A stretch of DNA of 44,548 nucleotides, taken from NCBI GenBank assembly GCA_029254025.1, contig JAQWYK010000029.1:1-44548 (forward strand), written 5' to 3'. The first letter of the stretch is position 1; each line of letters opens with the position of its first letter. A program made the position numbers and the translations under genes. Below are positions 1 to 44,548 of the stretch, one piece after another. The notes under the pieces are model-generated. The model was not told where the DNA came from. It did no database searches and was given only the letters and a program-made list of their open reading frames with translations. Source of the stretch: Crocinitomicaceae bacterium (lineage in GTDB: Bacteria; Bacteroidota; Bacteroidia; Flavobacteriales_D; Crocinitomicaceae).

Positions 1-2535
1 AGCATAATTCTGATCTACTTTGTTTAGTATGTTTATTTTTTGAGTTTGAATATCAGTATCATTAGAAGCGACGCTATTTTCTTGTTCAGCGATGAGCTGG
101 TTCAATTCTGTGCCCTTAGTTTGATCACTATTATTAATGTTTTCTTCATTTTTTTCATCTAAACTAGCTTCCGTGTTGTTATTGTTTGATAAATCAATAT
201 TTGATTGCTCTGCGTTAATTCTGGATTCAATGGATGAAATGTTTAATGAAACCGATTGCATGACTTCTTCAATAGATGTTCTTTTTTCATGAATAAACTC
301 ATCTTTCAAGGCTAATAGCACCTCTTGTTGATTGATTGCATCATTTAATTTATTCATCTTTTGTTCGATATATTTTGTTTCATTTCTTAAGTCGTACATC
401 TGGTTTTCTCGCACATCAATTTCTTGTTGTAACAGCTCGGCATCTTTGCGTTTGGCATTTGACAATTCACTCTTAAGTGAATCTAATTCTTTTTTTAGCC
501 TCTGATTTTCTTGAATTAATTCTAATTTCCTTTTACGAGTTTCGTCACTTTGTTTAATCTCTTCGTTGATTTCACTAATCATTTCAAATTGGGCATCAAT
601 AATTGTTCGTTGTTTTAATTCATCCTCGATAAAGGATTTATTATTAATTAACAGCTCCATGAATTCATATTCACTATTCTTGTTGATCTCAGAGAGTTTA
701 TTATTGAATTTATTTGCCTCATCTAATCGATTTTTTGTCGCTGAAATATCAGCTTCCATGAATTCTGCAATTACTTTTCCGCTTTGTATCAATTCAGCTT
801 GTTTTTTTGCTGATATCAATGCTTTTTGGGCACTGATTTTGTAATTCGCCCTTTTTTTATCATCGTCAGTCACTTCTGCCAACGCCTTCAATGAGTCTGA
901 TATTTTCAATAAAGACTCCATTTTGTTATTTGAAATAATAATACTCTCTAACGACTGAGATAATCGATTTTCACTTTTTGCTAGACGTAAAGTCAAATCA
1001 TCAACCTTGGATTGAGACATTTGTTGAATTTCTAATCTGCTGAACGATTCTAAATCTAAATCCTTCAGTATTTTATTTTGTTCATAAATACGATCTAAAG
1101 AGTCCAAATCAAAGTCATTATTATTGACCTTCATTTCAGATTTCTTTTTTATGACTTCTGACAATATAGCAATTGGATCATCAAACAGATCGTCGAACAA
1201 GTTTTCAATAATGAGTAATTCATTACCCTCCTTTATTGTCTCTGTAATTTTTTGTTTGAAAGGTCTGAATTCTGTTGTGAGGGGTACATCAATCACTTGT
1301 TTATACTCTACGTCTTTTCCTTCTAACTTCAACACAAACAAATACTTACCTCCTTTTGGTAAGTTTATGAGGTAATCTCCTTGCTGGCTAGTTGAGAAAT
1401 TTCCAATATGTTCAGTGGTTCTTTCACTGTATACTGAAATGGATAATCCTTTATTTTCTGGATTAATTGTAGATTGAAAAGTTCCACTAATAATAGCCAT
1501 TTGTACAGGCATTCTTTCAACTCGAACATGATAAACATTCACTTTTCCTGCCTCACAGTCTCTTTGTGAAGCAAAATAAGCGAAGCGATCAAGGCTATCA
1601 ATTATGTAGAGTATATCGTCGTCTGCAGAAGATATCGCGAAGTCCATATTTTCTGTATCTACAAAAGTATTATTATCCTCATCATATTTGCTTCTAAAAA
1701 CATCGTATCCTCCCATTGAGTTATGACCTTTTGAACAGAAATAAAGATATTCACCACCTGGATGCATGTAAGGAAAGTCTTCATCAAAATCAGTATTTAC
1801 TTCTCCTAATACCTTTAAGGGTAGGGACCATGTCTTATCTGGAAGCCGCTTACGCATATAAATATCTTTACCGGAATACTCAGAATCTCCATAACTCGAA
1901 TAAAATATTTGATCTGAATTTGCCGGAAAATGAATCAATGGAAGATGGTTATTTTTCTTATCTGCTTTTGATTGAAATTCTGCCGTAACGATTAGTTCAC
2001 CACCAATATCTGATAAATCATAAATTCTGAAGAATTCACTTAACACAATTTCTTGTTTTTTTAAGACTAACGTTTCTGAAAGATTTTCAAGCAGAATTTG
2101 TCCGTTTTTACACATTTCGATTTGACGATTCACATTCAATTTTTCAATAGCTCGTGAACCTGCAAGTTGCTTGTATTTATCAAAGTAAAAAATAGCTTTG
2201 CGGAACTGATAGGTTAAGTGATAGGCTTTACCTAAATAATAATAAGCTTCATCTTCAACTTCTCCAGTATTAATTGCAAAGTTCAAGTATTTGAAGGCAA
2301 TATCTTTTCTTTTCGAACTAACAAGCAGACATGTACCGTAGCGATAATTGTAATTCGGATTTTTAGGTTGGAGTGATAAAAGTCTTAAATACAATGGTGT
2401 AGCCTCAAGAAACTCTTCATTTGCGAAGTGGGATAGCGCCTTTTTCTCAATTTCTTCAATGGTTTCTTGAGCATGGGATATAAACCCTATAAGAAATAGA
2501 AAAAAAATAACTATATGTAGTCTTACAAAACTCAA
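1..2535 (-). CDS. TPR / PD40 propeller / coiled-coil exported protein (C-terminus cut by window edge)
   Basis: An open frame of 845 codons runs off the left edge. It has no ATG near its beginning; the only plausible start is TTG at 2535, which gives a signal peptide (hydrophobic core IVIFFLFLIGF, then SHAQ). Residues about 20-120 look like TPR helices. A PD40-type propeller motif (SKGHNSMGGYDVF) lies near residue 270. A carboxypeptidase-regulatory-like beta domain (ISGTF...GDYLINLPKGG) spans about 345-420. A long Lys/Glu-rich coiled coil covers about 480-770, followed by an Asn/Asp-rich stretch. Proteins with TPR, PD40 and this beta domain (PorE-like) usually sit in the periplasm or outer membrane, often with a C-terminal OmpA domain; none is visible before the edge. 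It lies 35 bp after plsY and is probably the last gene seen of the operon. The exact function is unknown. Confidence 0.75.
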   Translation of the reverse strand, partial: MSFVRLHIVIFFLFLIGFISHAQETIEEIEKKALSHFANEEFLEATPLYLRLLSLQPKNPNYNYRYGTCLLVSSKRKDIAFKYLNFAINTGEVEDEAYYYLGKAYHLTYQFRKAIFYFDKYKQLAGSRAIEKLNVNRQIEMCKNGQILLENLSETLVLKKQEIVLSEFFRIYDLSDIGGELIVTAEFQSKADKKNNHLPLIHFPANSDQIFYSSYGDSEYSGKDIYMRKRLPDKTWSLPLKVLGEVNTDFDEDFPYMHPGGEYLYFCSKGHNSMGGYDVFRSKYDEDNNTFVDTENMDFAISSADDDILYIIDSLDRFAYFASQRDCEAGKVNVYHVRVERMPVQMAIISGTFQSTINPENKGLSISVYSERTTEHIGNFSTSQQGDYLINLPKGGKYLFVLKLEGKDVEYKQVIDVPLTTEFRPFKQKITETIKEGNELLIIENLFDDLFDDPIAILSEVIKKKSEMKVNNNDFDLDSLDRIYEQNKILKDLDLESFSRLEIQQMSQSKVDDLTLRLAKSENRLSQSLESIIISNNKMESLLKISDSLKALAEVTDDDKKRANYKISAQKALISAKKQAELIQSGKVIAEFMEADISATKNRLDEANKFNNKLSEINKNSEYEFMELLINNKSFIEDELKQRTIIDAQFEMISEINEEIKQSDETRKRKLELIQENQRLKKELDSLKSELSNAKRKDAELLQQEIDVRENQMYDLRNETKYIEQKMNKLNDAINQQEVLLALKDEFIHEKRTSIEEVMQSVSLNISSIESRINAEQSNIDLSNNNNTEASLDEKNEENINNSDQTKGTELNQLIAEQENSVASNDTDIQTQKINILNKVDQNYA

Positions 2536-2570
2536 TACACTGATAAGAATTCACAAAGTTGTAAATACGG

Positions 2571-3191
2571 CTATTTCTTAAAAAGGTTCATTTTGTTTTC
2601 CTCTCCTTTCATCAATCGTTTGATATTTTTATGATGAGCAATAATAACAGCAAATGAAAGTAAAACAGAAAAAACGCTTAGGTATGTATTATTGTTATCG
2701 AATAGGAGATGAACTAAAATTGGAAAACTTAATGATGCTGCAATTGCCGCGAGTGATACAAAATTTGAAATAATGAAAAAAGCTAAAAAAATAAGGATAC
2801 AAATAGAAGCCGCTTGAGGATGAATTCCTAGGATTATTCCCAGTGATGTTGCCACCCCTTTTCCGCCCTTAAATTTCGCAAATAAAGGAAAAATATGACC
2901 AGCGACAGCAATAATTCCACATGTTAATTGAATATTTATCAAAGCATCACTTCTCCAATCCGAATATCCTGAAATAAATGGAATGAGCACAGCTACTAAA
3001 CCTTTAACAATATCAATAGAGAGAACTATAATACCAGCTCTTTTACCTAAAACACGAAAAGTGTTAGTTGCACCAGCGTTCTTACTTCCTTGCTCACGGA
3101 TGTCTATTCCAAATTTTGATTTTCCAATCCAAACTGCAGTGGGAATAGATCCAAGAAAGTATGCGATTATGATATACAAAGATATTTCCAT
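2571..3191 (-). CDS. plsY: Acyl-phosphate:glycerol-3-phosphate acyltransferase PlsY
   Basis: PlsY is the inner-membrane enzyme that transfers an acyl group from acyl-phosphate to glycerol-3-phosphate, the first committed step of phospholipid synthesis. The 206-residue protein has the family layout of several hydrophobic segments and its signature loops: YFLGSIPTA at the N-terminus, GSKNAGATN at about residues 36-43, and KFKGGKGVAT near the middle. Length is normal for the family. The ATG at 3191 lies 5 bp after the stop of the 1,536-residue exported protein, so the two are very likely co-transcribed. The linkage places phospholipid synthesis next to cell-envelope proteins. Confidence 0.96.
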   Translation of the reverse strand: MEISLYIIIAYFLGSIPTAVWIGKSKFGIDIREQGSKNAGATNTFRVLGKRAGIIVLSIDIVKGLVAVLIPFISGYSDWRSDALINIQLTCGIIAVAGHIFPLFAKFKGGKGVATSLGIILGIHPQAASICILIFLAFFIISNFVSLAAIAASLSFPILVHLLFDNNNTYLSVFSVLLSFAVIIAHHKNIKRLMKGEENKMNLFKK

Positions 3192-3196
3192 AAGTA

Positions 3197-6100
3197 TTAC
3201 TCAAAAATTCGTAAGAATTGGCTTTTGTATGTTGAGCTTTGTGTTGTTTGATACATGAATTTTTTGTCTTTCCGTTTGTCTGCTTTTAAAGCATTTATGC
3301 CCTCGTTTAATTCTTCATCATTCGAAAGGATACTCATAATACCAGTTTTTCTATTGTCGTAATCAAAGAAATATACCGAGCTTCCTGGAAGATCTATCAA
3401 CAATCCAAACCGATCAGGCATAATTGTTCGTTGTTCAAAAAAGGCTTTCAGAGGAACATATTTCATTACTGGCTCACCATAGAAATTAACAATGGCCGCC
3501 TTTTCTGAGGAAGTTCTGATTCCTTTTATATTATCATCATCTGTGAATGAAGAAATACGAAGTCCAGTAAATACGATGGATGACTCAAAACTTTTAGGTA
3601 CTTTTTTAATTTCCTTTCTTAATGTATAATCGGATTTGATTTTATCTGCCGTCTCACGATTTTCCCATTCCACAATAGATTGCTCTAATGTAGTAGAGTT
3701 GAAGTCAACATCCTTAAGATCTTCTAACTGATAAATCTTTTTTCCGACGTTTTCAAAAAGTTTGACGTCCATAGGAGCTTTAATCTTCAGGGTAAGGTTC
3801 ATACTTGTCTCTCCGGTGGATTGGTTGTAATTTACGACTCCTACAGCTTCGCTTTCTAAATTTCCATAGTCCATACCTAGATTGACTCTACCATCTCCAT
3901 TTAGTGAGCAAGACTCAGTATGCAGAGCAATGTAGTTTCCTTTTTCACCTCGATTAATCAATTTGTCTTTGTTTCCGATCTGATATTCTTTGGATATCTT
4001 ATTGTATTGTAGCCATCCAGAGGCTGTAATTACAACTGGATCATTAGGTTCTTCAATGCCAGATAAAAAAGTAGGATAAAGAGTAACTTTATCCAAATCC
4101 TGTGAATTTCTCCAGAGTATACCGGCAGAGATAAAATTACCTTCTAAATCTTTCATTTCTTTCATTACGGGAATTTGAATATTCTTCGGGTTTAAATAGG
4201 AAGAGAAGGCCATCCAATTTTTTTCAAACTTTTCGCAGCTATGATTGATTCGGGTTGCTCCTGTATATCTCAGGTATGGCTCTGATGCAATTAATTTTAT
4301 ATCCCCGTAATAGTCAAATGCCGAACTTAATTTAAAATTTTCATCTTGGTTAACTTTTCCTAATCCTATTGTCTGAAGGGTGGAGTCAAGATAAATCCTC
4401 GTTAAATCGAAATAGTAAATATTACTATCAACATCGATGTATTTATACCTACCACTCGCCTCATACTTTTCTCTTGTTTCTATACTTGCTTGAACATCAG
4501 TAATTTCATGATATTTTGTGATATAGTTCGAAATTATCTTTGCTTTAAATAATGTATCCATCACACCTTTTTCACGAATTACAATCTTCATTGAATCAGG
4601 GAATATTCGGGAGTCAGCAATTTGTACAAATCTAGTTTCATAGCAATATATTGACTTGTCCTCCACACTGTAACGGGCATTTCCTGATCGAAAATTTAAA
4701 GAATCTCTTTTCGGGTCAACGGAGAAAAAGTTCGATTCCACAATATCCATGTCGCTATCAATATTAACATTGTCATCGGGCGACTTGAGCTCTAGTTCAT
4801 CATTATCTAACAACCATTGAAACATATCTATTTTACATATGTAACTATTCATTGGGAATTTGGCTATAGATCCGTCCGAATTCGATTCGAAATTACCTAT
4901 TCGGTCCTTGAAAGAAACATTACTGACGACATTATCAGCTTGAAAAGCAAATTCTTCTTGTGTCAAATCACCCGGTTCTCTATATTTGTTCTTCAACTTA
5001 AAGTAGGAGGTGTCCGAAAGTATATTCCATCGCGTGTAAGAATATTTTTTAGAAAAAAGACTTGCATGACTAAAATTCATGAATCCATTTCCAGTTAATC
5101 CTTTATTGTCTATAGTTGCAGTTCCTTGAAGGTTTGCTTCTTGATTGAAAAAGTAGATAAGTTCTTTACTTGATTTCACATTTAATTTACCCTTTCTAGG
5201 CAAGTATGTAAGGTAGACATCTTCACCAACTACATCTGGATATTCAACTCCAATGTCTTGAGGTGAATTGGTGAACTTAGCATAGCCGAATGTAGAATCA
5301 GGAAGAAATGTAAATAGACCTTTTGACGAAGATGTGGAGGTAATAAATTTTAAATCCCCAGACCCTTGTAAACCATTATTTGACAATATTATTTTGTTAA
5401 AGAATTTACCTCCATTATCATAAAAATCATAGCCCGACTCTGGGATATCCTTTGTTAGCCCAAGCGAGTAGTCGTTCATGAGTCGAATTGAATCTTGAAA
5501 TTTTGGAAAAATTCCTCCAGATACTAAAGCGCCACCAAAGCGTAAAGTTCTCTCATTGAATGCATGTAGACTATCTAATTCGAAAGGGTTTATTTCAAAA
5601 TAAAATCGTGTTGAATCATAGGCGCCTAAATAAAGTTTTTTATAATTATAAAAAACTTTTGTTTTTTCTTTTGAGCTTAGGAGTGGGTATATATCGAATG
5701 ATTCACCTTTCTTATTTCCTGATCTATTGTCTTTATGGTCAACGAATAATTCACCTTTGAGACCATACAAACTAGAAGAAATCAATATTGGAGTACCCCC
5801 ATCTTCTTTTCTTAATGGATTTGCTCGAAAGAATGCGATATCAGATTCAATAATACTAAATTTGTTATCTTCATAATAATAATTACCATCATTCACTCGT
5901 ATTTCCCATTTGCCTGAGTTAATCCATCCATCAAAAACGAAATCTCGATTTTGTTTCACTAAAATTCTGGAATTATCAGGAAAAATCATAGTGTTTTTCG
6001 AGAATGAAATTGGAACAACATCTACAGCATCTACAACAAGATTAAAGTTGCTCAAATCCAAGGTTCCAAAGGATTTCAATTTAGAACGGTCTTGATTTCT

Positions 6101-7807
6101 TTTAAGCATCCGTTCTTTGTACGCTCTTAAATCTTTATCAGCTTTTAATTGATCTGGGGAGATACCATCTAGATATATTGGTATTAAATTAGCCGAAAAG
6201 GATATGTAGTCAAAATCTTTCTTTCCTGAATTAGCTTCGACAAAACGAATTAGTTTGTCAGTAATAATAACAATTTGCTTTTCAGAATCATAGGTAATAA
6301 AACCTAGTGATGCGAGTTCAATTAGTTTAAAACTGCATTCTTCGATGGTTTTACCAATTGCAGTCGCAGCCTCGCCTGATGTTATTGTATATTTATCATA
6401 TTTATAACAATATTTGTATAGGGCAGCTAAAGGGTTTACCTTTTCCAATGCTTGTTGCTTTTGATAAAGTTCAACATTATAATAATCGAATGACTCAAAT
6501 CGGGCAGATCGTTTCTGCTCTGAGGTCGAAAAATTATAAGTTAGGTCAAGAATATTTTCTTTGGGTTTCCAGATTATTTTTTCAACATACATTTCAAGCT
6601 TATGGTATGTATTTATAAAAGGAGCACTTGAAATTCCAGAATTTCCTCTAGTCAATTCTAATTCCTTTCGATCCCTGAAAAATATAAAGTTCAAGCCTAA
6701 ATGAGTTATGGAGTCTTCTTTTCCGATATAAATAGTTGTTTTTGCCCTATCTGTAAGTAATTGTTTTTCACTGACTCTAACCACATTTGATGCTGATTTT
6801 AAAAATAAGTCACCGTTTTGGTAGAATCGAAGCGTTGCAGGGTTTGATTCAGAACCGATTCCGACAAATTCAGAACCTTGCATTGAAAAGCCTCCGAAAT
6901 AATCAACGTCTTCAATTAGATTTTTGATTTCATACACTTCTTGAAAAGAGACAAACTGAGGAAAGTTTAATTGTTTATCCTCGTTAAAATTGCCTTTCAT
7001 TGATCGGTCTACAATTTTACCAATTGCAATGGAATTGATAAACGGGGAGTGCATCATTGCTGTATCACAAGTTAAAACAGTTCCCCTTACAGAGACCATA
7101 AACGATTTTAATTCTGCAAAATGTAAACTAGGGTCTAATCCAACCTTCTCCCATGATATTGTACCACCTTCTCCGAAAAATCGTCCTTTTATAATGTCAA
7201 AATAACCGGAAGTATTCTTTACTACAATACTGTCCGAAAAGTTAATATTTTCGCTATTTTTCCCTCGATTAATTATACGACAAGCGAGTTTTCCATCGGT
7301 TAGGATTAATTTAATTTCATCTTCGTATTGGAAATTATATCCCCCGCCATTGAAGTGCCAATTGTAGTTTGAATTACTTCCAATAATTCGATTCTTCAAG
7401 AAATTTTCTGAAATAGAAATGAAGTCTTTAAATTTTTTTGTGTTTTTACCTTCAAGTAATTCTATTAATGCATCGTGCCATGCTTCAAAACTTTCTTTAC
7501 TTTGATTGTCTCGAAGTAAACTGTAAGCGGAAAAAACATAGCCATATAATAGTGGATAAGGAGTCAGGCGTTTTTCAAGAATTCTATTTGCAGTAGATAC
7601 GATTTTCGAAAAATCAGAGTCACTTAATTTTGAAGAAATAAATATGGCAGGAAGATCGTTTTGTGTGAATTCTTTCAAATCAAAACTGGTACTCTCTTTC
7701 ATGAGTTTATCAAATTCTTTAACGAATTTTTCTCGATCACCAGATAAAACTTGTGAGAAACTTGAGAAGCCAATTAGCAATGTAATAAGTAGTATTATGT
7801 TTCGCAT
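3197..7807 (-). CDS. Very large exported protein of unknown function (1,536 aa)
   Basis: I do not recognise the family. The protein starts with a clean signal peptide (IILLITLLIGFSSFSQ), so it is exported by Sec. No later transmembrane segment, lipobox or type IX sorting domain is apparent. Most of the chain alternates short hydrophobic and polar residues with many Gly, Asp, Ser and Tyr, as in beta-rich proteins. Two stretches resemble each other: near residue 806 (NGLQGSGDLKF) and near residue 899 (KGLTGNGFMNF), each followed by a Ser/Lys-rich strand and a DS(T)F/Y segment. A third, weaker copy (YLRYTGATRINHSC) lies near 1,180. The helical N-terminal 110 residues differ from the rest. It sits 3 bp after prmA and 5 bp before plsY. 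A structural or assembly role in the envelope is inference only. Confidence 0.9.
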   Translation of the reverse strand: MRNIILLITLLIGFSSFSQVLSGDREKFVKEFDKLMKESTSFDLKEFTQNDLPAIFISSKLSDSDFSKIVSTANRILEKRLTPYPLLYGYVFSAYSLLRDNQSKESFEAWHDALIELLEGKNTKKFKDFISISENFLKNRIIGSNSNYNWHFNGGGYNFQYEDEIKLILTDGKLACRIINRGKNSENINFSDSIVVKNTSGYFDIIKGRFFGEGGTISWEKVGLDPSLHFAELKSFMVSVRGTVLTCDTAMMHSPFINSIAIGKIVDRSMKGNFNEDKQLNFPQFVSFQEVYEIKNLIEDVDYFGGFSMQGSEFVGIGSESNPATLRFYQNGDLFLKSASNVVRVSEKQLLTDRAKTTIYIGKEDSITHLGLNFIFFRDRKELELTRGNSGISSAPFINTYHKLEMYVEKIIWKPKENILDLTYNFSTSEQKRSARFESFDYYNVELYQKQQALEKVNPLAALYKYCYKYDKYTITSGEAATAIGKTIEECSFKLIELASLGFITYDSEKQIVIITDKLIRFVEANSGKKDFDYISFSANLIPIYLDGISPDQLKADKDLRAYKERMLKRNQDRSKLKSFGTLDLSNFNLVVDAVDVVPISFSKNTMIFPDNSRILVKQNRDFVFDGWINSGKWEIRVNDGNYYYEDNKFSIIESDIAFFRANPLRKEDGGTPILISSSLYGLKGELFVDHKDNRSGNKKGESFDIYPLLSSKEKTKVFYNYKKLYLGAYDSTRFYFEINPFELDSLHAFNERTLRFGGALVSGGIFPKFQDSIRLMNDYSLGLTKDIPESGYDFYDNGGKFFNKIILSNNGLQGSGDLKFITSTSSSKGLFTFLPDSTFGYAKFTNSPQDIGVEYPDVVGEDVYLTYLPRKGKLNVKSSKELIYFFNQEANLQGTATIDNKGLTGNGFMNFSHASLFSKKYSYTRWNILSDTSYFKLKNKYREPGDLTQEEFAFQADNVVSNVSFKDRIGNFESNSDGSIAKFPMNSYICKIDMFQWLLDNDELELKSPDDNVNIDSDMDIVESNFFSVDPKRDSLNFRSGNARYSVEDKSIYCYETRFVQIADSRIFPDSMKIVIREKGVMDTLFKAKIISNYITKYHEITDVQASIETREKYEASGRYKYIDVDSNIYYFDLTRIYLDSTLQTIGLGKVNQDENFKLSSAFDYYGDIKLIASEPYLRYTGATRINHSCEKFEKNWMAFSSYLNPKNIQIPVMKEMKDLEGNFISAGILWRNSQDLDKVTLYPTFLSGIEEPNDPVVITASGWLQYNKISKEYQIGNKDKLINRGEKGNYIALHTESCSLNGDGRVNLGMDYGNLESEAVGVVNYNQSTGETSMNLTLKIKAPMDVKLFENVGKKIYQLEDLKDVDFNSTTLEQSIVEWENRETADKIKSDYTLRKEIKKVPKSFESSIVFTGLRISSFTDDDNIKGIRTSSEKAAIVNFYGEPVMKYVPLKAFFEQRTIMPDRFGLLIDLPGSSVYFFDYDNRKTGIMSILSNDEELNEGINALKADKRKDKKFMYQTTQSSTYKSQFLRIFE

Positions 7808-7810
7808 TGT

Positions 7811-8647
7811 TTAAAGTTTTATGAGTTTAAGCACGGCCCATTCTTCCTTGTTAAATGTGGCTTCATGACGGAACCCTGCGTGTTCTGCTGCATCAATAAG
7901 TTCTTTGGTATCTGTCACAAAAAATCCACTGAGGTAGAGTTCTCCATCAGTTTTGGATCTTTCCGAATAATGCGGAAGGTGAATTTTTAGCACGTTTTTA
8001 TTAATATTTGCTATGATAATATCAAAATTTCGTTCAGTTACACAATCAATATCCCCTAGACGCATGTCTGCTGAAGGATATCCGTTTCGAGCGCAGTTTT
8101 CATGTGCGTTTTCTACGGCACCAGGCTCAATATCCGTGCCTATTACAATTTGAGCCCCTCGTTTGAGTGCCAGAATGGCAAGAACACCTGTTCCTGTTCC
8201 TGAGTCAAGGACCTGTAGTTGAGTAAAGTTTTTTTTACATAGAATACTCGCTAGTAACCAAGTTGTTTGGTGATGTCCTGTTCCAAATGACATTTGAGGC
8301 TGAATAATTACCTCCTCCTCGAATCCTGTTTGGCATTCGTGAAATGGTGCTCGAATAATTAGCTTGTCATCTATAGCAACGGGTTGAAAATCGGCTTCCC
8401 AGGTGGCATTCCAATTTTCTTCTAGAATTTCCTTTTTACTATAATTGACACTTACATCATTTGCTGTTAAGAGTTCGAGGATATAGATCAGTTTTCCTTC
8501 ATTGAATAAGGGTGCTTGAATGTAGGCCTGTAAACATCCGTCATTTTCAGTAAAACTTTCAAAGTCAATATCGGACAATTGAGCGAGTGCAATTTCTGTC
8601 CAAGGTTCTTTTGGGTTAATATCTAATGTGAGCTCGATGTAATTCAT
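7811..8647 (-). CDS. prmA: Ribosomal protein L11 methyltransferase PrmA
   Basis: PrmA methylates lysines and the N-terminus of ribosomal protein L11 in the cytoplasm, using S-adenosylmethionine. The 278-residue protein has a short N-terminal substrate-recognition domain and a class I methyltransferase fold: MSFGTGHHQTT at about residue 120, the SAM-binding loop LDSGTGTGVLAI, the acidic ribose-binding GTDIEPGAVENA, and IIANINKNVL, the motif IV position that is NPPY/NI-like in this family. Its ATG overlaps the tpiA stop codon as ATGA (8644-8647), so translation is probably coupled. The next gene starts 3 bp after its stop. Confidence 0.95.
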   Translation of the reverse strand: MNYIELTLDINPKEPWTEIALAQLSDIDFESFTENDGCLQAYIQAPLFNEGKLIYILELLTANDVSVNYSKKEILEENWNATWEADFQPVAIDDKLIIRAPFHECQTGFEEEVIIQPQMSFGTGHHQTTWLLASILCKKNFTQLQVLDSGTGTGVLAILALKRGAQIVIGTDIEPGAVENAHENCARNGYPSADMRLGDIDCVTERNFDIIIANINKNVLKIHLPHYSERSKTDGELYLSGFFVTDTKELIDAAEHAGFRHEATFNKEEWAVLKLIKL

Positions 8648-9399
8648 GCAATCTTTTGTGCTTCTATGATGGCGCTGAAGTCAGCACATTGGAGGGAAGC
8701 GCCTCCAATCAAACCTCCATCAATGTTCGGTTGTGAAAATAAATCTTGTGCATTTGATGCTTTGCAACTTCCGCCATACAGAATAGAAGTGGAGACAGCA
8801 ACTTTCTCTGAATACTTCTTTTGTAGGAGCGAACGAATAAACGCATGCATTTCTTCTGCTTGCTCAGTGCTAGCAGTTTTTCCCGTACCGATTGCCCAAA
8901 CAGGTTCATAAGCGATTACAACCTGTTTGAATTGGGCTTCTGATAAATGAAATAAGCTATTGTTTAACTGTTTTTCAATCACGCTAAAATGAAGGTCTGC
9001 ATCTCTTTCTTCCAAGTGTTCACCACAACAGAAATAAATTGTAAAACCGAGCTCGACGGCTTTTGAAACCTTCTTTTTAAGAAGAAGATCTGTTTCGTGA
9101 AAAAGATCTCGTCGCTCAGAGTGCCCTATGAGCACGTGTTTTACCTCCAACTCGCGGAGTTGCTTAAAACTGACTTCACCTGTAAAAGCTCCGCTGTCTT
9201 CGGAATAGCCATTTTGAGCACCAATAATGAGATGATCTCCATATGCTTCGATCAATGATTTTAGGTATATATTCGGCGAAAAGACCACAATTAGTTCTTC
9301 TACGTTCTTAGGCTGTTTTGCTAATTGATTAGCCAGGTTGTTGGCTTCTTCCCACGATAGGTTCATTTTCCAGTTACCTGCAGTTATTTTTTCTCTCAT
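8644..9399 (-). CDS. tpiA: Triose-phosphate isomerase
   Basis: TpiA interconverts dihydroxyacetone phosphate and glyceraldehyde 3-phosphate in glycolysis and gluconeogenesis. With the start at 9399 the protein is 251 residues, the normal length, and begins MREKITAGNWKMNL. The active-site residues are all present: Asn9 and Lys11 in GNWKM, His93 in IGHSERR, Glu165 in AYEPVWAIGTGKT (the flexible loop), and the phosphate-binding LYGGS and GGLIGGASL near the end. An upstream ATG in frame (9435) would add 12 residues unlike the family and overlap the previous gene further, so I prefer 9399. That start forms an ATGA overlap with the stop of the DoxX-like gene. Confidence 0.96.
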   Translation of the reverse strand: MREKITAGNWKMNLSWEEANNLANQLAKQPKNVEELIVVFSPNIYLKSLIEAYGDHLIIGAQNGYSEDSGAFTGEVSFKQLRELEVKHVLIGHSERRDLFHETDLLLKKKVSKAVELGFTIYFCCGEHLEERDADLHFSVIEKQLNNSLFHLSEAQFKQVVIAYEPVWAIGTGKTASTEQAEEMHAFIRSLLQKKYSEKVAVSTSILYGGSCKASNAQDLFSQPNIDGGLIGGASLQCADFSAIIEAQKIA

Positions 9400-11279
9400 T
9401 CTTTCGTGAAAATATTTTTGTTCAACCAATCCCAAGATGGAGTTGAGCGAAAAGGGAATTTACCTTTGACAACTCCCTTCTCTAAAACCATTAATGTTGG
9501 ATTCGAGCGCGTGATAGCTTTAATCTCAGTTTCGTCATTGATACAGTATGGGATTATCAATCCTGTTTCCTCCCGGAATTGTTCAATTTCTTCTTTCGCA
9601 GCAGTGGTCATTAAGAGCATAGGAATTCCCAGTTGATCGGCCTGTTCTTTGATGCCAAGTAGGCGTTGAACCCTGCTGAAATCTGCTGTTTTTATGTTGC
9701 GACTAACCACTATGAAAATACGTTCACTATCCAAAATGTAGTCGAGCAGATTGATTTCATCAGCAAACTCATTCAGACGCATCGACGTATCGCCAATTAC
9801 ATACTGAGACGTATCCCAATCTTCAGCAAAAAATTCTTCTAAGAGTTGCGGGTATCTGTTTCCACTTGCTTTCTCTATGACATCTATGAATGGAACCGTA
9901 TTCTCAGCGGTAAATGCCTGAACAACGGGTAATTCTCGCTCTACTTTGGTCAGGGAGGCTATCGTCATCGTTGGATTGAACTGCTCCGTAATTGATGCTA
10001 GTTTTCCAGCTTTTAAGGTAATTGTTTTGGTTTCAAGATGTTCCCAAACTCCTTCCTCCTCCCATATTTTTGAAGCCATATACTCCTCTTGAGTGAAGGT
10101 TTTATTTTCACCCGATTTCAGATTTTTATAAGTTAACACGTTCGTGTATTCGCCCGGGATTCCATCGCTCATTTTTTCACGAATATCGCTTCCTATCGCG
10201 TATGGTCTGTAATCCTTAATCGGATTATACATCAGCACATACAAGGTGAATAGGGAACAAATAACGGTTACTAAGAGTGCTGCACCCCAGTCATTTCCGA
10301 GTAAAACTCCACCAGATCGCTTAATCCATAGTGCGGCTAATATGCACGCAAGTCCAAATAAAATTGGGAGTCCCCACCCAAAAATCCACGAAAAGATTGA
10401 GATAAACACGAGCGAAAAGAAGGTCATTAATGCATTCTCTCGAAGATTGTTGGCTGAAATTCTTTTTTGGCTCACGAAAATCAAGATTACCAAATAGAGT
10501 AGGATAATATCCTTCCAAAAAGATTCATTAGGAGTTAATGATCGGCCTAAGGAACCTTTCATGGCGTCCCCGAAACATCCGCAATCATCCACACATTGTG
10601 GTTTCTTTACTTCTGAAACAGTCACATAAGTAGCTGATTGCTCAAGGATTTTAATGTCTTCGGACGTATCAGCTGCTTCCAGCTTAATTTGTGCAATAGA
10701 TTCATTGAGTGAATACGTATCTACATCGACAAACGTTTTGGATGGATTACATTCCTTGGTATGCCAGGTTAGTAAAGTAAAAAATACCATCATACCAAGC
10801 ATCAACCAGCTGGTTAATCGTATTTTTCCTCCGATAATGGCTAATATACCGAGTACGATTTCCAAGATGCAAATAATAACGCTCAAGGCTAAGGCATGTT
10901 CTATTAGATATTCCAATGTAAATGTTTCCCAACCCAGAAATTCTTTTACACGGTAAGCCAGCGCACCATCTTCAAAATATTCTTCTAATTTGTAGGAAAA
11001 TCCGAGTGGGTCATTTGCTTTGATTAGTCCTGAAACAATAAATAAACCTCCTACAAGCACTCGCGCAACATAAGAAAACATCATCCAACCTTGAAAAATG
11101 GTTATTCCTAATAAACCTGCAATGAACAACGCATAACCAATGATTTGAAATAGCAATTCGGAAGATTTAAAGGATTCATGGTAGCCAAACAAGAGAAAAG
11201 TAAGACCTGTTAGGTTGATAAGCATGAAGATGATATTCAGAATAAATGATTTTCCGTAAACATTTTTAATTGCTACCAT
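9396..11279 (-). CDS. DoxX/MauE-like membrane protein with thioredoxin-like C-terminus (BT_3928 type)
   Basis: This 627-residue inner-membrane protein matches the Bacteroidetes BT_3928-type family, which is regularly found beside tpiA. The N-terminal third has four or more hydrophobic helices with a DoxX-like GLIKANDPLGFSYKLEEYF segment. A periplasm-like insertion carries the cysteine cluster CVDDCGCFGD near residue 230, the MauE/DoxX hallmark. More helices follow at about 255-350. Residues about 520-627 resemble a thioredoxin-like fold (RIFIVVSRNI, NPTLMVLEKGVVKGKF) but lack a CXXC pair. A role in redox or disulfide handling at the membrane is inference. It starts 6 bp after the DUF1599 gene and its stop overlaps the tpiA ATG. 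Confidence 0.85.
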   Translation of the reverse strand: MVAIKNVYGKSFILNIIFMLINLTGLTFLLFGYHESFKSSELLFQIIGYALFIAGLLGITIFQGWMMFSYVARVLVGGLFIVSGLIKANDPLGFSYKLEEYFEDGALAYRVKEFLGWETFTLEYLIEHALALSVIICILEIVLGILAIIGGKIRLTSWLMLGMMVFFTLLTWHTKECNPSKTFVDVDTYSLNESIAQIKLEAADTSEDIKILEQSATYVTVSEVKKPQCVDDCGCFGDAMKGSLGRSLTPNESFWKDIILLYLVILIFVSQKRISANNLRENALMTFFSLVFISIFSWIFGWGLPILFGLACILAALWIKRSGGVLLGNDWGAALLVTVICSLFTLYVLMYNPIKDYRPYAIGSDIREKMSDGIPGEYTNVLTYKNLKSGENKTFTQEEYMASKIWEEEGVWEHLETKTITLKAGKLASITEQFNPTMTIASLTKVERELPVVQAFTAENTVPFIDVIEKASGNRYPQLLEEFFAEDWDTSQYVIGDTSMRLNEFADEINLLDYILDSERIFIVVSRNIKTADFSRVQRLLGIKEQADQLGIPMLLMTTAAKEEIEQFREETGLIIPYCINDETEIKAITRSNPTLMVLEKGVVKGKFPFRSTPSWDWLNKNIFTKE

Positions 11280-11285
11280 AGTTTA

Positions 11286-11822
11286 TTATTTTTCTAAAAG
11301 AATGAGTGCGAATACTGCGTAATTTAACATGTCAAAATAGTTGGCATCAATGCCTTCGCTCACGAGGGTCTTTCCTTGGTTGTTTTCAATTTGCTTGACA
11401 CGAAGAATTTTCATTAAGATTAAATCAGTGAGAGAACTAATCCGCATATCTCTCCACGCTTCCCCATAATCATGGTTTTTCTTGGCCATCAATTCCTGTG
11501 CTTCCTGGGTATATTGTAGATATAATTTTTCAGCTTCCTGCACCGTTAGTTCCATTGGAAGGCTGTCTCCATGTTTGAGTTGAATGATCGCCATTACACA
11601 GTAATTGATTATAGCAATAAATTCATCCTCAACGTGTTCACCTACTTTATTTTGACCAGTTTCTTGAATGGTCCGAATTCGTTGCGCTTTGATGAATATC
11701 TGATCCGTCAGGGAACTTGGGCGCAGAATCCGCCATGCGGTTCCATAATCTTTCGTTTTCTTTTGAAAAATTTCTGTACAGGTATCAATGACTTTTGTAT
11801 ATTGTTCAACTGTTTGCGTCAT
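11286..11822 (-). CDS. DUF1599 domain protein with internal duplication
   Basis: A 178-residue cytoplasmic protein and first gene of the leftward operon. It has two copies of the DUF1599 unit: DYGTAWRILRPSSLTDQIFIKA near residues 25-46 and DYGEAWRDMRISSLTDLILMK near 115-135. Each is followed by a helix with R(I/V)(R/K)(T/Q)I and later an N-Y-hydrophobic helix (INYCVMAIIQLK; LNYAVFALILLEK). DUF1599 is associated with nucleotide modification systems in some contexts, but in Bacteroidetes it is a conserved neighbour of the BT_3928 gene and tpiA and its role there is unknown. I chose the ATG at 11822 (MTQTVEQY) because the longer frame to 11942 would run into folP and lacks family-like sequence. 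Confidence 0.87.
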   Translation of the reverse strand: MTQTVEQYTKVIDTCTEIFQKKTKDYGTAWRILRPSSLTDQIFIKAQRIRTIQETGQNKVGEHVEDEFIAIINYCVMAIIQLKHGDSLPMELTVQEAEKLYLQYTQEAQELMAKKNHDYGEAWRDMRISSLTDLILMKILRVKQIENNQGKTLVSEGIDANYFDMLNYAVFALILLEK

Positions 11823-11846
11823 AAACGTTCTCTCAAATATGGACGC

Positions 11847-11854
11847 GAAAGATA
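11847..11854 (-). promoter_or_regulatory. Candidate -7 promoter element for the DUF1599-tpiA operon
   Basis: On the minus strand this reads TATCTTTC, one base off the Bacteroidetes -7 consensus TAnnTTTG, and ends 24 bp before the ATG at 11822. No good -33 TTTG is present at the usual distance. It would lie between the divergent starts if folP begins at 11872, and inside folP if it began at 11839. Confidence 0.35.
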
Positions 11855-11871
11855 ATAAAAATGCGGGAAAC

Positions 11872-12702
11872 ATGATGATAAAATGCGCGGACAAATTAAT
11901 CGATCTTTCTACCCCCTTGGTGATGGGGATTGTGAACATCACTCCAGACTCATTTTACCCGGGAAGTCGAGTGACTGAGCAAGCCAAGCTTCTATCGCGG
12001 ATTCAGACGTTTATCAGCGAGGGAGTAGATATAGTCGACATTGGGGCTGTATCCACACGTCCCGGAGCGGAAAGTGTTCCAGAAGAGATTGAAATGAGCA
12101 GGATGAAACATGCATTAAAGTTGATTGTAAAACACTTTCCTAACATACTTATTAGCGTAGATACTTTTCGTTCCTCTGTTGCCAGAATGGCAGTAGGAGA
12201 AGGTGCACATATCATTAATGATGTTTCGGGAGGAGATCGAGATTCTCGGATGTTCGATGTTGTCGCTGAATTGAACGTTCCATACATACTCATGCACAGT
12301 AGGGGAGAAAGTAAAACGATGCAGGAATTAACTGAATATGAGAATGTAACACTAGATGTTATTCGCGAGTTATCTGATAAAGTTTTGACAATGAGACAAA
12401 TGGGGGTGAAGGATGTCATTATTGACCCTGGTTTCGGTTTTGCTAAAACCACAGAACAAAACTTTAAGTTACTTGCCGAATTATCGTTACTAGAAGTCTT
12501 AGGGTGCCCCGTGCTTGCTGGTATTTCACGTAAGTCAATGATTTACAAAACATTTAACGTGGGTCCCATGGAGGCATTGAATGGTACCACAGCACTTAAT
12601 ATGACGGCCTTGATGAATGGGGCGCAAATACTCCGCGTTCATGATGTGAAGGAAGCCCGCGAGGTGGTCGTTTTGTATCAAACATTAATGCGTTCTATTT
12701 GA
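11872..12702 (+). CDS. folP: Dihydropteroate synthase
   Basis: FolP condenses 6-hydroxymethyl-7,8-dihydropterin pyrophosphate with p-aminobenzoate in folate synthesis; it is the target of sulfonamides. Family signatures are complete: VMGIVNITPDSFYPGSR (pterin/pyrophosphate loop 1), VDIGAVSTRPGAE (loop 2), SVDTFRSSVA, INDVSGG, LMHSRG, DPGFGFAKT and GISRKSM. From 11872 the protein has 276 residues and begins MMIKCADKLIDLSTP, as in other members. ATGs at 11839 and 11875 are also in frame; 11839 would leave only 16 bp to the divergent DUF1599 start, so 11872 or 11875 is favoured. The gene appears to be alone in its transcript. Confidence 0.95.
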   Translation: MMIKCADKLIDLSTPLVMGIVNITPDSFYPGSRVTEQAKLLSRIQTFISEGVDIVDIGAVSTRPGAESVPEEIEMSRMKHALKLIVKHFPNILISVDTFRSSVARMAVGEGAHIINDVSGGDRDSRMFDVVAELNVPYILMHSRGESKTMQELTEYENVTLDVIRELSDKVLTMRQMGVKDVIIDPGFGFAKTTEQNFKLLAELSLLEVLGCPVLAGISRKSMIYKTFNVGPMEALNGTTALNMTALMNGAQILRVHDVKEAREVVVLYQTLMRSI

Positions 12703-12857
12703 TGTTTTACGTAGTTGGTATTCAGTTAGTTAATTTGGACTTTTTCATTTATGTGTGTTTTGTCACATGCTAGTTGATTTCGTTATAATATTTTTAGTGC
12801 GAAACTAAACTGTTCTAAAACTTATTTCTGAATTTTGATCAGAATACGGAGTTGTTA

Positions 12858-13016
12858 ATGGATCGTGTAAGGCGTGACATTATCATGGGGGATACTTTGT
12901 TCTTTGCTCAAGAGCTGCAATTGATTGACGATTCTCTGGTTCCATTGATCGGATATTTAACAGAGATTAGGATGCGAAAAATACATCAACAACTCGTCAC
13001 TTATTTAACGGGTTAG
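12858..13016 (+). CDS. Small ORF, 52 aa, unknown
   Basis: An ATG-started frame with no recognised domain; it carries MGDTLFFAQELQLIDDSLVPLIGYL and ends LVTYLTG. The frame is open back to 12819 without another ATG. Its stop is followed after 5 bp by the next small ORF in a different frame, which could mean a coupled pair or remains of one frameshifted gene. No signal peptide or membrane helix is seen. It may not be a real gene. Confidence 0.3.
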   Translation: MDRVRRDIIMGDTLFFAQELQLIDDSLVPLIGYLTEIRMRKIHQQLVTYLTG

Positions 13017-13021
13017 AGGCA

Positions 13022-13234
13022 TTGACCGCTCATTTTTATCCCGTTATTTTCGAAGGAAATCTTGATTTTTCTGAATATATAGATTATTTAAATAACTCAA
13101 CAGAAGGCTTGATTTTCGACAACAGCCGATATTTTTTTCAATTGGATAAAAAGCGCTTTTACCGTTGGATTGATGGTGTCAAACAACCTGTAAAAGCCGT
13201 AAGGCTCACTGAAGAGGTAATCACGGATAAATAA
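13022..13234 (+). CDS. Small ORF, 70 aa, TTG start, unknown
   Basis: The frame contains no ATG; TTG at 13022 is the likeliest start, 5 bp after the stop of the previous small ORF. The product is mixed hydrophobic/charged (FYPVIFEGNLDFSEYID, FFQLDKKRFYRWIDGVKQ) and looks like real protein rather than random translation, but I do not recognise it. The frame is open upstream to 12971, so it could also be the 3' part of a frameshifted gene that includes the preceding ORF. Confidence 0.4.
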   Translation: MTAHFYPVIFEGNLDFSEYIDYLNNSTEGLIFDNSRYFFQLDKKRFYRWIDGVKQPVKAVRLTEEVITDK

Positions 13235-13413
13235 TTGAATAAAGTTTAACGCTGAATATTGGAAATCAGAACTTAGTGTTCAGAATAAATTTAACTTAAA
13301 ACTTTTACGTTGAGCTCGCCGAATAGCTTAATGTAATACTCAAAATCCCCCTATAAAAATCATTTTGTTAATATCCTTTTTTGAGGGGCTAGCCGCCACA
13401 TCTTTCCTTGCAG

Positions 13414-13421
13414 TAAATTTG
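13414..13421 (+). promoter_or_regulatory. Candidate -7 promoter element for pcm
   Basis: TAAATTTG matches the Bacteroidetes -7 consensus TAnnTTTG and lies 7 bp before the pcm ATG, which would give a very short leader. No clear -33 TTTG is found at the expected spacing. Confidence 0.45.
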
Positions 13422-13428
13422 TTCCTTC

Positions 13429-14073
13429 ATGGAAGATAGTTTAAGACATAAAGGAATGCGTCGCCAGTTGATTGAAGAATTGAAGGCGAAAGGAATAAAG
13501 AGTGCTGCAATTCTGGATGCGTTTGATGTCACACCGCGCCATTTCTTTTTAGATCTAGCTTTTATCAATCAAGCATATTCCAATACAGCATTCCAGATTG
13601 GGTCAGGTCAAACGATTTCACATCCCTACACGGTGGCTTTTCAAACAGAGTTGTTGGAAGTGCAAAAAGGGACGAAAGTATTGGAAATCGGAACGGGTAG
13701 TGGATTTCAAACGTCGATTTTATGTGCGCTTGGTGCCAAGGTAGTTTCTATTGAACGGCAGCGAGAGTTGTTCCAAAAAGCCAGTCGAATTATTAAATCG
13801 CTAGGACATAATCCTAAGTTGTTTTTTGGTGATGGTTATAAAGGCCGAATAGCCTATGCGCCGTATGAGCGAGTGCTCGTGACCTGTGGAGCGCCATTTA
13901 TACCAGAGGCACTGTTGGAGCAATTGGTTGTTGGTGGAATACTTGTTATTCCTATCGGTGAAGGCGACAAACAAATTATGACAAAGATTACGAAGGTTTC
14001 GGAAACGGAATACGAACAGCAAACCTTCGGAAACTTCAGTTTTGTACCCATGCTAGAGCGCACCGCAAAATAA
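13429..14073 (+). CDS. pcm: Protein-L-isoaspartate O-methyltransferase
   Basis: Pcm methylates isoaspartyl residues in damaged proteins with S-adenosylmethionine, starting their repair. The 214-residue protein shows the family order: N-terminal helix with MRRQLIEELKAKGI, the PRHFF segment, the substrate loop QIGSGQTISHPYTVA, the SAM loop VLEIGTGSGFQTSIL at about residue 83, the acidic VVSIER, FGDGYKG, and a C-terminal QLVVGGILVIPIGEG. All expected motifs are present and length is normal. A run of short unknown genes follows, the first only 5 bp downstream. Confidence 0.95.
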   Translation: MEDSLRHKGMRRQLIEELKAKGIKSAAILDAFDVTPRHFFLDLAFINQAYSNTAFQIGSGQTISHPYTVAFQTELLEVQKGTKVLEIGTGSGFQTSILCALGAKVVSIERQRELFQKASRIIKSLGHNPKLFFGDGYKGRIAYAPYERVLVTCGAPFIPEALLEQLVVGGILVIPIGEGDKQIMTKITKVSETEYEQQTFGNFSFVPMLERTAK

Positions 14074-14078
14074 TACGT

Positions 14079-14279
14079 ATGGAGGAATTGAAGCCGCTCA
14101 CAATGAATCGTAGTCTGCTCAATTCTCCTTCGGTCTTGTTGACAACTGATTACCGCAAATATTTACTCTATGCGCCGTTGAATCAGGAAATGATTATCGG
14201 TAATCACTTGTTTTCCTTTATGATTAGACATTTTAGATTTAATAAGTTGGAAACTGCTTCGTTCACTTTAAAAGGTTAG
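14079..14279 (+). CDS. Short orphan protein, 66 aa
   Basis: The ATG at 14079 is 5 bp after pcm. The protein contains LLTTDYRKYLLYAPLNQEMIIG, which faintly recalls the N-terminal 'YLLYaPL' segment of some radical-SAM peptide maturases, but no iron-sulfur cysteines or radical-SAM domain follow in any frame. It could be an intact small protein or the 5' remnant of a larger gene. A second ATG (14103, MNRSLLNS) is possible. Function unknown. Confidence 0.45.
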   Translation: MEELKPLTMNRSLLNSPSVLLTTDYRKYLLYAPLNQEMIIGNHLFSFMIRHFRFNKLETASFTLKG

Positions 14280-14315
14280 CGGTTTCTCTGTGTAGAGCAA
14301 GTGGAAGGAATCACG

Positions 14316-14531
14316 ATGTTCGATTCATTTTATGATTTCTTGTGGGAATCCAAGCAGAAATTCAACGCTTTTCTTCGTCCTAGGACATTGTTTAAATTGT
14401 TTCTGTTCGACCTTTATTTTCCGATTTGGTCTAAACCGATTCCGAAGTTGTTGGTGGCAGAAAAGAAAAATAGGTTCGCTGTAGATGCAGTTGTATCCAA
14501 TGATTTTCAAGAAATAAATTTTTCTCCATAG
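14316..14531 (+). CDS. Short orphan protein, 71 aa
   Basis: Starts at ATG 14316 (MFDSFYDFLWESK), preceded 8 bp upstream by the purine-rich GGAAGGA, which is one of the better ribosome sites here. An in-frame GTG at 14301 is less likely. The product is basic and aromatic (RPRTLFKLFLFDLYFPIW) with no family recognised. It lies 36 bp after the previous small ORF and 18 bp before the next, in the same direction, so the four genes may form one transcript. Confidence 0.45.
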   Translation: MFDSFYDFLWESKQKFNAFLRPRTLFKLFLFDLYFPIWSKPIPKLLVAEKKNRFAVDAVVSNDFQEINFSP

Positions 14532-14549
14532 ACCATAAGTCAACTAGGA

Positions 14550-14786
14550 ATGGACCTTCCTGCCATGCGCTTATTCTTTGGTTATATCAAAGCCGATTTG
14601 CCGACTATTTTAGCCGATTTTCTGGCATTATATCATGAGAAATTTGAAATAGACATTAAATACCAGTTAAGCTATTATCCAGAACACCGCAACGCCTATT
14701 GGAACGAGGTAAAACAATGTTTTGACCCAAATTACATGAATTATGTGACCGCAGCGGTGCACAATTTCATCATTCGTTTATCCTAA
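14550..14786 (+). CDS. Small hypothetical protein, 78 aa, paired with the next gene
   Basis: A mainly alpha-helical small protein (IKADLPTILADFLALYHEKFEID, YPEHRNAYWNEVKQCF). A second ATG at 14565 would give MRLFFGYIK. Its stop is 3 bp before the next gene's ATG, so the two are almost certainly co-translated, which suggests partner proteins. I do not recognise the family. Confidence 0.55.
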   Translation: MDLPAMRLFFGYIKADLPTILADFLALYHEKFEIDIKYQLSYYPEHRNAYWNEVKQCFDPNYMNYVTAAVHNFIIRLS

Positions 14787-14789
14787 ATT

Positions 14790-15545
14790 ATGGAATCGTT
14801 TTATTCAATTATCTACCTTAAGCCAAATGCCCTAAGCGACGAACATTTAGCCGTTGGTTTGTTCACTGGGGGAGGTGAGGGTCCGTTTCTGTTTTTATCT
14901 GAATCACGGATGAGGTTGTATAAGTTAATTACGCGTAAGATTACGTATTTAGCCATTCAGCGACTCTTGAACGGATTGAAGCAAAAGGTAGATGGCTACC
15001 GAGGTAATCAGGCTGAACTGCGACTTTTCGACCCGTTGTATTCCAAAGAGGAGTTGATGAAATTAAAGAAAATGTCTAAGGGAACGGTCGTTTTTTTAGA
15101 GCCAACAGTTATCAATGAATGGTTGAACCAGGAGGTACATGACCAGCTGGTTCAACAGTTTCTAGGGGAGCAAAAGAAAAAGGTGCTACCCAAACGATCA
15201 GCGTTTCACTTAATTTGGAAAAGGTATGTGAATCAGCCCAATTTTGATGCCTACACGCGGTTTGTAACTACCAAAGGGCTGAAGCAAGAAGCAGAGGTAA
15301 ACATTTCCGTGGACCTTTATCATGCCGAGAAATGGGAAGTGGTCAAGGCCATTGATTTTGATCTAAAACCGATGACTGTAGAGAAGAAGTGCTATGAGTT
15401 TAATCTTCTGAGTTCAATTTTTACCGAACACACCCTTATTTGCGTATTTCAAAGTCCGAAAACAAAAGAAGGCAAAGAGCGCTTGATGCTTGCGCAAACA
15501 GATTATCCCACCGTGAAATTCAAAAAGTTTCGGCTCGAGTTTTGA
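14790..15545 (+). CDS. Hypothetical protein, 251 aa, weak DUF3037 resemblance
   Basis: A soluble protein without signal peptide. Its opening, FYSIIYLKPNALSDEHLAVGLF, resembles the start of DUF3037 proteins, which read as a strand, 'p....E...vGvvl'. The rest is Lys/Glu-rich with helices (YLAIQRLLNGLKQKVDGY, VHDQLVQQFLGEQKKKVLPK) and no catalytic motif I can name. DUF3037 genes often pair with a HipA-like kinase gene; here the partner is a 78-residue protein instead. Family assignment is low confidence; that the frame is a real gene is much surer because of its length and coupling to the preceding ORF. Confidence 0.7.
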   Translation: MESFYSIIYLKPNALSDEHLAVGLFTGGGEGPFLFLSESRMRLYKLITRKITYLAIQRLLNGLKQKVDGYRGNQAELRLFDPLYSKEELMKLKKMSKGTVVFLEPTVINEWLNQEVHDQLVQQFLGEQKKKVLPKRSAFHLIWKRYVNQPNFDAYTRFVTTKGLKQEAEVNISVDLYHAEKWEVVKAIDFDLKPMTVEKKCYEFNLLSSIFTEHTLICVFQSPKTKEGKERLMLAQTDYPTVKFKKFRLEF

Positions 15546-15578
15546 TAACAACCGAACTTATATGCTTAACTTGGTCAA

Positions 15579-15908
15579 ATGAAAGTATTCCTAAGTATGA
15601 TGTTTTTGGGTCCGCTCGTGTGCTGGTCGCAAAAGATTTTTCCGGTAGACTATGCCAGTCAAGCCGATGTTAAAGTATTCGTGGTGGACTATGAAAGTCA
15701 GGCGGATTTAAAAGTGTATAAGGTAGATTACTCAAGCCAAGCAGGTAAAAATGATGGAAAATGGTTTTTCATAGATTATGCTAGTCAAGCGGATAAGAAA
15801 ATCTTTTTTGTGGACTATGAAAGTCAAGCAGATGTAAAAATATTCTTTGTCGAATACGCCAGCCAAGCAGGGTGGAAAAACAACAGTAAGAAAGCAAAAT
15901 TTTATTGA
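15579..15908 (+). CDS. Secreted DUF6150-type repeat protein (VDYxSQAD repeats)
   Basis: A 109-residue protein with a signal peptide (FLSMMFLGPLVCWSQ) followed by six near-identical units of about 13 residues, each of the form (K)(I/V)(F/Y)xV(D/E)Y(A/E/S)SQA(D/G). The fourth unit carries a short insertion (KNDGKWFFIDYASQAD). Such DUF6150-like repeats occur singly or in tandem in Bacteroidetes; their function is unknown. The regular alternation would suit a beta-solenoid or stacked hairpins, but that is inference. It lies 33 bp after the DUF3037-like gene and 10 bp before a small lipoprotein gene. Confidence 0.85.
   Translation: MKVFLSMMFLGPLVCWSQKIFPVDYASQADVKVFVVDYESQADLKVYKVDYSSQAGKNDGKWFFIDYASQADKKIFFVDYESQADVKIFFVEYASQAGWKNNSKKAKFY
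15633..15872 (+). repeat. Six tandem coding repeats of about 39 bp
   Basis: The DNA encoding the VDYxSQAD units repeats roughly every 39 bp, with conserved blocks such as GACTATG(A/C)(A/C)AGTCA(A/G)GC. Units differ by substitutions, and one has a 9-bp insertion, so the array is not a fresh duplication. Confidence 0.8.
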
Positions 15909-15918
15909 ATCGAACGTC

Positions 15919-16281
15919 ATGACAAAAATCACCCTTTTATTTTTAGTCCCTTTTCTTCTTGCTTGTGGTGTAACCCAGCCTGTTGTTACAGCGCCAGTAG
16001 ATGTTGTAGAGGGAACTGTTGAGGAAGTTCCAACCAACGCAGTGATCGATCAAACAATTTTTACGGGAATCGTAAGAATGTATAAGAGTCCGTGCAATGT
16101 GCTTATTGAACTAATGGACAGCGGGGCAAAGTTGTATCCGGTGAACCTCGACGAAATGTTTATGGTAGACGGTGGAGTTATTGAATTTAAGTTCGGACCA
16201 ACACGCGCCATGCAACCTGAAGAATGCGGAGCGGACTCAAAACCAGTTGCTGTTCGTGATGTAGTGCGCTTGAAGCATTAG
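15919..16281 (+). CDS. Small lipoprotein, 120 aa
   Basis: The ATG at 15919 gives MTKITLLFLVPFLLAC, a classic type II signal with the lipobox LLAC and Cys16 as the lipidation site. A longer in-frame start at 15847 would put the signal inside the protein, so it is rejected. The mature part has a Val/Thr/Pro linker and a compact domain with two cysteines (SPCNVLIELMDSGAKLYPVNL; PEECGADS). No family recognised. It directly follows the DUF6150-type gene and may share its transcript. Confidence 0.8.
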   Translation: MTKITLLFLVPFLLACGVTQPVVTAPVDVVEGTVEEVPTNAVIDQTIFTGIVRMYKSPCNVLIELMDSGAKLYPVNLDEMFMVDGGVIEFKFGPTRAMQPEECGADSKPVAVRDVVRLKH

Positions 16282-16496
16282 TATAAGTTATAATAGGGCG
16301 ATGGAGATAGAATATGAAGATCCTCTTAAAATACTTTCCACAGTAGCATGAAGAGCGTCGATTTTTTTGCGTAAAATTGATAGTTGAGTATTTGCTTTTC
16401 TATAGTTTTTTATGAGTAATTGCTGCGCGTTGGAGACGATTCAGAGCATTCCTAAATCTTGTGCAGTAGAAGACCGTTCAGCTAACGAATTCTTAT

Positions 16497-16504
16497 TAAT
16501 TTTG
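16497..16504 (+). promoter_or_regulatory. Candidate -7 promoter for the CBS-BtuF-like pair
   Basis: TAATTTTG matches TAnnTTTG and ends 17 bp before the ATG at 16522, the usual arrangement in this phylum. The preceding 230 bases (16282-16515) hold no gene. Confidence 0.5.
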
Positions 16505-16521
16505 CAGCAAACAAATTGAGC

Positions 16522-17883
16522 ATGAAATATTACAACAATATATTAGAGACGATCGGAAATACTCCGTTGGTCAAAATCAACCGAATCACCAAAGACATCA
16601 AAGGAACCATTCTTGCGAAAGTAGAAACCACCAACCCTGGAAACTCTGTAAAAGACCGTATGGCCGTGAAAATGGTCGAAGATGCTGAAGCAGCAGGGCT
16701 CATCAAGCCTGGGGCTACGATCATCGAAGGAACATCCGGAAATACGGGTATGGGGTTAGCGCTAGCGTGCATCGCAAAAGGGTATAAGTTAATTTGTGTA
16801 TTGAACGACAAGCAGAGTAAGGAAAAAATGGATATTCTGCGTGCAGTTGGAGCTGAAGTAGTTGTTTGTCCTACTGCGGTCGAGCCAGAGGATCCACGTT
16901 CGTATTACTCCGTGTCGCGAAGATTAGCAGAGGAAACGCCGAATTCGTGGTATGTGAATCAGTACGATAACTTATCTAATAGAAAGGCGCATTATGAATC
17001 CACAGGTCCCGAAATTTGGGAGCAAACAGAGGGGAAGATCACGCACTTTGTGGTTGGAGTAGGTACCGGAGGAACAATCTCTGGAGTTGGGAAATATTTG
17101 AAAGAGAAAAACCCAAACATCAAAATTTGGGGTATCGATACCTATGGTTCGGTCTTTAAAAAATACCACGAAACAGGGATTTTTGATCACAATGAGATTT
17201 ATCCTTACATTACGGAAGGAATTGGAGAAGATATTCTTCCTAAAAATGTGGATTTCGACGTCATCGACCATTTCGAGAAAGTAACGGATAAAGATGCGGC
17301 CAACTATACGCGTCGCCTAGCACGTGAAGAAGGAATCTTTGTGGGGAACTCCGCTGGTTCTGCCATTAAAGGCGTTTTACAAATGGCAGATTACTTAAAA
17401 GAAGATGATGTCGTAGTGGTGTTATTTCACGACCACGGAAGTAGATATGTAGGTAAGATTTTCAATGATGATTGGATGCGTGAGCGCGGATTCTTGGAAG
17501 AAAACAGAAAAAACGCGAAGGATTTGATCGTCAATCATATGGATGAGCCATTAGTGACATTGGGAACAGAAGAATTGGTATCGCACGCCGTAGCCAAAAT
17601 GCGTAAGTATAATATTTCCCAAATTCCTGTCGTAAAAGAAGAGCAGTTTGTGGGGATGGTTGACGAAAAAACATTGATCAATCAATTGGTTGAAAATCCT
17701 GAATTTAAGGATGAGTTGGTAGGTTCTATTATGGCACCACCGCTTCCAATTGTACCAGCTGGTTTATCTACGAAAGAACTATCCAAGTTGATTTGTAAAG
17801 ATGTTCCTGCCGCAATCGTAGATTTAGGAAATGGGAAGTTTCATATTGTGACACGTCACGATTTGATTGCTGCAATAGCCTAA
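16522..17883 (+). CDS. Cystathionine beta-synthase / cysteine synthase-type enzyme with CBS domain pair
   Basis: A PLP enzyme of the beta-family that makes cystathionine from serine and homocysteine, or cysteine from O-acetylserine; sequence reading alone cannot separate these. The catalytic domain (about 1-330) has the PLP-lysine motif NPGNSVKDR, the substrate loop GTSGNTGMGLA and the phosphate loop GVGTGGTISG. Residues about 337-453 form two CBS motifs (AVAKMRKYNISQIPVV; FHIVTRHDLIAAIA), which in relatives sense nucleotides or S-adenosylmethionine. No heme-binding N-terminal extension is present. I start it at ATG 16522 rather than the TTG six bases earlier. Its stop overlaps the next start by one base (TAATG). 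Confidence 0.92.
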   Translation: MKYYNNILETIGNTPLVKINRITKDIKGTILAKVETTNPGNSVKDRMAVKMVEDAEAAGLIKPGATIIEGTSGNTGMGLALACIAKGYKLICVLNDKQSKEKMDILRAVGAEVVVCPTAVEPEDPRSYYSVSRRLAEETPNSWYVNQYDNLSNRKAHYESTGPEIWEQTEGKITHFVVGVGTGGTISGVGKYLKEKNPNIKIWGIDTYGSVFKKYHETGIFDHNEIYPYITEGIGEDILPKNVDFDVIDHFEKVTDKDAANYTRRLAREEGIFVGNSAGSAIKGVLQMADYLKEDDVVVVLFHDHGSRYVGKIFNDDWMRERGFLEENRKNAKDLIVNHMDEPLVTLGTEELVSHAVAKMRKYNISQIPVVKEEQFVGMVDEKTLINQLVENPEFKDELVGSIMAPPLPIVPAGLSTKELSKLICKDVPAAIVDLGNGKFHIVTRHDLIAAIA

Positions 17884-18668
17884 TGTTTCGTACCGTGAAA
17901 GATCAGCTGGGTGATGTCATCACTGTACCTGACTTTCCAATCCGTATTGTATCGTTAGTGCCTTCGCAAACGGAGCTACTACATGATTTGGGGCTAGGCG
18001 AAAGGGTAGTGGGAATTACCAAGTTCTGCGTGCATCCGAAGGAGTGGTTTGAAACGAAAACGCGCATTGGCGGGACGAAACAAGTGAACATTGAAGCCGT
18101 CAAGGCGCTTTCTCCCGACTTAATCATCGGTAATAAAGAAGAAAACACCAAAGAAGACATCGAAGCGTTGCGGATACTAGCACCAGTGTGGATGTCGGAT
18201 GTTGAGAAGTTAGGGGATGCGCTGCGGATGATTATTGAATTGGGAGACTTGACCCTTACGCAAGATAAAGCTAACAATATAGCGCAATCCATTCGTGGTT
18301 CCTTTGACAGTTTTCAATTGACCATAAAGGATAAGACTGTACTCTATTTAATCTGGAAAAATCCCTACATGGGTGCTGCAGAAGGTACATTTATCCATGA
18401 TTTATTGACGAATGAGTTAGGATTCAAAAATGTGCTATCTCCACAATCGCGCTATCCAATATGTGACCTGAATGACCTCATCGATCAGCCGGATTATATC
18501 TTCCTGAGTTCAGAACCATATCCATTTAAAAAAGAGGATTTGGATGAATTAGTCCAGCGTTTTCCTGCTTCCAACGTGTTGCTTGTGGACGGAGAATATT
18601 TTTCGTGGTATGGATCGCGTTTGATGGGAACAGCGGAGTACTTTGCATCTTTGCAAGCACTCCTTTGA
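17883..18668 (+). CDS. BtuF-like helical-backbone metal/corrinoid-binding protein
   Basis: A 261-residue protein of the type III periplasmic binding protein fold (BtuF/FhuD class): RIVSLVPSQTELLHDLGLGERVVGIT, then IGGTKQVNIEAVKALSPDLII, a long linking helix, and a C-terminal lobe ending GSRLMGTAEYFASLQALL. These proteins bind cobalamin, heme or iron-siderophores for ABC import. No signal peptide or lipobox is seen and no ABC permease or ATPase lies nearby, so it may act in the cytoplasm or be exported another way. It starts at the ATG overlapping the CBS gene stop, implying coupled expression and perhaps a cobalamin/methionine-cycle link (inference). Confidence 0.85.
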   Translation: MFRTVKDQLGDVITVPDFPIRIVSLVPSQTELLHDLGLGERVVGITKFCVHPKEWFETKTRIGGTKQVNIEAVKALSPDLIIGNKEENTKEDIEALRILAPVWMSDVEKLGDALRMIIELGDLTLTQDKANNIAQSIRGSFDSFQLTIKDKTVLYLIWKNPYMGAAEGTFIHDLLTNELGFKNVLSPQSRYPICDLNDLIDQPDYIFLSSEPYPFKKEDLDELVQRFPASNVLLVDGEYFSWYGSRLMGTAEYFASLQALL

Positions 18669-18681
18669 TCCCTTTTACGTT

Positions 18682-21600
18682 TTATTTCAAATCTTGACCC
18701 TCTATCCAAGGAGCGCCTAGTGCTTCCAATTGTTTTTCAAGTGCTGGAAGTTCTACTTTTCGAATTTGTTCTACCTGAACGCGTGCGTCTTCCATCAATT
18801 TTTTCGCATTTGATAAGCTCTTTTGATGGGTCGGTGTTGGACCATAGGTAGATCCCGAAGTTCCGGTACTTGCAGCACCTAGGAAATCTCCTATCGTAGG
18901 ATAAGGACTTTTTTCACCTACTTCATCGCGTGCTTTACTTCCTGATAATGTGTAATCTAGTTGTGTCATCTTCTTGTGCAAGTCAAGCATGGCTTGATTC
19001 AGCGTAGGATTCATTTTTGGAGACCTTTCGTAGGCTTTCATCATCAGAGTTAAGCGCTCTTTGGCATTACTAAATGTGGTATTCAAGGCAGTTAACTTTC
19101 CATACATTTCTTCCACGTCTTTCCAGAATGCAGCAACTTCAGATGGATTCGCGCCTTCCAAAGCACCTTTGCGTAAAGGAACAACCTCGAAGGTTACTTT
19201 TTCACTAATAGCAGAAAGTACCCCGTCGATTTCCTTCATCAACTGTCCTTGGTATTTTCCAGGAGCAGCCATCGCACCGTCATAACTTCTGTTCACGTTA
19301 GAATTCGTAATGGCCCCTTTGGAGATAGTGCGTAGGTCCCAGCTTACGCGCTGAATACCTTTGCTGTTGGTGGCTTTTTCGCGTTGGATGATATTTCCAT
19401 CCTTATCCATGATGTAGAGCCAAACTGCTGGTTTTTCTTGATTCTTTTCTTTCTCTAATGCATCCCATCCTGGAAAGGGAACTTCTTCGTTCTTTTTGAT
19501 TTTGTCCTTTTCGGCTGCTTTGCGCTTGTCTTCCAGCGTAGAGTATTTTTCTTTCAAGAAGTAGGTAAACTCTACACCAAATGGCGGGTTATCCGCAACA
19601 AAATAGTTGTCTCCTTGAGAAGCTACCTTACCACCGCCTAGAACGCGTTGTTGCTTGTACCAATATCCTTTACGAGGTGTGTACAGTGTCGCTTCTTTAT
19701 CCAAGGTTCCCGCAGAAACTTTTCGTAAGGCGGAATAATCATCTAGTACATAAAAACCGCGGCCAAACGTCGCTAAAACTAAATCATTTTCTCTTTTTTG
19801 AATCGCTAAGTCACGCACAGGAATCGTAGGTAATCCACCTTTCAATTGAATCCATTTTTTACCTCCATCGTTACTGTAAAACACACCGAACTCGGTTCCT
19901 AAAAACAGTAAATTCTTTTCCTTGTGATCTTGGACAATCCGCCAGCATAAGTGCTTTTCAGGTAAGTTGTTCACGAGTGATACCCATGTCTTTCCTTTAT
20001 CAGCACTCTTGTAAACGTATGGCGCATAATCTCCATATTTATGATTGTCAAATACAGCATATACTGTATTCTCGTCGTATAAATCAGCTTTTATGTCATT
20101 TACAAAAGCAGTGGCAGGTAGACCCGGAAGCTGCCCTACATCGATTTTGCGCCAATGTTGTCCACCGTTTTCGGTCACTTGTATCAATCCGTCGTCTGTA
20201 CCAGCATAAATAAGACCTGACTTTTTAGGAGATTCTGCAAGTGAAGTAATGGTGCTGTAATTCGACATCGCATAAACGTCCCAAGGGTTGTCCCAGCTTT
20301 GTTGCTTACCGAAAATTGGGGTTTCCAAACGCTCAATGTTCTTCGTTAAATCTTTTGAGATGGGCGTCCAAGAATCACCGCGATCGGTTGACTCCCATAC
20401 GCGCTGAGAGGCAAAATAAAGATGAGTGGGGTTATGTGGACTTACCAAGATTGGTGCATCCCAGTTGTGACGCTCGATGGGGTCTCCAAGGTCAGGCTGT
20501 GGTTGAATGTACACATTCTCTCCTGTTAATCGGTCATGACGCATTAAATTACCTTGCTGCCACTGGGCGTATACGATGTTTGGATTTCCTGGCTCAGTAG
20601 CAGGTTGGTGACCATCTCCTCCAAGGACAACGAACCAATCTGAATTCCGAATTCCGTGCACATTGTCAGTGCGCGATGGACCGCCTTGTGTATTATTGTC
20701 TTGTGTTCCCCCAAATATATTGTAAAACGGAGCGGCATCGTCGAGCGCCAACTTATAAAATTGAGTTAAGGGTAGATTCCCTATGAAATTCCATGTTTTG
20801 GTCTGGTCGTACGACTCATAAAGTCCGCCATCAGTTCCTACCAGCAAGTAGTTTGGATCTGATTTACGAAAAGCCACCGCGTGATTGTCAACGTGTTTCG
20901 TACTTTCATTCATGCGTACGAATGTTTTTCCACCGTCGTTGGAAATTTGCATGTAATTATCGGCAAAATAGATGCGGTCAAAATTGTGTGGGCAAGCATA
21001 CAACTCTTGGTAATAGTGAGGCCCCGTTCCTCCAGCGATGGCATCTGACATTTTTGTCCAGCTTCCACCTTGATTACTCGTACGATAAACGCCTCCTTTA
21101 CGACGGTCCAATTCTATCGCAGTATAAAGCACATCAGGTTGTTGGGGCGACATGGCCAAACCAATTTTCCCCATATTTGAGGATGGAAGGCCATTAGAGA
21201 GTTTTTCCCATGTTTTTCCACCATCACGTGAACGGTGAATTCCACTTCCAGGTCCACCTCCCATATAGGCTGCAACGGTACGTTGACGCTGCCAAGTCGC
21301 CGCATAAAGTACGTTCGGGTTTCTTGGGTCAAGCAGCAAGTCGGTTGCTCCTGTCCATTCATCAACAGAAAGTACGTGTTCCCACGTTTTTCCGCCATCG
21401 GTTGTTTTGTAAATCCCGCGGTCACCTCCAGAGGACCATAGCGGTCCCTGTGCAGCTACCCATACGATATTAGAGTTTTTGGGATGAACGATAATTTTAG
21501 AGATGTGCTCGGAAGCTTTCAATCCCATATTTTTCCATGAATTTCCACTATCTTCACTGCGGTATACTCCATCACCGAAGCCAATATGACGTCCACCATT

Positions 21601-21957
21601 GTTTTCTCCTGTTCCTACCCAGACTATTTCTGGATTTGAAGGATCTAGAGTCACACATCCCGTTGCGTAAGAAGTTTGCTTTTCAAAAATAGCAGACCAT
21701 GTTGTTCCTGCATTTTCTGTTTTCCACACCCCTCCTGAACCCACGGTTACGTACCACACGTTTTCATTCGATGGATGAATCGCGATGTCGGATATTCTCC
21801 CAGACATGAATGCGGGACCAACACTTCGGAACTTCATACCCGATAAATGGGAGGACTTTAATTCATTGGTTTTAGCAGTGCTTGTTGACTTTTTCTGTCC
21901 GAATGCCAAGGAGGCAAGCAAGACGCCAGCAACAAGAGTAAAGGAATTCAATTTCAT
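18682..21957 (-). CDS. Large secreted VPS10/sortilin-like BNR-repeat protein
   Basis: A 1,091-residue exported protein with a signal peptide (FTLVAGVLLASLAFGQ). Residues about 40-740 form a many-bladed beta-propeller: at least ten Asp-box/BNR motifs are visible, such as SEDSGNSW, TTDGGKTW, SRDGGKTW, SNDGGKTF, STDRGDSW, SADKGKTW and SNDGGKKW. A conserved ending GRGFYVLDDYSALRK closes the propeller, followed by a beta domain (WLYIMDKDGNI, GIQRVSWDLR) and a helical tail. Despite BNR motifs there is no sialidase FRIP signature, so catalysis is not claimed. ATG 21957 gives a better signal peptide than the in-frame ATG six codons upstream. Its stop lies 13 bp from the convergent BtuF-like gene. Confidence 0.9.
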   Translation of the reverse strand: MKLNSFTLVAGVLLASLAFGQKKSTSTAKTNELKSSHLSGMKFRSVGPAFMSGRISDIAIHPSNENVWYVTVGSGGVWKTENAGTTWSAIFEKQTSYATGCVTLDPSNPEIVWVGTGENNGGRHIGFGDGVYRSEDSGNSWKNMGLKASEHISKIIVHPKNSNIVWVAAQGPLWSSGGDRGIYKTTDGGKTWEHVLSVDEWTGATDLLLDPRNPNVLYAATWQRQRTVAAYMGGGPGSGIHRSRDGGKTWEKLSNGLPSSNMGKIGLAMSPQQPDVLYTAIELDRRKGGVYRTSNQGGSWTKMSDAIAGGTGPHYYQELYACPHNFDRIYFADNYMQISNDGGKTFVRMNESTKHVDNHAVAFRKSDPNYLLVGTDGGLYESYDQTKTWNFIGNLPLTQFYKLALDDAAPFYNIFGGTQDNNTQGGPSRTDNVHGIRNSDWFVVLGGDGHQPATEPGNPNIVYAQWQQGNLMRHDRLTGENVYIQPQPDLGDPIERHNWDAPILVSPHNPTHLYFASQRVWESTDRGDSWTPISKDLTKNIERLETPIFGKQQSWDNPWDVYAMSNYSTITSLAESPKKSGLIYAGTDDGLIQVTENGGQHWRKIDVGQLPGLPATAFVNDIKADLYDENTVYAVFDNHKYGDYAPYVYKSADKGKTWVSLVNNLPEKHLCWRIVQDHKEKNLLFLGTEFGVFYSNDGGKKWIQLKGGLPTIPVRDLAIQKRENDLVLATFGRGFYVLDDYSALRKVSAGTLDKEATLYTPRKGYWYKQQRVLGGGKVASQGDNYFVADNPPFGVEFTYFLKEKYSTLEDKRKAAEKDKIKKNEEVPFPGWDALEKEKNQEKPAVWLYIMDKDGNIIQREKATNSKGIQRVSWDLRTISKGAITNSNVNRSYDGAMAAPGKYQGQLMKEIDGVLSAISEKVTFEVVPLRKGALEGANPSEVAAFWKDVEEMYGKLTALNTTFSNAKERLTLMMKAYERSPKMNPTLNQAMLDLHKKMTQLDYTLSGSKARDEVGEKSPYPTIGDFLGAASTGTSGSTYGPTPTHQKSLSNAKKLMEDARVQVEQIRKVELPALEKQLEALGAPWIEGQDLK

Positions 21958-22128
21958 AGTTAATCTGTTTAGCAAACGACTAATTTAACCACAAAATTTT
22001 AAGTAGAACTAATTTTGAGTTATGAACGACAGAATGGCAATAGAAAAGACAGAAAATAGAGCTTTCGCGACACTTAAAGGTCATTTTTCTTAAAATGAGA
22101 AAGGCGTAAATTCTTACCGTCTTTTTCC

Positions 22129-22136
22129 TATCTTTG
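22129..22136 (+). promoter_or_regulatory. Candidate -7 promoter of the purM-prfA-pyrF operon
   Basis: TATCTTTG is a perfect TAnnTTTG match followed by C and a 17-bp leader to the purM ATG. It is the same octamer as that before the tRNA-Leu gene at 41760. Confidence 0.55.
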
Positions 22137-22153
22137 CAACTTCAATAAAAATT

Positions 22154-23320
22154 ATGGCTGATACCCGATATAACCTGAGAGGCGTTTCCGCAGGGAAAGA
22201 AGACGTTCACAACGCAATCAAGTCGATTGACAAAGGACTTTATCCTAAGGCATTTTGTAAAATTGTTCCAGATTTGTTGACTGGAGACGACAATTACTGT
22301 GTTGTGATGCATGCAGATGGTGCAGGAACTAAATCCTCACTGGCGTATATGTATTGGAAAGAAACAGGGGATATTTCAGTGTGGAAAGGAATTGCACAAG
22401 ATGCGTTGATCATGAATATTGATGATTTACTCTGTGTTGGAGCAACAGAAAATATTCTCTTGTCTTCTACGATTGGAAGAAATAAAAACCTTGTTCCTGG
22501 AGAGGTAATTGCGGCCCTGATTAACGGTACTGAGGAGCTGTTAGAGCAATTAAGAGAACTGGGAATTGGAATATATTCTACTGGCGGGGAAACTGCTGAT
22601 GTGGGAGATTTGGTACGTACAATTATTGTAGATTCTACAGTGGTGTGTCGCATGAAACGCGATGAAGTCATCGATAATGCACGGATTCAAGCGGACGATG
22701 TTATTGTAGGACTTTCATCTTCTGGTCAAGCAACCTATGAAACAGGTTACAACGGAGGAATGGGTTCTAACGGACTAACATCAGCGCGACATGATGTGTT
22801 TCATAAGTACTTGAAAGAGAAATATCCAGAGAGTTTTGATCCTACGGTGCCGGATGATTTGGTGTACAGTGGCTCATATAAATTAACGGATGAGGTGGCT
22901 AGAGCACCAATCGATGCAGGTAAATTAGTGTTGTCGCCAACGCGCACCTATGCTCCAATTATTAAAAAGATTTTAGATACCCATCGCGCTAACGTTCATG
23001 GAATGGTACATTGTTCTGGTGGAGCTCAAACAAAAGTGCTTCATTTTGTAGATAACGTTCATGTGGTGAAGGATAATCTTTTTCCCATCCCTCCACTTTT
23101 TGAAGCTATTCAAAAAGAATCAGGTACGGCTTGGGAAGAGATGTATAAAGTGTTTAATATGGGGCACCGCATGGAGCTTTACGTTCCAAAAGAAATTTCG
23201 CAAGATATTATTGCCATTTCGGAGTCATTTAACGTCGATGCGCAAATCGTGGGTCGCGTAGAACAGAGTGAAACCAAGAAACTAACGATTCGTTCGCCAT
23301 TTGGTGAATTCATTTACTAA
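22154..23320 (+). CDS. purM: Phosphoribosylformylglycinamidine cyclo-ligase (AIR synthase)
   Basis: PurM closes the imidazole ring of purines, making aminoimidazole ribotide from FGAM with ATP. The 388-residue protein is the longer form usual in Bacteroidetes. Motifs seen: VVMHADGAGTKSSLAYMYWKETGD (ATP/substrate loop), IAQDALIMNIDDLLCVGA, GIYSTGGETADVGDLVRTIIVDS, GLSSSGQATYETGYNGGMGSNGLT, and GMVHCSGGAQTKVLHF. First gene of an apparent operon with prfA (6 bp gap), pyrF and a pterin dehydratase gene. Confidence 0.95.
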   Translation: MADTRYNLRGVSAGKEDVHNAIKSIDKGLYPKAFCKIVPDLLTGDDNYCVVMHADGAGTKSSLAYMYWKETGDISVWKGIAQDALIMNIDDLLCVGATENILLSSTIGRNKNLVPGEVIAALINGTEELLEQLRELGIGIYSTGGETADVGDLVRTIIVDSTVVCRMKRDEVIDNARIQADDVIVGLSSSGQATYETGYNGGMGSNGLTSARHDVFHKYLKEKYPESFDPTVPDDLVYSGSYKLTDEVARAPIDAGKLVLSPTRTYAPIIKKILDTHRANVHGMVHCSGGAQTKVLHFVDNVHVVKDNLFPIPPLFEAIQKESGTAWEEMYKVFNMGHRMELYVPKEISQDIIAISESFNVDAQIVGRVEQSETKKLTIRSPFGEFIY

Positions 23321-23326
23321 TCCTTT

Positions 23327-24403
23327 ATGGAAGATTTAATAGGAAAATTAGAAGCGATTAATTATCGTTTTGTTGAGGTAGGTCGCTTGATTGTGGACCC
23401 GGATATTATTTCTGATATGCCACGTTATGTAAAGCTCAATCGAGAATACAAGGAGTTGGAGGATGTCGTGCGCATCTACAAAGAGTATAAGAATGTATTG
23501 GATAACATTAGGTCCTCGAAGGAATTGTTGGCAGCGGAAACAGATTCGGAAATGCGCGAGATGGCGAAAATGGAACTGGATGAATTAGAAAACCAACGTC
23601 CAGCGATGGAAGAAGAAATCCGTATGATGCTGATTCCTAAAGATCCAGAGGATGATAAGAATGTGATACTCGAATTACGCGCTGGAACGGGAGGAGATGA
23701 AGCATGTATTTTCGTGGAAGATATTTACCGCATGTATACCATGTACTTCAAAGAACGTGGCTTTCAGGTGGAGTTAATTAACTCCAACGAAGGTAGTACC
23801 AAGGGGTACAAGGAAATCACCATGAATGTGGAGGGAGAAGGTGTTTATGGAACACTGAAATTCGAATCAGGTGTACATCGCGTACAACGCGTTCCTGAAA
23901 CAGAGTCTCAAGGCCGTGTGCATACCTCTGCGATTACGGTGGCGGTGATGCCAGAAGCGGAAGAAGTAGATATTGATTTAAATATGACCGATGTAAAACG
24001 TGATACCTTTCGAGCGTCTGGAGCTGGAGGGCAGCATGTGAATAAGACAGAATCGGCTATTCGGTTGACTCACATACCTACTGGTATTGTGGTTGAATGT
24101 CAGGATGGACGTTCACAACATAAGAACTTGGAGAAAGCGATTACAGTTTTGAGGTCACGCTTGTACCAGCAGAAGTTGGAACAAGTTAACGCGGAGCGCG
24201 CTGAACATAGAAAATCGTTGGTCTCTACTGGAGACCGTTCTGCAAAAATAAGAACCTACAATTATCCGCAAGGTCGTATTACGGATCACCGTATCAATAA
24301 AACCATTTACAACTTATCGGCTTTTATGAATGGAGATATCCAAGAAATGATCGACGCCTTAAAATTGGCAGAGAATGCTGAGAAGATGAAAGGGGAGGTA
24401 TAA
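23327..24403 (+). CDS. prfA: Peptide chain release factor 1
   Basis: RF1 recognises UAA and UAG stop codons and triggers peptide release. The 358-residue protein has the catalytic GGQ in [16 protein letters not shown] at about residue 233, and the RF1-type P-x-T anticodon tripeptide as PET in [14 protein letters not shown] at about residue 188. RF2 would show SPF at the corresponding site and a frameshift, neither present. Also typical are [22 protein letters not shown] and the C-terminal [14 protein letters not shown]. Length is normal. Confidence 0.97.
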
Positions 24404-24426
24404 ATCTGACCGTTGAAGAGAAAACT

Positions 24427-25245
24427 ATGAATAAAGAGCAGTTAATCGCAGAGATAAAAAGGAAACAATCTTTCTTGTGTGTTGGTTTAGATACTGATAT
24501 TGAGAAACTTCCTGAACACTTGAAAAACGCTGAAGATCCGGTTTTTGAGTTTAACAAGGCGATCATTGATGCTACGAAAGACTATTGCGTAGCGTATAAG
24601 CCAAATATTGCTTTTTATGAATGCCTTGGGCCGAAAGGATGGGAATCATTAAAGAAAACATTGGATTATATCCCTCAAAATATATTCACCATTGCGGATG
24701 CAAAAAGAGGAGATATCGGAAATACTTCCCGTTATTACGCCAAAACATTCTTTGAATATTTGGATTTTGATGCTGTAACCATTGCTCCCTATATGGGCGA
24801 GGATTCGATTACTCCATTTTTGGAGTTCAAAGATAAATGGGTGATTGTGTTAGCGTTAACTTCGAATAAGGGGGCATTGGATTTTCAGTTCATGACGGAC
24901 ATGAAAGGGGAGAAATTGTATGAAAAAGTATTGAAGACAACGGAAAGGTGGGGAACTCCCGAAAATATGATGTACGTAGTAGGGGCGACGCGCGCCGAAG
25001 GTATTGGGCATGTGCGGAAGTCTGTACCTAATCATTTCTTTCTAGTTCCTGGTGTGGGAGCACAAGGAGGAAGTCTAGAGGATGTTGCTAACTTCGGATG
25101 GAACCAGGATTGTGGATTGCTTGTGAATTCTTCACGGGGTATAATTTATGCCTCAAATGGAGAAGATTTTGCTGAAAAAGCAACTGAGAGTGCACGACAG
25201 ATTCAACTTCAAATGAAAGAGATTCTTTCAGAAAAAGGATGGTAA
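24427..25245 (+). CDS. pyrF: Orotidine 5'-phosphate decarboxylase (type 2)
   Basis: PyrF decarboxylates OMP to UMP, the last step of UMP synthesis. The 272-residue chain is the type 2 form: [34 protein letters not shown], the catalytic [34 protein letters not shown], and the phosphate site VPGVGAQGG with LLVNSSRGI. It begins 23 bp after prfA. Its last codon and stop overlap the next gene's start. Confidence 0.96.
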
Positions 25246-25484
25246 TGTGGAGTGCAAATGATAATTGCTTAACCAACGAATTTGAGTTCGTAAACTTTCA
25301 AGAAGCACTCGAATTTGTCAATAGAGTTGCAGAGCTCGCAGAAATACGAAAACATCACCCAGATATTTTTATACATGACTATCGTTATGTAAAGATTTCA
25401 CTTACTACCCATGATGCAAGGAATAAAATTTCTGAAAAGGATGTGGAAATGGCTCCCTTGATAGACGCTTTGTACACGACATAG
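25245..25484 (+). CDS. Pterin-4a-carbinolamine dehydratase
   Basis: A 79-residue member of the PCD/PhhB family, which dehydrates 4a-hydroxytetrahydrobiopterin; some members instead act in molybdopterin or folate-related pathways. The active-site signature is intact: HHPD followed by VKISLTTHD, with upstream FEFVNFQEALEFVNRVAELAE. ATG at 25245 overlaps the pyrF stop as TAATG and has AAGGA 5 bp upstream; ATG at 25239 would add two residues. No aromatic amino-acid hydroxylase gene is in the window, so the substrate here is open. Confidence 0.88.
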   Translation: MWSANDNCLTNEFEFVNFQEALEFVNRVAELAEIRKHHPDIFIHDYRYVKISLTTHDARNKISEKDVEMAPLIDALYTT

Positions 25485-25539
25485 TTAATAAGTTTGAAAA
25501 AGCAGGTAACCGTTTTTCGGAAAAAACGTTATTTTCGTA

Positions 25540-25547
25540 TAAACTTG
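25540..25547 (+). promoter_or_regulatory. Weak candidate -7 promoter of the transglycosylase gene
   Basis: TAAACTTG differs from TAnnTTTG at one base and ends 7 bp before the ATG at 25555. A GTTTTT/AAAAAAC imperfect hairpin at about 25508-25531 lies just upstream and could end the pyrF operon. Confidence 0.3.
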
Positions 25548-25554
25548 CCCACTT

Positions 25555-26559
25555 ATGCGTTATTTCTTAAAATTCCTTTGTTTACTCTGTGTTTCTTGTT
25601 CGTCATTAGCAATAGAGAAAGATTCTATTTCTGAGGAATCCAGTAATTTATGGTCACACGAACTGGTCGAGATGAGAAAGCTGAATGATACGATTCAGTT
25701 GTCGATAATTGATGCTTCACAGCTGTATTCAGAACGTTGGGATACATTGGCGCATCCTCAGTTTTGGAAACAAATCATGCAATTATCACCAGATTCTTGC
25801 GTCATTAATGTGGCAAAAAACAGAGAAATTGTAGCAAAAATGAGCCTGAAAGATTGGAACAAGATCTCTGACAATGACAAAGATGCTTTTAGAGATTCCA
25901 TCCGAAAAATCAAAGGATTGGAATCCTCGGATAAAATATTTATGACAACCGGCAAGAATGACTTTTACAAGTTTGAGGCGGTGCTACCCAGCGTTGGAAA
26001 GGGCGTTTCCGTATTTAATGCGATTGGAGTAGATCCGTGGTATGCCCAAGCTATTCTAATGATTGAAAGTCCTGGTAAAATTGCAAAATCTAATGTTGGA
26101 GCTTATGGTCCTTTCCAGTTGATGCCGGGTGTAGCGCGCAGCCATGGGTTGCGAGTAGATAAATATGTTGATGAACGCAAAGATTTTGAAAAAAGTGCTA
26201 AAGGAGCTGCGAGTCTAATCTCTAAGGTGTGTATCCCTGAAGCACATAAGATTTTGGAAGCACATAATGTTACATTCAACGAAAATGATTTGTGGTTTCG
26301 TTTGTTTGTCTTGCACATCTATCACGCTGGAGCAGGAAATGTTGCAGCTGTCATGAATGTGATCAAGCCTGAAAAAGGAGGAGGAGATTTGATTCAAACA
26401 ATGTGGACTTCAAAAGGTGGGAATTTTGGAAATGCTTCTCAAAACTATTCCCAATTGGCACTAGCAGCTTTGCTTATTCTTGATGAAATGATTTGGGAGC
26501 GCTGTGAGGATATTGCAGACGAATCTGTTTCCGACAATTCAACGCCAGCCAAAGGGTAA
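25555..26559 (+). CDS. Lytic transglycosylase (SLT domain), exported
   Basis: A 334-residue protein with a short signal peptide (FLKFLCLLCVSCSSLA; CSS may form an imperfect lipobox). The SLT catalytic domain spans about residues 150-320: AILMIESPG contains the likely catalytic Glu, followed by the conserved NVGAYGPFQLMPGVARSHGL and the later YHAGAGNVAAVM and NYSQLALAAL. It would cleave peptidoglycan glycan strands, forming 1,6-anhydro-muramic ends. The N-terminal 110 residues are of unknown fold. The gene converges on msrB with a 16-bp gap. Confidence 0.9.
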   Translation: MRYFLKFLCLLCVSCSSLAIEKDSISEESSNLWSHELVEMRKLNDTIQLSIIDASQLYSERWDTLAHPQFWKQIMQLSPDSCVINVAKNREIVAKMSLKDWNKISDNDKDAFRDSIRKIKGLESSDKIFMTTGKNDFYKFEAVLPSVGKGVSVFNAIGVDPWYAQAILMIESPGKIAKSNVGAYGPFQLMPGVARSHGLRVDKYVDERKDFEKSAKGAASLISKVCIPEAHKILEAHNVTFNENDLWFRLFVLHIYHAGAGNVAAVMNVIKPEKGGGDLIQTMWTSKGGNFGNASQNYSQLALAALLILDEMIWERCEDIADESVSDNSTPAKG

Positions 26560-26575
26560 TCCGTATTTGTATTTA

Positions 26576-26956
26576 TTATTTAGTTTTCGGAATAAATTTA
26601 ATGGACACTGAGTTGACACAATGGCGTGTGTTTTTAACTGTAAAACCTTCCCCTAGGAATACATGTCCTAAGTGACCACCGCAATTGGTACAAATGATCT
26701 CCGTCCTGCGTCCGTCGCGATCTGGAATGCGTGTTACGTTTTCTGTAATGTCGTCGTCGAAAGAAGGCCATCCGCAATTCGAATTGAATTTCGCTTCGCT
26801 TGAATAGAAAGGTGCTTCACATTGGCGACAAACATAAGTGCCTTCCTGTTTATTGTTGAGGTATTCACCGGTAAATGGAAGCTCGGTTCCTTTTCGCAAT
26901 ATGACGCGCTCCTCTTCAGGAGTCAATGAATTGTATTTATTCGGTTCCTTAATCAT
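26576..26956 (-). CDS. msrB: Peptide-methionine (R)-S-oxide reductase MsrB
   Basis: MsrB reduces the R-sulfoxide of methionine in oxidised proteins. The 126-residue protein carries both zinc-binding CXXC pairs (YVCRQCEAPF and IICTNCGGHLGHVF), GWPSFDD, and the active-site Cys in RHCVNSVSI. There is no signal peptide, so it acts in the cytoplasm. It stands alone and reads against its neighbours. No good TAnnTTTG element was found upstream. Confidence 0.96.
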   Translation of the reverse strand: MIKEPNKYNSLTPEEERVILRKGTELPFTGEYLNNKQEGTYVCRQCEAPFYSSEAKFNSNCGWPSFDDDITENVTRIPDRDGRRTEIICTNCGGHLGHVFLGEGFTVKNTRHCVNSVSIKFIPKTK

Positions 26957-27175
26957 AATTTATATCGTACTTACAAAACACTTGTTTAGATTGAATTGTT
27001 TTGACATGAGTTCAATTAAATTAAAATATTAAAGTTTTGTGCCTTCAATTTCTATAGAATACTCTAAGTTACACTTAATCCTCTGGTTATCTCTGGATAC
27101 CACAAAAAAATAGTTTTTAATTTAAATTTCGTGAATTTTTATAAGTTTTTAGGGTGACAAAATCGCTATTAAAAC

Positions 27176-27183
27176 TATTTTTG
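27176..27183 (+). promoter_or_regulatory. Candidate -7 promoter of the dehydrogenase-VWA pair
   Basis: TATTTTTG matches TAnnTTTG and ends 20 bp before the ATG at 27204. The 247-bp intergenic region (26957-27203) is AT-rich and holds no other gene. Confidence 0.5.
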
Positions 27184-27203
27184 TACAAATCGCGAAATAA
27201 ACT

Positions 27204-28421
27204 ATGAGTGTTATAATCGGTGTAATCAAAGAAGGAAAAACTCCACCTGATAAAAGGGTCCCATTGACACCCGCACAATGCGTTCAAGTCATGAACAGGT
27301 TTGAAAATGTTGAAGTGCATGTCCAAAAAAGCCCGATACGTGCTTTTTCAGACGAGGAATATGAACGCCTCGGAGTGAAGGTGGTTGATGATTTGTTCCA
27401 CTGTGATATAATTATGGGTGTTAAAGAGGTGAAAATTGAGGACCTTATTCCGAATAAGCAATTTTTCTTTTTTTCGCACACTATTAAAAAACAGCCATAT
27501 AACAGGAGTCTGTTGCGAGCAATCATTGAAAACAAAATTCAATTAACGGATTACGAAGTATTAACCGATGAAAATGAATCACGTTTGATTGGGTTTGGCC
27601 GTTATGCGGGTATTGTTGGTTGTTACAATGGATTTAGAACTTTTGGATTAAAGCACAATCTTTATCAGTTAAAGCCTGCTCATACTTGTTTTGATCGGAA
27701 GGAGATGGAGGGTGAATTAAGTAAGGTGAAATTACCAAACAATGCAAAGGTTGTGTTAACGGGCTTTGGTCGCGTTGGGTATGGAGCGCGAGAAATATTG
27801 GATTTATTGCCTATCACAGAAGTAGATCCTGATGAGTTTATCAATGAATCTTTCTCTGGTCCGGTGTATACACATTTAAACGTGGAAGATTACAATGCCC
27901 GTGAAGATGGTGAATCGTTTAATAAAGCGGAATTTTATTCTGATGGCCGTGGACACGTGTCTACCTTTCCCCGTTTTTTAAGACATGCAGATATGTATGT
28001 TGCTTGCCACTTTTGGAAATCAACGGCTCCTTTTTTATTTACGCGTGAAGACTTAAAGGCGGGCGATATTCGAACTTCTGTAATTGCGGATATATCCTGT
28101 GATATTGATGGCCCTGTAGCTTCTACGATTCGTCCCAGCAAAATAGCCGACCCAATTTATGGGTATAATCCAATTTCAGAATCAGAAAATGATTATTCCA
28201 AAGAAGGAGTGATTGCTGCAATGGCGGTGGATAATCTTCCGTGTGAACTTCCAAAGGATGCTTCCGGGGATTTCGGGAATGAATTAATTGAGAAAATCCT
28301 TCCTGCATTACTCGAAAAAGATCCAACAGGAATTATTGCTCGTGGAAGTGAAACAACGAAAGAGGGCATGTTGTCAGAATATTTTTCTTACCTTCAACCT
28401 TACTTGGAAGGAAAGGAATAA
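27204..28421 (+). CDS. Saccharopine/alanine dehydrogenase-like NAD(P) oxidoreductase
   Basis: A 405-residue protein of the AlaDH/PNT superfamily. The N-terminal domain begins IGVIKEGKTPPDKRVPLTP, matching the substrate-binding Lys/Arg motif of alanine dehydrogenase, transhydrogenase and lysine-forming saccharopine dehydrogenase. A nucleotide-binding segment follows at about residues 177-195 (AKVVLTGFGRVGYGAREIL), then DISCDIDGPVAST and NLPCELPKDAS, as in LYS1-type enzymes. Bacteroidetes annotations usually call it saccharopine or NAD(P)-dependent dehydrogenase; the true substrate is uncertain. The next gene starts 6 bp later. Confidence 0.85.
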   Translation: MSVIIGVIKEGKTPPDKRVPLTPAQCVQVMNRFENVEVHVQKSPIRAFSDEEYERLGVKVVDDLFHCDIIMGVKEVKIEDLIPNKQFFFFSHTIKKQPYNRSLLRAIIENKIQLTDYEVLTDENESRLIGFGRYAGIVGCYNGFRTFGLKHNLYQLKPAHTCFDRKEMEGELSKVKLPNNAKVVLTGFGRVGYGAREILDLLPITEVDPDEFINESFSGPVYTHLNVEDYNAREDGESFNKAEFYSDGRGHVSTFPRFLRHADMYVACHFWKSTAPFLFTREDLKAGDIRTSVIADISCDIDGPVASTIRPSKIADPIYGYNPISESENDYSKEGVIAAMAVDNLPCELPKDASGDFGNELIEKILPALLEKDPTGIIARGSETTKEGMLSEYFSYLQPYLEGKE

Positions 28422-28427
28422 TTATTC

Positions 28428-30506
28428 ATGAATCTAATCTCCGAAATACCTTTATGGTGGTTGCCAATTATTGCCATTCTGGCTTTGGGTGCATCTCTTT
28501 GGTACTATGCCAAAAAAGATTGGAAAAAGGAAATTAGTACATCTCTCCTTTATACGCTTGTTGGATTACGTTTTTTAAGTCTGTTTTTAATTGAACTATT
28601 GTTGCTTGGAATCCTTCTGGAATCGACTACATACAAAGAAGAGAAACCCATATTACTGACGATAGTGGACGATTCAAGTTCAATGAAAAATTATCAAGAC
28701 AGTAGTAAAGTATTCTCTTCGATAACGCATTACCAGCACGAATTGAGAGACCAATTTGGCGACAAATTCGACTACGAGTTTATTGGGTTGAACGGGCATT
28801 CGATCGCCCTTGATTCGCTTAACTTTAATGGCACGTCGACTGATTTAGATGCTGTATTAAGTACCGTGTATGACCAATATTACAACCGAAATCTTGGAGG
28901 AATAGTATTGATTTCGGATGGAAATTACAATGCCGGAGCAAATCCAGTCTACACAGGAGAGAAATTTAAGTTCGTTCCGATTTACACATTAGGAGTAGGC
29001 GATACGATTCAAAAAAAGGATATATTAATCAATACTGTATTGACCAATGATATCGCATTTTTAGGGAATCAATTTCCCATTGAGTTGGGTATTGAAGGAT
29101 TTCAAGTGAGTGGACAACGCACACAAGTAGGTATTTATCGGGCCGGAAAATTATTACAACAAAAAGAAGTAGTTTTTTCGAACGAAGGCTATGACCTGCA
29201 GAAACTCAATTTTTTTTTGGAGGCAGATCAAATTGGGTTTAATGAATACAGCATTGAGCTGCGCTCCATTTCGAATGAGTCAAATTATCAGAATAACTCG
29301 AGGTCGATTTATGTTGAGGTCTTAGATGCACGGAGTAAAATTTTGCTCTTAGCAAATGGCCCACATCCCGATATGGGCGCGATAAAGAACACACTCGTGC
29401 AAGACCAAAATTATGAAGTGATTACCGCCAGGGATGTAGAGAGTTTAGAAACAATTAAGAACTATGATTTAATTATCTGGCATGAGCCAGAAAAAGGTTT
29501 TTCAGAAGCACTGTTAAATCGATTAGAAACTGAAAACAAGTCGGTTTGGATGATTATAGGACCATCAACTTCGAATGCTGTTCTTCGTCAGTTACCTTTG
29601 GGTATTACATCTACGGTTGGGCGTCAGACAGATGAGGTACAAGCAGCGCTCAACGAGCGATTCACGCGTTTTGAAATATCTCAAAAAGCGAAGGAAGAAT
29701 TAGCGAATTTCCCTCCATTGGTAACACATTATGGTGCCTTGACTTTAAATAAGCCTGCTGATGTGCTGTTATATCAACGGGTTGGGCCAGTGAAGAAAAA
29801 AGATCCTCTCTTTTTCTTTGTGACTGGGCAAAATACTAAGTTTGGAGTCACCTATGGGGAAGGGCTTTGGCGGTGGAGAATAGCGGATTACTTGCGGAAT
29901 CAAAATCATCAGGTATTTGATGAGTTAGTGAATAAAACGGTACAGTATTTAATGGTGAACGCTAACTCAAGTAAATTGCGGATTACGCTTCCGAAGGAAT
30001 TTCTAGAAGGAGAGGAAGTTATTCTAGGAGCTTCTTTCTACAACGAAAGTATGGACCCGATAACAACTGTTCCTATTAAGCTAAAGCTGAAGAATAGTGA
30101 AGAGGAGTTAATCTATGATTTCAAACCGAATGAGTCTAGTTATGAGCTCCGCCTGGGAGCATTGGAAGCCGGGACATATGGTTGGGAAGCTTCGGCTACT
30201 TTTGAAGGTGAAACGTACTCCAAAACTGGAAGCTTTTTAGTCCGAAAATTAGAGCTCGAGGCAATGAACACAAAATCCAATTTCATGTTATTGAATCAAT
30301 TGAGTGTGAACTCTGGAGCAGAATTTTTTCTGCTCGAGCAGCATAAGGAGTTATTGAAAGAGTTGAGTTTACGTGAGGATATGGTAACCGTCTCATCACC
30401 TTCGACGGCCTATTCGAAATTAATCGATTATTGGTGGTGGCTAGTGCTTATTGTATTGTTTCTAACTTCAGAATGGTTCATTCGCAGATATTCTGGGGCA
30501 TATTAA
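28428..30506 (+). CDS. Membrane protein with von Willebrand A-like domain
   Basis: A 692-residue protein with two N-terminal transmembrane helices (WWLPIIAILALGASLWYY; LVGLRFLSLFLIELLLLGILL) and one at the C-terminus (WWWLVLIVLFLTSEWFI). Between them, residues about 75-200 form a VWA-like domain with a metal-site DDSSSM motif and VLISDGNYNAGANP. Residues about 300-420 resemble a glutamine-amidotransferase-like fold without its catalytic Cys (ILLLANGPHPDMGAIKN, DLIIWHEP). The architecture fits the BatA/CoxE-independent 'VWA membrane protein' group of Bacteroidetes. Its stop is 3 bp from the stop of the convergent J-domain gene. Confidence 0.85.
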   Translation: MNLISEIPLWWLPIIAILALGASLWYYAKKDWKKEISTSLLYTLVGLRFLSLFLIELLLLGILLESTTYKEEKPILLTIVDDSSSMKNYQDSSKVFSSITHYQHELRDQFGDKFDYEFIGLNGHSIALDSLNFNGTSTDLDAVLSTVYDQYYNRNLGGIVLISDGNYNAGANPVYTGEKFKFVPIYTLGVGDTIQKKDILINTVLTNDIAFLGNQFPIELGIEGFQVSGQRTQVGIYRAGKLLQQKEVVFSNEGYDLQKLNFFLEADQIGFNEYSIELRSISNESNYQNNSRSIYVEVLDARSKILLLANGPHPDMGAIKNTLVQDQNYEVITARDVESLETIKNYDLIIWHEPEKGFSEALLNRLETENKSVWMIIGPSTSNAVLRQLPLGITSTVGRQTDEVQAALNERFTRFEISQKAKEELANFPPLVTHYGALTLNKPADVLLYQRVGPVKKKDPLFFFVTGQNTKFGVTYGEGLWRWRIADYLRNQNHQVFDELVNKTVQYLMVNANSSKLRITLPKEFLEGEEVILGASFYNESMDPITTVPIKLKLKNSEEELIYDFKPNESSYELRLGALEAGTYGWEASATFEGETYSKTGSFLVRKLELEAMNTKSNFMLLNQLSVNSGAEFFLLEQHKELLKELSLREDMVTVSSPSTAYSKLIDYWWWLVLIVLFLTSEWFIRRYSGAY

Positions 30507-30509
30507 TCC

Positions 30510-31385
30510 CTACAAGAATCCCATTGTGAGCAGATGGGCCCATCTGTCATTGAGGTAAAGTAAAACCACCAAAATAATTCCATACATATAAAAGCTTACA
30601 TTAAAAAGCAAGCTGTACATGAGCGTTCTGCCCCGGACGAGGAAGGTAATGAGCGGTATCAGCAATATGGTAGGTACGATTGGGAAAGTGCCCATTACTG
30701 AGAAGTCGGTCGTAATACGATGCCACTCTTTGTCTTCAAAGACCCAGATAGCCTTGATGTCATGAAAAATAAAGCTTTTCTGAAGGACCAATTCTACATT
30801 CCGATCAATTATTCCATAGTTGGAACTTTTTACCCAGAATTTCTCGTCATTTTTTGTAATCACAGGAACTACTCGGTTCTCAGCCATACCTCCATAAGCC
30901 ATTAGGCGATTCCCGTGTGTAGCAACATCTTGCTCCCAGTGACTCGGGAGTACGAGTTTGTCAAGGATAAAAATAACGGCAAACAAAGTGCATCCAATCA
31001 TTATCAGTTTGAATTGCCACCATGCTCGTCCATTGGAGATTGCTTGGTAATATTGCTCTGTCTCTTCTGCTTCTTTACGCTTTAAGTATTCATATCGTGC
31101 TCGCGCTTTCCGCATGCGTTCTTTTAAGAGTTCTTCTTTTGTGTGCTTTGCTTGTTGGGTAAAGTCGTTGAAATCGTATTGCTTTCCTCGAGTAGTAGAT
31201 TTCTGCCAACTTTTACTCATGAGGGCATCATAGGCTGCTGAAATCAGCAGGAATTGATGAGCTGCATCTTTGCTCGGATTTTTGTCAGGATGATATTTTA
31301 AGGCCTGTTTACGATAGGCTTTTTTGATGATTTTCTCATTCTCTGTGGGCGCGATGCCTAATATATCGAAATAGCGTTTGCTCAT
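30510..31385 (-). CDS. Membrane J-domain protein
   Basis: A 291-residue protein with an N-terminal J domain, residues about 4-60 (YFDILGIAPTENEKIIKKAYR...YHPDKNP), with the HPD tripeptide at 32-34 that stimulates DnaK ATPase. A charged helix follows (KEELLKERMRKARARYEYLKRKEAEE), then a transmembrane helix near 124-144 and two more near 240-285. There is no zinc-finger or DnaJ C-terminal substrate domain, so it is not DnaJ. It probably recruits DnaK to the inner membrane (inference). Confidence 0.9.
   Translation of the reverse strand: MSKRYFDILGIAPTENEKIIKKAYRKQALKYHPDKNPSKDAAHQFLLISAAYDALMSKSWQKSTTRGKQYDFNDFTQQAKHTKEELLKERMRKARARYEYLKRKEAEETEQYYQAISNGRAWWQFKLIMIGCTLFAVIFILDKLVLPSHWEQDVATHGNRLMAYGGMAENRVVPVITKNDEKFWVKSSNYGIIDRNVELVLQKSFIFHDIKAIWVFEDKEWHRITTDFSVMGTFPIVPTILLIPLITFLVRGRTLMYSLLFNVSFYMYGIILVVLLYLNDRWAHLLTMGFL
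30531..30546. repeat. Perfect 16-bp palindrome at a convergent gene junction
   Basis: CAGATGGGCCCATCTG is its own reverse complement. It lies inside the last codons of the J-domain gene, 25 bp after the stop of the convergent VWA gene. No T-run follows on either side, so it is not a standard terminator. Confidence 0.6.
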
Positions 31386-31454
31386 TTAAGTTGATAGTCA
31401 ATCATAACCGCGTAATTGATAGCGCGTAGCGCGGACTTCTCTCCTGAGTGAACT

Positions 31455-32471
31455 CTAAGATCTAAACTCCAGCTCTCTCAATGTTCCAGTTCTATCCAAT
31501 TTGTTGTTAGCTAAATATACGAAATGTTCAGCAACATAAACTTTTTTTGGTTGTTCATATTTTTCGAGGAGCACGCCACAACTACTCATTAATTCTTCCT
31601 TGGAAATCTTGTTTTTAAGAATTATTGCGACGACGCATTGACCAAAGCGCTCATCAGGTACAGAGGTAATAAAATAATCTCCATGTTGGAAGTGACTGCT
31701 TAATTTCTGTTCAATCTGTTCTGGAAACACTTTTACTCCGCCTGTATTGATTACATGGTCGCTGCGTCCTTTCCATAGGAAAGCATGGGGATGAATAATT
31801 TCTACAACGTCATTGGTGACCAAATTAGAAATACCAAGTTCGGGGGAGTTAACAGTCAACTGGCCGTCACGCGTTGAAAATGAACTTTCTCCAATTCCAA
31901 TAAAAGGAGCGTTAGTATTGTTAAGTCGTTTCAAAGCTATATGCGAGATAGTTTCCGTCATACCGAAAGTGGAATAGGCCTCACAAGAATATTCCAGTAG
32001 TTGTTTTTCGAGTTGTCTGCTCACAGGGGCACCTCCGATAATTAGGTAGCGTATCAGATTGAGCTTTTCAGGGTTTTGCTCCAAAATAGTTTGTACTTGT
32101 AATGGAACCATAGCTGCAAAATCAATTGGAAAGTCGAGTACTTCAATAGGGTTCGCTGAAATGGGGGCCGTATACAATTTGAGCTTAAACTCAAGAGCCC
32201 GCACGATCATCATTTTTCCACCAATATACTCAGGAGAAATACAGAGTAATGCATTTTCACAGGCTGAGAGGTTGAAAAATTCCCCCGTCATCCTAGCCGA
32301 TGCCCTCATTTGATTCTTTTTTATTCGAATAAGTTTAGGTGTTCCAGTTGATCCAGATGTTGCTTGTAAAACGTATTTTTTATCCGTGTCGTACCAATCC
32401 TCTATGAAGGGAAGTGCTAATTCACGCGTTTCATCCTTCAACGAAAACGAAATGGAAATGAGGTTTAACAT
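31455..32471 (-). CDS. menE: MenE-like AMP-forming acyl-CoA ligase
   Basis: A 338-residue member of the ANL (adenylate-forming) family, most like the short Bacteroidetes o-succinylbenzoate-CoA ligase of menaquinone synthesis. Motifs: the P-loop ATSGSTGTPK (about residues 37-46), IIGGAPV, the adenine motif YSTFGMTE, the hinge LWKGRSDHVINTGGVKVFPEQIE, and the catalytic-Lys region NKLDRTG near the end. It lacks the first 100 or so residues of full-length ANL enzymes, as is usual for this subgroup. No other men genes are in the window, so substrate assignment rests on the family alone. Confidence 0.78.
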   Translation of the reverse strand: MLNLISISFSLKDETRELALPFIEDWYDTDKKYVLQATSGSTGTPKLIRIKKNQMRASARMTGEFFNLSACENALLCISPEYIGGKMMIVRALEFKLKLYTAPISANPIEVLDFPIDFAAMVPLQVQTILEQNPEKLNLIRYLIIGGAPVSRQLEKQLLEYSCEAYSTFGMTETISHIALKRLNNTNAPFIGIGESSFSTRDGQLTVNSPELGISNLVTNDVVEIIHPHAFLWKGRSDHVINTGGVKVFPEQIEQKLSSHFQHGDYFITSVPDERFGQCVVAIILKNKISKEELMSSCGVLLEKYEQPKKVYVAEHFVYLANNKLDRTGTLRELEFRS

Positions 32472-32497
32472 TTTGGAACGACTTTTGCCACTAGGAA

Positions 32498-32505
32498 CAA
32501 ATCTA
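32498..32505 (-). promoter_or_regulatory. Candidate -7 promoter of the menE-like gene
   Basis: On the minus strand this reads TAGATTTG, a full TAnnTTTG match. An ATTG that could act as the -33 element lies 19 bp upstream (32525-32528). The ATG at 32471 is 26 bp downstream. Confidence 0.5.
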
Positions 32506-32543
32506 ATTAATGTTAATCAATAGGCAATTTAATTAGTTTGTTT

Positions 32544-32551
32544 TATTTTTG
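32544..32551 (+). promoter_or_regulatory. Candidate -7 promoter of the thioredoxin gene
   Basis: TATTTTTG matches TAnnTTTG and ends 17 bp before the ATG at 32569. With the menE-like element it makes a compact divergent promoter region of about 97 bp. Confidence 0.5.
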
Positions 32552-32568
32552 AATTAAATCTAGAAAGT

Positions 32569-33000
32569 ATGAAGTTAGGAAAATTGGGAATATTCACTTT
32601 AGTGTTGGGATTAATGTCTTTTGTATTTTTAGAAAAAAAACCAGCTGCAGATGAAGGAATTCAATTCAAAAAGATATCATTTGAACAAGCTTTGAAAGAA
32701 GCAAAAACGAGCAATAAGTTAATCTTTATGGATGCTTATGCTGAATGGTGTGGTCCTTGTAAATACATGGCCGCCAAAGTTTTTACCAACGAAGAAGTTG
32801 GAAAATTGTTCAATGATAAGTTTATCAATTTGAAAATAGATATGGAAAAAGGAGAAGGACCAGCATTAGCAGCAAAGTACCAAGTACGTGCTTATCCCAC
32901 ACTGTTTTTTATCGATGGAGATGGAAAAGTGGTGAAAAAGGTGCTTGGAGCTCAACCGGCGGATAAATTAATTGCTATTGGTAACGAAGCGACAAAATAA
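32569..33000 (+). CDS. Exported thioredoxin-like protein
   Basis: A 143-residue protein with an N-terminal hydrophobic segment (LGIFTLVLGLMSFVFL) that acts as signal peptide or anchor. The thioredoxin fold shows MDAYAEWCGPCKYMAAKVF with CXXC at Cys61 and Cys64, then NLKIDMEKGEG and the cis-proline segment VRAYPTLFFIDGDGKVV. It probably handles disulfides or reduces partners in the periplasm. It is monocistronic, with its own promoter candidate and a strong terminator. Confidence 0.92.
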   Translation: MKLGKLGIFTLVLGLMSFVFLEKKPAADEGIQFKKISFEQALKEAKTSNKLIFMDAYAEWCGPCKYMAAKVFTNEEVGKLFNDKFINLKIDMEKGEGPALAAKYQVRAYPTLFFIDGDGKVVKKVLGAQPADKLIAIGNEATK

Positions 33001-33016
33001 AATAAGCACAACTTTG

Positions 33017-33048
33017 AAAAAGCCTGTTTAAAAAACAGGCTTTTTTTT
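33017..33048 (+). terminator. Strong intrinsic terminator after the thioredoxin gene
   Basis: A perfect stem AGCCTGTTT (33021-33029) / AAACAGGCT (33033-33041) with a three-base AAA loop, preceded by an A-run and followed by eight Ts. It lies 16 bp after the stop and could end transcription from both directions. Confidence 0.92.
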
Positions 33049-33233
33049 GCGAAGAATCTCTTGATCTTGATGGATTATTGTGGAATAGCTTTAGGAATTA
33101 GGGAAGATAAAATACAGAGTAAAATACGAAGCACATATTAACTGTTGAATAGGAATACTCATAGATTTCTTGTAAATTCGCGAACTATTTTGGAGGCATG
33201 AATCTCCGTTTAAAACGTTAAATATTATTGATT

Positions 33234-33800
33234 ATGAATAGCTGGTATACCGTTAAAATCAAGTATATAAAAGAATTGGAAGATGGACGTTTGAAAAGTG
33301 TTACCGAGCCTTATCTTGTCGATTCAGTGTCGTTTACTGATGCAGAAGCTCGGATGTATGAAGAAGTGGGTTCTCAAGTGAGAGGAGAGTTTATCATAAC
33401 TGGAATAACGAAAACAGATTATGCAGACATTTTCTATTACGACGACTGTGATGATTGGTACAAGTGCAAGGTGACGTATGAAAGCATGGATGCCGATTCA
33501 GGTAAGTCGAAAAAGGTTTCCAATAATTATTTGGTCACTGCTGCTAATGTGCATCAGGCTTACGAAAGAATGAATGAAAGCTTGAGTGAAATGCTGGTAA
33601 CAATCGATATTCCAAGCATTATGCTTTCCCCGATTGTTGAGGTTTTGCCTTATGTTCCCAGTGCGGATGTAGAATTGGATAGAATACCAGCAACGGAGGA
33701 GGAGATGTCTTCGGGGATTCCCTCAGCGCGTTATGAAGAAGATGAACTAGAAGATGCAGAAAGTGTTTCTAGTTTTGAAGACGAAACGGAAGAAGAATAA
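33234..33800 (+). CDS. DUF4494 domain protein
   Basis: A 188-residue cytoplasmic protein. Residues about 1-140 match DUF4494, a Bacteroidetes family: NSWYTVKIKYIKELEDGRLKSVTEPYLVDSVSFTDAEAR, then two units rich in W-Y-x-C-K-V and D-A motifs (DWYKCKVTYES; NNYLVTAANVHQAYERM). The C-terminal 45 residues are very acidic (EEDELEDAESV, ending EDETEEE) and likely disordered. ATG 33234 is chosen over an in-frame TTG at 33228. The stop overlaps the pdxH ATG as TAATG. Function unknown. Confidence 0.85.
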   Translation: MNSWYTVKIKYIKELEDGRLKSVTEPYLVDSVSFTDAEARMYEEVGSQVRGEFIITGITKTDYADIFYYDDCDDWYKCKVTYESMDADSGKSKKVSNNYLVTAANVHQAYERMNESLSEMLVTIDIPSIMLSPIVEVLPYVPSADVELDRIPATEEEMSSGIPSARYEEDELEDAESVSSFEDETEEE

Positions 33801-34453
33801 TGGATGAGTTTTTTACACAATTAAGAGACGACCATTCTGATTTTTTCAAGGGAACCTTGGATGATCGAGTAAAATCGTCCGACCCAATGTTGTTATTTCA
33901 GAAATGGTACAAAGAGGCGTTTGAGAAAAACTGCGCCGAGCCACATAAAATGGTGGTGAGTACGGTGGGGAGTGATGGACGTCCATCCTCTCGAATTGTG
34001 TATATGAAAGAAGTTCTTGAAGAAGGGTTCGTATTTTATACGAACTACGATAGTCAAAAAGGGAAAGAAATCGCGAACTATCCAGAGGTTTCCTTACTTT
34101 TTTATTGGGATTGTTTAGAGCGCCAAGTACGTATACAAGGTACGGCAGAGATGGCCCCGGGAGCACTGTCAGATGATTATTTTGCCTCTCGCCCGCGAGG
34201 GAGTCAGATAGGAGCATGGGCTTCGAAGCAAAGTGAAACTATTTCCTCTCGGGAAGAATTGGATTTAGCTTACTTAGAAATTGAACGTCGTTTTGAAGGT
34301 CAAACGATTCCGAGGCCACCATTTTGGGGAGGTTATTTTATCCGTCCGACCTATTTGGAGTTTTGGCAGGGAAGACCGAGTAGGTTGCACGATCGAATTT
34401 GTTTTGAGCGCGAACAAAAGAATACTTGGACAGTTACTCGAAAAAATCCGTAA
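33800..34453 (+). CDS. pdxH: Pyridoxamine/pyridoxine 5'-phosphate oxidase
   Basis: PdxH is the FMN enzyme that oxidises pyridoxamine or pyridoxine 5'-phosphate to pyridoxal 5'-phosphate. The 217-residue protein has the family order: DPMLLFQKWYKEAFE, RPSSRIVYMKEV, FVFYTNYDSQKGKEIANYPEVSLLFYWDCLERQVRIQG (FMN site), SRPRGSQIGAWASKQS, and the C-terminal PPFWGGYFIRPTYLEFWQGRPSRLHDRICF. Length is normal. It is joined to both neighbours by TAATG overlaps, so all three genes are probably translated from one message. Confidence 0.96.
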   Translation: MDEFFTQLRDDHSDFFKGTLDDRVKSSDPMLLFQKWYKEAFEKNCAEPHKMVVSTVGSDGRPSSRIVYMKEVLEEGFVFYTNYDSQKGKEIANYPEVSLLFYWDCLERQVRIQGTAEMAPGALSDDYFASRPRGSQIGAWASKQSETISSREELDLAYLEIERRFEGQTIPRPPFWGGYFIRPTYLEFWQGRPSRLHDRICFEREQKNTWTVTRKNP

Positions 34454-35685
34454 TGACGAATAAAGAACCTACTATTCATACTTTGCCTAATGGCTTGCGT
34501 GTTGTATACCTTCACGATGACGCAATGGTATCGCATTTGGGAGTAACGATATTAGGTGGGTCTCGATTCGAACAAGCCGGTGAAGACGGCTTAGCACATT
34601 TTTTAGAACATTGCATCTTTAAAGGTACAACGAAGAGAAAGTCATTCCATGTCCTTTCGCGTCTGGATTCGGTCGGTGGTGAATTAAATGCATACACTAC
34701 AAAAGAAGAAATTTGTATATACGGCTCATTTTCTGCCGAACATCTTGATCGCGCAGCAGAATTGCTCTATGACATTACCTTCAATTCAACTTTTCCTGAA
34801 AAAGAAATAGAGAAAGAAAAGGAGATCATCTTAGATGAGCTGAATTCTTATTTGGATAGTCCGAGTGATAAGATTTTTGATGATTTTGAAGCACTGCTTT
34901 TTCCGGATCATAGTTTGGGGAATAATATCCTTGGGACGAGAGAGTCAGTTATGGCTTTTACACGTCAACATTTGTTAAATTATGTTCAGCGTTTTTTCTA
35001 CCCAAAAAACATGGTCGTTTCATTTGTAGGTGATATTCCTGAGGATAAGGTGATTGCTAAAATTGCGAAGTATTTTAGCTTGAATAATCACCATTTCGAA
35101 AAAGCCATACCTTCTCCGGCGCAAACATACAGAGCAAAAAAAATCAGGACTAAAGAGGCAAATTACCAAGCTCATATTGTGCTCGGAGGATTGGCTCCAG
35201 GATATAATGACACCCACAGAAGAGTATTTACATTGATTATAAATATGCTCGGGGGACCTGCGCTGAATTCTCGATTGGTATTATCAATTCGTGAAAAATA
35301 TGGTTATTCCTACAGTGTTGAGGCCAATTATACCCCTTACCAAGAAGTAGGATATTGGAATGTTTACGCAGGTACGGACAAGAAATACATCAACAAGACT
35401 ATCAAGTTGATTTATAAAGAACTCGAGCTTTTTCGCACGAAAAAATTAACTGAACAGCAACTCAAAAAGGCGAAGGTTCAATTAAAAGGTCACATTGCCT
35501 TGGGTATGGATAGTAACTCAAGCCTTATGTTGGGCTATGGTAAAAGCTTATTAGTATTCGACCAAATCGATACCTTAGAAGAGGTCCATAAAGCGATTGA
35601 TGACATCACAGTCGAGGAGATTTACGAAATAGCCAATATGTATTTTGCTACTGAAACGATTACAGAGTTAGTATTCGACTTCTAA
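34453..35685 (+). CDS. M16 family zinc protease
   Basis: A 410-residue insulinase-family (M16B) peptidase. The inverted zinc motif HFLEH is at residues 49-53 (His49, Glu52, His53), with a downstream Glu in EKEKEIILDELNSYLD as the third ligand region. The second half holds the typical inactive-like domain: GGPALNSRLVLSIREKYGYSYSVEANYTPYQEVGYWNVYAG. No signal peptide, so a cytoplasmic processing peptidase is likely. ATG 34453 overlaps the pdxH stop; the longer frame from 34426 lies inside pdxH and is rejected. Confidence 0.93.
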   Translation: MTNKEPTIHTLPNGLRVVYLHDDAMVSHLGVTILGGSRFEQAGEDGLAHFLEHCIFKGTTKRKSFHVLSRLDSVGGELNAYTTKEEICIYGSFSAEHLDRAAELLYDITFNSTFPEKEIEKEKEIILDELNSYLDSPSDKIFDDFEALLFPDHSLGNNILGTRESVMAFTRQHLLNYVQRFFYPKNMVVSFVGDIPEDKVIAKIAKYFSLNNHHFEKAIPSPAQTYRAKKIRTKEANYQAHIVLGGLAPGYNDTHRRVFTLIINMLGGPALNSRLVLSIREKYGYSYSVEANYTPYQEVGYWNVYAGTDKKYINKTIKLIYKELELFRTKKLTEQQLKKAKVQLKGHIALGMDSNSSLMLGYGKSLLVFDQIDTLEEVHKAIDDITVEEIYEIANMYFATETITELVFDF

Positions 35686-35715
35686 TCTTAACATCTCAAC
35701 TCAACCCTTATCTGT

Positions 35716-37086
35716 TTAATTTGACTCATTTGTTATGCGCTCCTCTTTTGGAACCATTAACAGAAGTACTAATCCTATAGCGAAAAAAGTAGCGATGGAC
35801 AGTACAGAAACTCTTAAATCACCAGTTAAGGTTTCCATTAAACCGTAGAAGAATGTTCCCATAACAATTCCAATTTTTTCAGTTACGTCATAGAAAGAAA
35901 AGAAGGAAGCCGTATCAGTTGTTTCTGGCAGAAACTTGGAGTAGGTGGATCGCGCCAAGGCTTGGACGCCTCCCATTACTAAACCAACTCCAGCAGCAAG
36001 AAGGTAAAACTCTTTTGGAGTAGTTATGAAGTAGGCAAAACCACAAAGAAGAATCCAACCAGCAACCACAATTGTTAAAGTGTTTATGTTGCCAAGTTTA
36101 CTGGAGACGAATGACATCAGGTAAGCTCCGCCTGCGCCTAAAAGTTGTATAAGTAAAATGGCTACAATTAGACCCGAATCACCCGACTCTTCAGGCCAGA
36201 TAATTTCATGTTTAGCAAAGAAAACTGCCATTAGCATAACTGTTTGTACCCCTGTATTAAAGAAGAAAAAAGCCCTTAAGTAACGCTTTAATCTAAATGT
36301 GTCACTAAATTTTTGATAAACACTTCTGAGCTCTTTGAAGCCTTTAAGAATAAATCCTTTTTCCGGTTTACGATTGTGGACGTTATTCGGTAATCGTCGA
36401 AATGTAATCTGAGCAAACCCCATCCACCAAATCCCAACTAATATAAAGCAGAGCGATGTATATGATTTATCAATGAACATGATAATTGATAAACAGATAA
36501 TCAATAATATCATACTCCCGAAGTATCCCATGGAAAAGCCACGTGCTGATATGTTGTCGTGGTCTTTCGGGTCTGCAATTTCAGGCAAGTAAGCATTATA
36601 AAAGACAAAACTATTCCAGAAACCAATACTCGCGAGAAAAACGGAAAGCATTCCCCATTCGATGCGTGAAGCATCAAACCAATATAAAGAAATGCACGAT
36701 AGTGCTCCTAAATAGCAAAAGAATTGCATGAACCGCTTTTTGTTTCCTGTGAAATCGGCGACTCCTGAAAGAATAGGAGAGAGGATACTAACCAAAAGAA
36801 AGGAGGCAGAAAGTACATACGAAATTAATTCAGAGCTGTATAAATCATTTCCAAAGAAATTAACCATTACTTTCTCTCCTTCAAGGAGTTTTTCTCTTCC
36901 CACAGAGTCGAGGTAATGCCTCTCAGTAATGTTGGTGTAGAAAATAGGAAATATCGCGGACGAGATGACCAAATTATACACTGAGTTAGCCCAGTCGTAT
37001 AAAATCCAACCTTTGATAATTCGTTTATCGCCTTTTATGCTTTTACTAACATGTAAATCATCTAAAACGGCTTCTTTTTCTTCCAT
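35716..37086 (-). CDS. MFS transporter, UMF1/Atg22-like
   Basis: A 456-residue inner-membrane protein with about twelve hydrophobic helices. The start GWILYDWANSVYNLVISSAIFPIFYTNI is characteristic of the UMF1 family (related to yeast Atg22). A charged cytoplasmic loop (RRLPNNVHNRKPEKGF) splits the halves, and the second half has AAGVGLVMGGVQALARSTYSKFLPE, the MFS-type loop. The substrate is unknown; relatives in bacteria are poorly characterised and the yeast protein exports amino acids from the vacuole. It starts 8 bp after the E1 dehydrogenase gene. Confidence 0.9.
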   Translation of the reverse strand: MEEKEAVLDDLHVSKSIKGDKRIIKGWILYDWANSVYNLVISSAIFPIFYTNITERHYLDSVGREKLLEGEKVMVNFFGNDLYSSELISYVLSASFLLVSILSPILSGVADFTGNKKRFMQFFCYLGALSCISLYWFDASRIEWGMLSVFLASIGFWNSFVFYNAYLPEIADPKDHDNISARGFSMGYFGSMILLIICLSIIMFIDKSYTSLCFILVGIWWMGFAQITFRRLPNNVHNRKPEKGFILKGFKELRSVYQKFSDTFRLKRYLRAFFFFNTGVQTVMLMAVFFAKHEIIWPEESGDSGLIVAILLIQLLGAGGAYLMSFVSSKLGNINTLTIVVAGWILLCGFAYFITTPKEFYLLAAGVGLVMGGVQALARSTYSKFLPETTDTASFFSFYDVTEKIGIVMGTFFYGLMETLTGDLRVSVLSIATFFAIGLVLLLMVPKEERITNESN

Positions 37087-37094
37087 ATTTGATA

Positions 37095-39098
37095 TTAATA
37101 ACTGATGAGATTCAGCAAAGCTTCCTCAAATCGAGCAGGTGGTAAGAAGTTTTGTTCCAAACCAGCATCAAAAGGAACTGGAGTATTCAACGATGCCACG
37201 CGTTTAACTGGAGCATCCAACTGTTCGAAGCAGTGCTCGTTAATCAGAGTGACTAATTCAGCACCAATTCCTCCAACCTCACAGTCTTCATGCAACACTA
37301 TCGCACGACCGGTCTTATTTATAGAAGCCACAACCGTTTCTAAATCTAATGGAGCAAGTGTTCTTAAATCGATTAAATCAGCAGAGATATTTGGGTGTTT
37401 TTCCAGGGTGTCCAATGCCCAATGTACCCCCATTCCATAAGTGATAATAGATACTTCAGTCCCTTCTTCTAGAACTCTCGCTTTTCCGATTTCTGTGGTG
37501 TAGTAATCATCGTATACATCCTCCTTCAGACTTCTATACAAAAACTTGTGTTCAAAGAATAATACTGGATTTGGGTCTTCCAATGCTGCGGCCAACAATC
37601 CTTTTGCATCACCAGGGAAAGCTGGATAAACAATTTTTAAACCTGGTGTATGGAAAAACCAAGCTTCATTGCTTTGTGAATGAAAAGGTCCTGCGGCAAC
37701 ACCAGCACCAGTTGGCATACGAACGACTACGTCAGCGTTCTGTCCCCAACGCCAATGAATTTTAGCAAGGTTATTTATGATTTGATTAAACCCACAGGTT
37801 ACGAAATCAGCAAATTGCATCTCTACCATTGCTTTCATTCCGCTGATGGAAAGTCCTAGGCCAGTTCCAACAATTGCTGATTCACACAATGGGGTGTTGC
37901 GTACCCGATCATTTCCAAATTGCTCTACGAATCCCTCTGTGATTTTGAAAACACCTCCATATTCTCCGATGTCTTGCCCCATCAACACTAAGTTAGGGTG
38001 TTTTTCCATAGATTGTCTCAATCCGTCAGAGATGGCATCAATCAGTCGCTTCTCCGATTTATTGTCGGAAGAAGGATTAGTAATCGTTTGTGTGTAGGGT
38101 GCAAACAAATCTGCAATTTCTTCATCAGTATTGGGCGTTATCCTCGGTTCAGCGTAGGCAATGTCTAATCCATCTTGAATTTCCCTCTTGATTTCAGCAG
38201 TGAACGTATCCACCATTTCTTCTGTTAAAAGACCTTCTTCTTTGAGGAAAAGTTCATAATTTACAACAGGGTCTTTTTTATTCCACTCATCTTGAATTCC
38301 ATCTGGGTAGTATTTTGTTCCTGAAGCTTCTTCATGACCTCGCATCCTGAATGTCATACATTCCAATAAGAAGGGGCGCGGCTTTTTTCGGATGGACGCT
38401 GCAATCTGTCGAATACTAGAAATTACTTCTAAAATATTGTTTCCATCAATCTGGAATGCATCCATTCCATAACCAATTCCTTTGTCGATAAATTGCTTAC
38501 ATCGGAATTGTTGGTTGCTCGGAGTGGATAATCCCCAGCTGTTATTTTCGACCGCAAATATCACAGGTAGATCCCACACTGCGGCTACATTTAACGATTC
38601 ATGGAAATCACCCTCGCTGGCACCTCCGTCTCCGGTGAACACCAAAGTGGCTTTTTCTTCTTTTTTTAAACGATTTGCAAGCGCAATACCGTCAGCTATT
38701 CCGAGTTGAGGACCCAAGTGAGAAATCATTCCTACAATATTGTAATCTTTTGCACCAAAGTGAAAAGAACGATCCCGTCCTTTTGTGAAACCAGACATTT
38801 TTCCTTGAAATTGAGCGAATAAACGATTCAATGGAATCCCTCTGGTAGTAAACACTCCCAGGTTTCGGTGCATCGGTAAGATAAATTCCTCGTCCTCCAT
38901 AGCCAAGGTTGAACCTACACTAATCGCTTCTTGTCCCCATCCTGAAAACCACTTGGAGATTTTACCTTGACGTAAAAGGACTAACATTTTTTCTTCAATG
39001 AGGCGAGGCTTTAATAGAGCTTTATAAATCGTCAAAAGTTCCTCGTCTGAAAAATTGGAACGATCGTATTCGATGAGGCGCTGTGTAAGTGTTTCCAT
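37095..39098 (-). CDS. Fused E1 alpha/beta subunit of a 2-oxoacid dehydrogenase
   Basis: A 667-residue thiamine-diphosphate enzyme in which alpha and beta subunits, separate in many bacteria, form one chain. The alpha part (about 1-320) has the ThDP motif GDGGASEGDFHESLNVAAVWDLPVIFAVENN and RMRGHEEASGTKYY. The beta part starts near residue 335 (RLIDAISDGLRQSMEKHPNLVLMGQDIGEYGGVF) and holds RMPTGAGVAAGPFHSQSNEAWF, DLRTLAPLDLETV and HEDCEVGGIGAEL. Best match is branched-chain 2-oxoisovalerate dehydrogenase E1. The E2 and E3 genes are not in the window. ATG 39098 (METLTQRL) is preferred to the upstream frame. Confidence 0.92.
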   Translation of the reverse strand: METLTQRLIEYDRSNFSDEELLTIYKALLKPRLIEEKMLVLLRQGKISKWFSGWGQEAISVGSTLAMEDEEFILPMHRNLGVFTTRGIPLNRLFAQFQGKMSGFTKGRDRSFHFGAKDYNIVGMISHLGPQLGIADGIALANRLKKEEKATLVFTGDGGASEGDFHESLNVAAVWDLPVIFAVENNSWGLSTPSNQQFRCKQFIDKGIGYGMDAFQIDGNNILEVISSIRQIAASIRKKPRPFLLECMTFRMRGHEEASGTKYYPDGIQDEWNKKDPVVNYELFLKEEGLLTEEMVDTFTAEIKREIQDGLDIAYAEPRITPNTDEEIADLFAPYTQTITNPSSDNKSEKRLIDAISDGLRQSMEKHPNLVLMGQDIGEYGGVFKITEGFVEQFGNDRVRNTPLCESAIVGTGLGLSISGMKAMVEMQFADFVTCGFNQIINNLAKIHWRWGQNADVVVRMPTGAGVAAGPFHSQSNEAWFFHTPGLKIVYPAFPGDAKGLLAAALEDPNPVLFFEHKFLYRSLKEDVYDDYYTTEIGKARVLEEGTEVSIITYGMGVHWALDTLEKHPNISADLIDLRTLAPLDLETVVASINKTGRAIVLHEDCEVGGIGAELVTLINEHCFEQLDAPVKRVASLNTPVPFDAGLEQNFLPPARFEEALLNLISY

Positions 39099-39139
39099 GT
39101 AGTAATCAAAATAATTAAAACAAACATACATATTTTATT

Positions 39140-39158
39140 CCTGCAGTAGAAGTGCAGG
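39140..39158. repeat. Inverted repeat in the divergent E1/patatin intergenic region
   Basis: CCTGCA (39140-39145) and TGCAGG (39153-39158) flank the 7-base GTAGAAG. It lies 41 bp upstream of the E1 start and 61 bp upstream of the patatin start. It could be an operator or a 5'-leader hairpin; no T-run follows that would make it a clear terminator. Confidence 0.4.
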
Positions 39159-39183
39159 CTCGAAAAGATATGCGATTTTTTCA

Positions 39184-39214
39184 TTTGGATTTTGGGTTTA
39201 TTACTGTATATTTA
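39184..39214 (+). promoter_or_regulatory. Candidate promoter (-33/-7) of the patatin gene
   Basis: TTTG at 39184-39187, a 19-bp spacer and TATATTTA at 39207-39214 fit the Bacteroidetes TTTG-N19-TAnnTTTG promoter with one mismatch. The start codon follows 5 bp later. Confidence 0.45.
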
Positions 39215-39219
39215 ATGGT

Positions 39220-40098
39220 ATGCGCCACTTAAGATTAATAACAGCGATTGACGGAGGAGGAATTCGTGGGATTCTTCCGCTGAAAATTTTGGAGTATATT
39301 AACGAGCGTTTAGCAATGTTCGAAGGTAATCATACACTCCATAGTCTCATAGATATGGTAGCAGGTACTTCTACAGGAGCATTAATTAGTGCTGCAATCA
39401 TTGCAGAACATTCACCAGGTATTCCAAGATTTTCTCCAGCTGATTTGTTAGGTCTTTATGCGCACCGGGGACCTCAAATTTTTTCAAAAAATCGTCCAGT
39501 GAATAGTTCACCTCTTAAAATTGTGTTAGAGTCAAGTTTCGGTGAAATGACGCTGAGTGATTTGAAGAAGCACTTTCTTTTTGTAAGTTTCGATGAGTTG
39601 GGGCAAGAACCATTTGTGTTTTCGGATAGAATGAGTAAATATCGTGACGTGCGTTTGTCAAAGGCCCTTCTGGCTAGCAGCGCTGTTCGACCCTATTTTA
39701 ATCCTGTGGAGCTCAACGGGAAATTATTGTCGGACGGTGTTGTTACAGCCAAGAATCCAGCATCGCTGGCATATCATTATGCAAAAGCGTATTTCCCTGA
39801 TGATTTAATAGTTCTGTTATCTTTCGGAACTGGTGCTCTTCCGGAAAGTGCCCATGACTCAATTGAGCACAAGGTATTAGAGACTCATCTTCATTTGTTA
39901 GATGAGTCGCTCAGCAATTGGCAGTTGATGTATTATCGGTTTGAACCTGGATTGTATGGAGCATCAATCGACATGGATGATACTTCGGAATCGAATATTC
40001 ATGCACTAATATCAGCAGGGGATAGATATTTAGACAACAATCATCCCATGATTGACGCCGTAATTTCGAAATTAATGAGGCTTAAAGGTCAACTCTAG
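39220..40098 (+). CDS. Patatin-like phospholipase
   Basis: A 292-residue cytoplasmic lipid acyl hydrolase of the patatin family. The oxyanion-hole motif DGGGIRG is at residues 11-17, the nucleophile elbow GTSTG at 49-53 (Ser51), and the catalytic Asp of the dyad lies in SDGVVTAKNP near residue 172. Further family features are LLASSAVRPYFNPVEL and LLSFGTGALPES. No signal peptide or membrane helix is seen. It is related in sequence to bacterial patatins used as immune effectors (CapV type), but no cyclase or sensor gene adjoins it; a housekeeping lipase is the simpler reading. Confidence 0.92.
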   Translation: MRHLRLITAIDGGGIRGILPLKILEYINERLAMFEGNHTLHSLIDMVAGTSTGALISAAIIAEHSPGIPRFSPADLLGLYAHRGPQIFSKNRPVNSSPLKIVLESSFGEMTLSDLKKHFLFVSFDELGQEPFVFSDRMSKYRDVRLSKALLASSAVRPYFNPVELNGKLLSDGVVTAKNPASLAYHYAKAYFPDDLIVLLSFGTGALPESAHDSIEHKVLETHLHLLDESLSNWQLMYYRFEPGLYGASIDMDDTSESNIHALISAGDRYLDNNHPMIDAVISKLMRLKGQL

Positions 40099-40172
40099 TC
40101 TTCGGCGTGTTTATCCGAGAAATTAAGGAGTAATTGGAACATTTTTTGATTCTTTACGAATAAGAATACAGT

Positions 40173-41030
40173 ATGTATAGAATCTTATTTTTTCTGGTGT
40201 GTTGGATTTCTTTAGATGGTTCGGCGCAAGATATATCAGGCGTCTGGCAAGGAATGCTTATAGGCGCTGTTGGAGATTTGGAAAAGGCAGATGTTATCTA
40301 TGTAGAACTGAAAGAACAGGATGGTGATTTTTCTGGTTATGCACGCATTGAATTAGTCAATCGTTCCGAATTCGCGATTAAACAATTAGTCGGTAAGAGG
40401 AATGGGGATCGTCTTGAATTAGAAGAGAAGTATTTGAACAGTTCAAGTAATGTACGAAATGATCCAAAGTGTAAGTTGAACTATAACGTGACTTTTGAAG
40501 AAGAAAGTGGTTATTTAAAAGGCTCCTTTCAAAGCTCTGATTGCAGTAGGTATACTGGTACAGTTGTACTTTATCGTTCTAAGATGTCATTTAATACCGA
40601 AAAGGATCCCGCTAGCACACACATGTGGAAAGCCATACTGGCTCGTGATTATAAAAAAGGCTATCCTTCTCCTGAGGTGCGGGCCATAGAACGAACGAAT
40701 TTTGAGTTCCAACCTATCTACTTTGATCATGACCAGTCGGAAATTAAACCAGAGTTTTATGATTACCTTAATAAAATTGCCCGTGTTGTTGATGGTCATT
40801 CTGATTTGAGGGTTAAAGTTACGGGGCATACTGATGCAGTGGGGTCGGATGCTTACAACATTGGTCTCTCAGAAAGAAGGGCAAAAGCAATTGTGGACTA
40901 TTTTCTTTCTCAGGGAATTAAGGAGGACAAGCTAGAGTTCGATTTTAAAGGTAAGCGAATGCCAGCTGCAACGAATGAAACGTCTGAAGGTAAACAACGT
41001 AATCGACGTGTGGACTTTGAATTTATTTGA
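40173..41030 (+). CDS. OmpA-like peptidoglycan-binding protein
   Basis: A 285-residue exported protein with a signal peptide (LFFLVCWISLDGSAQ). Residues about 20-135 form a beta-rich N-terminal domain beginning ISGVWQGML. Residues about 175-285 are an OmpA C-terminal domain: FQPIYFDHDQSEIKPEFYDYLNKIA, VKVTGHTDAVGSDAYNIGLSERRAKAIVDYF, and QRNRRVDFEF, the peptidoglycan diaminopimelate-binding site. It would anchor the outer membrane to the cell wall from the periplasm. It follows the patatin gene after 74 bp. Confidence 0.92.
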   Translation: MYRILFFLVCWISLDGSAQDISGVWQGMLIGAVGDLEKADVIYVELKEQDGDFSGYARIELVNRSEFAIKQLVGKRNGDRLELEEKYLNSSSNVRNDPKCKLNYNVTFEEESGYLKGSFQSSDCSRYTGTVVLYRSKMSFNTEKDPASTHMWKAILARDYKKGYPSPEVRAIERTNFEFQPIYFDHDQSEIKPEFYDYLNKIARVVDGHSDLRVKVTGHTDAVGSDAYNIGLSERRAKAIVDYFLSQGIKEDKLEFDFKGKRMPAATNETSEGKQRNRRVDFEFI

Positions 41031-41120
41031 AAATCTGTTTCTTGTAGTGAACCATTTTCTGCCAGTTCTGATGAATTTGAAAAAAAATATCCTCTGATTC
41101 TATGAATTGACGAATTGTGT

Positions 41121-41128
41121 TAAATTTG
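41121..41128 (+). promoter_or_regulatory. Candidate -7 promoter of frr
   Basis: TAAATTTG is a full TAnnTTTG match ending 21 bp before the frr ATG at 41150. This also supports 41150 as the start, because an upstream frame start at 41117 would overlap the element. Confidence 0.5.
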
Positions 41129-41149
41129 CCTTCCAGCAATACAAAAGTT

Positions 41150-41713
41150 ATGACGGAAGAGGTAGAAATGGTAAAAGGTGAGTTCAAAGACGCGAATAAT
41201 AAGTCTATTGCGCACCTTGAAAATGAATTGATTAAACTGAGAGTAGGGAAGGCCATGCCAAACATGCTCCACGGGGTAATGATTGATTACTATGGTTCAC
41301 AAACTCCAATTACGCAAGTAGCTAACATAGCAACAATGGATGCACGCACCCTTACTGTGCAGCCTTGGGAAAAGGCAATGCTCGGTGAGATTGCAAAAGG
41401 AATCATTAATGCAAACCTAGGGTTTGCACCACAGGATAATGGTGAGATGTTGATTATTAATGTGCCTCCATTGACGGAAGAACGTCGTCGTGACTTAGTA
41501 AAGAAAGCAAAGGCAGAAGCTGAACACGCGAAAGTAGGGATTAGAAATAACCGTAAAGACGCGATGGATTTTATCAAGGGATTGAAAAATGACGGTTTGT
41601 CTGAGGATCTTGCGAAAAATGCTGAAAATCAAATACAAGATATTACTAACGATTATGTTGCGCGTGTAGATAAATTGGTAGAGCAAAAAGAGAAAGATAT
41701 AATGACAATTTAA
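41150..41713 (+). CDS. frr: Ribosome recycling factor
   Basis: RRF splits post-termination ribosomes together with EF-G. The 187-residue protein has normal length and motifs: HLENELIKLRVGKAMPNMLHGVMIDYYGSQTPI, ARTLTVQPWEKAMLGEIAKGI, LIINVPPLTEERRRDLVKKAKAEAEHAKVGIRNNRKDAMDFIK, and a C-terminal helix. In many genomes frr follows pyrH; here it does not, and has its own promoter candidate. Confidence 0.97.
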   Translation: MTEEVEMVKGEFKDANNKSIAHLENELIKLRVGKAMPNMLHGVMIDYYGSQTPITQVANIATMDARTLTVQPWEKAMLGEIAKGIINANLGFAPQDNGEMLIINVPPLTEERRRDLVKKAKAEAEHAKVGIRNNRKDAMDFIKGLKNDGLSEDLAKNAENQIQDITNDYVARVDKLVEQKEKDIMTI

Positions 41714-41759
41714 TTCCTGAAAAAAAAAGGAAGAAGATTTGTTTGTTTGACTTTTTGTT

Positions 41760-41767
41760 TATCTTTG
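41760..41767 (+). promoter_or_regulatory. Candidate -7 promoter of tRNA-Leu
   Basis: TATCTTTG matches TAnnTTTG exactly, with TTTG (41738-41741) 18 bp upstream as a -33 element. The tRNA begins 41 bp after the element. Confidence 0.55.
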
Positions 41768-41807
41768 CGCTCCCTTACAGGGAAACAATTCATACGAGAA
41801 TTGATTT

Positions 41808-41889
41808 GCGGATGTGGTGAAATTGGTAGACACGCTAGACTTAGGATCTAGTGCCGCGAGGTGTGTGGGTTCGAGTCCCTCCATCCGCA
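41808..41889 (+). tRNA. tRNA-Leu (anticodon UAG)
   Basis: An 82-base cloverleaf. The acceptor stem GCGGATG pairs with CATCCGC at 41882-41888, and A41889 is the discriminator. The anticodon stem CTAGA/TCTAG encloses CTTAGGA, giving anticodon TAG. A variable arm (TGCCGCGAGGTGTG) of class II size and the T-loop GTTCGAGTC follow. The CCA end is not encoded. Confidence 0.95.
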
Positions 41890-41903
41890 CTTAAATTGTA
41901 AAG

Positions 41904-41933
41904 TGGTATGAGTTAAAGCTTATACCATTTTTT
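41904..41933 (+). terminator. Intrinsic terminator after tRNA-Leu
   Basis: TGGTATGAG (41904-41912) pairs with CTTATACCA (41919-41927), with one G-T wobble and the loop TTAAAG, followed by six Ts. It starts 14 bp after the tRNA. Confidence 0.8.
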
Positions 41934-42000
41934 GTTTGGTCCAATAGGGTTCGCCCGACAACTGAAGAACAGGAATATTTAATTTCAAGAGTACGAAAGA

Positions 42001-43365
42001 ATGAATGTAACTAAAGAAAATGTTGATAAGCTCAACGCCCTTTTGAAGGTGAAAATTGAAGCGGTAGATTATAAGGATAAGGTAGCTGCAACACTTGCCG
42101 ATTACAGAAAAAAAGCAAATATACCAGGATTTAGACAAGGTAAAGTACCTATGGGCTTTGTGCAGAAACAATACGGTAAGGCTGTTTTGGCGGATGAGTT
42201 AAATAAATTGGTCAGCGAAGCACTTTACCAGTATATCGATTCGGAGAAGCTTGATATTTTAGGGAACCCACTTCCGAAAGGGGAAAACGACGTTGTAGGT
42301 GATTTTGATAACCCAGATACGTTTGAATTTACCTATGAAGTTGGATTGTCTCCAGAAATAGAAATTAACCTTTCCTCTAAAAGTAAATATGATTTTACGA
42401 AAGTAAAGATTGATGATGCGCTTGTGGAAAAGCAAATCAATGATTTCCGTCGTCGTTATGGAAAACTAGTTTCAGGAGAAACGGTAGGTGAAACAGATAT
42501 GATTTTAGGCCAATTTGTTGAACTTGACGAGAAAGGTGAGATCAAAGAAGGCGGTATCATGAATAGCTCTACCATTTCATTGGAGTTTATAGAAGATAAA
42601 AATACGAAGAAAGAGTTGACCGGTAAAAAGGTTGGTGAAAAAGTAATTGTTTCTGCTGCTAATGTGTCACGTGGAGCTAGTGATAAAGCCGCGATGTTGG
42701 GGGTGAAAGAGGCTGATTTAGATAATGTTAATGATCAATTCCAATTGACTATTAATGAGATAAAAGTGATGGAGCCAGCTGAACTCAATCAAGAATTGTT
42801 TGATAAACTTTTTGGAGAGGGTGCTGTGAAATCTGAAAAAGAAATGCGTGAGCGCATAGCTAATGACTTAGCGGCTATGTTTGTCGAGGATAGTGATAAA
42901 ATTTTAGCACGTCGTATCACGAATGACTTAATCGAAAAGACGGCAGTTAGTTTGCCAGATGATTTCTTGAAGCGATGGATTTTAGCTTCTCAAAAAGAGC
43001 AAACGTTGACATTAGAAGATGTTGAGCGAGAATACGACGGCTATGCGAAGGGATTAAAGTGGCAATTGATTCAAAAGGAAATCTTTAAGAAGAATGACCT
43101 TCAATTGAAGCAAGACGAGGTATTGGACTACACGAAAGGATTGTTGTTGAAGCAATATGCTCAATACGGAATTCCGGCACCAGAGGATCAAGAGTTAACA
43201 GCTACGGCTCAAGGTTTTCTTGCGAAAAAAGAGGAGGCAGAGCGCGTGTATGACATGATGGCGGAAGTTAAACTAATTGAATACTTTAAGTCTACTGTTA
43301 AATTGAATGAAAAACAAGTAGATTACGATACTTATATGAAGATAGCTCAAGACGCTAAAGCGTAA
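42001..43365 (+). CDS. tig: Trigger factor
   Basis: Trigger factor is the ribosome-bound chaperone that meets nascent chains, with a peptidyl-prolyl isomerase domain in most members. The 454-residue protein has the ribosome-docking signature PGFRQGKVP at about residues 38-46. The middle region (about 145-260) aligns in position with the FKBP-like domain but lacks a clear aromatic active-site pattern, as in other Bacteroidetes. The C-terminal half is helical, with FGEGAVKSEKEMRERIANDLAAMF. It starts 68 bp after the terminator of the tRNA and ends in its own terminator. Confidence 0.95.
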   Translation: MNVTKENVDKLNALLKVKIEAVDYKDKVAATLADYRKKANIPGFRQGKVPMGFVQKQYGKAVLADELNKLVSEALYQYIDSEKLDILGNPLPKGENDVVGDFDNPDTFEFTYEVGLSPEIEINLSSKSKYDFTKVKIDDALVEKQINDFRRRYGKLVSGETVGETDMILGQFVELDEKGEIKEGGIMNSSTISLEFIEDKNTKKELTGKKVGEKVIVSAANVSRGASDKAAMLGVKEADLDNVNDQFQLTINEIKVMEPAELNQELFDKLFGEGAVKSEKEMRERIANDLAAMFVEDSDKILARRITNDLIEKTAVSLPDDFLKRWILASQKEQTLTLEDVEREYDGYAKGLKWQLIQKEIFKKNDLQLKQDEVLDYTKGLLLKQYAQYGIPAPEDQELTATAQGFLAKKEEAERVYDMMAEVKLIEYFKSTVKLNEKQVDYDTYMKIAQDAKA

Positions 43366-43384
43366 TTTAAGAATGATATAACTG

Positions 43385-43417
43385 AAAGGGCGATTGTGTT
43401 AAACAGTCGCCTTTTTT
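43385..43417 (+). terminator. Intrinsic terminator of tig, overlapping the convergent gene's stop
   Basis: GGCGATTGT (43389-43397) pairs with ACAGTCGCC (43403-43411) around the loop GTTAA, with one T-G wobble, then six Ts (43412-43417). The T-run runs into the stop codon of the minus-strand gene (43416-43418). Confidence 0.9.
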
Positions 43418-44537
43418 ATTGGCCTAAAATTAAATCGGTGTGAATTGCATAATGATCACTGTGCGCTTGATCTTGAACAGAAAAGCTGATGGCTTCTAGT
43501 GTGGAAGAATGGAAGATGTAATCAATGCGACCAGCCGGGAGCTTTCCTGCATAGGTAGAGCCGAGACCTAAATAATTACCACGAAAAGCATCCTCAAATG
43601 AGGAGTTGAAAGCATTGTAAACATACGACATAGGAGTGTCATTAAAGTCTCCGCATATGACCACTGGATAAGGTGAAAATTGGGCATGCTGAACAATAGA
43701 AACAGCTTGCGTTGCCCTTAATGGATAGGCGTACTTGAGTTTTTGAATCATTCGTTTGATTCCATTTTTAGCATCTTCATTACTGGTTTCTTCATGATTT
43801 AAAAAATCATAATCATCTTGCTGAATGCGTATGCTTTGCAGGTGAATATTATAGATGCGTACAGTGTCATTTTCTTTCACGATGTCTGTAAATACAGCAA
43901 ATTGCTTCGATGTATTATCATATTCTACGAGTTCAGAGTGTAGTATTGGGTATTTCGAAAAGATAGCTATTCCGATTCGTCGATTGGCTTTAGTGATGCT
44001 ATATTTCTCTGTATAATATCTATAATCCCCTAAAGCCCTTATATCATTGTTACGAATGAAATTGGAACCTTGAACGGTGAGGTACTCTTGGAAACAGATC
44101 ACATCTGGCTGCACAGCTCTAATATGCGCATAAATAGAGTCGCGTGACGTGTTTCGGTCTTCATCTAACCATTCATAGTAATTGAATAATCGAACATTGT
44201 AACTCATGACGCGCAAGGTATTGTCATTCGGATAATCTGCTTGGTCAGCAGACCATCCCAGAGAGAAGTAACGAATGTGTAAAGGAAGACCAAGGAGCAA
44301 CACAAGTCCAATAGAATAAATACGCCGCGATTTTGTTAAGAGGAACACCACCACAAAACCGATAGCGGATAATAGGAAAATAGGGTAGGCTAATCCAAAG
44401 AATGAAATCCACCACGCTTTGTCTGGAGAAATAAATGGACTAAGGTAGCTCAATACGAGGCAGATAATAAGAGGCCATAACAATAGTTGAATGACCCACC
44501 CCGAGAGTCTCCGAAGCCGTGTAGGTGATTTAGCCAT
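43416..44537 (-). CDS. Membrane-anchored endonuclease/exonuclease/phosphatase-family protein
   Basis: A 373-residue EEP-superfamily protein. Three N-terminal hydrophobic helices (VIQLLLWPLIICLVLSYL; FFGLAYPIFLLSAIGFVVVFLL; YSIGLVLLLGLPL) are followed by the catalytic domain from about residue 105: VMSYNVRLFNYYEW, VICFQEY (metal Glu), YNIHLQSIRI, VICGDFNDTP (Asp/Asn pair) and AHSDHYAI (final His). Substrate could be a nucleic acid or a phospho-lipid/sugar; unknown. The catalytic part probably faces the periplasm (inference from topology). Its ATG lies 11 bp from the window edge, so its upstream neighbour and promoter cannot be seen. Confidence 0.92.
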   Translation of the reverse strand: MAKSPTRLRRLSGWVIQLLLWPLIICLVLSYLSPFISPDKAWWISFFGLAYPIFLLSAIGFVVVFLLTKSRRIYSIGLVLLLGLPLHIRYFSLGWSADQADYPNDNTLRVMSYNVRLFNYYEWLDEDRNTSRDSIYAHIRAVQPDVICFQEYLTVQGSNFIRNNDIRALGDYRYYTEKYSITKANRRIGIAIFSKYPILHSELVEYDNTSKQFAVFTDIVKENDTVRIYNIHLQSIRIQQDDYDFLNHEETSNEDAKNGIKRMIQKLKYAYPLRATQAVSIVQHAQFSPYPVVICGDFNDTPMSYVYNAFNSSFEDAFRGNYLGLGSTYAGKLPAGRIDYIFHSSTLEAISFSVQDQAHSDHYAIHTDLILGQ

Positions 44538-44548
44538 TTTTACTTTGG

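Follow-up and report, generated by a model that had tools for sequence, protein, structure and literature searches.

A large exported protein family of the class Bacteroidia that has no name, is mostly encoded beside prmA, and is rich in predicted β-hairpins

What might a very large exported protein do when its gene lies in an operon whose other members are housekeeping genes? The question is raised by a contig from a Crocinitomicaceae bacterium (assembly GCA_029254025.1, contig JAQWYK010000029.1), all 44,548 nucleotides of which were analyzed and are called the window here. The initial annotation described one of its genes, which we label X, as encoding a 1,536-residue protein that starts with a signal peptide and as tightly packed in a prmA-plsY operon, and the coordinates and gaps bear this out (Table 1). 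All three genes lie on the minus strand, with 3 bp between prmA and X and 5 bp between X and plsY. The gene upstream of prmA is one that we take, from its sequence, to be tpiA-like. About nine in ten sampled genomes of the order keep this exported protein of some 1,500 residues, which has no match in the family libraries we used. It represents a large share of the biology of these bacteria to which no role has been assigned.

Table 1. Gene X, its operon neighbors, and the parts of its product (positions in the window)
Feature	Position	Strand	Basis or remark
X	3197..7807	-	1,536-aa exported protein, ATG start
prmA, upstream neighbor of X	7811..8647	-	Pfam and NCBIfam matches
plsY, downstream neighbor of X	2571..3191	-	Pfam and NCBIfam matches
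tpiA-like gene (presumed), upstream of prmA	8644..9435	-	linked in relatives too
Signal peptide, residues 1-19	7751..7807	-	end of signal set by eye
N-terminal region, residues 20-145, probably helical	7373..7750	-	suggested by sequence pattern and i/i+4 couplings
Coevolving β-hairpins, run 1, residues 148-416	6560..7366	-	coevolution
Likely winged-helix domain, about residues 459-518	6254..6433	-	profile matches, structure models, structural matches
Coevolving β-hairpins, run 2, residues 584-1346	3770..6058	-	coevolution; no hairpin listed for 1203-1269
Cys1191	4235..4237	-	present or absent jointly with Cys1300
Cys1300	3908..3910	-	present or absent jointly with Cys1191
C-terminal region, residues 1347-1536, more hairpins at 1414-1473	3200..3769	-	coevolution

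X is a real gene because long open frames for it are found in hundreds of genomes. It occurs in 36 of 39 near genomes (its own genome counted), in 275 of 299 genomes sampled from the order, and in 324 of 395 genomes drawn from the class; the carriers include a Fluviicola metagenome assembly. A draw from the phylum gave a confident X in 14 of 395 genomes, and the gene is therefore dispensable in some lineages. Its own genome holds one match. The N-terminus is the sole strongly hydrophobic segment of the protein (best 19-residue Kyte-Doolittle mean of 2.05 at residue 4, maximum of 1.18 past residue 40), and Q19 is nearly invariant (at least 90%) across 42 aligned sequences. A glutamine at the end of the signal peptide is usual in Bacteroidota. 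Couplings in the N-terminal region that follow an i/i+4 spacing include 102/106, 133/137, and 136/140, among others. Both the export signal and the inheritance of X at one operon locus are well supported, and it belongs to an exported family in the class Bacteroidia, so far without a name, whose members are about 1,450 to 1,860 residues long.

The initial annotation could not place X in a known family, and profile searches that included 30 relatives agree, having returned no convincing match to a characterized family. The single protein matched nothing in Pfam, NCBIfam, or PDB sequences at E values up to 1, and the 30 relatives gave only scattered weak matches in Pfam and NCBIfam at the same limit. 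When PDB sequences were searched with the X profile, weak matches to winged-helix chains appeared and all others had E values of 0.7 and above. PADLOC gave no match, PHROGs gave a single match (E = 0.059), and viral contigs searched with a 14-row X alignment yielded no relative. A narrow peptide-pattern scan, the sole search for the family beyond the phylum, found one locus. We found no paper recognizable as treating X in a literature search made through its neighbors and words for the envelope, a route that papers using other names could escape. As judged from these sequence comparisons, the lack of a convincing relation to the described families tested is well supported.

The protein had also been called β-rich and partly repeated, and coevolving antiparallel strand pairs support the first of these properties. 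The loci used for synteny and coevolution came from best-scoring and hand-picked diverse genomes rather than a random sample. Removing duplicates (open frames identical over residues 200-500) and frames of X shorter than 700 aa gave 246 unique X sequences, and five with at least 40% gaps were removed from the coevolution alignment to leave 241 rows. In an earlier linear coevolution analysis, the signal peptide and shared ancestry masked other couplings, and a pseudolikelihood method was used instead. This was run in 220-column blocks, to which residue pairs more than 220 columns apart are invisible, and 10 of the 12 blocks ended at 53-96 of 100 iterations.

Local antiparallel strand pairs dominate the couplings in these 241 sequences; parallel pairs are fewer, and distant pairs are few. 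A summed z above 12 was reached by 82 of 33,492 antiparallel seven-pair segments at separations up to 28, by 4 of 43,760 at separations of 29-60, and by 7 of 178,198 beyond; at z above 14, the counts in these three ranges are 27, 1, and 0. The corresponding parallel counts at z above 14 are 6, 0, and 0, giving totals of 28 antiparallel versus 6 parallel segments. A parallel β-helix is disfavored by this ratio, yet parallel segments are likewise enriched at short range (at z above 12, 23 at separations of 8-28 versus 5 beyond 60). Several strand pairs score nearly equally both ways (for example, 839-845 with 862-868), and strand direction is therefore not settled pair by pair. At the inferred register, the hydrophobicity of paired residues correlates at 0.20, with 48 of 70 hairpins positive, and sliding the register gives -0.01 and -0.07 (by one) or 0.08 (by two). 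Hydrophobicity alternates along the strands at 0.30 versus 0.25 in random segments, a modest excess. Repeats exist but are weak. When the profile is compared with itself, the strongest matches join residues 787-841 to 878-931 (P = 6e-5, probability 64%) and 577-624 to 1040-1084 (P = 1e-3, probability 20%). Overall, the data moderately support a chain in which a winged-helix domain separates two long series of β-hairpins, consecutive and for the most part antiparallel.

That domain is likely, as suggested by structure models and weak profile similarity. The X profile matches winged-helix chains with a best E value of 0.044. In the best of five models, block means of pLDDT are 80-90 over residues 462-511; three of the five are poor (mean pLDDT of 35-37). 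The order helix-strand-helix-helix-strand-strand and a structural match were both obtained for residues about 459-518. The top match is the MarR-type regulator OhrR (Z = 8.3, rmsd of 2.0 over 62 residues), a Z of about 8 being near a level that may be common. Foldseek gave no match at an E value of 0.001, and both structural searches cover listed folds only.

From this architecture, which is moderately supported, we infer a function. We tentatively favor an elongated periplasmic β-sheet scaffold, perhaps a groove that handles envelope lipids or proteins. The hairpin runs would form one or two elongated, curved sheets in the periplasm, whose hydrophobic face, the better conserved one in most strand windows, may serve as a core or groove. 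Such a protein could act as a scaffold or conduit between the membranes, its hydrophobic cargo being lipid, LPS, or unfolded outer-membrane protein, with the winged helix as a docking surface rather than a DNA binder. The absence of X from most genomes of the phylum draw weighs against this reading, as do the TamB, AsmA-like, and OstA proteins that its genome already encodes. An AlphaFold2 model of residues 580-1536 from two sequences only has a pLDDT of 26.9, and therefore an open groove, chained β-sandwiches, and a barrel are not told apart by it.

A rather less probable arrangement is a string of ordinary β-sandwich domains, in which case X would be a binding protein or enzyme at the cell surface or in the periplasm. 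Domains of this kind likewise contain short-range antiparallel hairpins, and the chain of X is modular, as its winged helix shows. Asp, Ser, His, Asn, and Thr are found among 28 invariant columns and could make up a catalytic set, but Gly occupies 14 of the 28. Moreover, X shows few of the distant strand pairs needed to close sandwiches, whereas identical code, judged on couplings alone, yields many distant segments when applied to prmA.

We consider it unlikely that X is a very large outer-membrane β-barrel or a barrel-associated assembly protein. A consecutive antiparallel meander is the topology of a barrel, and a signal peptide without further strongly hydrophobic segments would suit one. 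Lipid-facing residues of barrels usually vary, but in 95 of 121 strand windows of X, counted without a control, conservation is higher on the hydrophobic face. Where detection is dense, hairpin centers are about 14-18 residues apart, which leaves no room for long loops there, and several distant relatives end in charged tails.

Equally doubtful is a highly diverged AsmA/TamB or Lpt groove member beyond the reach of sequence detection. X falls in the same size class and has a hairpin-rich topology, but hhalign of the 241-row alignment shows no relation to 20 TamB rows (P = 0.085) or 19 AsmA rows (P = 0.52), versus P = 1.3e-4 for the TamB-AsmA control. The comparison with OstA, made without a positive control for distant OstA relatives, shows no relation either (P = 0.12). 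The profile method is of limited reach, as OstA itself scores P = 0.033 with AsmA and P = 0.45 with TamB. The best OstA alignment, at 1044-1133 with a shallower X alignment (P = 0.097), was not regained with the deeper one. Pfam searches of 30 members at E values up to 1 listed no TamB or AsmA match, and in this genome PF03968 hits a different gene, located on contig C24, but not X at an E value of 0.001.

The location of the gene adds little to the choice among roles. A fixed linkage to phospholipid synthesis and other envelope genes had been proposed as a pointer to the periplasm or outer membrane. X does lie mostly at the same locus near prmA, including in close relatives, and 148 of 208 usable loci have prmA just upstream. 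plsY follows in about half (116 of 227, counted within 1.5 kb, with 90% of cases within 73 bp); both counts hinge on HMM cut-offs. Of 20 genomes tested that lack X, 15 retain prmA in full, and in one genome without X plsY directly follows prmA. X is linked to an old tpiA-prmA housekeeping operon, which does not by itself indicate phospholipid synthesis, and the plsY linkage tells little about function. The predicted place in the periplasm or outer membrane would fit the signal peptide as well as Cys1191 and Cys1300, both present in 162 of 241 rows, both missing from 78, and found singly in one. The tree shows that these cysteines were gained or lost together once, and this single joint change weakens the evidence for a disulfide. 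The housekeeping character of the remaining operon and the retention of prmA without X would suit a passenger with a niche role outside the envelope (an exported adhesin or structural protein, for example), but the very high retention within the order, 275 of 299 genomes, makes this very improbable, as does the absence of a type IX secretion C-terminal sorting domain from the six NCBIfam families listed for 30 members at E values up to 1 (NCBIfam includes models of that domain).

Comparison with known systems places the favored scaffold reading in context. MarR/OhrR-type and proteasome-lid winged helices share a predicted fold with residues about 459-518 of X only; unlike them, the domain of X lies inside an exported protein, and a DNA role would be implausible outside the cytoplasm. 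OstA consists of antiparallel strands with short turns, and the stretch at 1044-1133 looks like the β-taco of OstA/LptA/LptD_N (PF03968), with no significant profile match. TamB and AsmA are periplasm-spanning β-groove lipid transfer proteins that resemble X in size (about 1,500 aa), in an N-terminal hydrophobic segment, and in a hairpin-rich chain. They differ from it in that there is no profile similarity, X has a winged helix inside, and this genome separately encodes TamB (a 1,539-aa frame) and AsmA-like proteins, as it does OstA. TamL and TamB have recently been reported to be essential in Flavobacterium johnsoniae, a member of the phylum (PMC12045153). A more speculative and, in our estimation, improbable extension is that X constitutes a third, independent periplasm-spanning β-groove conduit without sequence relationship to either the AsmA/TamB or the Lpt bridges, whose winged helix would act as a mid-chain docking hub and which would serve lipid, LPS, or outer-membrane protein traffic in much of the class Bacteroidia. 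If a groove-type conduit is correct, X would add a route by which lipid and LPS cross the periplasm outside the Proteobacteria.

The 1,536-residue reading frame that the initial annotation placed between prmA and plsY, here called X, is real, and its coordinates and its spacing to both neighbors were reproduced (see table). The only strongly hydrophobic segment of X is at its N-terminus, and a search of its own genome returned a single match. Elsewhere, one genome carries a tandem X pair (locus L203, G354:C42:308223-317482) whose matched stretches are separated by 62 bp.

Coordinates of X, its neighbors, and other frames in the window
Feature	Position	Strand	Observation
prmA	7811..8647	-	Ends 3 bp before X
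X	3197..7807	-	ATG start; 1,536 residues
plsY	2571..3191	-	Starts 5 bp after X
Frame downstream of plsY	1-2535	-	Cut by window end; opens with signal peptide, then TPR-like and beta-propeller-like stretches
Propeller protein	18682-21975	-	1,097 residues; Sortilin-Vps10/BNR-type propeller region
Frame just after AlaDh_PNT_N gene	28428-30506	+	692 residues; no Pfam match at E 1e-5

For the window X, Pfam, NCBIfam, and the PDB sequences yielded no match with E values up to 1; PADLOC likewise yielded none, and PHROGs one weak match. When 30 diverse relatives were scanned singly against Pfam and NCBIfam, matches were weak and scattered, mostly one member apiece. The best Pfam match was to Fe_dep_repress (E 0.0059) and the best NCBIfam match to a valine--tRNA ligase model (E 0.0022). 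These results agree with the initial failure to place X in a known family. A few of the Pfam matches, taken without regard to their position in the chain, were to SgrR_N, Fe_dep_repress, TrmB, or MarR_2; we take these to be winged-helix families.

An internal winged helix in X is likely because profile, model, and structural matches agree, each being modest singly. In a PDB search with a profile of 42 X sequences, positions 446-508 of the profile matched winged-helix chains, the best at E 0.044. Residues 432-548 were modeled from two sequences, and in the best of five models, residues 462-511 have pLDDT block means of 80-90 and the secondary-structure order of a winged helix; one other model had a similar mean pLDDT (61.0), and the remaining three were poor, at 35-37. 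The matches listed by Foldseek include chains of MarR, NtcA/FNR, proteasome-lid, and methyltransferase proteins; the lowest E value is 0.0067, and no match reaches E ≤0.001. VIA-align gave a Z of 8.3 to OhrR. Several longer relatives (~1,650-1,860 aa) show a break in the profile match near profile position 455, where the domain starts, and others show one near position 308.

With the own genome included in every count, X was found in 36 of 39 near genomes by single-sequence search. Within the order, profile searches found it in 275 of 299 genomes (194 of the 203 good-quality ones); they also found it in 324/395 drawn from the class and in 15/395 of a differently composed phylum draw (11/296 in its single-sequence version). 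These draws cannot be compared with one another, and no overall frequency is claimed. Fourteen of the 15 phylum matches are confident, all from the same class as the window, and the remaining one, in a genome of another class (G291), is short, marginal, and confined to the winged-helix part. By these counts, the family is seen in one class of the phylum searched, where certain groups have it almost universally and others lack it. The X of G001, the sole same-genus genome searched, is only 24-29% identical to the window X, a lower value than most other genera in the family show. It lies on a short contig (L054, G001:C93, 4,871 bp) where no other operon gene was recognized beside it, although the TamB and OstA frames of G001 and genome G000 have similar lengths. 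Contig L054 may be a contaminant, or its X may be a replacement.

X is strongly linked to prmA and more loosely to plsY. Of the 246 unique X loci, sequence extends at least 900 bp upstream in 208 and at least 900 bp downstream in 227. On the same strand, prmA lies upstream in 148/208, at most 119 bp away, and prmA or tpiA in 166/208; plsY follows within 1.5 kb in 116/227. With frames taken from stop to stop, the median distance is -4 bp to prmA and +4 bp to plsY. The prmA-X-plsY order, whose conservation was initially put forward as a check, is kept strongly on the prmA side and more loosely on the other. An envelope role had been suggested should the linkage be fixed; the neighbors are confirmed, but the operon (a DUF1599 gene, a BT_3928-type protein, tpiA, and prmA) is a housekeeping one, and position alone therefore names no function. 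The truncated frame downstream of plsY presumably resembles PorE-type type IX secretion proteins.

Twenty genomes lacking X were tested for prmA, and 15 gave a full-length or nearly full-length match. In the other five (G022, G033, G035, G045, and G389), the search returned a weak partial methyltransferase match at most; three of them (G022, G033, and G035, a draft) are of the window's order, and there the joint absence of prmA and X may be an assembly gap. In the 15, other genes follow prmA at the loci inspected. As read from the sequence, these are a ClpS-like frame (L226, L231, and L232), an Mpl-like frame (L225 and L233), or a small frame and then a RecJ-like one (L230 and L234). At L237, plsY, identified likewise, lies 21 bp downstream of prmA, and X is therefore cleanly missing; L235 ends shortly past prmA.

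Structure prediction for residues 580-1536 from two sequences (the window X and that of L002, a Fluviicola sp. locus, 53% identical in the best segment) gave a mean pLDDT of 26.9, and couplings were therefore inferred from the alignment instead. Pseudolikelihood was applied in overlapping windows, with a reach of 220 columns, to 241 X sequences, which count as 201 effective ones at 80% identity, and segments of seven consecutive residue pairs were scored by summed z. Antiparallel segments outnumber parallel ones by 28 to 6 above z 14 and by 7 to 0 above 16. At separations up to 28, 29-60, and beyond, antiparallel segments above z 12 number 82/33,492, 4/43,760, and 7/178,198 (27, 1, and 0 above 14). 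Parallel segments also show a short-range excess (23, 6, and 5 above 12; 6, 0, and 0 above 14). Several share strand pairs with antiparallel ones (for example, 839-845/862-868 antiparallel, 14.2; 838-844/865-871 parallel, 14.4), which leaves strand direction ambiguous at some sites. At z of at least 10, there are 233 short-range segments, with ~14 expected by chance from the distant-segment rate, and 70 hairpin candidates, some overlapping, over residues 107-1473; in densely covered stretches, hairpin centers are ~14-18 residues apart.

Identical code run on prmA (168 sequences, 156 effective) gave 19 parallel and 12 antiparallel segments above z 14 at separations beyond 28, and 9 and 17 at shorter ones. 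The scarcity of distant segments in X is therefore informative within 220 columns, with the prmA pairs taken from the couplings themselves. Hydrophobicity of paired X residues correlates in the inferred register (mean 0.20, positive in 48/70), falling to 0.08 when pairs are slid by two and to -0.01 and -0.07 by one. Hydrophobicity alternation on the strands is modestly higher than in random segments (0.30 versus 0.25, about p 0.002). Conservation is higher on the hydrophobic face (entropy 1.39 versus 1.78; 95/121 strand windows, some overlapping, no control). This leans toward a core or groove that is buried and away from a barrel wall exposed to lipid. Of the 241 rows, 162 have Cys at both 1191 and 1300, 1 at a single one of them, and 78 at neither; letters are present at both positions in 233. 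A disulfide would be compatible with this pattern, but each Cys changes once on a FastTree tree, as in a single joint event.

X is a striking orphan, being large, conserved, exported, hairpin-rich, and without a family in the libraries used; its operon position is ordinary. Against profiles built from relatives for TamB (20 rows), AsmA (19 rows), and OstA (17 rows), the X profile aligned no better than chance, and membership in these families was set aside. By the same method, the TamB and AsmA profiles recognize one another, as a positive control, and OstA recognizes neither AsmA nor TamB (P 0.033 and 0.45), so the method would miss a common fold that has left no trace in the sequences. Function is something we infer: X may work like the TamB, AsmA, and OstA conduits because its size, export, and hairpin-rich topology fit theirs.
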